A DNA stretch of 45,690 nt, taken from NCBI GenBank assembly GCA_030726915.1, contig JANRCR010000004.1:3176-48865 (forward strand), given 5' to 3'. This DNA is from Candidatus Nanopelagicales bacterium (lineage in GTDB: Bacteria; Actinomycetota; Actinomycetes; S36-B12). Made by a program: the position numbers and the translations under genes. Under the pieces are notes generated by a model. It ran no database searches. It saw only the letters and a list, made by a program, of their open reading frames with translations, and had not been told where the DNA came from. Below are positions 1 to 45,690 of this stretch, one piece after another; the stretch's first letter is position 1, and each line of letters begins with the position of its first letter.

Positions 1-244
1 GCCGCGGTGTGCGCAACAGATAGCCGCAGCAGACGGCTCCGAGACTAAATGACACGAGCGGGACGAGGAAGTAGGGCACTGCTTCGATTCCCTGGCCCTG
101 ACCCAGTGCGAAGGCAAGGAACATCAGGTTGCCCGTCATGATCTCGGCGAAGACACCGCCGAGCGCGAGGAAGCAGGTCGCATCAATGACACCGCACACG
201 GCGGTGAGGAGGAAGATTCCCGGCGTGATTGATCGCTCCTCCAC
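1..244 (-). CDS. DUF1275 (YoaK-family) membrane protein, N-terminal part only
   Basis: Eighty-one residues are visible before the window edge cuts the gene. The translation carries the family signature near the N-terminus: GVIDATCFLALGGVFAEIMTGN, read as G-x2-DA-x4-LGG-VF-x4-MTGN at about residues 18-39, followed by a second hydrophobic segment. DUF1275 proteins are polytopic inner-membrane proteins of unknown function, normally about 220 residues with six membrane segments. The start is GTG at 244, because an in-frame TAG lies at 256-254 and a TAGGGT hexamer sits exactly 6 nt upstream, which predicts a leaderless mRNA. It is divergent from the phosphatase gene. The family call is firm; the function is unknown. 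Confidence 0.8.
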   Translation of the reverse strand, partial: MEERSITPGIFLLTAVCGVIDATCFLALGGVFAEIMTGNLMFLAFALGQGQGIEAVPYFLVPLVSFSLGAVCCGYLLRTPR

Positions 245-250
245 GACGCC

Positions 251-256
251 ACCCTA
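251..256 (-). promoter_or_regulatory. -10 hexamer TAGGGT of a leaderless promoter
   Basis: TAGGGT on the minus strand ends 6 nt before the GTG at 244. The same arrangement (TANNNT, 6 nt, start codon) recurs before at least nine other genes in this window, so the reading rests on the recurring pattern. The CCTAGG core is shared with a plus-strand TAGGAG that may start the divergent phosphatase mRNA. Confidence 0.5.
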
Positions 257-334
257 GGAGTTCGTATGGCGTACTGTCGGCAGCGACATTCCTTTGCTAG
301 GACGGACATTCCTCCGCCGGACCAGGGAGACATG

Positions 335-934
335 ATGAGCGGGATGGCTCGCGGCAATCTGTGGCTGCTGCGCCACGGCGACACCGAGTGGGCATCAGCG
401 GGTCGCCATACCGGTCGGACAGATATCCCCCTCAGCCCCGCCGGGGAGTCGGTCGCCCGGGCACGGTCGAAGGATCTGGCCGGTCATGACTTCGCTCTCG
501 TGATCAGTTCGCCGTTGTCGCGGGCTCGGCGTACCGCCGAGCTCGCGGGAGTCACCGTCGACGCCATTGACCCCGACCTCATCGAGTGGGACTACGGCGC
601 CTGGGAGGGCCTCACGACCGCCGAGATCCGCGAGCAGCTCGGCGATCCGGACTGGACTGTTTGGGACGACCTTGTGCGACCGGGTGACACTCCCGGAGAG
701 ACCACCGACCAGGTCGGCGTACGCGCGCAGCGCGTCATCGACCGCTGCTTGCCCGACATCCTCGCCGGTCGCAACTGCCTCCTCGTGGCTCACGGCCACC
801 TGCTGAGGATGCTCACCGCGACCTGGCTCGGCCTGCCCGCGCGTGATGGGCGGCTCTGGGCCCTGAGCGCCGGAGGGATCTCGGTGCTGGGCTGGGAGCG
901 CACCCAGGCGGTCATCTCCCGCTGGAATGTCTGA
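335..934 (+). CDS. Histidine phosphatase family protein (Rv3214-like acid phosphatase)
   Basis: The roughly 199-residue protein has the phosphoglycerate-mutase fold signature LRHGDTEW near residue 12 (phospho-accepting His), an EWDYGAWEGLTT segment with the acid residue, and a second catalytic His in VAHGHLLRM near the C-terminus. The order and wording of these motifs closely resemble mycobacterial Rv3214, long misnamed gpm2 but shown to be a phosphatase. The expected role is dephosphorylation of small cytoplasmic substrates, with the substrate unknown. The start is taken at 335 because GGGAGA lies 4 nt upstream; ATG 332 and ATG 344 are alternatives. An in-frame ATG at 266 would add 23 residues unlike the family. 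Confidence 0.82.
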   Translation: MSGMARGNLWLLRHGDTEWASAGRHTGRTDIPLSPAGESVARARSKDLAGHDFALVISSPLSRARRTAELAGVTVDAIDPDLIEWDYGAWEGLTTAEIREQLGDPDWTVWDDLVRPGDTPGETTDQVGVRAQRVIDRCLPDILAGRNCLLVAHGHLLRMLTATWLGLPARDGRLWALSAGGISVLGWERTQAVISRWNV

Positions 935-988
935 ATCGTCACCGCGCGCCCTCGAGCAGGAGGCCTGCCCTGCCTCCACACTTAGCCC

Positions 989-1780
989 ATGACCGTGACC
1001 GTGATCGAGATGGACTCCGCCACCGCCGCCGCCATGAAGCGCCTGCGCCGGCTCAATGTCATCGCCGGCTTCGCCCACCTGATCCAGATGATCCTCATCC
1101 TCATCCTGGCGACCGACTTTGCGCTCCCGATCACGGCGGCCTACGTCGAGGGGCCTCCCGGCACTCCCGCGTCCGACCCGGTGACCCTCGTCGACGTCCG
1201 CGTCGCCTGGGGTGTAGCGGCGTTCTTCGGCCTGTCGGCGCTCTTCCACTTCCTGGTGGCAAGCCCGCTCTTCTACGGCCGCTACGTCGCCGGACTGCTC
1301 GAGAGGCACAACTACTTCCGCTGGGTGGAGTACTCCCTGAGCTCGTCCATCATGATCGTGCTCATCGCGCAGATCGTCGGCATCTTCGATGTCGCCGCGA
1401 TCATCGCGATCTTCGGTGTCAACGTCTCGATGATCCTCTTTGGCTGGCTCCAGGAGAAGTACGTGCAGCCCGGCGGCGGACTCACGCCCTTCTGGTTCGG
1501 CTGCATCGCCGGCATCGTGCCCTGGATCATCATCGTGATCTTCGTCATCGCGCCGGAATCCACGGGCGGCAACCAAACCCCCGCCTTCGTCTACGGCATC
1601 ATCATTTCCCTCTTCATCCTCTTCAACTGCTTCGCACTCGTGCAGTACCTGCAATACAAGCCGGTGGGCAAATGGGCCAACTACCTTCGCGGGGAGTCGG
1701 CGTACATCATCTTGAGCCTGGTCGCGAAGTCTGCCCTCGCCTGGCAGGTCTTTGCCGGCACCCTCGTCCCGCCTGCCTGA
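989..1780 (+). CDS. Heliorhodopsin
   Basis: A 263-residue, seven-helix membrane protein with the heliorhodopsin signatures. The helix-7 motif SLVAKSALAWQVF contains the retinal Schiff-base lysine (K247). Helix 3 has RWVEYSLSSS with the counterion Glu at E114. Histidines H30 and H87 sit where the family has its internal polar-cluster histidines. Heliorhodopsins bind retinal with the N-terminus inside the cell, opposite to type-1 rhodopsins, and have slow photocycles without ion pumping; sensory or regulatory roles have been proposed. The start ATG lies 6 nt after CACACT, a weak -10, so the mRNA may be leaderless. No retinal-synthesis gene (crtY, blh) is in the window. The identification is firm; the cellular role is open. 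Confidence 0.96.
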   Translation: MTVTVIEMDSATAAAMKRLRRLNVIAGFAHLIQMILILILATDFALPITAAYVEGPPGTPASDPVTLVDVRVAWGVAAFFGLSALFHFLVASPLFYGRYVAGLLERHNYFRWVEYSLSSSIMIVLIAQIVGIFDVAAIIAIFGVNVSMILFGWLQEKYVQPGGGLTPFWFGCIAGIVPWIIIVIFVIAPESTGGNQTPAFVYGIIISLFILFNCFALVQYLQYKPVGKWANYLRGESAYIILSLVAKSALAWQVFAGTLVPPA

Positions 1781-1815
1781 GCGTGCTTGGGCATGCGCAT
1801 CGCTCCCCGTGACCC

Positions 1816-1821
1816 TAAACT
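1816..1821 (+). promoter_or_regulatory. -10 hexamer TAAACT of a leaderless promoter
   Basis: TAAACT followed by 6 nt and the ATG at 1828 fits the leaderless arrangement seen repeatedly in this window, giving the exported protein a promoter separate from the heliorhodopsin gene. Confidence 0.55.
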
Positions 1822-1827
1822 CCGGCC

Positions 1828-2271
1828 ATGAATCTCCTCACCAAGACCTGCGTCACGATCGCCGTCACCGCCCTGGCTCTGTCGAGCGGGGCGGCAACAG
1901 CCGCGGAGCATCAGCACGGCAACGGCGACGGAAAGTCGGGCTACTCCCTCTCCCTGCGCATCGACCGCGTCAAGGTGGCGACAGGCCAGGTGAAATTCAC
2001 GGTCACGCCCAAGGGCTTCACGTATGTGAAGGTTCCCGACGACGGGGCACCCAACGTCGTCGGCGAGGGCCACGCCCACATCTACGCCAAGGACGCCGCC
2101 ACCGGCAAGGTGCGCTACATCGGCTGGACCGGCAATGGGCTGACCGACTGGAGCGACCCGGATCGTCTTGTGGCCGGCAAGACTTACCGCATCTACGCCA
2201 TCTTCTCCGAAAACGACCACACCGAGCGGTCCAGCTTCAGGTCACGCGCGGTGGTCGTCACCATGCGGTAG
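1828..2271 (+). CDS. Small exported protein of unknown function
   Basis: A 147-residue protein. Residues 1-26 form a Sec signal peptide (Lys at 6, hydrophobic core, AATAA cleavage region). The mature part begins with a His-rich stretch (EHQHGNGDG) and continues as a beta-rich domain of about 110 residues with EGHAHIYAKD near residue 75 and a WTGNGLTDW loop. The two histidines in GHAH, with the N-terminal ones, could bind a metal, but this is inference. It has no cysteine in the mature part and no membrane anchor. It lies 47 nt after the heliorhodopsin gene with its own leaderless promoter. I do not recognise a named family; a cupredoxin-like or DUF4399-like beta fold is possible. Confidence 0.75.
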   Translation: MNLLTKTCVTIAVTALALSSGAATAAEHQHGNGDGKSGYSLSLRIDRVKVATGQVKFTVTPKGFTYVKVPDDGAPNVVGEGHAHIYAKDAATGKVRYIGWTGNGLTDWSDPDRLVAGKTYRIYAIFSENDHTERSSFRSRAVVVTMR

Positions 2272-2337
2272 CACCACCATCGCGTGCGTAACCCGACCCA
2301 TGACTGACGGGCAGCCACTTCCGAGGGGATCCGCGCG

Positions 2338-2343
2338 TAGGAT
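2338..2343 (+). promoter_or_regulatory. -10 hexamer TAGGAT of a leaderless promoter
   Basis: TAGGAT, then 6 nt, then ATG at 2350. It matches the leaderless pattern found elsewhere in the window. Confidence 0.6.
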
Positions 2344-2349
2344 CGCGTC

Positions 2350-2796
2350 ATGGCCCGCACTGCTGATGCCCTCATTGATGCCCGAGGGCCTCGATTCGCG
2401 TCGATCATCACCGCTGTCGTGCTGGGCGTTGCCCTCATCGGGATCTACACGTGGACCTTCCCCATCCTCGTAGGACTGCAGGCACTGGTGTTCTTCATCG
2501 GCGCCGCACTCGGTGTCACGCGTCAGCCCTACGTGGTCTTCTTCCGCGTGGTGCTGGCGCCACGCATGTCTCCTGCACCTCGGTGGCAGGACCCCAGGGC
2601 GCCCCGCATTGCTCAGGCCATCGCCCTCGTGTTGCTCATCATCGCGCTGAGCGCTTGGGTTGTCGGCGGACTCACTGTCGCGGCCATCTGCGTCGCCGCC
2701 GCTTTTGTCGTCGCGCTCACCCTGGCACTCACCGGATTTTGCATCGGCTGCCAGGGATACACCGTCTATCAGGACATCCGGCGCGCATCCCCGTAG
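2350..2796 (+). CDS. DUF4395 integral membrane protein
   Basis: A 148-residue protein with four hydrophobic segments (about 15-36, 38-56, 92-112, 114-134). It opens with the family-like DARGPRFASIITAVVL, carries RQPYVVFFRVVLAPRMSP in the middle and WQDPRAPRIAQAIAL before the third segment, and ends with a conserved two-cysteine motif GFCIGCQGY. DUF4395 proteins are often encoded beside thiol or sulfur-transfer genes in actinobacteria, and the Cys pair suggests redox or metal chemistry at the membrane, but no function is established. The TAG stop lies inside a perfect palindrome shared with the convergent MFS gene. Confidence 0.85.
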   Translation: MARTADALIDARGPRFASIITAVVLGVALIGIYTWTFPILVGLQALVFFIGAALGVTRQPYVVFFRVVLAPRMSPAPRWQDPRAPRIAQAIALVLLIIALSAWVVGGLTVAAICVAAAFVVALTLALTGFCIGCQGYTVYQDIRRASP

Positions 2797-2808
2797 GTCG
2801 ACCTACGG
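2791..2808. terminator. 18-bp perfect palindrome over both convergent stop codons
   Basis: CCGTAGGTCGACCTACGG is self-complementary and can fold as a 7-bp stem with a TCGA loop on either strand. The TAG stops of the plus-strand DUF4395 gene (2794-2796) and the minus-strand MFS gene (2805-2803) occupy symmetrical places in the two arms. There is no T-tract, so factor-independent termination is uncertain. Confidence 0.55.
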
Positions 2809-4263
2809 AGGTGTCGGACGCGCCTTGAGCCCGGAAAGATCTCGGCCTGAAATCTCGTCGAGCGACTTGCCCGCCGGCTCGATCTTGAAGACCAGGGTGA
2901 CGATCAGCGCCAGGATACAGATCCCCGCCATCCCGAAGACCAGCGCGGGAATCCCGATCGCCTCCTGCAGGATCGGGAAGAAGAAGACACCGATTGCCGC
3001 GCCGAGCTTGGCAGCGCCCGCCGCGAATCCATGGCCCGCTGCGCGAATATCCTGGGGGAAGATCTCCGCGGGCAGGGCGTACGTCGTGGCATTGGGACCG
3101 GCGTTCATGAAGAAGTTGAAGATCGCAAAGCCGACGAAGACCAGACCGAGGTAGCCGGTGCCGTCCGGCCCCTGGAGGATTGAGGAGATGCCCAGCACGA
3201 CAAGGCCCAGCGACATGAAGATGAAGCCGGTCGTCTGCAATCGGATCCGACCCCATTTTTCGACCAGGAAGATCGCTGCGGCAAAGCCCAGTACAAGGAA
3301 GATGTCCAACACGGCGGTCCACTCCGTGGAGAGGATGTCGTCAGCGATGAAATTGGTATTGGATTTGTCCTGGCTGCCCCCGAAGGCCAGTGCCGCGATG
3401 AGGGTGGGCGTAAAAATCCCCACGCCGTAGGTCGCAATATCCATGAGGAACCACGGCACCGACGTAAAGATCGTCCGCCGGATCATGTCCGGCTTAAACA
3501 ACTGCGGCTGCCATAGCGCCTGGATGCCCTCGGAGGATTGCTCCACCTTCTCGCGGTCCTTATCGGTGATGATCACCGGGACATTGGTGAGCTCCTCAAC
3601 AACTTTTATGGCTTCTTCTTCCTGCCCATTCTGGGCCATCCATCGTGGACTTTCGGGGACGCCGCGTCTCAGCCAAATGATGATGAGGGCCGGGATCACG
3701 CCAAAGCCGAGCATCCAGCGCCACGATGTCTCCTCCGGGAGGATCAGGAGCACGCCGACTCCCACGAGCGCACCGAGCAGCATGCCCACCGCCTGCAGGG
3801 AAAAGGCGGAGACGAGCCAGCGCCCCCGGTTTTTTTGCGGCAGCACCTCCGCGAGGTAGGACGCCGCGATCGGGTAATCCAAACCGATAGCGATGCCCAG
3901 CAGAAAGCGGAAGGCAATCAACGACCAGGTATCCCACGCGACCATGCAGCCGATGGAGAAGACCACGAACATCCACAGGTCGTACTTGAAGATGCGTCGC
4001 CGGCCGAGTTTGTCACCCAGGGGACCGAGGACGGCGGCTCCGAACATCGCCCCGACGATGGCCGCCGCTGAGATCAGACCCTTCTGCCAGGCGTTAACGC
4101 CGAGGTCCTCCGCGATGAGCGGATTAGCAACGCCGATGATGAAGAAGTCGAAGCCGTCCAGCATGATTCCCATGCCGGCGAGCAACCAAACCTTTTTGTG
4201 CAGCTTGGTCATTCGCGCCTGATCGAGCGCCTTGCCTATGCCAATGGGCTTCACCTGGCTCAC
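2803..4263 (-). CDS. MFS transporter, PHS (phosphate:H+ symporter)-like
   Basis: A 486-residue, 12-segment major facilitator protein. The N-half has DGFDFFIIGVANPL, GPLGDKLGRRRIF (loop 2-3 signature) and GIAIGLDYPIAASYLAE. The C-half has the segment NAGPNATTYALPAEIFPQDIR, read as GPN-x-TT-x4-PAE-x-FP, followed by AAGHGFAAGAAKLGA, which resembles the Pho84/PHS family more than sugar porters. The likely role is proton-coupled uptake of inorganic phosphate or a related anion; a sugar or organic-acid substrate cannot be excluded. Context supports phosphate, since it follows pstB on the same strand. The start is GTG 4263, with TAGGTT 6 nt upstream giving a leaderless mRNA separate from the pst operon. 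Confidence 0.75.
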   Translation of the reverse strand: MSQVKPIGIGKALDQARMTKLHKKVWLLAGMGIMLDGFDFFIIGVANPLIAEDLGVNAWQKGLISAAAIVGAMFGAAVLGPLGDKLGRRRIFKYDLWMFVVFSIGCMVAWDTWSLIAFRFLLGIAIGLDYPIAASYLAEVLPQKNRGRWLVSAFSLQAVGMLLGALVGVGVLLILPEETSWRWMLGFGVIPALIIIWLRRGVPESPRWMAQNGQEEEAIKVVEELTNVPVIITDKDREKVEQSSEGIQALWQPQLFKPDMIRRTIFTSVPWFLMDIATYGVGIFTPTLIAALAFGGSQDKSNTNFIADDILSTEWTAVLDIFLVLGFAAAIFLVEKWGRIRLQTTGFIFMSLGLVVLGISSILQGPDGTGYLGLVFVGFAIFNFFMNAGPNATTYALPAEIFPQDIRAAGHGFAAGAAKLGAAIGVFFFPILQEAIGIPALVFGMAGICILALIVTLVFKIEPAGKSLDEISGRDLSGLKARPTPP

Positions 4264-4269
4264 GGCGAC

Positions 4270-4275
4270 AACCTA
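4270..4275 (-). promoter_or_regulatory. -10 hexamer TAGGTT of a leaderless promoter for the MFS gene
   Basis: On the minus strand TAGGTT is followed by GTCGCC and then the GTG at 4263, the same 6-nt spacing as the other leaderless starts in the window. Confidence 0.6.
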
Positions 4276-4333
4276 GGGATTTGAACAATGCATATCCAGG
4301 TGGATAGATAAGACTTCACCAAAGGCACCGAAT

Positions 4334-4344
4334 GTTCACCTGCG
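4334..4344 (+). promoter_or_regulatory. Single PHO-box-like 11-mer upstream of the MFS gene
   Basis: GTTCACCTGCG matches all 11 positions of the actinobacterial PhoP direct-repeat unit as I remember it, G(G/T)TCAYYYR(G/C)G. A second TTCACC lies 20 nt away at 4315, not at the expected 11-nt step, so this is a weak site. It lies about 70 nt upstream of the MFS start, between it and pstB. Confidence 0.3.
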
Positions 4345-4351
4345 CGGTGCA

Positions 4352-5170
4352 TCATCCGAAGCGGCCATTGACGTAGTCGAAGGTGCGCGGGTCCTGAGGC
4401 TGACTGAACATCAGATCTGTGGGACCGTGCTCAATGATGTAGCCGGGCTGACCGTGCTCGGCGAGGAAGAAGGCGCAGCTTTGAGAGACGCGCTGGGCCT
4501 GCTGCATGTTGTGGGTCACGATGACGATCGTCACCTCTTCGCGCAACTCATTAATCGTCTCCTCAATTCGCCGCGTTGAGGTCGGGTCCAGGGCCGAGCA
4601 CGGCTCATCCATGAGCAGCACCTTGGGTTTGATCGCCAGCGATCTCGCGATGCACAACCGCTGCTGCTGTCCGCCGGAGAGCCCTCCCCCGGGAGCCCGG
4701 AGACGATCCTTGACCTCCTTCCACAGCCCCGCCTTGACGAGGCAGTGCTCGACCAGATCGTCCCGCTCCTCGTGATTGACGTGGACACCGTTGAGCTTCA
4801 GCCCCGCTATGACGTTGTCGTAGATGCTCATGGCAGGGAAGGGATTGGGCTTTTGGAAGACCATCCCGATCTGGCGGCGGGCATCGGTGATGCGCACACT
4901 GGGGGCGTAGATGTCCTCACCGTCCAGCAGGACCTCACCCGCGATCCGTGCGCTGATGACCAACTCATGCATCCGGTTGAGCGAACGCAGGAAGGTTGAC
5001 TTGCCGCATCCCGAGGGACCGATGAGCGCCATGACCTGTCCGGCCGGCATGAACAGGGACACCCGGTCCAGGACGAGGTGGGTGCCGAACCAGCAGGAGA
5101 TGTCGATGGCCTGAAGTGAGAAGAGTTGCGGAGCGGTGGTCGCACCCGAGCCATCAACGGTCAGGGTCAT
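4352..5170 (-). CDS. pstB: Phosphate ABC transporter ATP-binding protein PstB
   Basis: A 272-residue ABC ATPase of the PstB type. It has Walker [10 protein letters not shown] with the PstB-typical FLRSLNRM immediately after, a Q-loop in [11 protein letters not shown], signature LSGGQQQR, Walker [14 protein letters not shown] and a switch His in VTHN. It energises phosphate import through PstC and PstA at the inner face of the membrane. The start ATG at 5170 fits the family; an upstream in-frame start at 5293 would overlap the preceding gene by about 90 nt. It is the last gene of the minus-strand pst series, 29 nt after the pseudosortase gene, unusually far from pstA, with six surface-protein genes between them. 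Confidence 0.95.
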
Positions 5171-5199
5171 GTGAGGTTTCCCATTCTTTGAGCGTGCGG

Positions 5200-6123
5200 T
5201 CACAGGAGATTCGGCAGAAGTCGGATGGCGCTCATGGAGGCCATCACACCGGCAAAAAAGAAGATGGGGGCAGCGACAAGCCACGCCTGCCACTTACCCC
5301 AGCGCAGGACGAGCCACACCGTGGCCACCGCGACAGCCAGCAGGACCTGAAGCCACAGCAGGAGGGGCACGAGCCCCTCGGGATCCCCGGCCATGGCCTG
5401 CTCGGCAGGGTCCATGGAAGCGGGCGTGATCACGCGGGGTGGGGAGGGCTGCACCTGTGATACGAGTTCAGCATCCACGCGTAGCAGGTCGGTCGGCATG
5501 AATCGCGGACCCATCGCCGTCACCAAAGTGAGGCGACCCTCACCGGATTGCAGCAGCGCCGGGATGGGATCACCCGGCCGACGTACACCGATGACGCGAT
5601 ACTCGGCGACACCCTGACCGGTCGTGGCCACGATGGTCATGCCCGGCTGCAAAATCTCCACCTGGCCAAAGGGGCCTCCGAAGGCCGCCTGACGCCCGTA
5701 GATGACCGAGGTACCGGCTTGGCCTGGGAGCACCGTGTCGCGCTTATGTCCGGGGCCGGACTGCGTCACCGTCGACGTTGTCCCTTCTACAACGACCTCC
5801 TGGAGCCCGATATCGGGGATCTCCAAGATGGCGATCGCCGCCCCCGGCTGGAGAAGGGCACCATTGATGTCTGTCTGTCCGACAGGTGCGATGGCATTGG
5901 CCAACTCGCTGCGGAAGTCGGAGTAGAGGACCTCCTGATCCCGCGCATGAATGAGTTGACTCACGACCAGCAGATTGGCCAGGAAGCCCAGGCACAGGCA
6001 ACTGAATATCAACAGCACACTGGCGACAAGGAACATGGGCGAATCCATGAAGCGGGGTGCGGGATCCTTGGTGTCACCGGAGCCCGGAGGCGTCGAGGCG
6101 AGCGAGTCATCCAACGAGATCAT
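5200..6123 (-). CDS. Sortase-fold membrane protein lacking catalytic His and Cys (pseudosortase)
   Basis: A 307-residue protein. One membrane helix at about 29-55 is followed by an extracellular domain (about 95-225) with class E/F sortase wording: [35 protein letters not shown], then [15 protein letters not shown] and RLTLVTA. Two more helices follow at about 252-273 and 279-300. The catalytic His normally found in a GHR motif is replaced: the aligned residues read YGRQ, putting Arg144 there. The catalytic Cys of the TLxTC motif is Ala203. An Arg (R215) near the usual position remains. Transpeptidation therefore looks impossible, and no LPXTG substrate is encoded nearby. It overlaps the preceding gene by ATGA. 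A structural or ligand-binding role in the Pst assembly is inferred. Confidence 0.8.
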
Positions 6124-6914
6124 GAGCCCACCCCCGCTGCGGTGTCGTCATCTGCATGCTCGGTGGCTGGTTGATCGGCGTCTGCGTGATCGATGTCTTT
6201 GGCGTCGCGCTCGCGGGATCGCTCGCGCCACCAGGCATAGCCCGCGCCCAGGAGGAGTACGCCGCCCGCCACGAAAAGGATGGTGCGCCATGGGAGCGCG
6301 CCGCTCGACTCATTCGCCGCGGCGGTTGCGGATTCGGCCGACGGATCAGCGGCTGACTCCGGATCGGACACGACGGGATCGCCGTACGCGAAGCCGGCTG
6401 AGTTGGGCACGTAGCCCTCGATCAACTCCTCGATGGGGGTGGCTGACTTCCCCTGCGCGACGTAGCGCCCCCGGCCGTCGATGGTGATGGTAGCGGTGAA
6501 CACCTGGAGGTCGGCTGTGTCGAGTGTGTCCCGGCACGCGAAGGTCAGGGTGTAGTCGCCCCTGATGCGCTGACCGGGAGCCGCGGTCGCGATGTAGGTG
6601 CCGAGATCGGTGGGCAGTGGCACGACGTAGTGGCCCGGATAACTCTCCGGGCCAATTGTGGTGATCTTGGTGGTGCCGAGGAGGTTGCCGCGATCGGCGC
6701 CCTTGAGTTTGGGGCCGTCCATCATGACGGCGAATGTCTGACCGCGGGTGCAGACATCGGATGTCGCGATGTCGATCGCTGATGTGAGATCACCCTGGGC
6801 GGGTTCAACGACGAGATAGCCGAGTTGCTCGGGCTCGGCGGCGAGCGCCGGGGTCGCCAGGGCAGCCGCGAGCACCAGCCCGCAGGCTGATGCGACGACA
6901 TAGTGCAAAGACAC
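6120..6914 (-). CDS. Membrane-anchored surface protein of the extended Pst locus
   Basis: About 264 residues from the GTG at 6914. That start gives a clean 26-residue signal peptide ending TPALAA and has AGCGAGG 6 nt upstream. A further-upstream GTG at 6974 would put coding sequence across the PHO-box repeats. The exported part has a beta-rich domain with a Cys pair (SDVCTRGQ and TFACRDT), comparable in layout to the N-terminal domain of the neighbouring exported protein at 7026-7772. A low-complexity Ser/Ala/Glu linker precedes a single C-terminal membrane helix (LPWRTILFVAGG region) and a charged Asp-rich cytoplasmic tail of about 40 residues. There is no LPXTG motif. No named family recognised. 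Confidence 0.75.
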   Translation of the reverse strand: MSLHYVVASACGLVLAAALATPALAAEPEQLGYLVVEPAQGDLTSAIDIATSDVCTRGQTFAVMMDGPKLKGADRGNLLGTTKITTIGPESYPGHYVVPLPTDLGTYIATAAPGQRIRGDYTLTFACRDTLDTADLQVFTATITIDGRGRYVAQGKSATPIEELIEGYVPNSAGFAYGDPVVSDPESAADPSAESATAAANESSGALPWRTILFVAGGVLLLGAGYAWWRERSRERDAKDIDHADADQPATEHADDDTAAGVGS

Positions 6915-6950
6915 GGGTGACCTCGCTCTCTCGATGCGCATCGTGTCGAT

Positions 6951-6972
6951 ATTGAATGAATCAGGGGTGAAC
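6951..6972 (-). promoter_or_regulatory. Tandem PHO-box-like direct repeat before the second pst transcription unit
   Basis: On the minus strand GTTCACCCCTG is followed directly by ATTCATTCAAT, two 11-nt units in register with TTCA at the same place. The pair resembles the one upstream of pstC (15454-15475). It lies just after the terminator hairpin and about 37 nt before the GTG at 6914, so it can drive the last three genes under phosphate starvation. Confidence 0.55.
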
Positions 6973-6977
6973 ACAAA

Positions 6978-7016
6978 GCAAGGGGCGGACGAACGTCGTG
7001 TTCGGCCGCCCCTTGC
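6978..7016 (-). terminator. Strong intrinsic-terminator-like hairpin inside the pst locus
   Basis: GCAAGGGGCGG (6978-6988) pairs with CCGCCCCTTGC (7006-7016). After one mismatch, a further 5 bp pair around a 5-nt loop. Read on the minus strand the stem is followed by TTTGTGTT. It begins 10 nt after the stop of the Ig-like gene, so the upstream seven-gene unit probably ends or is attenuated here. Confidence 0.75.
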
Positions 7017-7025
7017 GAAAGTGAA

Positions 7026-7772
7026 CTATCTGCCGATCTTGATGCTCTTCAGCCAGGCTGCGGCGACATAGCCCTTCTTGGCAGCAATCACCGTGACGAC
7101 GATCGTCTTGCCCCGATCGCCGGGCTTGACCTTGTAGGAAAAGCCCCTGCCGACCGTCTTCTTGCCGATCTTCCAGGTGGCCTTGACGGTCACGTCAGAC
7201 GGCGACCAGGTGCCCTTGGACACCTTGAGGGTCGCGCCTGCCTTGGCCTTGCCCGTCACCTTGGGTGCGGTGACGGCCTCGACGGGGAGATTCGCAGCAC
7301 CTTCGGCGAAGGTCAGGCCACCGGCGATCTGCTTGATGGTGACCTTGGTCTCGAAGACCGTGATCGGCTGCGCCACCGTGGCGGCGCGGCAGATGAACTC
7401 CAGGTCGTAGACCCCGGTGGGGATCGCCGAACCGTAGGCCTCCTGGGCGATCTCGAGCGTGTAGGCCACCGGCACGGACATCGGGGTGGTTTGCGACCCC
7501 GACGCCGGGATCGACGACAGCGGCTGCAGACCGTTGAGATTGATGTCCTCCGTCAGCGATCCGCCCGTCAACTTGACGACGTAGTGCGTGGCGTTCGGGC
7601 TGGCGCACCCGCCTGTCGTGGTGACGAACAGGGCGGTCATGCCATCCCCCGAGGACGGGGTGATGCTCAGGGTGCCGTTGGCCGAAGCCGCGGGAGCGGC
7701 CACGAGGGCCGCTCCCGCCACCGCGAGGGCACCCACGGTAGCAGCGAGGCCGCGCGTGAAGTGTGTAGACAT
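7026..7772 (-). CDS. Exported Ig-like two-domain protein of the pst locus
   Basis: A 248-residue protein with a signal peptide (residues 1-31, ending PAASA). The first domain (about 32-155) has a Cys pair (GGCASP, FICRAA). The second (about 165-245) reads PKVTGKAKAGATLKVSKGTW, then KATWKIGKKTVGRGFSYKV and a GKTIVVTVIAAKKGYV strand, the pattern of a common actinobacterial Ig-like repeat. It has no C-terminal membrane anchor and no lipobox. It follows the third PstS-like gene by 30 nt and is the last gene before the terminator. An adhesive or scaffold role in the cell envelope is inferred from the fold only. Confidence 0.75.
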   Translation of the reverse strand: MSTHFTRGLAATVGALAVAGAALVAAPAASANGTLSITPSSGDGMTALFVTTTGGCASPNATHYVVKLTGGSLTEDINLNGLQPLSSIPASGSQTTPMSVPVAYTLEIAQEAYGSAIPTGVYDLEFICRAATVAQPITVFETKVTIKQIAGGLTFAEGAANLPVEAVTAPKVTGKAKAGATLKVSKGTWSPSDVTVKATWKIGKKTVGRGFSYKVKPGDRGKTIVVTVIAAKKGYVAAAWLKSIKIGR

Positions 7773-7802
7773 GAGTTAAGTCCCTCTCGTTGTGGTTGGC
7801 CG

Positions 7803-8807
7803 TCAGCTACGGCTGCTGGTGTCGCCGCACTTGCTGGCATCGACCAGATCACCGAAGCCCTGGAGGTTGATTTGGGGCTTCGCCTTGCACAGCAGGGAGT
7901 CCGTGCCGACGAAGACCTTGTACTCGAGCGACGTGGGATCATCGGCCTTCTCAGCCGGGATGATGTTGAACATGTTGCGCACGCCGGAGAAGACCGTGTT
8001 GATCACCATCGGAGCGACACCATCGATGACACCGGGAACAGCGCGGCCACGACGGTCAGGAGCCGTGCCGTACATCTGGCCCTGGTAGACGGCTGCCGAG
8101 TAGGGCATGACCTGGTTCTTCTTCAGTTCACGGCCATCATGCTCCTGGGGCAGGTTGCCGGGGAACGTGCCGCCGTCCTTCTCGGGGACCAGGCAGGGGT
8201 ACGTGCCCGCCGAGATCTCGGCCTCGGTGATGCCGACATACGACAGCCAGCTGCTGCGCGTCCCGGAGCCCGTCTGGACGAGGGCCGGCTGGATATCCGA
8301 GACCTCGCACTTGAAGATCGCGATGAGCTGGGCCTTGGTGAGCTCCCGCGGCACATCGCCATCAGCACGCACTGCAAAGGTCAGCGCGTCCGTGGCGAAC
8401 GGCACCCACACCATGGGGATCGAGCTGGTGTACGACCCACGCGAGGACGACGAGCGAGCGAACTGGAAGCAGCCGTCACCGGCCACCAGCGAAGCCTGGA
8501 GAGCGTCGCGGCCCTTGGACGAGCCGTTGGGGCGAATGATGTCCTTGCACGCGGGTGTGCTTGCCGGATCCTTAGTGGTGATGGTCGGCGAGCCGATGGC
8601 GTCGTAGGAGCCGATGACCTTCTGGCCGCCATCGGTCACGATCTCCGCGAGGGCGTTCAGCAGGGACTGGGTCGTGTCGGAGCCACCACCGGCGAGCGCG
8701 CGGTAGGTCGGGGGCCCGACGGGGTCGGCCTGGGCGAGGGGAAGCGTGGCCAGCCCAAGGCTGAGCACGCCCGCACCCGCCAGGGCTGCAATGAGGGACT
8801 TTCGCAT
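7803..8807 (-). CDS. Exported PstS-like phosphate-binding-fold protein
   Basis: A 334-residue protein with a signal peptide ending LAQA near residue 27. The mature start has GGGSDTTQSLLNALA, the phosphate-binding-loop style motif (GSDTT) of actinobacterial PstS-like proteins. Further on come FARSSSSRGSY, an ALTFAVRADG strand and LTKAQLIAIFKC, which matches the usual PstS helix that follows the hinge. It has no lipobox and no C-terminal helix, so it should be free in the wall or periplasm-like space. The start ATG 8807 is 2 nt after the preceding stop. It probably delivers or buffers phosphate for PstCA; another anion is possible. Confidence 0.8.
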   Translation of the reverse strand: MRKSLIAALAGAGVLSLGLATLPLAQADPVGPPTYRALAGGGSDTTQSLLNALAEIVTDGGQKVIGSYDAIGSPTITTKDPASTPACKDIIRPNGSSKGRDALQASLVAGDGCFQFARSSSSRGSYTSSIPMVWVPFATDALTFAVRADGDVPRELTKAQLIAIFKCEVSDIQPALVQTGSGTRSSWLSYVGITEAEISAGTYPCLVPEKDGGTFPGNLPQEHDGRELKKNQVMPYSAAVYQGQMYGTAPDRRGRAVPGVIDGVAPMVINTVFSGVRNMFNIIPAEKADDPTSLEYKVFVGTDSLLCKAKPQINLQGFGDLVDASKCGDTSSRS

Positions 8808-8809
8808 AA

Positions 8810-11323
8810 TTAGTGTGCTCCTCTTTCCTGCGGTGCCCGACGCGGGTTTGCGGCGGGAGTCATGGTGGCTCGTGCGCGCTGCATCAAGACGGCAGCGACG
8901 AGCAGGGCCGTGCCGCCAGCAATCAGCAGCAGCACGGCGAGATAGCGCACAGCCCCGACGGGGCTCTGCGGGGTGAGTGCTGTGGTGGCAGCCGATGTGA
9001 CGGCCACCGTCTGGGCCGGGGGCTCCTCGACGACGGTCTCCTCGACCACCGTCTCCTCCACCACGGTCTCTTCCACGACCGTGTCCGTCACCGTCGTATC
9101 CACCACGGTGGTGTCGGTGTACGTCGTGTCCGTGTACGTCGTATCGGTGAACGTCGTATCGGTGGTCGACGTATCCGCCGGAAGGCCCCCCGTACTTGGA
9201 TCCTCCGACGAATCTGGCTCGGGTTCCGTGGTCGGTTCGGGCGCAGGATTGGGCTTCTCGCCCACGCGCTCGACGATCTCGGTCGCCGCCTCCTTGGCAA
9301 CCGCTCGCTCGCCGTCCGACAGCGGCACGTATCCGAAGGGGAGCTGACCTGGTCCATCGCCGAGTTCCTGGCCAGCGCTGGCGATGTAGTTCAGCGCACC
9401 TGCGTACGCCTCAGCGCTCGCCTCCGTGAGGGAGCCGGGCACGGTGGCCGCGTAGGTGTAGGAGGTCAGCGGGTAGGCGCCCTTGACCTTGGCGCCGGGA
9501 TCGGGCTGCACGATGCCCGGCACGCCTGTTCCCTTGGCGTCGGCGGCAGCGAGCCGGATGGACTCCTCCGTGGGCGCGACGAACTCGCCAGCGGCATTGC
9601 GCAGAAGGGCGGGAGTCAGGGAGAAGCGGGTTGTGAGGGGCGAGTCAGAGATGACCACCATGGCACGCCGGCCGGGCTCCTGGGGGGGCGTCTTCTTGTA
9701 ACCCGGGGGAAGCGCGGCCGGGTCGTACGTGCCCGACGCCATTGTGTCACCGCGACTAGCTGCGCGCGAAGCCGCGAAGAGATCACCCGCGAACGGGAAG
9801 AGATCGAAGGTGCACAGGGGCACCGCGCGATCGCTGTACTTCACGCACGTGTTGTCGGAGCGAGGGAAGTCCGACCGTGGATAGCTCTGGCGCTTGTAGA
9901 CCGGGTTGACGACAGTGCCCCATTTGTCGGCCTTGCCCTTGATCCACTCGCGCGCCTCGGCATCGGACCAGATCCAGTCCCACACGAGGCGGGCGGAGTC
10001 TGTCTCCCCAAGAGTCGTGATCACGTGTCCTAGCCCGGGGAACTTCAGACCCTTGAACTGGGGATTGAGGTCGAGGAACTCGGGATCCTGTGAGATGTCG
10101 TAGGGGTTCGTCTCCACGCGATCGGCGTTAGGGGCAGCATCGAAACGATATGTCTGCGTGAGGAGCTTGGCGACCAGCCGAGGCGTCAACTTGATATCAC
10201 GAAGGCGCTCGCCATCGCGCAGACGGACGGGCTCGGGGGCCAGGGTCGATGACTGGCTCTCAAGGTTGAAGGCGAAGGTCAGGCCTGAGAGAGCTGCCGG
10301 CGCGTAGACGACCGGGCGCGGTGCCTCGTCCTCTGGGACGCCGTACCCGATGAAGGCCATGCCCGGCTGTTCTGTCTTCAGCTTCTCTCGCGCCTCAAGG
10401 TCCGACAGCACCGTGAAGCTGAAGTTGCCGAGGCCATCGGCACACCAGGCTGGCTGCCAACGGGACACAGCCTCGATGACGCGGTCAGTTCCGAGGAGAG
10501 GTGTCTCGGACCCGGTGATCGAGCAGGAGGCGCCCACGGGCTGGAAGTCAAGCGGGAAGAAGATCCGATGCTGCCAGTTCGATGTCATCAGGGGCGAAGT
10601 GTCCAAGCCCTCGGTGTAGGTCAGTCCGCGCTTGGTGCCGTCGACCTCGGTGTCGCCTCGCGGCACGACGACGAGCCAGCAGAGCGGGGACTCGCCGTCG
10701 CGGGACTGCCCGCAGCCAAGTCCTGGAGACTCGACGCCGGTCTGCACCTCGAGGAAGTCCTCGCCCGTGCCGTCCGAGCGGATGCGGTTGTGATTGGACT
10801 CGTTGGAGGTGTAGCGATCGAAGAACTCGGACTTGTTGCCGGTGTTGGTCCGTCCAGTCCATGAGACGAAGGGGATGTAGGACAGGGTGCCGGACTTGTA
10901 CTCGTTGTACTTTTCCTCAAGGGGGTCGACGACCCCGGCTGTCGTCATTTGCCGTGAATTGGTGTTTTGCCCACCATTGGCAGACTTCTGCGCGCCGTAG
11001 ACGCACTGCTCCCGAGGGGGCCCATCCTCAAGCGTGCCGCCCCAACACTGCATGATCTGCAGGTAGTTGATGCCCACGAGGCCGAATTCCGGTGATGTCG
11101 GCTTGCCACCCTCCCAGGTCACGCGTACCACCTGGTTGACCAGGTTTTGCGTCTGCGCCACAGTCACCTTGAGCCCAGTGAAGGGACCGTTGCCCTCCTT
11201 CGTCACAGCACTGCCTTCGAGCCGAGGGCCACGATCCGCCGGCGAAGCGGAGGCTGGCACGGCCAGCACTGCGCCGCTCGCGATCAGGGCAAGGCCGCTT
11301 ACCGCGGCGACGAGGCGCTTCAC
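8810..11323 (-). CDS. Giant membrane-anchored PstS-like protein
   Basis: An 837-residue protein, more than twice the usual PstS length. It has a signal peptide (1-27), then a large Cys-containing region (about 30-690) whose second half has PstS-like features: GLTFAFNLES, DIKLTPRLVAKLLTQTY, SYTYAATVPGS and a YPLTSY segment. A Pro/Glu/Asp spacer leads to a Thr/Val repeat stalk (TDTTY, EETVV units, about 700-765), then one membrane helix at about 794-814 and a basic tail. The stalk would hold the binding domain away from the membrane across the cell wall. The GTG start at 11323 overlaps the pstS stop. Anchoring by a C-terminal helix instead of an N-terminal lipid is unusual for a binding protein. 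Confidence 0.75.
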   Translation of the reverse strand: MKRLVAAVSGLALIASGAVLAVPASASPADRGPRLEGSAVTKEGNGPFTGLKVTVAQTQNLVNQVVRVTWEGGKPTSPEFGLVGINYLQIMQCWGGTLEDGPPREQCVYGAQKSANGGQNTNSRQMTTAGVVDPLEEKYNEYKSGTLSYIPFVSWTGRTNTGNKSEFFDRYTSNESNHNRIRSDGTGEDFLEVQTGVESPGLGCGQSRDGESPLCWLVVVPRGDTEVDGTKRGLTYTEGLDTSPLMTSNWQHRIFFPLDFQPVGASCSITGSETPLLGTDRVIEAVSRWQPAWCADGLGNFSFTVLSDLEAREKLKTEQPGMAFIGYGVPEDEAPRPVVYAPAALSGLTFAFNLESQSSTLAPEPVRLRDGERLRDIKLTPRLVAKLLTQTYRFDAAPNADRVETNPYDISQDPEFLDLNPQFKGLKFPGLGHVITTLGETDSARLVWDWIWSDAEAREWIKGKADKWGTVVNPVYKRQSYPRSDFPRSDNTCVKYSDRAVPLCTFDLFPFAGDLFAASRAASRGDTMASGTYDPAALPPGYKKTPPQEPGRRAMVVISDSPLTTRFSLTPALLRNAAGEFVAPTEESIRLAAADAKGTGVPGIVQPDPGAKVKGAYPLTSYTYAATVPGSLTEASAEAYAGALNYIASAGQELGDGPGQLPFGYVPLSDGERAVAKEAATEIVERVGEKPNPAPEPTTEPEPDSSEDPSTGGLPADTSTTDTTFTDTTYTDTTYTDTTVVDTTVTDTVVEETVVEETVVEETVVEEPPAQTVAVTSAATTALTPQSPVGAVRYLAVLLLIAGGTALLVAAVLMQRARATMTPAANPRRAPQERGAH
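9024..9177 (-). repeat. In-frame Thr/Val/Glu repeat array (wall-spanning stalk)
   Basis: Tandem 15-nt-like units encode EETVV about four times next to TDTTY/TDTTV units. They form a low-complexity stalk just before the transmembrane helix of the giant PstS-like protein. Such arrays readily vary in copy number. Confidence 0.7.
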
Positions 11324-13044
11324 GCGTCACCACCCGCGCGCCGTGACGCCATCGTGCGAGCGACGAGGGGGGGTGCAAAGAGCAGGGCAAGGACGACGAC
11401 GAACGTCGCGACGAGAAGACCGGTGTAGGGGCCCCAGCCCGAACTTGCCTCGGTCGACACCGGGATACCGGCGACGTAGGCGCCTCCCGTCACGGCGCCA
11501 CCCGCCGCAGCCGCAGGATCGACGATGACCTCACCGGTCGTCGGGTCGACGACCGGGTCTGCCGCGATGACCTGGCCCGTCTCGGGATCCACGACCACGG
11601 CTGCGCCACCCCCGTCGACGGCGACATCCGTCCCCGCACCCGAGCCCGTCCCGACCGCGGTGCCCGTCCCACCCGCGGTGCCACCACCGGCCACACCTGT
11701 GTCCGTGGTGCCACCACTGGATCCACCCGATGTACCACCACCAGCGTTACCACCACCGGCGTTACCCCCACCGGCATTACCGCCACCCGAGGCGCCACCT
11801 CCGGCCTCGGCCGCCGTCCCACACTGGGTCGGTCCCCTGGCATCGCAGGCGGGGGGTTGGGGCGCGGACTTGGCGAGGGTGTTGCTGCCATCGGCGGAGA
11901 AGGTCGGGTTGTTGCACTTGGCGATGTTGATGTTTTCCACCACGGCGCCCGGAATCCGCTTGATCACGTCAAAGCCCGCCTTGACGAGGTTGATCGGCAA
12001 CGGTGAATAGCCGAGGGCATCGGCCTGCTGTTGGCCCTGGCATAGGAAGTAGTTGGCGAAGTCCGCGAGGGTGTTGCCCTTCTCGGTGCTGAAGCCGTTG
12101 TCAAGTGTCGTGGGGACGACCATGTAGCTGTACGAAGACAGTGGATAGGAACGCTTATCCGTATTGCCGTACACACCCGTGAGGTTTTGACTCAGGTCCG
12201 AATTGATGCGAGCACCGAGCAGGCCGACCGCCACGGCCTCTGCGGTGGGCAGCACGTAGAAGCCTGCCTTGTTGAGCACCTTCGCCGCCGGGAAGCCGGC
12301 AGCCTTGGCGTAGGAATACTCAACGTAGGTGATCGCTCCCACGCTCTGGTCCTGCTTGACATATCCGGAGACACCCAGGGAGCCGCTCTGGGCGACAAAT
12401 CCGGGGCTGCTGGGGAAGTTTGAGGTGAAGCCGCACGGAGTGCCCCGACCGACCTTTTGGCAGTAGGCATTCCAGATATCGGGGTACACGGCGGCGAGCC
12501 AGGTGGTGAACTGCGCGGTCGTGCCTGAGCCATCCGAGCGCACAATGGGCACCACCTTGATGGGTGGCAGATTCAGTCCGGGATTGTCCGCCTTGATAGC
12601 CGGATCACCCCACTGTGTGATGACGCCCGTGAAGATCTTGGCGATGGTCTCGCCGGAGAGCCTCAACTGGGTCACCCGATTGGGGCCGATCTTGAGGTTG
12701 TACATAAAGGCGGTGCCACCAGCGACGATGGGCATGTAGGCAAAGGGACGAGCCGGAGGCTGATCAACAACATTGCCGTCCTTGAGCCCGTAGGGGATCT
12801 CAGAGACAGCAAAGTCCACGGTGCCGTTGCGGAACTGATTGCGTCCGTCGGAGGAGCCCGAGGCCTGGTAGTCAATGCGCATGCCGTACTGATTGACATT
12901 GCGGCGCCACTGGTCGACAGCGTTGGCGCTCCAGGTGGACCCCGATCCAGAGACAGGCACATAGCTGGCTGCGGATGCCGGTGCACCGGCGAAGAAGAAG
13001 GACGTGCCGAGAAGCAGCCCGGTCGCCAGGATACGTCGTCTCAT
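11320..13044 (-). CDS. pstS: Phosphate-binding protein PstS with C-terminal membrane anchor
   Basis: A 574-residue protein with a signal peptide ending ASA at about residue 25. The PstS domain (about 27-390) has the phosphate-binding loops GSGSTWSANAVDQW and RSDGSGTTAQFT, plus the family helix LSGETIAKIFTGVITQW. It is followed by a Gly-rich linker (about 415-470, GGGNA repeated three times), an acidic Val/Asp segment, and a C-terminal helix near 545-566 with a basic tail. A canonical PstS is about 350-380 residues and, in actinobacteria, a lipoprotein; here there is no lipobox. It binds phosphate for PstCAB. The ATG overlaps the pstA stop (ATGA), and its own stop overlaps the next start. Confidence 0.92.
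   Translation of the reverse strand: MRRRILATGLLLGTSFFFAGAPASAASYVPVSGSGSTWSANAVDQWRRNVNQYGMRIDYQASGSSDGRNQFRNGTVDFAVSEIPYGLKDGNVVDQPPARPFAYMPIVAGGTAFMYNLKIGPNRVTQLRLSGETIAKIFTGVITQWGDPAIKADNPGLNLPPIKVVPIVRSDGSGTTAQFTTWLAAVYPDIWNAYCQKVGRGTPCGFTSNFPSSPGFVAQSGSLGVSGYVKQDQSVGAITYVEYSYAKAAGFPAAKVLNKAGFYVLPTAEAVAVGLLGARINSDLSQNLTGVYGNTDKRSYPLSSYSYMVVPTTLDNGFSTEKGNTLADFANYFLCQGQQQADALGYSPLPINLVKAGFDVIKRIPGAVVENINIAKCNNPTFSADGSNTLAKSAPQPPACDARGPTQCGTAAEAGGGASGGGNAGGGNAGGGNAGGGTSGGSSGGTTDTGVAGGGTAGGTGTAVGTGSGAGTDVAVDGGGAAVVVDPETGQVIAADPVVDPTTGEVIVDPAAAAGGAVTGGAYVAGIPVSTEASSGWGPYTGLLVATFVVVLALLFAPPLVARTMASRRAGGDA
11743..11787 (-). repeat. Three 15-bp repeats encoding GGGNA in the PstS linker
   Basis: Three consecutive 15-nt units (11743-11757, 11758-11772, 11773-11787), differing at a few third positions, encode GGGNA. 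They lie in the flexible linker between the phosphate-binding domain and the membrane helix. Confidence 0.8.
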
Positions 13045-14318
13045 GAGGTGTCTCCGAAGTCAAGGGAAGGGGTACCCGACGACGGTTTCGGATTACTGCC
13101 CTCAGACGCCACCCGAGCAGACTCCCTGCGGGTGAACCTTTGTGAATCTTCACGTGAACGCTTCACACTGCGGCGCTGCTGGTTGCGGCTGAGGTTGCCC
13201 GCTCCCCGACCCCCAATGATGCGGGCGATGATGAAGAGGATCAGCACCACGAACATGAGCACCGCAGCCGTGCCGAAGCCTCGGGCGATCATGGTGGGCT
13301 CGGGTGACTTGACGAATTCGAAGGTGGCCAGGGGAAGCGACACCATCGGGCCGCTCGCCGGATTGAGATTCAACGCGGCTGTGAAGCCCGCCGTCAGCAG
13401 GACGGGGGACGTCTCACCGATCCCGCGGGCGGTGCCCAGGATGATGGCGGTCATGAGCCCGGACCGGGCCGTGGGCAGGGTGACAAACCACACGGTTCGC
13501 CACTGACCAGCCCCGAGGGCGTAGGACGCTTCCTTGAGATTGCCGGGGACGAGTCGCAGCACGACATCGGAGGCACGAATGATGATCGGCAGCATCATGA
13601 CGCTGATGGCCAAGGCTGCCGCGAGGCCCGACTTGTCAAAGCCAAGGATGAGGATCAGCGACGCGTAGATGAAGAGGCCGGCAACGATCGAGGGAAGGGC
13701 GGTCATCGCTTCCGAGATCGTCCGGACAAAGCGCGCAAAGGGACCTGGAATCTCGTTCATGTAGACCGCGCAGGCCACACCCAGTGGGATAACGATGGCC
13801 AGCGCAATGGTGATCATGATGAGCGTGCCCGCAACAGCGTGGAGAATGCCTCCGGACGTGAGCGGGTCGAGCGGTCCCGCATTTTGCATGTCCTGGGTGA
13901 AAAAGTTGAGGTTTGTCAGGGCCTCCCAGCCCTTGATGACGGTAAACGTCACCACGAAGATGAGGGCCAGCAGCAGGGCAAAGGCAAGGCTGTGGATCAC
14001 GACTGCCGCGATGCGGTCCTTGACCGCCGAGAAGTCCTCGTCCAGCGAGACGAGCACGGCGTACAGCCCAACAAAGGCCACGTAGCTGACCACGAGAAAG
14101 CCCATCCACCCGCTGAAAGGCAACAGGGTGAAGAGGAGGGCGGCAACACCAACGCCGCCCACGGCTGCACCCGCCAGGGAAAGGACGTCCGAGCGTCGGA
14201 AGCCCCCGATGCGGCGTGCCTTGAGATCCACGGGTGTCGGTGTCCGCTGCGGCAGCGTGGTCCGGCGTGTGGGGTCACCACTGGCCAGTTTGTCGAGGTC
14301 GTCGATGGAGGCTGTCAT
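13041..14318 (-). CDS. pstA: Phosphate ABC transporter permease PstA
   Basis: A 425-residue permease. The core has the PstA pattern SEAMTALPSIVAGLFIYAS, the coupling segment EASYALGAGQWRTVWFVTLP that contacts PstB, and TARGIGETSPVLLTAGF near the end. Compared with the usual size of about 280-300 residues it has two extra N-terminal membrane segments (about 45-90) and a basic, disordered C-terminal tail of roughly 45 residues. The start ATG 14318 lies 2 nt after the pstC stop. An upstream in-frame start at 14645 would lie inside pstC and is rejected. It forms the channel with PstC. Confidence 0.94.
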   Translation of the reverse strand: MTASIDDLDKLASGDPTRRTTLPQRTPTPVDLKARRIGGFRRSDVLSLAGAAVGGVGVAALLFTLLPFSGWMGFLVVSYVAFVGLYAVLVSLDEDFSAVKDRIAAVVIHSLAFALLLALIFVVTFTVIKGWEALTNLNFFTQDMQNAGPLDPLTSGGILHAVAGTLIMITIALAIVIPLGVACAVYMNEIPGPFARFVRTISEAMTALPSIVAGLFIYASLILILGFDKSGLAAALAISVMMLPIIIRASDVVLRLVPGNLKEASYALGAGQWRTVWFVTLPTARSGLMTAIILGTARGIGETSPVLLTAGFTAALNLNPASGPMVSLPLATFEFVKSPEPTMIARGFGTAAVLMFVVLILFIIARIIGGRGAGNLSRNQQRRSVKRSREDSQRFTRRESARVASEGSNPKPSSGTPSLDFGDTS

Positions 14319-14320
14319 CA

Positions 14321-15391
14321 CTAATCCGTCGATGCGCCGGAGCGCGATCGGGCGACGATGGACGACGCGATGAAGTTGACAACGAGCGTGATGAGGAAGA
14401 GAGCCAGGCCTGCGGCCATGAGGGCAGACGTCCCGAAGGGGGTCGCCTCGCCGTAGCGCAGCGCGATCAGCGCGGAGATGGAGTTGGTGCCGTTCTGCAA
14501 AATATTCGGCTGGATGAGGAACACCGGCGAGATGATCATGAAGACCGCGATGGTCTCCCCCAGTGCACGCCCCAGGCCGAGCATGGTGCCGCCGATCATT
14601 CCGCCTTTGCCGAAGGGCAGGACGACGGAGCGGATCATTCCCCACTTCGTCGCACCGAGTGCGTAGGCGCCCTCGCGCTCACCCACGGGAGCCTGGGAGA
14701 ACACCTCACGCATGACCGACGTGGTGATGGGCGCGACCATGAGCGCCACGACGATCCCGGCGATGAACGTGGAGGAGGTGAAGACCGTGGCGGTCGAGAG
14801 CGGATCATCGGGATCGCTCCCGTCGACCGAAAAGAAGGGAATCCATCCGAGATAGGTCGACAGCCACCGGGCAAGCCCGATGATCTGTCCCTGCAGGAAG
14901 AAGAACCCCCAGAGACCAAACACCACACTGGGCACCGCGGCCATGAGGTCCACCAGGCTGATGAGTGTCTGACGAATCCTGCGGGGGCTGTACTCGGAGA
15001 TGTAGAGAGCCACACCCGTCGACAGCGGGACGGCAAAGAAGATCGCCGTGATCGCAATGAGGAAGGTGCCGGTCAAGACCGCCGCTATACCGAAGTTGCC
15101 CCCGTCGGGCTCCCACGCCTGCGTGGTGATGAAGGACAACCCTGCCTGAGACAGTGCCTGGAGGGCGCGGATCGTCAAGAACACCCCGACGAGCGCCATG
15201 ATTACGAGCACTGCCACGCCACTGGCACTGATCCCACCGCGGAAAATCCGGTCGGTCATGCTGCGGGTGGTCGTTAACTGACGGGGTTCGACCACCCCAT
15301 CCACGGACGGCTCCGGCCGAGGTGGGAGCACGGTGGTGGACACAGGCGCACTCTCACGAGTCAGGGCAACGAGTGAGCGGCGTCCAAACAA
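14321..15391 (-). CDS. pstC: Phosphate ABC transporter permease PstC
   Basis: A 356-residue permease from TTG 15391. A GTG at 15343 would give 340 residues and is equally plausible, because the first 16 residues are not family-like. It has the PstC-typical YISEYSPRRIRQTLISLVDLMAAVPSVVFGLWG region, split here as ISEYSPRRIRQ and MAAVPSVVFGLWG. The coupling motif is EGAYALGATKWGMIRSVVLP, followed by GLGRALGETIAVFM. It is the first gene of the minus-strand pst series, preceded by tandem PHO-box-like repeats. It forms the phosphate channel with PstA. Confidence 0.94.
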   Translation of the reverse strand: MFGRRSLVALTRESAPVSTTVLPPRPEPSVDGVVEPRQLTTTRSMTDRIFRGGISASGVAVLVIMALVGVFLTIRALQALSQAGLSFITTQAWEPDGGNFGIAAVLTGTFLIAITAIFFAVPLSTGVALYISEYSPRRIRQTLISLVDLMAAVPSVVFGLWGFFFLQGQIIGLARWLSTYLGWIPFFSVDGSDPDDPLSTATVFTSSTFIAGIVVALMVAPITTSVMREVFSQAPVGEREGAYALGATKWGMIRSVVLPFGKGGMIGGTMLGLGRALGETIAVFMIISPVFLIQPNILQNGTNSISALIALRYGEATPFGTSALMAAGLALFLITLVVNFIASSIVARSRSGASTD

Positions 15392-15399
15392 ACTTCAGC

Positions 15400-15415
15400 G
15401 TTCATTTGGGTGAAC
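15400..15415. promoter_or_regulatory. Inverted repeat GTTCA-N6-TGAAC near the pstC start
   Basis: GTTCATTTGGGTGAAC has arms at 15400-15404 and 15411-15415. Read on the plus strand its first 11 nt match every position of the PhoP unit consensus G(G/T)TCAYYYR(G/C)G. It lies 9 nt upstream of the TTG at 15391. If it is a regulator site, the true pstC start may be the GTG at 15343. Confidence 0.45.
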
Positions 15416-15453
15416 GAATCGTGCCGGGTGCTTCTGCGGGTGCCTATCAAAAC

Positions 15454-15475
15454 CCTGAATGAAGTCCAGGTGAAT
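15454..15475 (-). promoter_or_regulatory. Tandem PHO-box-like direct repeat upstream of pstC
   Basis: On the minus strand ATTCACCTGGA is followed directly by CTTCATTCAGG. The two 11-nt units match 9 and 10 of 11 positions of the actinobacterial PhoP direct-repeat unit. They lie about 63 nt before the TTG of pstC, in the 260-bp divergent region with the HD gene. Other GTTCA sequences at 15503 and 15602 may be further weak units; nothing else is seen in this gap. Confidence 0.55.
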
Positions 15476-15651
15476 GCACATTGGCTCGGCCATGGACTGG
15501 CAGTTCACTCACACTGGCACACCAGCACCGGCGTCCAGATCCACGCGCCATTGACCGCTGGACGTGACCAATACTAAAAGTCCATCGGGCGGTCAGCGAT
15601 TGTTCATCAAAGTGGCGCTCGCATTCCACGTCCAGGGTGTGACATTCCCTC

Positions 15652-16224
15652 GTGCCCGAGCAACTGATCAGATACGCGCGCGACTGTGCTGAGCAGCACC
15701 TGGAGCAGGCCTGTCCTGACGCCTGGCTCAGGAGCCAAACGGCAGCACGCCATGCCGAGGGTGCAGCCACGGCCCTGGGGCGCCCCCGTGTGGAGATCAT
15801 CACGGCGGCAGCGTGGCTTCACGCGATCGGTGAATCACCCGACCTCACCCGATCCGGACTCGCCCCTCTCGACGGGGCGCTGCATCTGCTGACCTCGGGA
15901 TGGCCCGAACCCGTCGTCTCCCTGGTCGCCCATCAGATGCAGTCTCGGCTTATTGCCGGCGCCTTCGCGTCGTATGAGAGCTTGGGGTTGATCGAGCGCA
16001 TCCAGGGTTGGCCGAGCGACATCATGGACTACGCCGTTGTCATGAGTTTGGCTCCCGCGGGACTTGCGGACCCGGAGATGGGACTGCGCAGAGCCTCAGA
16101 GTCACTGCCCACGACACTGCGGATAACCGCTCGGGATCGGGCGGAGCGAGACCGACGCATCCGTCGCGCGGTGGACCGAGTGTCGGCAGCCCTGATCAGC
16201 GCGGGGGCAACAACTCCGCTATGA
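15652..16224 (+). CDS. HD-domain family protein with degenerate metal site
   Basis: A 190-residue protein resembling the small actinobacterial HD-phosphohydrolase family, whose members read LHDIGYAP...FHPLDGARYL...HH. Here the core is AAAWLHAIGESPDL, then LAPLDGALHLL and VSLVAHQMQ. His34 and His57 remain, but the Asp of the HD pair is Ala58 and the later HH is His-Gln, so the usual metal site looks broken. The role is probably non-catalytic or altered. It is divergent from pstC across the PHO-box region. The GTG start is the only sensible one, with a weak ribosome site. Its 3' end overlaps convergent arsC by 29 bp. Confidence 0.7.
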   Translation: MPEQLIRYARDCAEQHLEQACPDAWLRSQTAARHAEGAATALGRPRVEIITAAAWLHAIGESPDLTRSGLAPLDGALHLLTSGWPEPVVSLVAHQMQSRLIAGAFASYESLGLIERIQGWPSDIMDYAVVMSLAPAGLADPEMGLRRASESLPTTLRITARDRAERDRRIRRAVDRVSAALISAGATTPL

Positions 16225-16603
16225 GGCTCACGACCCGGGCTCGGATCTCATCTCGGATCGGTCGGACGGCATCCACGCCCTGCCCCGCGGGATCCTCCAG
16301 CACCCAGTCCTCGTAGCGCTTGCCGGGGAAGATGGGACAAACGTCCCCGCATCCCATCGTGACGACAACGTCGGATGCCAGCACGGCATCTGACGTAAGC
16401 ACTCGAGGAACCGCGCCATGGATGTCGATGCCCACCTCGGCCATGGCCGCCACAACCGCAGGATTAACCGTGTCTGCGGGCGCAGACCCGGCAGACCTCA
16501 CCTCAATCCGATCCCCGCCCAGGTCGCGAAGGAATGCCGCGGCCATCTGAGAGCGGCCGGCGTTGTGAACACAGACGAAGAGGACGCTGGGTCGCTCGCT
16601 CAT
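16196..16603 (-). CDS. arsC: Arsenate reductase, low-molecular-weight phosphatase type
   Basis: A 135-residue protein with the P-loop CVHNAGRSQ (Cys-x5-Arg) near residue 10, an acidic YEDWVLEDPAGQ segment carrying the catalytic Asp, and a Cys pair in MGCGDVCPIF. This is the LMW-PTP-fold ArsC that reduces arsenate to arsenite using thioredoxin or, in actinobacteria, mycothiol/mycoredoxin. The start ATG 16603 overlaps the acr3 stop (ATGA), so the two are translationally coupled. Product arsenite would be exported by the adjacent Acr3. Confidence 0.92.
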   Translation of the reverse strand: MSERPSVLFVCVHNAGRSQMAAAFLRDLGGDRIEVRSAGSAPADTVNPAVVAAMAEVGIDIHGAVPRVLTSDAVLASDVVVTMGCGDVCPIFPGKRYEDWVLEDPAGQGVDAVRPIRDEIRARVVSLIAELLPPR

Positions 16604-17685
16604 GATGCACCCTTCGACGTAGCCGGCCAGCTCCAACGACGTCGAAGCCACAGTGAGACGTAGACCAGGGCCACCAGGGCTGGCACCTCAATCAAGGGTC
16701 CGACGACCCCGGCGAGCGCCTCCCCGGACGTGATGCCCCAGACGCCAATGCTCACGGCAATCGCCAACTCAAAGTTGTTGCCGGCCGCGGTGAAGGCGAC
16801 GGTCGCGGACCTGGCGTAGCTGAGCCCGGCAAGTTTGGCGAGCACCATGGAGGTGAACCACATGATGATGAAGTAGACGGTGAGCGGGATGGCAATCCGC
16901 ACGACGGATAGCGGCTCGCTCGTAATGGTGTTGCCCTGCAATGCAAAGAGGATCACGATCGTAAAGAGCAGCCCGTAGAGCGCGAAGGGGGCGATGCGCG
17001 GGCTGAAGACATTGTCGTACCACTGCTCACCACGGCGGGCGACCCCGACACGTCGGGTGAGATAGCCGGCGACGAGCGGGATCCCCAGGAAGATCAGGAC
17101 AGCCTTGGTGATCTCCCAGGTGGAGAACTGCACGTCCTGGGAGCCCAGGCCAAGCCAGCCGGGGAGGATTGCGAGATAGAACGTGCCCAGGACGGCGTAG
17201 GCAAGAATCTGGAACAGCGAGTTGATACCGACCAGGAGTGCACCGGCTTCACGGTCACCGCAGGCCAGGTCATTCCAGATCAAGACCATGGCGATACAGC
17301 GGGCGAGGCCAATGACGATGAGCCCCGTGCGGAATGCCGGCTCATCGGGCAGGAATGTCCAGGCCAAGACGAACATCAGGGCCGGCCCGATCAGCCAATT
17401 GAGGATGAGGGACAGCCACAGCATGCGGCGGTCACCGGTGACGTGCCCGATGTCTTCGTACTTCACCCGAGCGAGGACCGGATACATCATGGCGAAGAGC
17501 CCGATGGCAATGGGCAAACTCGTCTGGTCCACCTTGACGGCATCCAGCGTCGTATCCAGGCCGGGCACTAGGCGACCCAGGAGCAGACCCGCCCCCATCG
17601 CGAGAACAATCCACAGGGGGAGATAGCGATCAAGAGTGGAAAGACGGCCTACCACCACTGAATCAACCGGATCTGTGGACGCCAT
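16600..17685 (-). CDS. acr3: Arsenite efflux transporter Acr3
   Basis: A 361-residue, ten-segment membrane protein of the Acr3 (bile/arsenite/riboflavin transporter) superfamily. Diagnostic stretches are SLPIAIGLFAMMYPVLARVKYE near the N-terminus, GLARCIAMVLIWNDLACGD with the essential Cys in helix 4-5, and FTAAGNNFELAIAVSIGVWG in helix 9. It extrudes arsenite using the proton gradient. The start ATG at 17685 has AAGGTG 5 nt upstream. An upstream in-frame ATG at 17790 runs back through the operator and into arsR and is rejected. It is divergent from arsR and coupled to arsC. Confidence 0.95.
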   Translation of the reverse strand: MASTDPVDSVVVGRLSTLDRYLPLWIVLAMGAGLLLGRLVPGLDTTLDAVKVDQTSLPIAIGLFAMMYPVLARVKYEDIGHVTGDRRMLWLSLILNWLIGPALMFVLAWTFLPDEPAFRTGLIVIGLARCIAMVLIWNDLACGDREAGALLVGINSLFQILAYAVLGTFYLAILPGWLGLGSQDVQFSTWEITKAVLIFLGIPLVAGYLTRRVGVARRGEQWYDNVFSPRIAPFALYGLLFTIVILFALQGNTITSEPLSVVRIAIPLTVYFIIMWFTSMVLAKLAGLSYARSATVAFTAAGNNFELAIAVSIGVWGITSGEALAGVVGPLIEVPALVALVYVSLWLRRRWSWPATSKGAS

Positions 17686-17705
17686 GGGAGCACCTTGGCA
17701 ACTAC

Positions 17706-17721
17706 ATTGATATCTGTCAAT
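17706..17721. promoter_or_regulatory. ArsR operator between acr3 and arsR
   Basis: ATTGATATCTGTCAAT is an inverted repeat (ATTGA-N6-TCAAT) of the kind bound by ArsR/SmtB repressors. It covers the 44-bp divergent region and overlaps a possible leaderless -10 (CAATAT, 6 nt before the arsR ATG), so one dimer can block both directions. Confidence 0.7.
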
Positions 17722-17729
17722 ATGAATAC

Positions 17730-18065
17730 ATGACCGCAGCCCCCGCCCTCGCCGGTCCTGCGTGCTGTCCATCGGGCCTGCGTCGCCCACTGGACTCCGG
17801 ATCAGCGGTCGAGCTCGCTCGCCTGCTCAAGGCGGTGGCTGATCCGACCCGACTGCGCATCCTGGCCTTCCTTCGTTCCCAGCCGGAGTGCTCCGCGTGC
17901 GTCTGTGATCTCACCGCCGCTGTGGGACTCAGTCAGCCCACGGTGAGTCACCATCTGCGTATCCTCACCGATGCCGAGCTCCTCGACCATGAGAAGCGCG
18001 GCTACTGGACGTGGTACTCCCTGCGCGTCGCCCGACTCAACGAGCTGAGCGCCGTCTTGGCCTAG
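17730..18065 (+). CDS. arsR: ArsR-family arsenic-responsive repressor
   Basis: A 111-residue winged-helix protein with the usual ADPTRLRILAFL helix, DLTAAVGLSQPTVSHHLRIL recognition helix and beta-wing ending YWTWYSL. A Cys-rich segment ECSACVCDL offers CxxCxC ligands for As(III) at the recognition-helix entry, and another Cys pair lies at residues 12-13. Arsenite binding releases the operator in the divergent promoter. The ATG lacks a ribosome site, and CAATAT lies 6 nt upstream, which suggests a leaderless mRNA. Confidence 0.93.
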   Translation: MTAAPALAGPACCPSGLRRPLDSGSAVELARLLKAVADPTRLRILAFLRSQPECSACVCDLTAAVGLSQPTVSHHLRILTDAELLDHEKRGYWTWYSLRVARLNELSAVLA

Positions 18066-18083
18066 GCGCCGCTGGATGGTGAT

Positions 18084-18665
18084 CTACGCCGGGACATCCT
18101 CAACCAGGAGTCGTCCGGCGAGCCAACCCATCGCCCGTGGCAGCTCGTCTGTGGAGTCGGGCTGCATGACATGGCTGAGCACGGTACGCACCAGCACATC
18201 AGCGACCACATCCACCGTGTCACTGCTCGTCGAGACATACGCGGTCAGGCGGTCCCCGATGCGCCCGCGAGCAGTCGCGATCACAACATCGGCGCGGGTC
18301 GTCAAGAGCGGAATCAGCTCGGTGCCGGCACCGTGCGTGGCCGTCACAATGGCTCGAAGCAGCGGATTGCTCGCGGCGAGGACGCAGACGCGACGCACGG
18401 CCTCCGTCACGGCCGACTCCAGATCGTCAGGGAATGCATCAAAACCCGCATCCACCTCGGCGAGGAAGGCCGCCAGCTCGCGCAGCACCATGGCCTCGGC
18501 CACACGCTCGCGGGATCCCCACTCGTTGTAGACCGTCTGACGACTCACACCGACGCGACCGGCTATCGCTGCCATCGTCACGCCTGACCAGCCGGATTCC
18601 ACGGTGACCTGCGCCGCCGCAGCGAGAATGCGCTCCGCCGTCGATGGGGAGATGACTGCTGTCAC
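18084..18665 (-). CDS. TetR-family regulator, probable repressor of alkB
   Basis: A 193-residue protein. The N-terminal HTH reads ERILAAAAQVTVESGWSGVTMAAIAGRVGVSRQTVYNEWGSRE in outline: helix one at about 10-25, recognition helix VSRQTVYNEWG at about 39-49. A ligand-binding helical domain follows. Its GTG start overlaps the alkB stop (GTGA), so it is co-transcribed with alkB and likely autoregulates through the inverted repeat at 20093-20119. The ligand may be an alkane, alkanol or fatty acid, which is inferred from context only. It is convergent with arsR (18-bp gap). Confidence 0.85.
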   Translation of the reverse strand: MTAVISPSTAERILAAAAQVTVESGWSGVTMAAIAGRVGVSRQTVYNEWGSRERVAEAMVLRELAAFLAEVDAGFDAFPDDLESAVTEAVRRVCVLAASNPLLRAIVTATHGAGTELIPLLTTRADVVIATARGRIGDRLTAYVSTSSDTVDVVADVLVRTVLSHVMQPDSTDELPRAMGWLAGRLLVEDVPA

Positions 18666-20068
18666 TGCAACGACGTAATAACGAAGTCGACCTTCTCACG
18701 CACGCCACAGTCGGGACAGCACCAACCGTCAGGGATGCGGGCAAAAGGCGTCCCGGCAGGGAACCCCTCGCGTGTGTCACCCACCCGCTCGTCGTAGGTG
18801 TATCCGCATCCCGGGCACAGGGCAACGAGGTCACCGCCGGTCAGGACAGCCACGGAGCCCGTGACCGAATCCTGGAGCACCGGCTCGACCCGCACAGATT
18901 GCTGCGGGAAACGGCGCATGACTCGCTCCCGCTTGCCGGGCTGGATGTTGGCAAGCCCCATGTCACCGTCATAGTGAGCGGCCACGCGTGGGTCCATGAC
19001 CCGATTCCACAGCGGAGGCACAAGCGCCAGAAGGATCATTCCGGCATACCCGGTCGGGAGGGCTGGAGCATCCTTCGCATCACGCAGGGCCTGGAAGCGC
19101 CGGGTGGGATGTGAATGATGATCGCTGTGCCGCTGCAGGTGATAGAGCAGAACATTGGTCGCGATGTTGTTGGAATTCCAACTGTGCCGTGCCTCGACTC
19201 GCTCGAAGCGTTCCTTGCCGGGCACACCAACAATCTGGCGCAGCATCCCGTAGTGCTCGAGATAGTTGACGGCCTCAAGCAGGGTGAGGCCCACAACAGC
19301 CTGGATCACGAGGAAAGGCAGGATCCCGGGCCCCAGCCAGATCACCATGACGGCCCAGAGCACGATGGACATGAGCATCGCGTTGAGTACGTCGTTGCCA
19401 AGGCGCCATGGGTGCTGACTCCGCCTGGCATAGCGCTTGGCCTCCAGGCGCCAGGCGCTGGCGAATGATCCCGCGACGGTGCGCGGCCAGAAGCGGTAGA
19501 AACTCTCCCCCACCCGTGAACTCGCCGGATCAGCCGGCGTACTCACCCGCACGTGGTGTCCGCGGTTGTGCTCAATGTAGAAGTGACCATAGAACGTCTG
19601 AGCGAGTGCAATCTTGGACAGCCACCTCTCGTGGCTCTCCTTCTTGTGACCCAACTCATGCGCCGTGTTGATGCCGAGGCCGCCGATGAAGCCGACGGTG
19701 ACCGCGAGACCGACCTGGTCCAGGACCGATAGGTCCCCGGTGGCGATGTACCAAAACGCGAATACGAATCCGGCGTACTGCAGGGGCAGGAAGAGATAGG
19801 TCAGCCACCGGTAGTAGCGATCGTCCTCCAGCGACTTGATCACATCATCCGGAGGGTTGGACGGATCGAGACCCGCCGTCCAGTCAATGAGCGGCACGAT
19901 GCCGAGGATGACGATGGGCCCCAGCCACAGCCACACGCCCCATCCGCTGACCTGATGTCCGACCACGGCGAGGAAGGGCAGCAGCGGCATGGCGAGCCCA
20001 AAAATCCAGAGATAGCGCTTGGCGTCACGCCACGACACGGTGGCCTCGCGCGCAGACGAAGTGCTCAC
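18662..20068 (-). CDS. alkB: Alkane 1-monooxygenase AlkB fused to a C-terminal rubredoxin
   Basis: About 468 residues. The membrane di-iron hydroxylase part has the His motifs HELGHK (about 137-142), EHNRGHH (166-172), NYLEHYG (268-274) and LQRHSDHH (311-318). A C-terminal rubredoxin domain has CPGCGYTYDE and PDGWCCPDCG, giving four Fe-binding Cys at about 418, 421, 451 and 454. It hydroxylates terminal carbons of medium-chain alkanes, with electrons passing through the fused rubredoxin; a rubredoxin reductase must be elsewhere. An ATG at 20113 lies between the -35 and -10 of the promoter, so it precedes the transcript start. The GTG at 20068, after GGAGAGG, is preferred. Confidence 0.93.
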   Translation of the reverse strand: MSTSSAREATVSWRDAKRYLWIFGLAMPLLPFLAVVGHQVSGWGVWLWLGPIVILGIVPLIDWTAGLDPSNPPDDVIKSLEDDRYYRWLTYLFLPLQYAGFVFAFWYIATGDLSVLDQVGLAVTVGFIGGLGINTAHELGHKKESHERWLSKIALAQTFYGHFYIEHNRGHHVRVSTPADPASSRVGESFYRFWPRTVAGSFASAWRLEAKRYARRSQHPWRLGNDVLNAMLMSIVLWAVMVIWLGPGILPFLVIQAVVGLTLLEAVNYLEHYGMLRQIVGVPGKERFERVEARHSWNSNNIATNVLLYHLQRHSDHHSHPTRRFQALRDAKDAPALPTGYAGMILLALVPPLWNRVMDPRVAAHYDGDMGLANIQPGKRERVMRRFPQQSVRVEPVLQDSVTGSVAVLTGGDLVALCPGCGYTYDERVGDTREGFPAGTPFARIPDGWCCPDCGVREKVDFVITSLQ

Positions 20069-20092
20069 GACCGGCTCACCCCTCTCCGTGGA

Positions 20093-20119
20093 CTTTACAA
20101 AAGATAGCGCCATGTAAAG
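20093..20119. promoter_or_regulatory. Operator CTTTACA-N13-TGTAAAG over the alkB promoter
   Basis: A perfect 7-bp inverted repeat with arms at 20093-20099 and 20113-20119. It covers the -10 and the spacer of the alkB promoter, so binding would exclude RNA polymerase. The TetR gene co-transcribed with alkB is the natural candidate regulator. Confidence 0.65.
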
Positions 20120-20129
20120 CGTTGGTCAA
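20101..20129 (-). promoter_or_regulatory. Sigma-70-type promoter of alkB-tetR
   Basis: On the minus strand TTGACC (20129-20124), 17 nt, then TATCTT (20106-20101), predicting a start of transcription near 20094. This is the best -35/-10 pair in the window. It places the ATG at 20113 inside the promoter. Confidence 0.7.
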
Positions 20130-20142
20130 GGGTTCGGCGGAC

Positions 20143-20763
20143 CTAGAGATAGCGAGAGATCACCAGGGCCGCCAGGACCGCCAGGATCAGGACAGTGGCC
20201 CAGATGTCTACGCCGATCCGCAGGAGGTAAGTCACCTTTGCGTGCAGCCGTGGCGCGAGACCGAAGGTGTTGTCTGACAGGTTCACCCGGAGCAGGCTCG
20301 CGAAGACCGTCGTTGTGGTCGCGGTGATCAGCAGACACCACGGGCACATGGCGCCAATGACGAAGTAAGCCTGGAAGAACAGCCAGTAGGCAAAGGCGAG
20401 CCCGACCGAGTAGACGACCATCGCGGTGTTCATAAACCAGCGGGGAAAGCGGACTCCCGCGAGAGCAGCCACCGCGATGGTGATGACCACCGGCTCAGAG
20501 ATGAGGCCGATGAAGGCATTCGGGAAGCCGAGCAGATTCGCCTGCCACGTCACACCCACCTTGGCGCACGAGATTGTCTCGGTGATGTTGCATGACAGTG
20601 CCGCATTGGGATCAGCAGCCAGAGTCAGCGCGTCGACAGATAGCACCAGGGAGGCGGCGAGCCCGAGAACGCTGGAGACCAGCATCTCCAGATAGGCCCC
20701 ACGATGACGAGGGCGAGGCGGGACATCCCCTGCGACGTCCGTCGTCGTCTCGGACGTGGTCAC
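20143..20763 (-). CDS. Vitamin K epoxide reductase (VKOR) family protein
   Basis: About 206 residues with five hydrophobic segments. It carries the VKOR cysteines: a loop pair in SCNITETISCAKV near residues 57-67 and the active-site CxxC in MCPWCLL near 139-142. Bacterial VKOR reoxidises DsbA-like partners and passes electrons to quinone, supporting disulfide formation in exported proteins. No thioredoxin domain is fused. The GTG at 20763 is chosen because TACAGT lies exactly 6 nt upstream; GTG 20769, two codons earlier, is the alternative and directly abuts that hexamer. Confidence 0.88.
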   Translation of the reverse strand: MTTSETTTDVAGDVPPRPRHRGAYLEMLVSSVLGLAASLVLSVDALTLAADPNAALSCNITETISCAKVGVTWQANLLGFPNAFIGLISEPVVITIAVAALAGVRFPRWFMNTAMVVYSVGLAFAYWLFFQAYFVIGAMCPWCLLITATTTTVFASLLRVNLSDNTFGLAPRLHAKVTYLLRIGVDIWATVLILAVLAALVISRYL

Positions 20764-20769
20764 CGTCAC

Positions 20770-20775
20770 ACTGTA
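20770..20775 (-). promoter_or_regulatory. -10 hexamer TACAGT of a leaderless promoter for the VKOR gene
   Basis: TACAGT (minus strand) then 6 nt then GTG 20763. It decides between two nearby GTG codons by the spacing rule seen across the window. Confidence 0.5.
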
Positions 20776-20779
20776 GGGA

Positions 20780-21535
20780 CTAGATCACTGCCTCGAGGAA
20801 CCGCCGGGTCTCTGGCTGCTGAGCTCGGGCAAACATCTGGTCCGGCGTACCTTCCTCCAGGACCACGCCATCGTGGAAGAAGCACATCCGGGTGGCCACC
20901 TCACGGGCAAAGCCCATCTCATGCGTCACCACAATCATCGTCGTCTCATGGCTCTCCGCCAGCCGTCTCATCACGGCCAGAACCTCGTGGATCAACTCGG
21001 GATCGAGCGCCGAGGTCGGCTCGTCAAAGAGCATCACGGCCGGTCGCATGGCGAGGGCTCGGGCGATAGCAACGCGCTGCTGCTGGCCTCCGGACAGGCG
21101 GATCGGATGCTCACCCGCCTTGTCTGCCATACCGACGTCGTTCAGTAACTCCATCGCATGAGTGCGTACCTCCGCCGACGACCGTGACTTCACGCGCAGG
21201 GGACCCTCCATGACGTTGTCCAGCACCGTCATGTGCGGAAAGAGGTTGAACTGCTGGAACACCATGCCGCACTGCGAGCGCAACCGACGAATGTCCTTAC
21301 GGCGGTGACGTGTGGGGAGGCCTGCATCCACCTCGATGCCGGCCACCTGGATGACCCCCTGGGTCGGCTCCTCGAGGAAGTTCAGGCAGCGCAGGAAGGT
21401 GCTCTTGCCTGATCCGGATCGACCAAAGACCACGACCACCTCACCCGAGGAGATGTCCATGTCGATGCCCCTGAGCACCTCGAGATCACCAAATGACTTG
21501 TGAAGTCCGCGCACCTTAACGAGTGGGTTGCTCAT
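20780..21535 (-). CDS. Polar amino-acid ABC transporter ATP-binding protein
   Basis: A 251-residue ATPase of the GlnQ/HisP type: Walker A GRSGSGKST, Q-loop GMVFQQFNLFPHMT, signature [17 protein letters not shown], Walker B AVMLFDEPTSALDPE and switch VVTHEMGFA. Its ATG overlaps the permease stop (ATGA). It powers import with the permease and binding protein upstream. The exact amino acid is not readable from the ATPase. Confidence 0.93.
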   Translation of the reverse strand: MSNPLVKVRGLHKSFGDLEVLRGIDMDISSGEVVVVFGRSGSGKSTFLRCLNFLEEPTQGVIQVAGIEVDAGLPTRHRRKDIRRLRSQCGMVFQQFNLFPHMTVLDNVMEGPLRVKSRSSAEVRTHAMELLNDVGMADKAGEHPIRLSGGQQQRVAIARALAMRPAVMLFDEPTSALDPELIHEVLAVMRRLAESHETTMIVVTHEMGFAREVATRMCFFHDGVVLEEGTPDQMFARAQQPETRRFLEAVI

Positions 21536-22410
21536 GATGTCTTCAGCACCGTCCGCACGTAGCCCCGGCTCATTCGAGACTCTAGTTTGCGCTGGAAGAA
21601 GGAGAAGATTGCAGTGAGGCCCCAGTAGACGAACGCGGCAATGATGAGTGCCTCGAGGTTGCGGAAGTCAGCCTTGCCCGTGAGCTGGGCCATGCGGAAG
21701 GGATCGGCCCACAGCAGGGTCGTGCCCAGGAGTCCGATGAGCGCGGTGTCCTTGATCATGGCGATGAACTCATTGCCGGTGGGCGGGATGACGATGCGTG
21801 CTGCCTGCGGCAGGATCACCCGCCGCATGCGCTGTCCGTAGGACATCCCCAGGGCGTCCGCGGCCTCGGCCTGACCGTGCGGGACCGCCTCGATCCCGGA
21901 ACGGAAGATCTCCGTCATATAAGCGCCGTAGTTGAAGGCGATCCCCACGACACCAGCGACCTGGGCAGGCCAGATGAACCACGCGGCGTAGGGCTCAGGA
22001 AGCAGCCCGATCGCCAACTGGGGCAGGGCGAGGTACCAGAGGAACAGTTGCACGATGAGGGGCGTGCCACGGAAAAACGAGGTGTAGAAACCGCTGATGC
22101 CGTAGGCGATGGGGTTTGTTGAGATTCGGCCGAGGGCGCCCAGGATGGCGAGCACCGTGGCGACCGTGATCGCGATCACGGAAAAAAGAATCGTCACCCA
22201 AATCCCGCGAACGATGGCAGGGATCTTGTCCACCATCCATGCCACGTCAAAACCGCTGCGCGAAAATGCCACCGCCATCAGGCCGAAGATGACAGCCCAC
22301 ACGAGGGCAACCTTCAGGCGGAAGGGAACCTTGAGGCTTGCCCCCTCCAATGACTGCGCGAGGCCGTGCCGCTGATGCGGCACGGCCTCGCGAACATCCG
22401 GGTCAGTCAT
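21532..22410 (-). CDS. Polar amino-acid ABC transporter permease
   Basis: A 292-residue HisM/GlnP-type permease. It has FFRGTPLIVQLFLWY, the coupling region SGIEAVPHGQAEAADALGMS continuing to MRRVILPQAARIVIPPTGNEF, and the KDTALIGLLG end motif. The first 45 residues are a hydrophilic extension before the first membrane helix. DNA encoding residues 7-18 forms a 16-bp perfect hairpin. ATG 22410 is the only start consistent with that extension, and its ribosome site is weak. It works with the ATPase (coupled) and the binding protein (53-nt gap). Confidence 0.9.
   Translation of the reverse strand: MTDPDVREAVPHQRHGLAQSLEGASLKVPFRLKVALVWAVIFGLMAVAFSRSGFDVAWMVDKIPAIVRGIWVTILFSVIAITVATVLAILGALGRISTNPIAYGISGFYTSFFRGTPLIVQLFLWYLALPQLAIGLLPEPYAAWFIWPAQVAGVVGIAFNYGAYMTEIFRSGIEAVPHGQAEAADALGMSYGQRMRRVILPQAARIVIPPTGNEFIAMIKDTALIGLLGTTLLWADPFRMAQLTGKADFRNLEALIIAAFVYWGLTAIFSFFQRKLESRMSRGYVRTVLKTS
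22357..22392. repeat. 16-bp perfect hairpin at the 5' end of the permease gene
   Basis: CGCGAGGCCGTGCCGC (22357-22372), loop TGAT, then its exact complement to 22392. It is GC-rich and lies 18 nt into the permease coding sequence, downstream of the binding-protein gene. It has no T-tract on either strand. It could protect the 3' end of the binding-protein mRNA or slow translation and transcription of the permease. Confidence 0.85.
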
Positions 22411-22463
22411 CTCATCGGATCAATCGGTCGCGGATGTGATGGATCGAGTTTGACCTGTAGTGA

Positions 22464-23417
22464 TCAGGCACCCGGGCCCTTGGTGATGTCGACGCCGTAC
22501 CACTTCATCGACAGCGCGGACAAACTCCCATCCGCCTGCATTTCGGTCAGGATCTGATTGATCTCGGCGATGAGACTGTCGACCGGCAGGGTCGAACTCC
22601 TGTCAGCGGCCACAGCGAGAGGCTCGAGGAAGACCGGATCCCCGACAAGGCGCACCTCTTTGCCCTTCTTGATGGCCTCATCGATGGTGGGCACCGCGGA
22701 AACAACGGCATCCACGCGGCCGAGCTTCAGATCCTGAAGAGCGGTCGTATCGGTGTCGTAGGTGACGATTTCGGCGTCCTCAGGGACGAGGAACTCGAAG
22801 TTGAAGCCGGGAATGACCAGCGTGCGGTTGAGGTAGGACTCATAGGTGCAGGCACCACAGACACCGATCCGCTTGCCCGCCAACTGATCGATCGACTGGA
22901 TGTCACTGTCAGCCTGCACAGCCACGCCGGCTGGCGTGAAGTAGTAGGGCTCGGAGAAGTTGAGCACCTGGGCGCGTTCTTCCGTGATGGACATGGAGCC
23001 GACCGAGATGTCCCAGCGATTGTTCCAGTTGCCCGCCGTAATGACATCCCACGAAGGCGTCTCCCACTGCGTGGTCACACCCATGCGCGTGGCAATCTCC
23101 GTAGCCACATCAATATCGAAGCCCTGCCACTCGCCGGTCGCCTCGTCGTAGGAGGACTGCGGCGGGTAAGCGGGATCGGTCGAGACCCGGAGCACTCCGG
23201 CCTCAAGGATCTGGGCCAGCAGGCCATCAGCCGCAGGTGCCGCGCTGGACTCCGCCGGAGCCGCGGATGAACTCGCGGCAGAAGACTCCGGTGCAGGAGC
23301 ACTGCTGGACGTGGTCGTGCTGCTGCTACCGCCGCAGGCGACGAGCAACAACGAACTGGCGGTGAGAGCGCCAAGGGCAATGAGGCCCCGGGGACCTCGG
23401 CGGTGTGCGGTGAGCAT
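22464..23417 (-). CDS. Amino-acid ABC transporter substrate-binding lipoprotein
   Basis: A 317-residue lipoprotein with lipobox LLVACGG at about residues 24-30, a Ser/Ala/Pro linker (to about 65), then a solute-binding domain of family 3. It has VLRVSTDPAYPP, GEWQGFDIDVATEIA, a WDVITAGNWNNRWDISVGSMSIT ligand region, and FSEPYYFTPAGVAV. Two close cysteines (GVCGACTY) after the hinge are less usual. It has a strong ribosome site (GAAGGAG, 4 nt from ATG 23417). It probably captures a polar amino acid for the permease. It is divergent from the decarboxylase gene. Confidence 0.92.
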   Translation of the reverse strand: MLTAHRRGPRGLIALGALTASSLLLVACGGSSSTTTSSSAPAPESSAASSSAAPAESSAAPAADGLLAQILEAGVLRVSTDPAYPPQSSYDEATGEWQGFDIDVATEIATRMGVTTQWETPSWDVITAGNWNNRWDISVGSMSITEERAQVLNFSEPYYFTPAGVAVQADSDIQSIDQLAGKRIGVCGACTYESYLNRTLVIPGFNFEFLVPEDAEIVTYDTDTTALQDLKLGRVDAVVSAVPTIDEAIKKGKEVRLVGDPVFLEPLAVAADRSSTLPVDSLIAEINQILTEMQADGSLSALSMKWYGVDITKGPGA

Positions 23418-23527
23418 GCGACTCCTTCGCTGGACGAATCCCCATTCTCACAACTCGGAGGTCCCCGCGGGCCGGAATCGCAAGATCGGATCCGGAGGGG
23501 GGGTGAGCGACGTCCAGGGGGGCGCGG

Positions 23528-25009
23528 TTGGATGAGGCCGTGACACCTGAGCCCGCGTCGGCCCCCTACGCCGACGCTCTGCAACGCAATGCCGCCGAAC
23601 ACTGGATGCGTCTCGGGGTGCCGGGGCACCAGTATCAGCCAGAGCATCATCGAGCGCTGGCCTCCCTGGCAGGCCCGGGGATGCTCGCAATGGACATTCC
23701 GATGTTCACCGAGGGTGTCGATCTGCCTGCCCCCGGCTCCGACGGACCGAGTCCGCTTCGGCAAGCAATGGATCTCGCGGCCCAGGCCTGGGGCGCGCGG
23801 CGCACGTGGTTCCTCACCAACGGTGCCTCCCAGGGCAACCATGTTGCCTGCCTTGCACTGCGCAGTCTCGGTGCAATAGCTGTTGTGCAGCGCTCGGTTC
23901 ACACATCGGTTATCGATGGAGCGATCCTCGCGGGACTGCGACTGGAGTTCGTGCTGCCCACGATCGATCCCGCTCTCGGGATCGCACACGGTGTCACCGC
24001 AGCAGCCCTGGAGCAACAACTCCGCGATCATCCGGATGCGGTAGCGGCGTACGTCGTCACCCCGTCCTACTTCGGGGCGTGTGCCGATGTGTCCGCTCTC
24101 GCTGACGTCACTCACGCCCGAGGCATTCCCCTCATCGTCGATGAGGCGTGGGGAAGCCACTTCGGATTCCACCCGGAACTACCGGCATCAGCCCTCCACA
24201 GTGGGGCGGATCTGGTGATTTCTAGCACCCACAAACTGGGGGGCAGCCTCACCCAGTCGGCCATGCTCCACCTCGCAGACGGGCCCTACGCCGACCTGCT
24301 CGATCCGCTGATCGACCGCGCCATGATGACGGTGCAGACCACGAGTCCATCAGCTCTCCTCTACGCATCCCTCGACCTGGCTCGACGCGATCTGCAACTC
24401 AATGGCCTGGAGGGGGTGGGAGGCAGCATCGCCGACCTTGAGCGCGCCCGCGCACTCATCAGCAAGCGCGGCCGGTTTGTCGATCCGGATCCGTCGATCC
24501 ACGCTGCAGCCGATGTCATCGCACTCGACCCACTACGCATCGTCATCGACACTCGATCGGGTGGGACACCCGGCTTTGTTGCTCGGCGCATGCTGGAGGA
24601 AAACAGTCTGATTCACGTCGAGATGGCAACGGACTCCTGCATCGTCGGGCTCCTCGGCGCAGGAAGTCGGATTGATGTCGACTACCTGGTGGAGGCACTC
24701 CACGAACTCCCGGTCATGGACCTTGGTGATCATCCACCGATCCACCTGCCACCCCTCGGCACACGTGCGATGGACCTGCGCGAGGCCTACTTCAGCCCGA
24801 CCGAGATCGTGCCCGTCGGCGAGGCGACCGGGCGCATCAGCGCTGACTCCCTGGCCGCCTATCCCCCCGGAGTGCCCAACATCCTCCCGGGGGAGATCAT
24901 CACGGACGCCATCTCGGATTTTCTTCGATCAACGGCCGCCTCGCCCTACGGCTGGGTGCGTGGGAGCGTCGATCCGCTGCTCCAGCGCATGCGCGTCATC
25001 GCGAGATAG
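23528..25009 (+). CDS. Orn/Lys/Arg decarboxylase-type PLP enzyme
   Basis: A 493-residue fold-type I PLP enzyme of the prokaryotic arginine/lysine/ornithine decarboxylase class (SpeA2/CadA-like, short form). It has the substrate-entry motif VPGHQYQPEHH, NGASQGN binding the phosphate, VDEAWGSHFGFH with the PLP-ring Asp205, and SSTHKLGGS with Schiff-base Lys236. The small C-terminal domain ends AYPPGVPNILPGE, typical of the family. It would make a polyamine or agmatine. TTG 23528 is chosen for an AGGGGGG 5 nt upstream; GTG 23540 is an alternative. It lies 101 nt before potA on the same strand, linking synthesis and uptake of polyamines. Confidence 0.88.
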   Translation: MDEAVTPEPASAPYADALQRNAAEHWMRLGVPGHQYQPEHHRALASLAGPGMLAMDIPMFTEGVDLPAPGSDGPSPLRQAMDLAAQAWGARRTWFLTNGASQGNHVACLALRSLGAIAVVQRSVHTSVIDGAILAGLRLEFVLPTIDPALGIAHGVTAAALEQQLRDHPDAVAAYVVTPSYFGACADVSALADVTHARGIPLIVDEAWGSHFGFHPELPASALHSGADLVISSTHKLGGSLTQSAMLHLADGPYADLLDPLIDRAMMTVQTTSPSALLYASLDLARRDLQLNGLEGVGGSIADLERARALISKRGRFVDPDPSIHAAADVIALDPLRIVIDTRSGGTPGFVARRMLEENSLIHVEMATDSCIVGLLGAGSRIDVDYLVEALHELPVMDLGDHPPIHLPPLGTRAMDLREAYFSPTEIVPVGEATGRISADSLAAYPPGVPNILPGEIITDAISDFLRSTAASPYGWVRGSVDPLLQRMRVIAR

Positions 25010-25110
25010 GGCCCGACATCACGTCTTAATCACAACCTTCCCTAGAACCCCTGACGTGGCTAGTCTGCGCCTAGCCCATCGGTGATCACCCCATTCGCGG
25101 AGGAGCGGCA

Positions 25111-26187
25111 TTGCCCCAGGAAGCAGCCCCGGCTTTGCACGTCCGTGGTGTGTCGAAGTCCTTCCCGACCCCCGAGGGCGGTGAGGTCCATGCCCTCGAC
25201 AACGTGAGCCTGAGCGTCGCGGATGGCTCCTTCATGGTGTTGCTCGGGCCATCAGGCTGCGGGAAGACAACTCTGCTTCGCTGCATCGCCGGACTTGAGT
25301 CGCCGGATGCTGGAGAGATCCTGCTGCGTGGGGAGCGGATCGATGGGATCCCCGTCTGGAAGCGCCGGGTCAACACCGTCTTCCAGTCATACGCGCTCTT
25401 CCCCCACATGACCGTCGCCCAAAACATCGCTTTCGGACTGCAGATGGACAAACTCCCAAAGGAGGAGGTCACGCACAAGGTGCAGGCCGCGCTCAGCCTG
25501 GTGCGCCTTTCGGACCTCGGCGCGCGGCGACCCAACCAGCTGTCCGGTGGCCAACAGCAGCGAGTTGCGCTGGCCCGGGCCCTGGCCAAGCAGCCCGAGG
25601 TGCTCCTCCTTGACGAGCCGCTGTCAGCACTTGATCTCAAGCTCCGACGGGGGATGCAACTGGAACTGAAGAGATTGCAGCAGGAGACCCACATCACCTT
25701 CATCCTTGTGACACACGATCAGGATGAGGCCATGTCGATGGGTGATGAGGTGGCCGTCTTCGATAGTGGTCGGATCGTCCAGGTGGGACCGCCTCGAGAG
25801 GTCTATCTCAGACCCCGGACGCGCTTCGTTGCCGACTTCATTGGCGAAGCCAACATCCTTGACATCAGCGTTGCTGCAGGCACGGCAAGCGCCGCCGGCA
25901 TTGGACCTATCCCGATGGATATGTGGTCTGGTGACGCTCCGCCACTGACGGATGCACAGCACTTCGCCGCCGTTCGCCCCGAAGACGTCACCGTGAGTCC
26001 CGATGCCTCCGGTCGCTTCACCGTCCTCGACGCCACCTTCATCGGCGGCGATCTGCACGCCGTCGTCGATCTGGGGACCCACACGTTGACCTCGCGCCAA
26101 CCGGCCGCAGACGCAGCCGGGATGTGCAGCGGTGATCGCTGCGAGGTTTCCTTCCGCCCCGGGAGTCTGCGGGTGGTGGAGGCCTGA
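25111..26187 (+). CDS. potA: Polyamine-type ABC transporter ATP-binding protein PotA
   Basis: A 358-residue ATPase with Walker A GPSGCGKTT, Q-loop NTVFQSYALFPHMT, signature [17 protein letters not shown], Walker B VLLLDEPLSALDLK and switch VTHDQDEA. A C-terminal TOBE domain (about 280-355, FAAVRPEDV) follows. This is the PotA/PotG layout. The start is TTG 25111, with GGAGGAG 6 nt upstream. Its stop overlaps the potB start (TGATG). It probably drives import of spermidine, putrescine or a similar cationic amine. Confidence 0.92.
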   Translation: MPQEAAPALHVRGVSKSFPTPEGGEVHALDNVSLSVADGSFMVLLGPSGCGKTTLLRCIAGLESPDAGEILLRGERIDGIPVWKRRVNTVFQSYALFPHMTVAQNIAFGLQMDKLPKEEVTHKVQAALSLVRLSDLGARRPNQLSGGQQQRVALARALAKQPEVLLLDEPLSALDLKLRRGMQLELKRLQQETHITFILVTHDQDEAMSMGDEVAVFDSGRIVQVGPPREVYLRPRTRFVADFIGEANILDISVAAGTASAAGIGPIPMDMWSGDAPPLTDAQHFAAVRPEDVTVSPDASGRFTVLDATFIGGDLHAVVDLGTHTLTSRQPAADAAGMCSGDRCEVSFRPGSLRVVEA

Positions 26188-27122
26188 TGGCGCAGAGCAC
26201 ACGGGTGCGCGGAGCCAAGCCTGGTCAGGGATCCTGGTGGGCCGGACTGCCCGGCATTGCCTACCTCGTGCTGCTGGTCCTTGCCCCCCTGGTCGTCATC
26301 CTCATCTACTCGTTTCTCAGCCGAGCCAAACTCGGTGTCGGGGTCAAATGGGAATTCACCCTTCAGCCCTACGTTGACCTCTTCTATTCCGAATCGCTTT
26401 CCGGCGCACGCAGTTTCGATCCCACGTACGTGCAGATCTTCCTGAACTCGGTCATCTATTCGCTCATCACAGCGGTGGTGTGCCTCATCATGGCGATCCC
26501 CATCGCCCTCTGGATTGCCACTCGCTCCCCGCGGTGGCGGATGCTCTTGGTCTTCCTCGTGACGATCCCGTTCTGGACGAGCCTCCTCATCCGCACCTAT
26601 GCCTTCGTCATCATTCTCAACGACAACGGTCCCATTAACGAAGCTCTCCAGGGCCTCGGGATTGTCAGTGCACCGATTTCCATGCTCTACACGCCCTTTG
26701 CCACGATCGTGGGACTCGTCTACTCCTTCCTTCCCTTCATGATTCTGCCGATTTACGCCAGTGCGGAACGCTTCGACTTCAGGTTGGCGGAGGCCGCCTA
26801 CGACCTCGGTGCAACAAAACTCACGGTCCTGCGCCGCATCGTGCTCCCCGCCGTCAGACCCGGCATCATCGCCGGATTCATCCTCGTCTTCATACCCGCC
26901 CTCGGGTCCTTCCTCGCACCGGAGCTCCTTGGCGGGGGTAAAACTTCGATGATCGCCAACGTCATCGCGGCGCAATTCGGAGCCTCACGCAACTGGCCCT
27001 TTGGGGCCGCCCTGTCCGTCATGGTGCTGGTGATCGTCATGCTCGCACTGGTCGTCTTTGTCGCTGTGGCCCGGCGGACCGCCAGACGCGGCAGTGGGCA
27101 GAGCATGGAGTCCCTGCTGTGA
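26187..27122 (+). CDS. potB: Polyamine-type ABC transporter permease PotB
   Basis: A 311-residue permease with about six membrane segments. It has PFWTSLLIRTYAFVIILNDNGPIN, split here as PFWTSLLIRTYAF and ILNDNGPIN, the PotB signature after the second helix. The coupling motif is EAAYDLGATKLTVLRRIVLP, and GSFLAPELLGGG is near the end. It is translationally coupled to potA and overlaps potC (GTGA). Confidence 0.92.
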   Translation: MAQSTRVRGAKPGQGSWWAGLPGIAYLVLLVLAPLVVILIYSFLSRAKLGVGVKWEFTLQPYVDLFYSESLSGARSFDPTYVQIFLNSVIYSLITAVVCLIMAIPIALWIATRSPRWRMLLVFLVTIPFWTSLLIRTYAFVIILNDNGPINEALQGLGIVSAPISMLYTPFATIVGLVYSFLPFMILPIYASAERFDFRLAEAAYDLGATKLTVLRRIVLPAVRPGIIAGFILVFIPALGSFLAPELLGGGKTSMIANVIAAQFGASRNWPFGAALSVMVLVIVMLALVVFVAVARRTARRGSGQSMESLL

Positions 27123-27919
27123 CATCACCCCGGGGCACAGGAACATCTCTCAAGAACTTCCCCCTCTTCGGTCCCATCACCGCAATCGTCTTCGCTTTCC
27201 TCTACGTTCCCCTGCTCTTCGTCATCGGATACTCCTTCAACAGCAATCGCATCGTGACGGTGTGGAAGGGCTTCACCTTTGACTGGTACGTCGAGGTGAT
27301 GGGCAATGACGATATTCAGCGTGCGGTGATCAATTCCCTGCGCATAGCCGCGATCTCGACGATATTGTCCGTCATTTTGGCCACGGGGCTCGCTATCGGG
27401 CTCCTTCGGATGGTCCGGGTAGGCCGGACCGCGGCCTGGTCACTCATCATGGCCCCCCTGGTCATCCCCGAGATCGTCTTCGCCATCGGCACCCTCGCAC
27501 TCTTCGTGCAGATCCGCTTCACACTGGGCGTGGATTCCATCACACTCGCGCACACGGCCTTCTGTATTCCTTTCGCCCTGCTCCCGATTCGAGCACGCCT
27601 GCGCTCGGTGGACCTGTCCATTTACGAAGCCGCGGCCGACCTGGGCGCAAATGAATGGACCATCTTTCGGCGAATAACTCTGCCCCTGCTGGCTCCCGGC
27701 ATCGTCGCTGGCGCCCTACTCGCCTTCATCATCAGCCTGGATGACTTCATCGTGTCCTATTTCCTGGCGGGGGCCGGAGGCACGACGTTGCCCGTCTACA
27801 TCTTTGGCATGATCCGCAATGCCATTACCCCGGGTGTCAATGCTCTATCCACGCTGCTGCTGCTGGCCAGCGTGGTCATCGTGACCATCTCGTACGTCAT
27901 CGCGATAAGGAAGAGGTAA
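27119..27919 (+). CDS. potC: Polyamine-type ABC transporter permease PotC
   Basis: A 266-residue permease with PLLFVIGYSFNSNR in the first helix, WKGFTFDWYVEVM (typical of PotC/PotI), the coupling motif EAAADLGANEWTIFRRITLP, and SLDDFIVSYFLAGAGGTTLP. It heterodimerises with PotB. The GTG 27119 start overlaps the potB stop by GTGA, and potD follows after 3 nt. Confidence 0.92.
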   Translation: MTSPRGTGTSLKNFPLFGPITAIVFAFLYVPLLFVIGYSFNSNRIVTVWKGFTFDWYVEVMGNDDIQRAVINSLRIAAISTILSVILATGLAIGLLRMVRVGRTAAWSLIMAPLVIPEIVFAIGTLALFVQIRFTLGVDSITLAHTAFCIPFALLPIRARLRSVDLSIYEAAADLGANEWTIFRRITLPLLAPGIVAGALLAFIISLDDFIVSYFLAGAGGTTLPVYIFGMIRNAITPGVNALSTLLLLASVVIVTISYVIAIRKR

Positions 27920-27922
27920 CAC

Positions 27923-29092
27923 ATGAAACAGATAAAGAACCGCCGATCGTCCAGCATCCTGCTGGCCCTTGGCATGACAAGTATCCTCGCGCTGTCCGCG
28001 TGTGGCGGCGAGACCACCGTCGGCGACGGGGCCGAAGCTTCGAGTGCGCCCGCAACCTCCGCGGCCGCATCGGATGCTGCCAGCCCCGATGCGTCGCCGG
28101 CCGGGGACTTCCCCACGCCCGATGGTGGGGAGCTCAACCTTTACAACTGGACCGACTACATCTCACCCGAACTCATTGAGCGCTTCGAGTCAGAGACGGG
28201 AATCACCGTCATTCTCGATAACTTCGATTCCAACGAGACCCTGCTGAGCAAACTCCAGGCTGGTGGCGCCAACTACGACGTCATCGTGCCCAGTGACTAC
28301 ATGGTGGCGCAGATGATCGAATTGGGCGTGCTCCAGGAGGTTGATCCGGCAGCATTCCCCAACGGGCAGTTCATCAAGCCCGAGTTCATGGATGTCTACT
28401 TTGATCCGGGTCGCAAATACAGTGCCCCCTACATGTACGGCACGACCGGAATTGCCATTGATCCCACAGCAGCAGGGGTTGAGGTCACCTCATGGGCAGA
28501 CTTCTTCGACGCCAACAGCCCCGCGGCGGGCAAGATCGGCACGCTCAACGACCAGGTCGAGGTTATTCACGCCGGATTGTGGGCGGTTGGAGCAGAGCCC
28601 TGCTCGACCAATCGGGATGACTACATCAAGGTGGAGGAACTCCTCGCTGGATGGAAGCCCGGTGTCGCGGTGATCAACTCCGATGGTGTCATCGGCCGGA
28701 TGGCCTCGGGTGAGCAGACGGTCCACATGATGTGGAACGGGGCCTTCACCCGTGCACAAGCCGACAATGCCAACCTGGAGTACGTGTACCCATCCGAGGG
28801 CATCACGCTCTGGTCGGACAACTTCGCTGTGCCTGTGGGTGCCCAAAACATCGACAACGCGAAGATCTTCATCAACTGGATGATGGATCCGGCCAACATC
28901 GGTGAGGCAACCAACTTCGTTGGATATGACAACGGCATCACCGGATCCGCCGAGTTCATGAGCGCGGAGTTGGGTAGCAACCCGGCCGTCAACATCCCCG
29001 ATGAGGCAAAGGCGCTCGCCAACCCCGTCCCTGGCTGCTCTCTCGAGGCCATTGACCTCTACGACCAGGTGTGGACCAACTTCAAGAAGTAG
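27923..29092 (+). CDS. potD: Polyamine-type ABC transporter binding lipoprotein PotD
   Basis: A 389-residue protein with lipobox ALSACGG at about residue 26-29, a Ser/Ala-rich linker, then the PotD domain opening GELNLYNWTDYISPELIERF. Conserved aromatic and acidic positions of the polyamine site (WTDY, DYMVAQMI, YMYGTTGIA, MWNGAF) are present. Substrate specificity cannot be fixed by eye; given the urease-like genes next door, a guanidino or amide compound is possible. AGAGG is 5 nt before ATG 27923. A hairpin follows the stop. Confidence 0.92.
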   Translation: MKQIKNRRSSSILLALGMTSILALSACGGETTVGDGAEASSAPATSAAASDAASPDASPAGDFPTPDGGELNLYNWTDYISPELIERFESETGITVILDNFDSNETLLSKLQAGGANYDVIVPSDYMVAQMIELGVLQEVDPAAFPNGQFIKPEFMDVYFDPGRKYSAPYMYGTTGIAIDPTAAGVEVTSWADFFDANSPAAGKIGTLNDQVEVIHAGLWAVGAEPCSTNRDDYIKVEELLAGWKPGVAVINSDGVIGRMASGEQTVHMMWNGAFTRAQADNANLEYVYPSEGITLWSDNFAVPVGAQNIDNAKIFINWMMDPANIGEATNFVGYDNGITGSAEFMSAELGSNPAVNIPDEAKALANPVPGCSLEAIDLYDQVWTNFKK

Positions 29093-29098
29093 TCGATT

Positions 29099-29131
29099 GA
29101 GGGGCGGCTGGCATATGGCCGGCCGCCCCTC
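29099..29131 (+). terminator. Hairpin after potD
   Basis: GAGGGGCGGC (29099-29108) pairs with GCCGCCCCTC (29122-29131), with a G-T and three more pairs inside around ATATG. It lies 6 nt after the potD stop. Only CCTTG follows, so it may be an attenuator or mRNA-stabilising stem rather than a full terminator. The next gene starts 17 nt on. Confidence 0.55.
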
Positions 29132-29148
29132 CTTGATGAGGAGTGTTG

Positions 29149-30759
29149 ATGGCAAGGATCCGGATCGATAACGCCACCGTCTGGACGGGCCATCGACTCC
29201 CCGATGGATCGATTCACACGACTGACTCGGTGCTCTTCCAGGACGACCGGATTGTCGCTCTGGGTGAGACCGCTCGACGTCAGCAGGCCGACGAGGTCAT
29301 CGATGCGGGTGGGGGCTTCATCGCACCGGCATTTGGCGACGGTCATGTCCACCCCATCTTCGGCGGACTCGAGTCTGAGTTCGCGCCCGTCCGAGACATG
29401 GAGACGCCGCAGGATATTGCGGCGTCCGTCGGGGAGTGGGCTCGCGCACATCCAGAGACGGAGTGGGTGCGAGGCGAGGGGTTCGACCACTGCGTCGCCC
29501 CTGACGGCGTGTTCCTCGCGTCATGGCTTGACGTTGAGGTCCCTGATCGCCCCGTCGTGCTGCGGGCCACCGACTACCACACGGTGTGGGTCAACTCCGA
29601 GGCACTTCGGCGCGTTGGCTATTCGGCCGGGCTTACCCAACCCCACGATGGCGAGATTGTGCTGGACGAGGTGGGCAACCCAACCGGCACACTGCGGGAG
29701 TGGGGGGCTTGGCGCCCCGTGTATGCGCTCATGCCTTCACCTCCCGAGGCCACCGTGCTGGGCGCTGTCAGTTATGCGACCCGCAGTTTTGCTTCGGCTG
29801 GCATCACCTGGGTGCAGGATGCGTGGGTCGAGCCAGCAGATGTGGCGACCTGGCTGCGCGCGGGCAGGGAAGGACGGCTCAGCGTGGACGTCGACCTGGC
29901 ACTGTGGGCCGATCCCAACACCTGGCGCGATCAACTCGCCCACTTCGTATCCGCCCGGGCCGAGGTCGAGTCCGGTGACCTCCCCATGCTCACGAGCCAC
30001 ACGATCAAGTTTTTTGCCGACGGGGTCATCGAATCGGGCACGAGCGCCATGCTCGAGCCCTTTTGCGACTGCCCTCACTCCAAGGGTCTCCCCAACTGGG
30101 ACCCACTCGAGATGGCGGAGGCTGTCGCGTCCATTGACGCACTAGGTTTCACCGCGCACATTCACGGCATCGGCGATTTTGGTGTGCGAATGGCCCTTGA
30201 TGCCATGGAACATGCAGCCTTGGTTAACCCGCCCCGAGATCGCCGTTGGGTCATCGCGCACACCCAACTGGTGGATCCCATTGACCTCCCCCGCTTCGCG
30301 GAGTTGGGAGTCATCGCAAACTTCGAACCCTTCTGGTCAAAGTGGGACTCCTGGCAGTCCGCGCTGACCGCACCCCGGCTCGGCCCAGAGCGCACGGATC
30401 GCCAATTCCAGACGGCCACCCTGGCGCGCTTGGGCGCCACCATCTCCTTCGGTAGTGACTGGCCCGTGACGACGTACGCACCACTCGAGGGGATCCAGGT
30501 CGCCGTGACGCGCCAAATGGAGCCGGGAGGTGAGCCGTGGATGCCCGAGGAGCGGATGAGCGTGGATGACGCTTTGACCGCCTACACCAGCGGTGTCGCC
30601 TTCCAGGCCGGGCGGGATGACGCGGGGATCATCCGGCCCGGAGCCCCCGCCGATGTGGTGTGGCTCGGCGCAGATCCTCGCTCGGTGGATCCCATGACCA
30701 TCGGCGCCATTCCCGTCATCGGCACCTGGCGACGAGGCATTCGGACGTTCGGCGACTGA
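29149..30759 (+). CDS. YtcJ-type metal-dependent amidohydrolase
   Basis: A 536-residue amidohydrolase-superfamily enzyme of the YtcJ/NfdA type. It has metal ligands in GDGHVHP near residue 66-72, the bridging Lys in KFFADGVIESG, His in HIHGIGD, IAHTQ and the Asp of FGSDWPV. A C-terminal beta-sandwich segment ends ADVVWLGADP. The family hydrolyses amide or N-formyl bonds of varied small molecules; the substrate is unknown. The ATG 29149 is chosen for GAGGAG 5 nt upstream. It is followed after 1 nt by the urease gamma-beta gene, so it probably prepares a substrate or processes a product for the urease-like enzyme. Confidence 0.88.
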   Translation: MARIRIDNATVWTGHRLPDGSIHTTDSVLFQDDRIVALGETARRQQADEVIDAGGGFIAPAFGDGHVHPIFGGLESEFAPVRDMETPQDIAASVGEWARAHPETEWVRGEGFDHCVAPDGVFLASWLDVEVPDRPVVLRATDYHTVWVNSEALRRVGYSAGLTQPHDGEIVLDEVGNPTGTLREWGAWRPVYALMPSPPEATVLGAVSYATRSFASAGITWVQDAWVEPADVATWLRAGREGRLSVDVDLALWADPNTWRDQLAHFVSARAEVESGDLPMLTSHTIKFFADGVIESGTSAMLEPFCDCPHSKGLPNWDPLEMAEAVASIDALGFTAHIHGIGDFGVRMALDAMEHAALVNPPRDRRWVIAHTQLVDPIDLPRFAELGVIANFEPFWSKWDSWQSALTAPRLGPERTDRQFQTATLARLGATISFGSDWPVTTYAPLEGIQVAVTRQMEPGGEPWMPEERMSVDDALTAYTSGVAFQAGRDDAGIIRPGAPADVVWLGADPRSVDPMTIGAIPVIGTWRRGIRTFGD

Positions 30760-30760
30760 C

Positions 30761-31492
30761 GTGGCTCTGACACCCGGGGAGTCCGATCGACTTCAGCTCT
30801 TCCTCCAGGGCCAACTCGCCCGCGCCCGGCGCGAGCGTGGGCTCCGCCTCAATGTGCCGGAGGCCACCGCATACATCGCCGATGCCGTATGTGAATGGGC
30901 ACGTGACGGTGTGGATTTGCCCGCTGTGCGAGAGCGCGCCCGACAGTTGCTCACGGTCGACGACGTCCTGCCGGAGGTGCCTCACCTGCTTGATGAAGTG
31001 CGGGTCGAAGCTCGCTTTGACGACGGCACGCGACTTGTCGTGGTGAGGGAGCTCTTCAGCATGGGGGCCAGACAGGCAGAGGAATCACCCACATCCGTGG
31101 CGGATGGGTCCATCACTATTCGCAATGAAGCCACAACCGCGATCGCACTCAGCTCCCACATTCATCTCGCGGAGGTGAACCCCAGATTGCGCCTTGATCG
31201 AGCGGCCGCTTTTGGACGGCGATTAGCGCTTCCGGCCGGTGCCACGATCTGGATCCGCCCCGGAGAGGTGGTCACAGCAGCCATCACACCCATCCGGGGC
31301 AATCGGACCGTCACAGGCACGACAGGTGTCATCGACGGTCCCCTTGATGATCCAGACATTCGGGCGCGGGCACTCGCAGCTCTTCGCCGCTGTGGCTACC
31401 TGGACATCATTGACGGCACCAACCTCAACGACGTCGTGGACGCAGAGTCAGCGGTCAGTGAACTCATGAACGAGCGGAGGGGCCGTCCGTGA
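30761..31492 (+). CDS. Fused urease gamma-beta subunit (divergent)
   Basis: A 243-residue protein. Residues 1-100 are a UreA (gamma) domain: LTPGESDRLQLFLQGQLARAR, read as LTP-x-E-x-DRL, then GLRLNVPEATAYI and VEARFDDGTRLVVV. From about 110 to 205 is a UreB (beta) domain with SSHIHLAEVNPRLRLDRA, GRRLALPAGATIWIRPGE and TVTGTTGVIDG. The C-terminus has an extra helical piece. Fusion of gamma and beta occurs in some ureases. The canonical VGSHFHFFEVN is altered to LSSHIHLAEVN. GTG 30761 starts 1 nt after the amidohydrolase stop, and its own stop overlaps the alpha-like start (GTGA). Confidence 0.9.
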   Translation: MALTPGESDRLQLFLQGQLARARRERGLRLNVPEATAYIADAVCEWARDGVDLPAVRERARQLLTVDDVLPEVPHLLDEVRVEARFDDGTRLVVVRELFSMGARQAEESPTSVADGSITIRNEATTAIALSSHIHLAEVNPRLRLDRAAAFGRRLALPAGATIWIRPGEVVTAAITPIRGNRTVTGTTGVIDGPLDDPDIRARALAALRRCGYLDIIDGTNLNDVVDAESAVSELMNERRGRP

Positions 31493-33123
31493 GGCCATAC
31501 GGACCTGGAGTGGGAGATGTGGTCCACCTGGGCGGGACGGGTCTGCGCCTGCGTATCCCCGCGCGCGTCGATGACGCTGGCGACGAGTTCCACATCGGTT
31601 TTGGCAAGACCGGGCGGGATGGGATTGGTCTCGCCCCGGTGACAACACGGGAGTCATGCGACGTCGTCATTAGCAACGTCATCGTCCTGGATCCGGTTGA
31701 TGGCATTCAGGTGGCGTCCATCGGGATCAGGGAGGGACGCATCAGCGGAATCGGCCGTGCTGGCAACCCCGGAGTGTTCGACAACGTCGACGTCGTGGTC
31801 GGCTCCGGCACCGTGGTCATTGATGCCGCCGGTCTGATCGCCACACCTGGCGGCATCGATACGCACGTGCACGCCCTGGCTCCACGCGTCTTTGAGGCTG
31901 AGATCTCCTCGGGCATGACAACGGTGCTCGCTCAAGAGGCGGGGCCCGTGTGGGGTGTCGGGCTCGGTTCCCCCTGGTTCCTTGACATCGCTCGCCACTC
32001 GCTGGCCCAGGTCCCTCTGAATATCGGCCTGCTCGGTCGCGCATCGTCCTCTCGCCTGGATGTCCTTCGTGAGGCCATGGAATCCCACGTCTGCGGATTC
32101 AAGGTGCATGAGGACACCGGTGCGACCCTCTCCACCATCGACATCGCACTCCAGGCGGCCGATGAGGCGGACGTGCAGGTCGCCCTGCACACCGATGGAC
32201 TCAACGAATCACTCTCCGTGGCTGACACCCTCGCCGTGCTCGACGGACGAGTGATTCATGCCTTTCACGTCGAGGGTGGCGGAGGTGGACATGCACCGGA
32301 TGTCCTCACGCTCGCTGGCCGAGAGCATGTCATCGCATCCTCCACCAATCCAACCCTTCCCTACGGCACCAATGCCGCTGCCGAGGCCCTGGACATGATC
32401 ATGTTCTGCCACGGCCTCGAATCCAGTCGAGACAGTGACATCCAGATCGCACGTGCACGGGTGCGCTCCGCCACCATGGCCGCGGAAAATCGGCTCCATG
32501 ACCTGGGCGTCATCCCGATCACCTCTTCCGATGCGCTAGGGATGGGACGTGCAGGTGAAACCTGGTGGCGCACCTTCGCGATGGCCAGTGCGCAAAAGAG
32601 CCTCACTGACGACGATGCGGATGACAATGAGCGCATCCTGCGCTACCTGGCAAAGGTCACTGTCAATCCGGCTCTGGCCCACGGGCTAGCCCATGAAGTC
32701 GGTCGACTCGCTCCCGGTTGGCGAGCCGACATCGTGCTCTGGGATCCGCGAGCCTTCGCAGCAAAACCACAGACCGTGCTCGTGGGCGGCTACCCCGTCT
32801 GGGGCGCCACTGGCGACCCGAATGCGAGCATTGATGGGGCTGAGCCACTGCGACTGGCCGAGCAATTCGGTGCCATGGGATCAGCACCGGCTGTCCTGGG
32901 CGCCGTCATCACAAATCGCATCGCCGTAGACATGTCCACTCTGGACAGGCCCGTCATCGTGACCCGTGGCTGCCGTGACGTCCGCAGCAGCCACATGGTG
33001 CGGCATGGAGTCCTCGGCACTGTCGAGGTTGACCCGCTGGGTGCGCAGGTGCGATGGGACGGGGTGATTCTGCGCGGGGAACCTGCGGATCAGGTCCCCA
33101 TGTCACGCCTCCACTTCTGGTGA
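31489..33123 (+). CDS. Divergent urease alpha-subunit homologue
   Basis: A 544-residue UreC-like protein. All dinuclear-metal ligands are kept: DTHVH (His126, His128), FKVHED (carbamylated Lys205, His207), ALHTD (His234), AFHVEGGGGGHAP (His260) and SSDALGMG (Asp348). The flap Cys-His is FCHGL (Cys307, His308). However, the usual GGGTGPATGTNATT stretch after the first His pair is replaced by an unrelated AQEAGPVWGVGLGS, and the CHHL flap is CHGL. The N-terminal domain is shortened. A metal-dependent hydrolase is certain; urea as substrate is doubtful. No ureD, E, F or G gene is in the window. It is followed by two hairpins. Confidence 0.9.
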   Translation: MRPYGPGVGDVVHLGGTGLRLRIPARVDDAGDEFHIGFGKTGRDGIGLAPVTTRESCDVVISNVIVLDPVDGIQVASIGIREGRISGIGRAGNPGVFDNVDVVVGSGTVVIDAAGLIATPGGIDTHVHALAPRVFEAEISSGMTTVLAQEAGPVWGVGLGSPWFLDIARHSLAQVPLNIGLLGRASSSRLDVLREAMESHVCGFKVHEDTGATLSTIDIALQAADEADVQVALHTDGLNESLSVADTLAVLDGRVIHAFHVEGGGGGHAPDVLTLAGREHVIASSTNPTLPYGTNAAAEALDMIMFCHGLESSRDSDIQIARARVRSATMAAENRLHDLGVIPITSSDALGMGRAGETWWRTFAMASAQKSLTDDDADDNERILRYLAKVTVNPALAHGLAHEVGRLAPGWRADIVLWDPRAFAAKPQTVLVGGYPVWGATGDPNASIDGAEPLRLAEQFGAMGSAPAVLGAVITNRIAVDMSTLDRPVIVTRGCRDVRSSHMVRHGVLGTVEVDPLGAQVRWDGVILRGEPADQVPMSRLHFW

Positions 33124-33141
33124 GTTCGCATTGAACTCACC
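33119..33141. terminator. Perfect 9-bp hairpin over the urease-alpha-like stop codon
   Basis: GGTGAGTTC (33119-33127), loop GCATT, GAACTCACC (33133-33141). The TGA stop is in the left arm. Confidence 0.6.
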
Positions 33142-33150
33142 CCGGCGGGG

Positions 33151-33178
33151 ACCAGCCCTGCACTCAGGCAGGGCCGGT
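33151..33178. terminator. Second hairpin between convergent genes
   Basis: GCCCTGC (33155-33161), 6-nt loop, GCAGGGC (33168-33174), extended by ACC/GGT beyond one mismatch. It lies between the plus-strand urease-like operon and the minus-strand small gene and may stop transcription from either side. Confidence 0.55.
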
Positions 33179-33198
33179 CACCCGTCAGATGCGTGGGA

Positions 33199-33333
33199 TC
33201 AGGCGTACTGGGAGAAGAGCGCGTCAATCTCGGTGCGCTCCGCCGGGGTCATCGCCCGCTCGCGCTCGCGATCCCACAGTTGACGGACGGTGAGGTCCGC
33301 ATCAGTCTGCTTCTTGCGTCCAAACATGGTCAT
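33199..33333 (-). CDS. 44-residue basic/acidic small protein
   Basis: A short gene with a strong ribosome site (GGAGGAAGGGA directly before ATG 33333). The product begins MTMFGRKKQTDADL, continues VRQLWDRERERAM, and ends TPAERTEIDALFSQYA. It has no membrane helix or Cys and is predicted largely helical, with a basic start and a charged middle. I do not recognise a family. In the 176 nt upstream (33334-33509) I see only a run of nine G (33468-33476) and a repeated GGTCTAG. The ribosome site and clean reading frame make it credible. Confidence 0.6.
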   Translation of the reverse strand: MTMFGRKKQTDADLTVRQLWDRERERAMTPAERTEIDALFSQYA

Positions 33334-33509
33334 TCCCTTCCTCCGGGACCTGGGCTGGCGCCCGATCCTCCGCCGGGGCATGTGTCGCCCGCGCAAGGAT
33401 CTGGTCCCGCGGCCCTTCGTGGGGGCCATGTAAACGGTGACATGGCGACCCCCACGGGCCTGACGGCGGGGGGGGGCGAGGGGGTGGTCTAGATCACGCG
33501 TGTCGAGGT

Positions 33510-35012
33510 CTAGCCACGCCAGAGGGCGGAGCCGCGCTTCCACTCGGGCCAGGAGTAATTCCAGTAGCCCGCGAGGTAGTCATCCGTGCCGATCTTGTAC
33601 TGGCTGCCCGTGTATTCGACGATGTCCCCGAACTTCGAATTGCGCCAGAGCCATTCCATATCACTCAGGGTCAGGTTGGTGCATCCATGAGACGTGTTGG
33701 CGTAGCCGATGCTGTAGTTCCACGTCGCATCGTGGATGTACTCACCGTTGTCGTTGACCCGAATGGCCCACCGCACGGTGACGTCCCAGCCCTCATCGGG
33801 ATCGGGGTTGTACAGGCGCTTGTCCGGGATGTGAGCCGTCATCACCTTGACGCCCGCCTCGGTCTCCCAATCGCGCTTGCCACCCGAGATCTTGAACGAG
33901 CGCTCAAGCACACCATTGCGCGTGTACGTCATCGAGTGCTTGTTGAGGTTGGCCTTGAGGACGACCTGATCACCGGTCTTGAACGTCGACGTCACGTTGG
34001 GACCGTAGGTGCCCTTGGCGCCTTCGACCGATGAGAGATTGGCATTGAGCGTGATTTTGGCGTTGCCCGGCCAGTAGGTGCGAGGGCGGAAGACCGCCTT
34101 CGACGAGTTGACCCAGTACCAGCCCGCCTCACCAAAATCCTTGTCGGAGGTAACGACCATGGCCTGCTCGACCACCTCTTTGTTAGTGATCGGGATGCCG
34201 AAGTCCACGACGAGGGGTACGCCTGAGCCCATATTGCTGGACTTGGGCCACACGTCCAGGGTGAAGGACTTCTCGGCCTTGTCCAACTTGAAGTTGGTGC
34301 GCCCCGCGACCCGACCCTCCGAGTCGGTGACCGTGACCCAGAAACGGCAGGCCGGTGGCATCGGATCCGTTGTCCACATCCGGGCCTTGCTCGTCTCCCG
34401 AACCTCGACGGTGCAGTGAGCCTTCTTCTTGTCGACAATGTTGATGACCGAACCCTCGGGCACGTTGCGCATCTTGAGTACCGTGCCCGGCTTCAAGGTG
34501 ATGACCTTGGCACCGGTGGGCTTGCCAAGCGGACCGCCGGTCACTTCGAAGGTCACGGGTCGAGTCGGCTTCGGCGGCGGAGGCGGTGAGATAGTGAAGT
34601 CGATCGGCTCAGATGCAGCACCCGGACCATCGGCGGTCACAGCACGCAGGGCGATGGAGTAGGGCTGTCCCGGCTGGAGCTTGCGGATCTTGACGGGACT
34701 GGCGACGACGGCCGGATCGAAGTCCACCCACACACCACCCTCGTCAGACCACTGGTAGTTGATGATCTGCACCTCGGATGCGGGCGGGACAAAGGTGATG
34801 GTGACCGACGTCTTGGCCACCGTGTAGGCCAAGCCGGTCGGCGCGGGCACGGTGAGCTCGGCGGGAGGCTCGACGGGAGGATCGACGCGGGGAGCGACAC
34901 TGCTCGAGCTCGCCGGCTGGCCAGCCGTGCCCTCCGCGAGTGCAGGAGCCTGCATCAGGCCCACAGCGACGGCCACAGCGATCGATGCGGTCGCGATGCG
35001 GACGGGTCGCAC
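33510..35012 (-). CDS. L,D-transpeptidase with FN3 and Ig-like domains
   Basis: A 500-residue exported enzyme. It has a signal peptide (1-26), a fibronectin-III-like domain (about 55-142), a Pro-rich linker, an LdtMt2-like Ig region (about 235-345), then the YkuD domain (about 350-470). The catalytic motif is ANTSHGCTNLTLSD, with Cys444 and an upstream His in YIHDATW. The aromatic C-terminal cap YWNYSWPEWKRGSAL resembles that of mycobacterial Ldts. It forms 3-3 cross-links in peptidoglycan and is usually tolerant of most penicillins. GTG 35012 has GGAGG 4-5 nt upstream. Confidence 0.92.
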   Translation of the reverse strand: MRPVRIATASIAVAVAVGLMQAPALAEGTAGQPASSSSVAPRVDPPVEPPAELTVPAPTGLAYTVAKTSVTITFVPPASEVQIINYQWSDEGGVWVDFDPAVVASPVKIRKLQPGQPYSIALRAVTADGPGAASEPIDFTISPPPPPKPTRPVTFEVTGGPLGKPTGAKVITLKPGTVLKMRNVPEGSVINIVDKKKAHCTVEVRETSKARMWTTDPMPPACRFWVTVTDSEGRVAGRTNFKLDKAEKSFTLDVWPKSSNMGSGVPLVVDFGIPITNKEVVEQAMVVTSDKDFGEAGWYWVNSSKAVFRPRTYWPGNAKITLNANLSSVEGAKGTYGPNVTSTFKTGDQVVLKANLNKHSMTYTRNGVLERSFKISGGKRDWETEAGVKVMTAHIPDKRLYNPDPDEGWDVTVRWAIRVNDNGEYIHDATWNYSIGYANTSHGCTNLTLSDMEWLWRNSKFGDIVEYTGSQYKIGTDDYLAGYWNYSWPEWKRGSALWRG

Positions 35013-35166
35013 GAATCCTCCAGGTCAAGAGCGGCAAGTGCCGTGCCGCCATTATGGGGGATGCACAGGGGCCGAGTCGCCCTGAGGTCCTGGACTGCGC
35101 CCTCGGCGCGTCGCACATGTGAGGGCCGTCACAGGGAGTTCCCAGATTGGTTTGGGCCCCGGGAGG

Positions 35167-36720
35167 TCAGGACCCCTGGTCTCTCAGCATGCGGCGCAGG
35201 ATTTTGCCCGAGGCGGACTTGGGAATCGCCTCGGTGAAGACCACGTCGTGAACCACCTTGTAGGTGGCCACGTGCTGCCGGGTGAAGTCCGTCACCTCAT
35301 CGGCGGTGAGCGACTGATGGGGCTTCACCACGATGAAGGCACGCGGGACCTCACCCGATTCCTCATCAGGAATGCCGATGACGGCAGCATCGGCAATGCT
35401 CGGGTGCGTGAGGAGCAACGCCTCCAACTCAGCCGGTGCCACCTGGAAACCCTTGACTTTGATGAGCTCCTTGACGCGGTCAACGATGGTCATGTGCCCA
35501 TCAGCGTCAATGGCACCAATGTCACCCGTGTGGAGCCAGCCATCAGCGTCCACCGTGAGTGCCGTTGCCTCCGGATTGTTCAGATACCCCTTCATCACCA
35601 TCGGTCCCCGCACCCACAACTCCCCCTCACCATCGACGGGCTGATCTGCTCCCGTCACGGGGTCGACGATGCGGCACTCGGCGTTAGGCACGGTGACACC
35701 ACACGTCCCGGCCTTGAATTGTCCGGGCGGTGTGAGATGTGACACCGGACTCATCTCCGTCATGCCGTAGCCCTGCACCACTTCGCAGCCCACGCGCGCA
35801 CCCGCCTCGAGAGCCAATTCGGCACTGAGCGGAGCGGCGCCGGAGAAGATCTGTCGCAGGGACGACAGGTCATAGGAGTCAACGAGGGGATGCTTGGCGA
35901 GTGCGAGAACAATGGGGGGAACAGCAAAAAATCGCGTGACCCTCTGGTCCTGAATAAGACCCAGAACCTGCTCGAGATCGAATCGGGGCACGGTGATGAT
36001 GGTGACGCCCTGGGCCAGCAGGCCATTCATGAGGACCTGCATGCCGTAGATGTGGAAGAACGGCAGCACCGCCAGGGCAACCTCATCGTCCTCCACCGCC
36101 AATCCACCCTCGATCTGGCACAGATTGGCGACAAGATTGCGGTGGGTGAGCATCACTCCCTTGGGCAGCCCCGTGGTTCCCGATGAATACGGCAGGACCA
36201 CGACGTGATCGTCAAGATCGACGGGCACCTGCTCCAGCGGGGCACCAAAAAGCGCCGTGACAGGAAGCGTGCCCTCGGGCGCCTCCCCGATGACGACAAT
36301 GTCCGTGACATCGGTGCCGGCAATCGCCTCGCGCGCAGTGTCGACAAACAATGCCACTGTGACGAGCAGGAGCGCACCTGAGTCTTGCAGTTGGAAGCGC
36401 ACTTCATCCGCGGTGTACGTCGGATTGACTGTGCTGACGGCAACCCCCGCGACGGCCGCGCCGTGGAACGCCACGGCGTACTCGGGGATGTTGGGTGACA
36501 TCAAAGCGATGGTGTCTCCCGGCCCGAGCCCGCGGGCGGCAAGCCCTCCGGCAAAACTTGCGATCATCGCTGCCAACTGCGCGTAGGTATAGGCACGGCC
36601 TGATGGCCCGTCGATGAGCGCTGGCCGGTCAGGCACCTCAGCTGCCCGGCGCAGCACATGGTGCGTCACTGTGGTGTCAGGAATGTCGACGTCCGCCAAG
36701 GGACTGCGATAGATGATCAT
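35167..36720 (-). CDS. Acyl-CoA ligase, 4-coumarate-CoA ligase type
   Basis: A 517-residue ANL-superfamily enzyme with the AMP motif LPYSSGTTGLPKGVMLTHRN, QGYGMTEMSPVSHL, WLHTGDIGAIDADGH and the C-terminal Lys of SASGKILRRML. It activates a carboxylic acid through an adenylate to its CoA thioester. The acid may be aromatic or fatty and is not resolved. ATG 36720 has GGGAGA 5 nt upstream; an upstream in-frame start at 36816 would overlap the preceding gene. It is the last gene of a four-gene minus-strand run. Confidence 0.9.
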   Translation of the reverse strand: MIIYRSPLADVDIPDTTVTHHVLRRAAEVPDRPALIDGPSGRAYTYAQLAAMIASFAGGLAARGLGPGDTIALMSPNIPEYAVAFHGAAVAGVAVSTVNPTYTADEVRFQLQDSGALLLVTVALFVDTAREAIAGTDVTDIVVIGEAPEGTLPVTALFGAPLEQVPVDLDDHVVVLPYSSGTTGLPKGVMLTHRNLVANLCQIEGGLAVEDDEVALAVLPFFHIYGMQVLMNGLLAQGVTIITVPRFDLEQVLGLIQDQRVTRFFAVPPIVLALAKHPLVDSYDLSSLRQIFSGAAPLSAELALEAGARVGCEVVQGYGMTEMSPVSHLTPPGQFKAGTCGVTVPNAECRIVDPVTGADQPVDGEGELWVRGPMVMKGYLNNPEATALTVDADGWLHTGDIGAIDADGHMTIVDRVKELIKVKGFQVAPAELEALLLTHPSIADAAVIGIPDEESGEVPRAFIVVKPHQSLTADEVTDFTRQHVATYKVVHDVVFTEAIPKSASGKILRRMLRDQGS

Positions 36721-36778
36721 GGTGTCTCCCGATGCAGGGGCGGACACGTCGGAACGTGTCCTGCTCTGACTGTGGACA

Positions 36779-38185
36779 CTAGCGCCGGGACGTGAAGAGC
36801 GCCCCGAAAATCGCACCTAAGGCCGGATCACGAACATTCGACGGCAGTCCGTCAATCAGAGCGTGGACCTCGGCCATGCGCGGGGGCAGCCCCGCTCCCG
36901 AGGTGAGGTCGGGGAGATCGGCGAATGCCGCTTCCAGGTCCTCCGGAGCCGAGGCCCAGTCATCTCGCGCCGCAGCCTCCGTCGCCGCCCGCAAATCCGT
37001 GAGGAAGAGTTCTACCGTCGCGAGAGAGACCGGTTGCACGGTCAGGTGCAGGGTCCGGGGCAGGTCGCCCAGACTGGGCTGGGGCTGGAGCACCCAGTCC
37101 CGCTCCCGCATGTAGTCAGCGATCCGAAAGGGATCCACGTCGTCACCGGTGAGCGCGATGAGCGTCGCATCAGGATGACCCACCACGCGGATCCCGGGGA
37201 TCCCCGCGATTCCGTCCGCAAGGTGGCGCGTCGCCTGGAGGGCTTCCGTGACCGCACGATCCAGGCCGGCCGTCCCCAGCACGGCGAGGGTGGCCCACGC
37301 TGCCGCCATCGGCGCCGCGGGCTTGGTGCTCTGGAGCGTCGTATTCACCAGGGGATAACCGGGCCACGCGGAGTAGGCAAAGTAGGTGCCTGAGCGATAC
37401 GTAGTGTCCGCGAACAGCAGGATTGACACGCCCTTGGGAGAAAAGCCGTACTTGTGAAGATCGAGACCGAAGGACGAGACACCGGGCACGGATAGATCGA
37501 ACGCAGGGACCTCCATCCCCATCCTGCGAGCCACACCCAGCACCACTCCCCCGATGCAACCATCGACATGACAGGCAATGCCCGCGTCCTGACTCAACGA
37601 AGCAATGGACTCGATGTCATCCACCACGCCATGGGGATAGGAGGGTGCTGACACGACGACGAGGGCGGCCGAATCCCCGACCTCGCGTATCGCTGAAGCC
37701 ACGGCCGCCGAGGTCAGTCGCATCGATTCACGCTCCACCGGGACGACATGGACGTCCATGTCGAGCAGGTGTACAGCCTTGATGAACGCCGGATGCGCCG
37801 TCTCGGCCACAATGATGGTGGCGCGCCCTGATCTCCCTCGTGTGCGCCATGCCTCCCGCGCGGCGAGAACGGCGAGGATGCAGGTTTCGGAGCCCCCACT
37901 CGTGACGGTGCCTACAGCGTCTGGTGCGCCACGGACCAGGTCGAGGGCCCACGCCACCAGGTCGTTCTCCAGCCGCGCAACGCTCGGGAAGGTCAGCGGG
38001 TCAAGTGCATTGACCTCCCCGAAGGCCGCGAGTGCCTCGCGCCCGGCACGGCCCGCATCCTCGCGCCCCGCGTCGTAGACGTAGGCCATGACGCGCCCTC
38101 CATGCACGGGCGGGTCATCACGTCGCAGTTCGGCGAGTTGTGCCGCGACATCGGCAGGGCTGAGGGCGGATTCAGGCAGGGACAT
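36779..38185 (-). CDS. PLP-dependent lyase/decarboxylase, S1P-lyase-like
   Basis: A 468-residue group II PLP enzyme. It has VHGGRVMAYVYDAG near the start, TSGGSETCILAVLAAREAW (phosphate-binding), HVDGCIGGVVLG with the ring Asp, and LDLHKYGFSPKGVSILLF with the Schiff-base Lys. The HKYGFSPKG wording is that of sphingosine-1-phosphate lyase and related bacterial enzymes rather than glutamate decarboxylase. The C-terminal 70 residues are less conserved. The likely reaction is retro-aldol cleavage or decarboxylation of an amino compound. It lies 15 nt after the SDR stop. Confidence 0.85.
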   Translation of the reverse strand: MSLPESALSPADVAAQLAELRRDDPPVHGGRVMAYVYDAGREDAGRAGREALAAFGEVNALDPLTFPSVARLENDLVAWALDLVRGAPDAVGTVTSGGSETCILAVLAAREAWRTRGRSGRATIIVAETAHPAFIKAVHLLDMDVHVVPVERESMRLTSAAVASAIREVGDSAALVVVSAPSYPHGVVDDIESIASLSQDAGIACHVDGCIGGVVLGVARRMGMEVPAFDLSVPGVSSFGLDLHKYGFSPKGVSILLFADTTYRSGTYFAYSAWPGYPLVNTTLQSTKPAAPMAAAWATLAVLGTAGLDRAVTEALQATRHLADGIAGIPGIRVVGHPDATLIALTGDDVDPFRIADYMRERDWVLQPQPSLGDLPRTLHLTVQPVSLATVELFLTDLRAATEAAARDDWASAPEDLEAAFADLPDLTSGAGLPPRMAEVHALIDGLPSNVRDPALGAIFGALFTSRR

Positions 38186-38200
38186 GGAGTCTCATCACCA

Positions 38201-38962
38201 TCACAGGTGGATGCCGCGGGTGAGGGCGCCGTCCACGACGAGATTGGTGCCCGTCGTAAAACTCGAGATGGGGCTGGCGAGGAAGACGACGGCTGCCGCC
38301 ATCTCCTCGGGCGTGCCCATGCGGCCGGTGGGATTGAGTCCGAGGGCCGTGGCGAAGAACTCCGGGTTGCCATTCTTGATGGACTCCCAGACACCGCCGT
38401 CAAAATAGGTGTTGCCCGGCGACACGGTGTTGGCGCGGATCCCCTTGGCCGCAAGTTGGGCAGCCAATCCCTGCGTGTAGGCAACGAGCGCGGTCTTGAT
38501 GGTGCCGTAGGGCCCAGCGGCGAAGTCCACCTCGCGTCCACTCACACTCGAAACGGTCACGATTGATCCGCTGTGGCTCTTCTCTAGGTGGGGCATCGCC
38601 GCTTTGACGAGGCGGACCGTGCCCATGAGGTCAACGTTGATCGTCGCTTCCCAGTTTTCTTCTGTATCCGGGATCGCCAGGGCACTCACGTTGCTCACGA
38701 CGATGTCTATCCCGCCCAGATCCACCGCGGAAGCCTCGACCCATGAGGTGATCGCGTCACCGTCACCCACATCCACGACCGAACCGTGCACGCGAGCGCC
38801 CTGACCAGCGAATGCCTTCACCGTCTCGGTGACGGCATCCGCACTGCGCGCGCAGAAGGCGACATTGACGCCCTCCTCTAGGAATGCGGAGACGATGGCC
38901 CGCCCGATCCCCCGTGTGCCACCGGTGACCAGTGCATTGAGACCCTGTGCCTTGAGATCCAT
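38201..38962 (-). CDS. Short-chain dehydrogenase/reductase
   Basis: A 253-residue classical SDR: cofactor loop TGGTRGIGRA near residue 14, the NAG-like motif appears as VSNVSAL, catalytic Ser in VTVSSVSG, and Tyr/Lys in PYGTIKTAL. It oxidises or reduces a hydroxyl/keto group with NAD(P)H. ATG 38962 has GAAGGAG 6 nt upstream. It lies 22 nt after the amidase-family gene and 15 nt before the PLP lyase gene, so the three are likely co-transcribed. Confidence 0.92.
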   Translation of the reverse strand: MDLKAQGLNALVTGGTRGIGRAIVSAFLEEGVNVAFCARSADAVTETVKAFAGQGARVHGSVVDVGDGDAITSWVEASAVDLGGIDIVVSNVSALAIPDTEENWEATINVDLMGTVRLVKAAMPHLEKSHSGSIVTVSSVSGREVDFAAGPYGTIKTALVAYTQGLAAQLAAKGIRANTVSPGNTYFDGGVWESIKNGNPEFFATALGLNPTGRMGTPEEMAAAVVFLASPISSFTTGTNLVVDGALTRGIHL

Positions 38963-38984
38963 CGTGCCTCCTTCGCGAGATGTG

Positions 38985-39989
38985 TCAGGTCAGTTGCTGC
39001 GCACGTGCACGCAGATCCGCATGGATGCCGCCGTACGCCGATGCTGCGGGCAACAGGGACTTGGGTGCCTTGATGACGACGCTGTAGTTCGCGTCGACAA
39101 CGTTGGCGATCGGGGCTCGGGAGATCTGCGACAGCAGTTGATAGGCATCCATCACGTGGAGACCGTAGAGATCCTGCAGCCATCGCACCATCTCGGTGTT
39201 GCCGATGCGCCAGGAATCCTCCAGGGGTCGCGCGGATCCCACCGCCATCCAGTGCCCATCATCTTCAAAGCGCGGCCACGCGGGCGCGTGCCCCTTGATC
39301 AAGTCCACGATGATCGTCGAGTCCATGGCGCCCTCGACCGCCGTGCCACATGACTCACCCTCTCCCTGGCGATAGTGCCCATCCCCGAGGGAGAAGAGCG
39401 CACCCTCGACATTGACCCCGAGATACACGGTGGTGCCGGGCCTGACCTCGGGGCTGTCCATATTGCCTCCGAAGCGCTCCGGCACGAGGGACGTGCGCAC
39501 CTCGTGGGCGGCGGGCGCGACACCGATCGTGCCGAGCATCGGCTCCAGCGGCAGGTCAATCGCGAGATCGCCGTACCTCGCATCAAAGGTCACGATGCTG
39601 CGGGAGCGGTCGAGGTGATAGATCCAGGTGGTGTCGGGAAGCGCCTCCTGAAGCATGGCCGTCACGCCGGTCGAGGTCAGTCCGCCGAAAAACGGAATGG
39701 CCGCCGAAACTCCCCAGTCACGTGCAGGAGTCAGGTCGACGACGTGGATGACGAGCGTGTCACCGGGCTCGGCTCCCTCGACATAAAAGGGACCGGTCTG
39801 CGGATTGACGTAGCGCAGATCCACCTTGGCTGTCGAGAGGTCATTGATCGACTGGAGCGCGAAGTTGAAGGCGTCCTCAGACCACAGCTTCATGACGGTG
39901 CCGGGTGCCACCCGTGCGACAGGCGGTGCACCACCGAAGGTGTAGGCAAATTGATGCGGCTCGGGGCGGAATTGCAGGACCTGGGCCAT
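38985..39989 (-). CDS. Acetamidase/formamidase family protein
   Basis: A 334-residue FmdA/AmdA-family hydrolase. Recognisable stretches are VEGAEPGDTLVIHVVDL, FGGNMDSPEVRPGTTVYLGV and FSLGDGHYRQGEGESCGTAVE, which carry the family's metal/amide-site residues. It releases ammonia from formamide, acetamide or a longer amide. It begins the four-gene run and has its own leaderless promoter (TAACGT 6 nt before ATG 39989). Confidence 0.9.
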   Translation of the reverse strand: MAQVLQFRPEPHQFAYTFGGAPPVARVAPGTVMKLWSEDAFNFALQSINDLSTAKVDLRYVNPQTGPFYVEGAEPGDTLVIHVVDLTPARDWGVSAAIPFFGGLTSTGVTAMLQEALPDTTWIYHLDRSRSIVTFDARYGDLAIDLPLEPMLGTIGVAPAAHEVRTSLVPERFGGNMDSPEVRPGTTVYLGVNVEGALFSLGDGHYRQGEGESCGTAVEGAMDSTIIVDLIKGHAPAWPRFEDDGHWMAVGSARPLEDSWRIGNTEMVRWLQDLYGLHVMDAYQLLSQISRAPIANVVDANYSVVIKAPKSLLPAASAYGGIHADLRARAQQLT

Positions 39990-39995
39990 GCTCGG

Positions 39996-40001
39996 ACGTT
40001 A
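39996..40001 (-). promoter_or_regulatory. -10 hexamer TAACGT of a leaderless promoter
   Basis: TAACGT, then CCGAGC, then ATG 39989 on the minus strand. It marks the start of the amidase-SDR-lyase-ligase operon. Confidence 0.6.
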
Positions 40002-40035
40002 GCGTTCGTCGACTATCAGCGCATCCTCATTCGCC

Positions 40036-41250
40036 CTAATCGCGCAAGCGGACGCACTCCGGGCCGAGGGAGGGAATCGATGTGCGGCCGAGGAGTTGCA
40101 TCGTCGTCACGATCTCCTCACGGAGGAGATCACCCACCCGCTGGACCCCCGCCTCACCGGCCGCCATGAGGCCGTAGAGGTAGGCCCTGCCGATCGCGAC
40201 CGCCGTGGCGCCCTGGGCCACGGCGGCGACCACATCCGCTCCCGACATGACGCCACCATCGATGAGAACGTCGACTCGCTCATCCAGCACCTCGCGAACG
40301 CGGGGCAGGATCTCGAAGGGAACGGGAGCGCGCTCCAACTGGCGACCCCCGTGCGTCGAGAGGATGACGCCATCGGCTCCGTGGCGCACGACCAACTCGG
40401 CATCGTCAACCGTCTGAATGCCCTTGACCACAAGTGCCCCGGACCACTCCGCGCGGAGCCAGTCCAGATCCTCGACCGTGATGGCGGGGTCGAAGACACG
40501 TGAGATGAGATCCGCGACGGTGCCCTCCGTGCTGGTGAGGGTGGCAAAACTGAGCGGCTCGGTCGTCAGAAGATTCATCCACCAGCGTGGATGCGTGGCC
40601 ATGTCCGCCAGCGTGCGGGCGGTCAGGCGTGGCGGGATCGTCAGTCCATTGCGCACGTCTCGGTGACGTCGACCCGGCACGGGAGTGTCGACGGTGAGGA
40701 TGATCGTGTCGTACCCGCAATCGCGGGCGCGCTGGATGAGGTCGCGGGCGTACCCCCGATCCGTCATGAGGTAGAGCTGAAACCAATGGCGCAGGTTGGG
40801 CGCCACGGCGGCGAGGTCCTCGATGGATATGGTGCCGAGTGTGGACAGCCCGTAGGGAATTCCCATGCGTTCGGCTACGGCGGCGACCGCAGGCTCGCCC
40901 GCGTAGTGCATCATCCGCGTGAACCCCGTGGGCCCAAAGATCAACGGGAGCGCCGCGGGTTTGCCCAGAATCATGGTGCTGGTGTCGACGGTGGAGATGT
41001 CCTGCAGGACACGTGGCTGGAACTCCACCCGCGCGAAGGCGCGACGGGCCCGGTGCAGGCTGGACTCATCCTGTCCGGCAGCTCCATCGGTGTAGTCAAA
41101 GACGGCACGTGGCACTCGCCGACGCGCCAGAGCGCGCACATCCTCAACACTTGCACAACGTTCCAGCAGGGCGGCTGTGCGATTCCATCGCAGCGGCTGA
41201 CCACCGATCAGCGGGCGCACCTCACCCCACCGGGGGACACGCCGCTTCAC
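40036..41250 (-). CDS. lldD2: FMN-dependent alpha-hydroxy-acid dehydrogenase, LldD2-like
   Basis: A 404-residue TIM-barrel flavoenzyme. It opens VKRRVPRWGEVRPL, has RRRVPRAVFDYTDGAAGQDE, FGPTGFTRMMHYAGE, WFQLYLMTDR, RDVRNGLTIPP, VVKGIQTVDDAELV, LSTHGGRQLERAPVPFE with the catalytic His, and GRAYLYGLMAAGEAG. These follow mycobacterial Rv1872c (LldD2) closely along its length. It oxidises L-lactate or a related 2-hydroxy acid. The start is GTG 41250, behind GGAGGGG and overlapping the preceding stop by GTGA. Confidence 0.9.
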   Translation of the reverse strand: MKRRVPRWGEVRPLIGGQPLRWNRTAALLERCASVEDVRALARRRVPRAVFDYTDGAAGQDESSLHRARRAFARVEFQPRVLQDISTVDTSTMILGKPAALPLIFGPTGFTRMMHYAGEPAVAAVAERMGIPYGLSTLGTISIEDLAAVAPNLRHWFQLYLMTDRGYARDLIQRARDCGYDTIILTVDTPVPGRRHRDVRNGLTIPPRLTARTLADMATHPRWWMNLLTTEPLSFATLTSTEGTVADLISRVFDPAITVEDLDWLRAEWSGALVVKGIQTVDDAELVVRHGADGVILSTHGGRQLERAPVPFEILPRVREVLDERVDVLIDGGVMSGADVVAAVAQGATAVAIGRAYLYGLMAAGEAGVQRVGDLLREEIVTTMQLLGRTSIPSLGPECVRLRD

Positions 41251-41876
41251 GTCCGCGACCCCTCCCGGTAGGCCAGTCGCATCCGGGCAAACTCGACCAC
41301 CTGTTGTCCGACCAGGTGCAACTGCTCGACCGCGGCGGGCGCCGCGGATGGGTCGTCCAGACGCACCTCGGATGAGTTGACCACGGCGCCGAAGGGCGTG
41401 GGCCAGCCGCGCAGGGCATGCACCACCTGGCGCAGTTGATGCAGGGTCCCGACAGCCGCCTGCCAACCGTGGGCGACCGCTACGCATCCGACCGCGCGCC
41501 CATCGAGGTAGGGACTACCGGAGTCATCACGCAGATCTTCGAAGTAGTCGAGGGCATTTTTGACCATCCCGCTGGGCCCTCCGTGGTAGCCGGGACTGAC
41601 GATGATCAGCCCATCGGCCTGACGGGTCAGCGTGATCAGTCGCTCGGCCTCCGGTGCGCGATCCGGGTTGTCCGCGTCGTAGATGGGAAGCATGAGGTCG
41701 CGCCCTGCCAGGATGTGCACATCAGCACCCGCCTGCGCGGCACCCTCGGCCGCCAGGCGCACAGCGGCCTCCGATGTGGACAGTGCTCGGGTGCTGCCGC
41801 CGAGTGCGAGCACCATGGGACGCACCGCGGCGCCACGGCCGTGATCCTGGGAATTGCCTGGGGGTGCCTCGCGCAT
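41247..41876 (-). CDS. NADPH-dependent FMN reductase family flavoprotein
   Basis: A 209-residue flavodoxin-like protein. It has LALGGSTRALSTSEAAVRLA (the FMN-phosphate loop GSTR), IIVSPGYHGGPSGMVKNALDYFEDL (typical PxYxG...KNALD) and VAVAHGWQAAVGTL. It reduces FMN or another flavin/quinone with NAD(P)H. The leaderless ATG 41876 is 6 nt after TAGCGT. It overlaps the LldD2-like gene, so the two are one unit and may share flavin chemistry. Confidence 0.88.
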   Translation of the reverse strand: MREAPPGNSQDHGRGAAVRPMVLALGGSTRALSTSEAAVRLAAEGAAQAGADVHILAGRDLMLPIYDADNPDRAPEAERLITLTRQADGLIIVSPGYHGGPSGMVKNALDYFEDLRDDSGSPYLDGRAVGCVAVAHGWQAAVGTLHQLRQVVHALRGWPTPFGAVVNSSEVRLDDPSAAPAAVEQLHLVGQQVVEFARMRLAYREGSRT

Positions 41877-41882
41877 GAGTGG

Positions 41883-41888
41883 ACGCTA
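41883..41888 (-). promoter_or_regulatory. -10 hexamer TAGCGT of a leaderless promoter
   Basis: TAGCGT, then CCACTC, then ATG 41876. It is divergent from the TAGGCT at 41901. Confidence 0.6.
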
Positions 41889-41900
41889 GCCCAGCCGACT

Positions 41901-41906
41901 TAGGCT
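41901..41906 (+). promoter_or_regulatory. -10 hexamer TAGGCT of a leaderless promoter
   Basis: TAGGCT, then CGCTTC, then ATG 41913. With 41883-41888 it makes a compact 36-bp divergent region in which both mRNAs start at their start codons. Confidence 0.6.
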
Positions 41907-41912
41907 CGCTTC

Positions 41913-42338
41913 ATGAGGCGGAGACTGGGGAGGAGGGCGTCGACGATGCTCCTCTGCACCGGCCTCCTCTGCGGCAGCACCAGCCTCGTCGCCTGCAGCA
42001 GCACCAACGGCGGCGGCGACGCCACTCCTGAGCCGTCACTCGATGGCGGAGCGTCCGTCTGCGATGAGCCGACAATCCTCGCCGCCGTCCAATCAGACTT
42101 TGAGGCCAACTATCCCGGGTCGAGCTTTGTGGCGATGGACAGTTTCACGTGCGAGGACGGCTGGGCCATGGCCGAGGTGGAATTTGAAGCATCCGGTGAG
42201 ACCTTCCCGACCGTTGTCTTCCTGCGCGCCGAGGGTCAGTTCTGGATTCCCACAACGATTGAGGACATCTGCGCCACACCACGCGCCGATTCTGACGTGC
42301 CCGAGCAGATGTACGTCGCCGCCTGCGGACTTGACTGA
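41913..42338 (+). CDS. Small lipoprotein of unknown function
   Basis: A 141-residue lipoprotein: basic N-terminus, hydrophobic core and lipobox SLVACSS with Cys28. A Gly/Pro linker follows. The mature domain (about 48-141) has four cysteines (VCDEP, FTCEDG, DICATP, AACGLD), likely two disulfides, and the strand pattern GWAMAEVEFEASG...PTVVFLRAEGQFW. It is probably a surface-exposed small fold. No family recognised. It is convergent with the EamA gene (5-bp gap). Confidence 0.78.
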   Translation: MRRRLGRRASTMLLCTGLLCGSTSLVACSSTNGGGDATPEPSLDGGASVCDEPTILAAVQSDFEANYPGSSFVAMDSFTCEDGWAMAEVEFEASGETFPTVVFLRAEGQFWIPTTIEDICATPRADSDVPEQMYVAACGLD

Positions 42339-42343
42339 CGGGG

Positions 42344-43249
42344 TCACTCCTCCGGTGGCGCTGTTGTTGGCGCCCTGACCCGGACCGCCCACGCGACGCA
42401 TGCGACCACCACAAGTGCCGTCACCATGGTCGGGATCGTGATCGTCTCCCCCAGCAACAGTGCTGACCACACCAGCGTCAGAGGCGCCTGCAACTGCTGT
42501 GTTTGGGCGCCCCGGGCAACACCGGCGAGTGACAGGCCGCGATACCACGCAAAAAATGCCAGATAGAGCGAGACAACACCCAGCATGATCATGCCGAACC
42601 ATGCCGGGAGGGTCACGGGTGTTGTCACACCACCCGTCGCCGCAAGGATCACGGACACCGGCAGGGTGATCGGCAGCGCAAAGACGACCACCCAGGAGAT
42701 CACCTGCCAGCCCGGCATTTCCTTGGTCAGCGTTGCGCCCTCCACATAGCACCAGGAGGAGGCCACGACGGCTCCCGCGATGAGCGCATCGGCGGTGAGG
42801 CTTCCCCCCTCCCCGCCGCCTCGCAGCAGGGCAAAGACGACCAGCGCCGCCGTACCGCATGCGGCTGCCAGCCAGAACTGCCGTGAGACGCGCTCGTGCG
42901 TGCGCAGCACCGCGATCACCGCCGTCACCAGGGGCATGACCGCCGCGATGACGGCAGCGTGCGCTGCCGTGGTGCGTTCCAGAGCAAGTGCGATGAGGAT
43001 CGGCCAACCGAAGACAGCGCCCGTCATCGTGTAGAGCAACGGCTTGACCTGATGGCGCTGCGGCCAGGGCACTCGTCGGGCGAGGAGGACGACGATGGCG
43101 AGACTGGCGGCAATGACGGCCCGACCGGTCGCGGTCAGCACCGGTGCAAAACTCTCCAGCGCCCAGACTGTCCAGGGGAGGGAAAAGGAGAATCCGAGTA
43201 CGCCAAGAAGCGCAAGCGACAACCCACGTCGCTCCTGCACGGATGTCAC
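42344..43249 (-). CDS. EamA/DMT-family transporter
   Basis: A 301-residue protein with ten membrane segments in two EamA repeats. The first has FSLPWTVWALESFAPVLTATGRAVIAASL and ends in the paired-repeat consensus ALERTTAAHAAVIAAVMPLVTA. The second has LAGVARGAQTQQLQAPLTLVWSALLLGE. The family exports amino acids and other metabolites or takes them up. The leaderless GTG 43249 is 6 nt after TAGGGT. Confidence 0.88.
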   Translation of the reverse strand: MTSVQERRGLSLALLGVLGFSFSLPWTVWALESFAPVLTATGRAVIAASLAIVVLLARRVPWPQRHQVKPLLYTMTGAVFGWPILIALALERTTAAHAAVIAAVMPLVTAVIAVLRTHERVSRQFWLAAACGTAALVVFALLRGGGEGGSLTADALIAGAVVASSWCYVEGATLTKEMPGWQVISWVVVFALPITLPVSVILAATGGVTTPVTLPAWFGMIMLGVVSLYLAFFAWYRGLSLAGVARGAQTQQLQAPLTLVWSALLLGETITIPTMVTALVVVACVAWAVRVRAPTTAPPEE

Positions 43250-43255
43250 CGGCGC

Positions 43256-43261
43256 ACCCTA
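43256..43261 (-). promoter_or_regulatory. -10 hexamer TAGGGT of a leaderless promoter
   Basis: TAGGGT, then GCGCCG, then GTG 43249 on the minus strand. Confidence 0.6.
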
Positions 43262-43283
43262 CTCACGTCACGCTTGGACCGAC

Positions 43284-43289
43284 TAGCGT
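43284..43289 (+). promoter_or_regulatory. -10 hexamer TAGCGT of a leaderless promoter for pxpA
   Basis: TAGCGT, then GCGGTC, then ATG 43296. It is divergent from the EamA promoter. Confidence 0.6.
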
Positions 43290-43295
43290 GCGGTC

Positions 43296-44045
43296 ATGAC
43301 CCGGCCCTGGGATCTCAACGCCGACCTCGGCGAGGGTGATGAGCACATGGATATGCGCCTGCTCGAGATCATCACGAGTGCGAATGTCGCCTGCGGTGGT
43401 CACGCGGGCGATGACGCATCCATGCGCCGCATTTGCGGTGTCGCAGCATCGCGAGGAGTCGCCATCGGCGCCCAGGTGTCCTATGTGGACCGCGAAGGCT
43501 TCGGACGCCGGCGCCTCGACATCCCCGGGGCCACTCTCACGGCCCAACTGCAGGAGCAGATCGGATACCTTCAGGAAGCCGCCCGGGAGTGTGGCGTGGA
43601 CGTGTCCTACGTCAAGCCACATGGCGCGCTTTATCATGCGGCTGTTGCGGATCGGGGCGTCGCTGAGTCGATCCTCGCTGCTTCGGGATCCCTACCGATC
43701 CTGACCCTCCCACACGGACAACTCCGACTCGCGGCTGCTGACGTCTGCGTCACGACGTACGCCGAAGCCTTCGCCGACCGCGCGTACACCGCGAGTGGCA
43801 ACCTCGTCCCCCGTGATGAGCCGGCCGCTGTGATCACGGACCCGGCGGTGATCTCGACACGGGTGCACCGACTCGTGACAGAGGACATCATCATGAGTAT
43901 CGACGGGACGATGGTCGCGGTGTCTGCGCGCAGCCTGTGTGTGCACAGTGACACCCCCGGCGCCGACATCGTGGCCCGGCAGGTGCGACGAGCTCTCGAA
44001 GCCTCGGGGGCGCCGGTGCTGGCTTTCGCTCCGCAGGGCCGCTAG
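43296..44045 (+). CDS. pxpA: 5-oxoprolinase subunit A (LamB/YcsF family)
   Basis: A 249-residue protein with the LamB/YcsF signatures: DLNADLGEGDEHMD at the start, ITSANVACGGHAGD near residue 28-41, VSYVKPHGALYH near 105, and LCVHSDTPGADIV near 210. PxpA with PxpB and PxpC forms the ATP-dependent prokaryotic 5-oxoprolinase, opening 5-oxoproline to glutamate. The fused B-C partner starts 2 nt downstream. The ATG has no ribosome site and is leaderless. Confidence 0.93.
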   Translation: MTRPWDLNADLGEGDEHMDMRLLEIITSANVACGGHAGDDASMRRICGVAASRGVAIGAQVSYVDREGFGRRRLDIPGATLTAQLQEQIGYLQEAARECGVDVSYVKPHGALYHAAVADRGVAESILAASGSLPILTLPHGQLRLAAADVCVTTYAEAFADRAYTASGNLVPRDEPAAVITDPAVISTRVHRLVTEDIIMSIDGTMVAVSARSLCVHSDTPGADIVARQVRRALEASGAPVLAFAPQGR

Positions 44046-44047
44046 CC

Positions 44048-45556
44048 GTGCGGATCCTGCCCTGCGGTCCAGCGGCTCGGCTGCTGGAGACGGCCGACCC
44101 GGTGCCGCTCGCCCTGGGCTTGCGCGCAGCAGCCCAGCGCGATGAGATCCCGGCCATCATCGACCTCGTCGTAGCCGAAGCCACCGTCTTGATCCGCTGT
44201 GTCAGCGACATATCCGACAGGGCCCTCGCCCGGGTCCAGCCCATGCCCTTCACCCCGGCTGACGGGGATCTGGTCAACATTCCTGTGGTCTACGACGGCC
44301 CGGACCTCGCGGAGGTGGCTCGCCATGTTGGCGTGACCGCCGATGATGTGGTCCACATTCACGCGGGGACGACGTACCGTGCCGAATTTTGTGGCTTCGC
44401 GCCGGGCTTTGTCTATCTGTCCGGGATCGATCCGCGCCTGCACCTGCCCCGACGTCACACCCCACGCACTCGCGTCCCCGCCGGATCCATCGCACTCGCC
44501 GCGGGCTACACCGCGGTCTACCCACTCTCGACACCCGGCGGCTGGCATCTGCTCGGACACACCAACATCGCCATCTTTGATCCCCGGCGCGATGAGCCGT
44601 CACTACTGCGCGCAGGTATGCGGGTGAGATTCCATCCCGTCGATAGCCTTCCCGAACCATCCCTCCCCGCTGTCGCAGCGCTCTGCGACGCAGATGACGC
44701 CGTCGCCGAGGTCCTGTCACCCGGTCCCCTCACTCTCATCCAGGATCTGGGGCGCCCGGGTCATGGGGAGAGTGCGGTGGGGGCATCCGGTGCCTTCGAT
44801 CGCCGGGCACATCGTCTGGCCAATCGCATCGTGGGCAATAGCGAGACCGCAGCCACACTTGAAGCCCTCGGATCGGGACTGACCCTGCGTGCCATCGAGC
44901 ACATGGTGGTCGCCGTGACTGGAGCGCACGGGCCGGTGTGGCGTGACGATCATCCGATGGATCGGGGCACCCCGATCGCCCTCGCTCCCGGTCAGGTGCT
45001 GCGACTCGGTGCTCCCGGTGAAGGCGTGCGCAGCATGGTCGCTCTGCGGGGTGGGGTCGCCGCTGCAGTCACGCTCGGCTCCCGCTCCCGGGACACCCTC
45101 GCCGGACTCGGACCCGATCCACTCACGGTCGGAGACCTACTCTGCCGGCACGGGACGGCGACCCTGATGAATGTCGATCACATCGCGGAGGAATCCATCC
45201 CCGCGATCCTGACCGTGCGCGTGCACCCCGGTCCGCGCCGAGACTGGTTTACACCCCGGGCACAGTCACTCCTTGTCGACTCCGCCTACACCGTCGCGCC
45301 CGACAGCGACCGGATCGGAATCCGACTTCGGGGGGGAGAACTTGATCTCGTTGAGCCACATCGTCGTCTTGCCTCAGAAGGTGTCGTGCGCGGAGCTATC
45401 CAAGTGCCACCCGATGGCCAACCCGTGGTCTTGGGACCCGACCATCCGGTCACCGGTGGCTACCCGGTCATCGGCATCGTGGATGACTGCGATGTCGATG
45501 CCCTCGGTCAGTCGCGGCCCGGTACCCACGTGAGGTTCAGGGGCGTTGGGTGGTAG
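44048..45556 (+). CDS. pxpBC: Fused 5-oxoprolinase subunits B and C
   Basis: A 502-residue fusion. Residues 1-205 are PxpB (allophanate-hydrolase subunit 1-like): VQPMPFTPADGDLVNIPVVYDG, split as PFTPADGDLVNIP and VVYDGPDLAEVA, then FCGFAPGFVYLSGI, LPRRHTPRTRVPAGSIALA and TPGGWHLLGHT. Residues about 218-502 are PxpC (subunit 2/biotin-dependent carboxylase-like): LTLIQDLGRPGHGESAVG, SGAFDRRAHRLANRIVGN, and near the end GVVRGAIQVPPDGQPVVLGPDHPVTGGYP, split here as GVVRGAIQVPP and GPDHPVTGGYP. Usually these are separate genes. The GTG start lies 2 nt after pxpA. Confidence 0.93.
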   Translation: MRILPCGPAARLLETADPVPLALGLRAAAQRDEIPAIIDLVVAEATVLIRCVSDISDRALARVQPMPFTPADGDLVNIPVVYDGPDLAEVARHVGVTADDVVHIHAGTTYRAEFCGFAPGFVYLSGIDPRLHLPRRHTPRTRVPAGSIALAAGYTAVYPLSTPGGWHLLGHTNIAIFDPRRDEPSLLRAGMRVRFHPVDSLPEPSLPAVAALCDADDAVAEVLSPGPLTLIQDLGRPGHGESAVGASGAFDRRAHRLANRIVGNSETAATLEALGSGLTLRAIEHMVVAVTGAHGPVWRDDHPMDRGTPIALAPGQVLRLGAPGEGVRSMVALRGGVAAAVTLGSRSRDTLAGLGPDPLTVGDLLCRHGTATLMNVDHIAEESIPAILTVRVHPGPRRDWFTPRAQSLLVDSAYTVAPDSDRIGIRLRGGELDLVEPHRRLASEGVVRGAIQVPPDGQPVVLGPDHPVTGGYPVIGIVDDCDVDALGQSRPGTHVRFRGVGW

Positions 45557-45569
45557 CGTCCCTCCTCGC

Positions 45570-45645
<76 letters not shown>

Positions 45646-45690
45646 GTGTCAACTCCTTCGCTGCGGATCGCGCCATCCCCCAAGGTTGCG

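Follow-up and report, generated by a model that had tools for sequence, protein, structure and literature searches.

A catalytically dead sortase family accompanies a membrane-tethered variant of the Pst phosphate importer

The Pst phosphate importer is treated as a settled system of four parts. Sortases have a fold that evolved to grip a protein segment just outside a C-terminal membrane helix, and the sortases closest to the protein described here are those of class E (SrtE of Streptomyces and Thermobifida; family model NF033747; PDB structures 5go5, 5cuw and 9iok). Our protein, which we call the pseudosortase, shares with class E its fold (Z about 12-13), the region of the GPGH...PGQ.G motif and the membrane topology of its nearest active relatives. 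It differs from class E in having lost all three catalytic residues, in a shortened spacing before the catalytic Cys position, in scoring well below the cut-off of the class E model, and in being encoded in pst operons that contain no sorting substrates. Another point of comparison comes from streptococcal pilus operons, which encode SipA, a dead signal peptidase needed for pilus assembly. Like the pseudosortase, SipA is a surface-processing enzyme whose catalytic residues are lost and whose cleft is kept, and it serves the machine of its own operon (PMC4049620), but it has the unrelated signal peptidase fold and acts in pili, not nutrient uptake. A review of actinobacterial phosphate transport (PMC7866108) does not mention sortases. 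In the open-access literature we found no description of a pseudosortase, inactive sortase or sortase-like subunit of Pst, and no case of an inactive sortase-fold protein that has become fixed as a pseudoenzyme throughout a lineage. A sortase-fold pseudoenzyme within a variant Pst importer thus appears to be undescribed.

The pseudosortase gene lies in a window (the whole stretch of DNA analysed, 45,690 nucleotides from a Candidatus Nanopelagicales genome) in an operon on the minus strand with the order pstC, pstA, pstS, two genes for further PstS-like proteins (837 and 334 aa), orfB, orfA, pseudosortase, pstB. The operon resembles that of a Pst importer (PstSCAB) both in its proteins, as identified by family models, and in having a PHO-box-like repeat upstream. 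PstC (14321..15391; TIGR02138, 252.3 bits), the PstA permease ORF (13041..14645; TIGR00974, 209.8 bits) and PstS (11320..13044; TIGR00975, 231.6 bits against a cut-off of 205) score above their cut-offs, and the PstB ATPase ORF (4352..5293) falls just under its own (TIGR00972, 336.0 bits against 343.2). The true start of PstB is probably the ATG near position 5173, past the stop codon of the pseudosortase. The PHO-box-like pair of direct repeats, TTCACCTGGACTTCATTCAG (15455..15474, minus strand), lies upstream of pstC and is the only match in the window. It has 0 mismatches, with 0.05 matches expected in the window at up to 1 mismatch. Two 11-nucleotide repeats are the form of the PHO box given for Streptomyces (PMC7866108).

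The operon is unlike a canonical one in anchoring PstS through a membrane helix at its C-terminus, where canonical PstS has a lipid, in encoding extra PstS-like proteins, and in including the pseudosortase. PstS (574 aa) has no lipobox, so it is not the lipoprotein expected of a Gram-positive Pst system. The 837-aa PstS-like protein (8810..11323) matches TIGR00975 in part and also ends in a membrane helix; its predicted fold was not usable (mean pLDDT only 36.5, from six sequences). The 334-aa PstS-like protein (7803..8807) is secreted and has no C-terminal helix; its PBP_like_2 match is weak here and clear in its homologues, which are sometimes fused to Ig-like repeats. The product of orfB (248 aa; 7026..7772), whose homologues have Ig-like domains (Big_3_5), is likewise secreted with no C-terminal membrane helix. 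The secreted product of orfA (284 aa; 6120..6974), which is found in some homologous loci, does have one. The claim in the original prediction that the neighbouring surface proteins carry their own C-terminal helices is therefore right for PstS, the 837-aa protein and OrfA, but not for the 334-aa protein and OrfB. As that prediction also said, LPXTG is lacking: none of the window's own operon proteins has an LPXTG- or LAXTG-like motif at its C-terminus. Near the locus are an MFS transporter gene that adjoins pstB (2803-4263, minus strand; its nearest family is the phosphate:H+ symporter model TIGR00887, far below cut-off) and a heliorhodopsin gene (989-1780, plus strand; NF038020, 335 bits against a cut-off of 100). 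A plasmid search gave no match.

The pseudosortase gene (5200..6123, minus strand) encodes 307 amino acids from ATG to stop. The protein has a membrane helix at residues ~29-58, an extracellular sortase-fold domain at ~88-226 (5446..5862) and two C-terminal membrane helices at ~248-300; the corresponding elements of the predicted model are a helix at 29-75, strands within 96-220, and helices at 248-275 and 277-306. A profile search matched Pfam family PF04203 (Sortase) to residues 100-202 with an E-value of 2.3e-12 (47.2 bits, cut-off 26.6). The model has only moderate confidence overall (mean pLDDT 64.7; block means of 54-90 over the domain), and it matches solved sortases with Foldseek E-values of ~1e-9 and structural Z-scores of 11.5-13.8; for example, the match to Streptomyces SrtE (5go5) has Z 12.8 and an rmsd of 2.6 over 125 residues. 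By homology and by its beta-barrel fold the protein is thus a member of the sortase superfamily. The class E/F framework originally assigned to it is valid as ancestry but not as class membership, because its score against the class E model NF033747 is 60.8 bits, below the cut-off of 160.

The original prediction was of a catalytically dead sortase in a phosphate operon, with Arg144 (codon 5692..5694) at the position of the catalytic His and Ala203 (codon 5515..5517) at that of the Cys. Both assignments were confirmed by alignment, in which every intact sortase has H and C in these two columns, and so were the open reading frame, the sortase match and the pst genes. We found a third loss that had gone unremarked: the catalytic Arg is replaced by Leu213 (codon 5485..5487). 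All three losses are family-wide and preserved in many actinobacteria, and they place the protein outside the sortase enzymes. An active site rebuilt from other residues can be rejected, because the domain contains no Cys or His able to do so. The only cysteines in the protein, 42 and 44, are both in the first membrane helix, and its only histidines are 59 and 126.

To collect homologues we drew on genomes of the same genus and order, named Cryobacterium, Leifsonia and Nocardioides genomes, and a class-wide sample. Scores in the class-wide sample fell into two groups, one of full-length matches scoring at least 173 bits, along with a few fragments cut by contig ends, and one of ordinary sortases at 125 bits or less. 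This gave 67 homologues (62 distinct members from the class and 5 from other classes), spanning many families and several classes. The catalytic Cys is present in 0 of the 67, and the His position is Arg in 62 and Lys in 5. The Cys position is A, S, G, T or V–mostly Ala, with Ser in some–and no conserved nucleophile has taken its place; the domain lacks Cys altogether in 61 of 62 family sequences. At the catalytic Arg position the family has Val, Ala, Leu, Ile or similar residues, and Arg is kept in only 1 of 59 aligned rows. This row is probably L195 (9317-10657, plus strand), a basal dead member located beside pst genes, in which Arg replaces His, Ser replaces Cys, and the catalytic Arg is seemingly kept (SERLVV). 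L195 is a possible intermediate, and a single row that keeps Arg suggests that the catalytic residues were lost stepwise.

The dead family has also acquired conserved features of its own. Seven polar residues are near-invariant among 58 sequences: R128 (in 50), S139 (52), R144 (54), Q170 (56), R181 (56), R197 (54) and D217 (56). The spacing from Tyr175 to the Cys position, in the region before strand 7, is 28 residues in the dead family versus 32-38 in active sortases, and a loop with the pattern R-W-G-x-W-Q-x-W is conserved between the last two helices. Among near relatives, dN in the domain is ~0.11-0.24 and dS is 1.1-1.8, a ratio of about one tenth; dS is near saturation in most pairs, and close Cryobacterium pairs give the same picture. 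The domain is under purifying selection and is not drifting.

In a tree of 76 domains, a single branch separates the 59 dead sequences from the 17 intact ones (support 100/96, and present in 200 of 200 bootstrap trees). When ten columns were masked (the three catalytic ones and seven that are family-specific) the dead clade was still recovered, with support of 98/93 and a bootstrap of 97%. The tree is based on 143 columns with no outside group to fix its root; if the intact sortases are taken as the outer lineages, the dead sortases form one clade with one origin. Their nearest intact relatives (L194 and L196-L201) keep His, Cys and Arg. Two of these, L196 and L197, also align across the C-terminal helices of the pseudosortase; the most likely ancestor is therefore an active sortase, class E-like and already with this topology. 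In the stretches that we read beside the nearest intact relatives there are no pst genes; the PstB matches there, at 108-126 bits, are by score other ABC ATPases. One genome, G383, has both types: a dead copy (L193) beside pst genes and an intact copy (L194) elsewhere. The genome of the window contains one other sortase (L002, G000:C45:14542-14961), with His and Cys intact, that is very divergent from the dead family. It fell inside the dead clade in a first tree, on a very long branch (3.81 changes per column), which we treated as a long-branch artefact, and it was excluded from later trees.

The dead family is tied to the Pst operon. Pst genes adjoin every homologue that has enough flanking sequence, the exception being L112, where the contig ends, and the same set of genes in shuffled order surrounds homologues from different families. 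No intact homologue was found within a pst locus. In most loci pstB is the next gene downstream of the pseudosortase, but there is no adjacent pstB at L100, L107 or L076. The divergent members L076-L079 also have pst genes next to them, in part on the other strand. Several genomes have two pseudosortase operons (for example, L100 in G224 and L107 in G154), and in one type pstB is not adjacent. The pseudosortase and the 837-aa protein occur together in 38 of the 44 genomes that have either one (3 and 3 unpaired), out of 297 genomes; the P-value of 7e-41 takes no account of the relatedness of the genomes. The unpaired cases come from contigs that are cut or genomes that are incomplete, apart from a single divergent locus where the PstS-like protein is under threshold. 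At another locus (L109, 11099-16320, minus strand) the gene for the small PstS-like protein is present in three full-length tandem copies in one operon. The replacement of the Cys and the His, whose conservation the original prediction proposed to check, holds throughout a monophyletic family with a fixed genomic setting.

The PstS proteins encoded beside the pseudosortase have a C-terminal hydrophobic helix wherever the end of the protein is present, and no convincing lipobox; short lipobox-like matches (L037, L090, L111 and L124) are in N-terminal stretches whose start codon is not fixed. Among 16 canonical PstS proteins, by comparison, 12 have a lipobox and none has a C-terminal helix. Six of the 16 come from genomes that also carry a pseudosortase operon; in these genomes as elsewhere, pst operons of the canonical lipoprotein type have no pseudosortase. 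Most columns that are conserved in lipoprotein PstS are kept in the tethered form, the phosphate-site motifs among them. At one phosphate-site position where lipoprotein PstS has Asp, 29 of 42 tethered PstS proteins, including the one in the window, have Glu, and this change might alter affinity or the choice of oxyanion. Additional membrane helices in PstA do not set the subtype apart, since canonical PstA has them too. A sorting motif shared by the tethered proteins was not found either: LAXTG-type hits are sporadic (7 among 198 operon proteins of homologous loci) and only one is convincing. This is an orfA-like ORF at L086 (10902-12434, minus strand) with a plausible LAATG sorting signal, a helix and a basic tail, unlike other operon proteins. 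Where the dead sortase occurs, the Pst system is of a distinct subtype, with PstS held by a helix and, nearly always, a second large PstS-like protein.

What might a dead sortase do in a phosphate importer? We consider it somewhat better than an even bet (about 0.55) that it is a non-catalytic membrane subunit of a Pst-type importer with helix-tethered binding proteins, docking or orienting them at PstCA. Under this proposal, an active class E-like sortase would have been recruited into a pst locus and then lost catalysis; its fold, kept at the outer face of the membrane, would bind the tethered PstS-like proteins by their stalks or domains and leave them uncut; and its grip on a segment beside the C-terminal helix would position these binding proteins at PstCA. 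The loss of catalysis, fixed locus, tethered partners and membrane topology all fit a non-catalytic subunit at the outer face. In tethered PstS and the 837-aa protein the architecture is the one that sortases grip, although neither has a sorting motif. Against docking, the tethered proteins share no sorting-like motif that would be an obvious ligand for the pseudosortase pocket. The original suggestion that the protein holds PstS-like proteins in the wall agrees with the C-terminal anchoring of PstS, but a place in the wall is not supported, because the proteins are anchored by membrane helices and a conserved sorting signal is lacking.

Co-occurrence and synteny fit a scaffold, a sensor or an assembly factor alike. 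The main rival to a docking subunit is a sensor of phosphate or another anion, in which the remodelled cleft would bind phosphate or a wall anion and signal through the helices and cytoplasmic loop to PstB or PhoU. The invariably basic residue at the His position, the new near-invariant R128, R181, R197, Q170 and D217, the conserved R-W-G-x-W-Q-x-W loop and the usual proximity to pstB are what such a sensor might show, but the loci with no adjacent pstB argue against it, and we regard it as possible but doubtful. More doubtful still is a factor for assembly or folding that acts just while the PstS-like proteins are being exported, similar in principle to SipA. Two points speak for it: the precedent itself, where an inactive enzyme of surface processing retains a cleft for which binding of a component has been proposed (PMC4049620), and the several large secreted partners in the same operon; three membrane helices suggest instead a standing component of the membrane. 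Catalysis of an unrecognized kind, using a different active site, could be read into the new conserved charged residues, but with the domain almost always free of Cys and no conserved nucleophile at the Cys position we consider it very unlikely. Recent local inactivation, or an error of assembly or sequencing in this genome, would explain the odd residues and nothing more. We reject it as next to impossible, because the same loss is seen in 67 homologues from many families and several classes that form a single clade with low dN/dS.

Overall, we think it probable that a whole sortase family lost its catalytic function just once, when it entered a phosphate-uptake operon, and turned into a dedicated subunit of a second Pst architecture with membrane-tethered binding proteins, in which the old active site may be a site for docking or ligand binding, possibly a phosphate sensor. 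We found no other PstS above the cut-off in the genome of the window. The tethered system, as the only Pst system found there, would be this organism's main high-affinity route for phosphate. Automatic annotation of such genes as sortases would need correction, and a conserved dead sortase tied to tethered PstS would show a new way for Gram-positive cells to hold and orient their nutrient-binding proteins.
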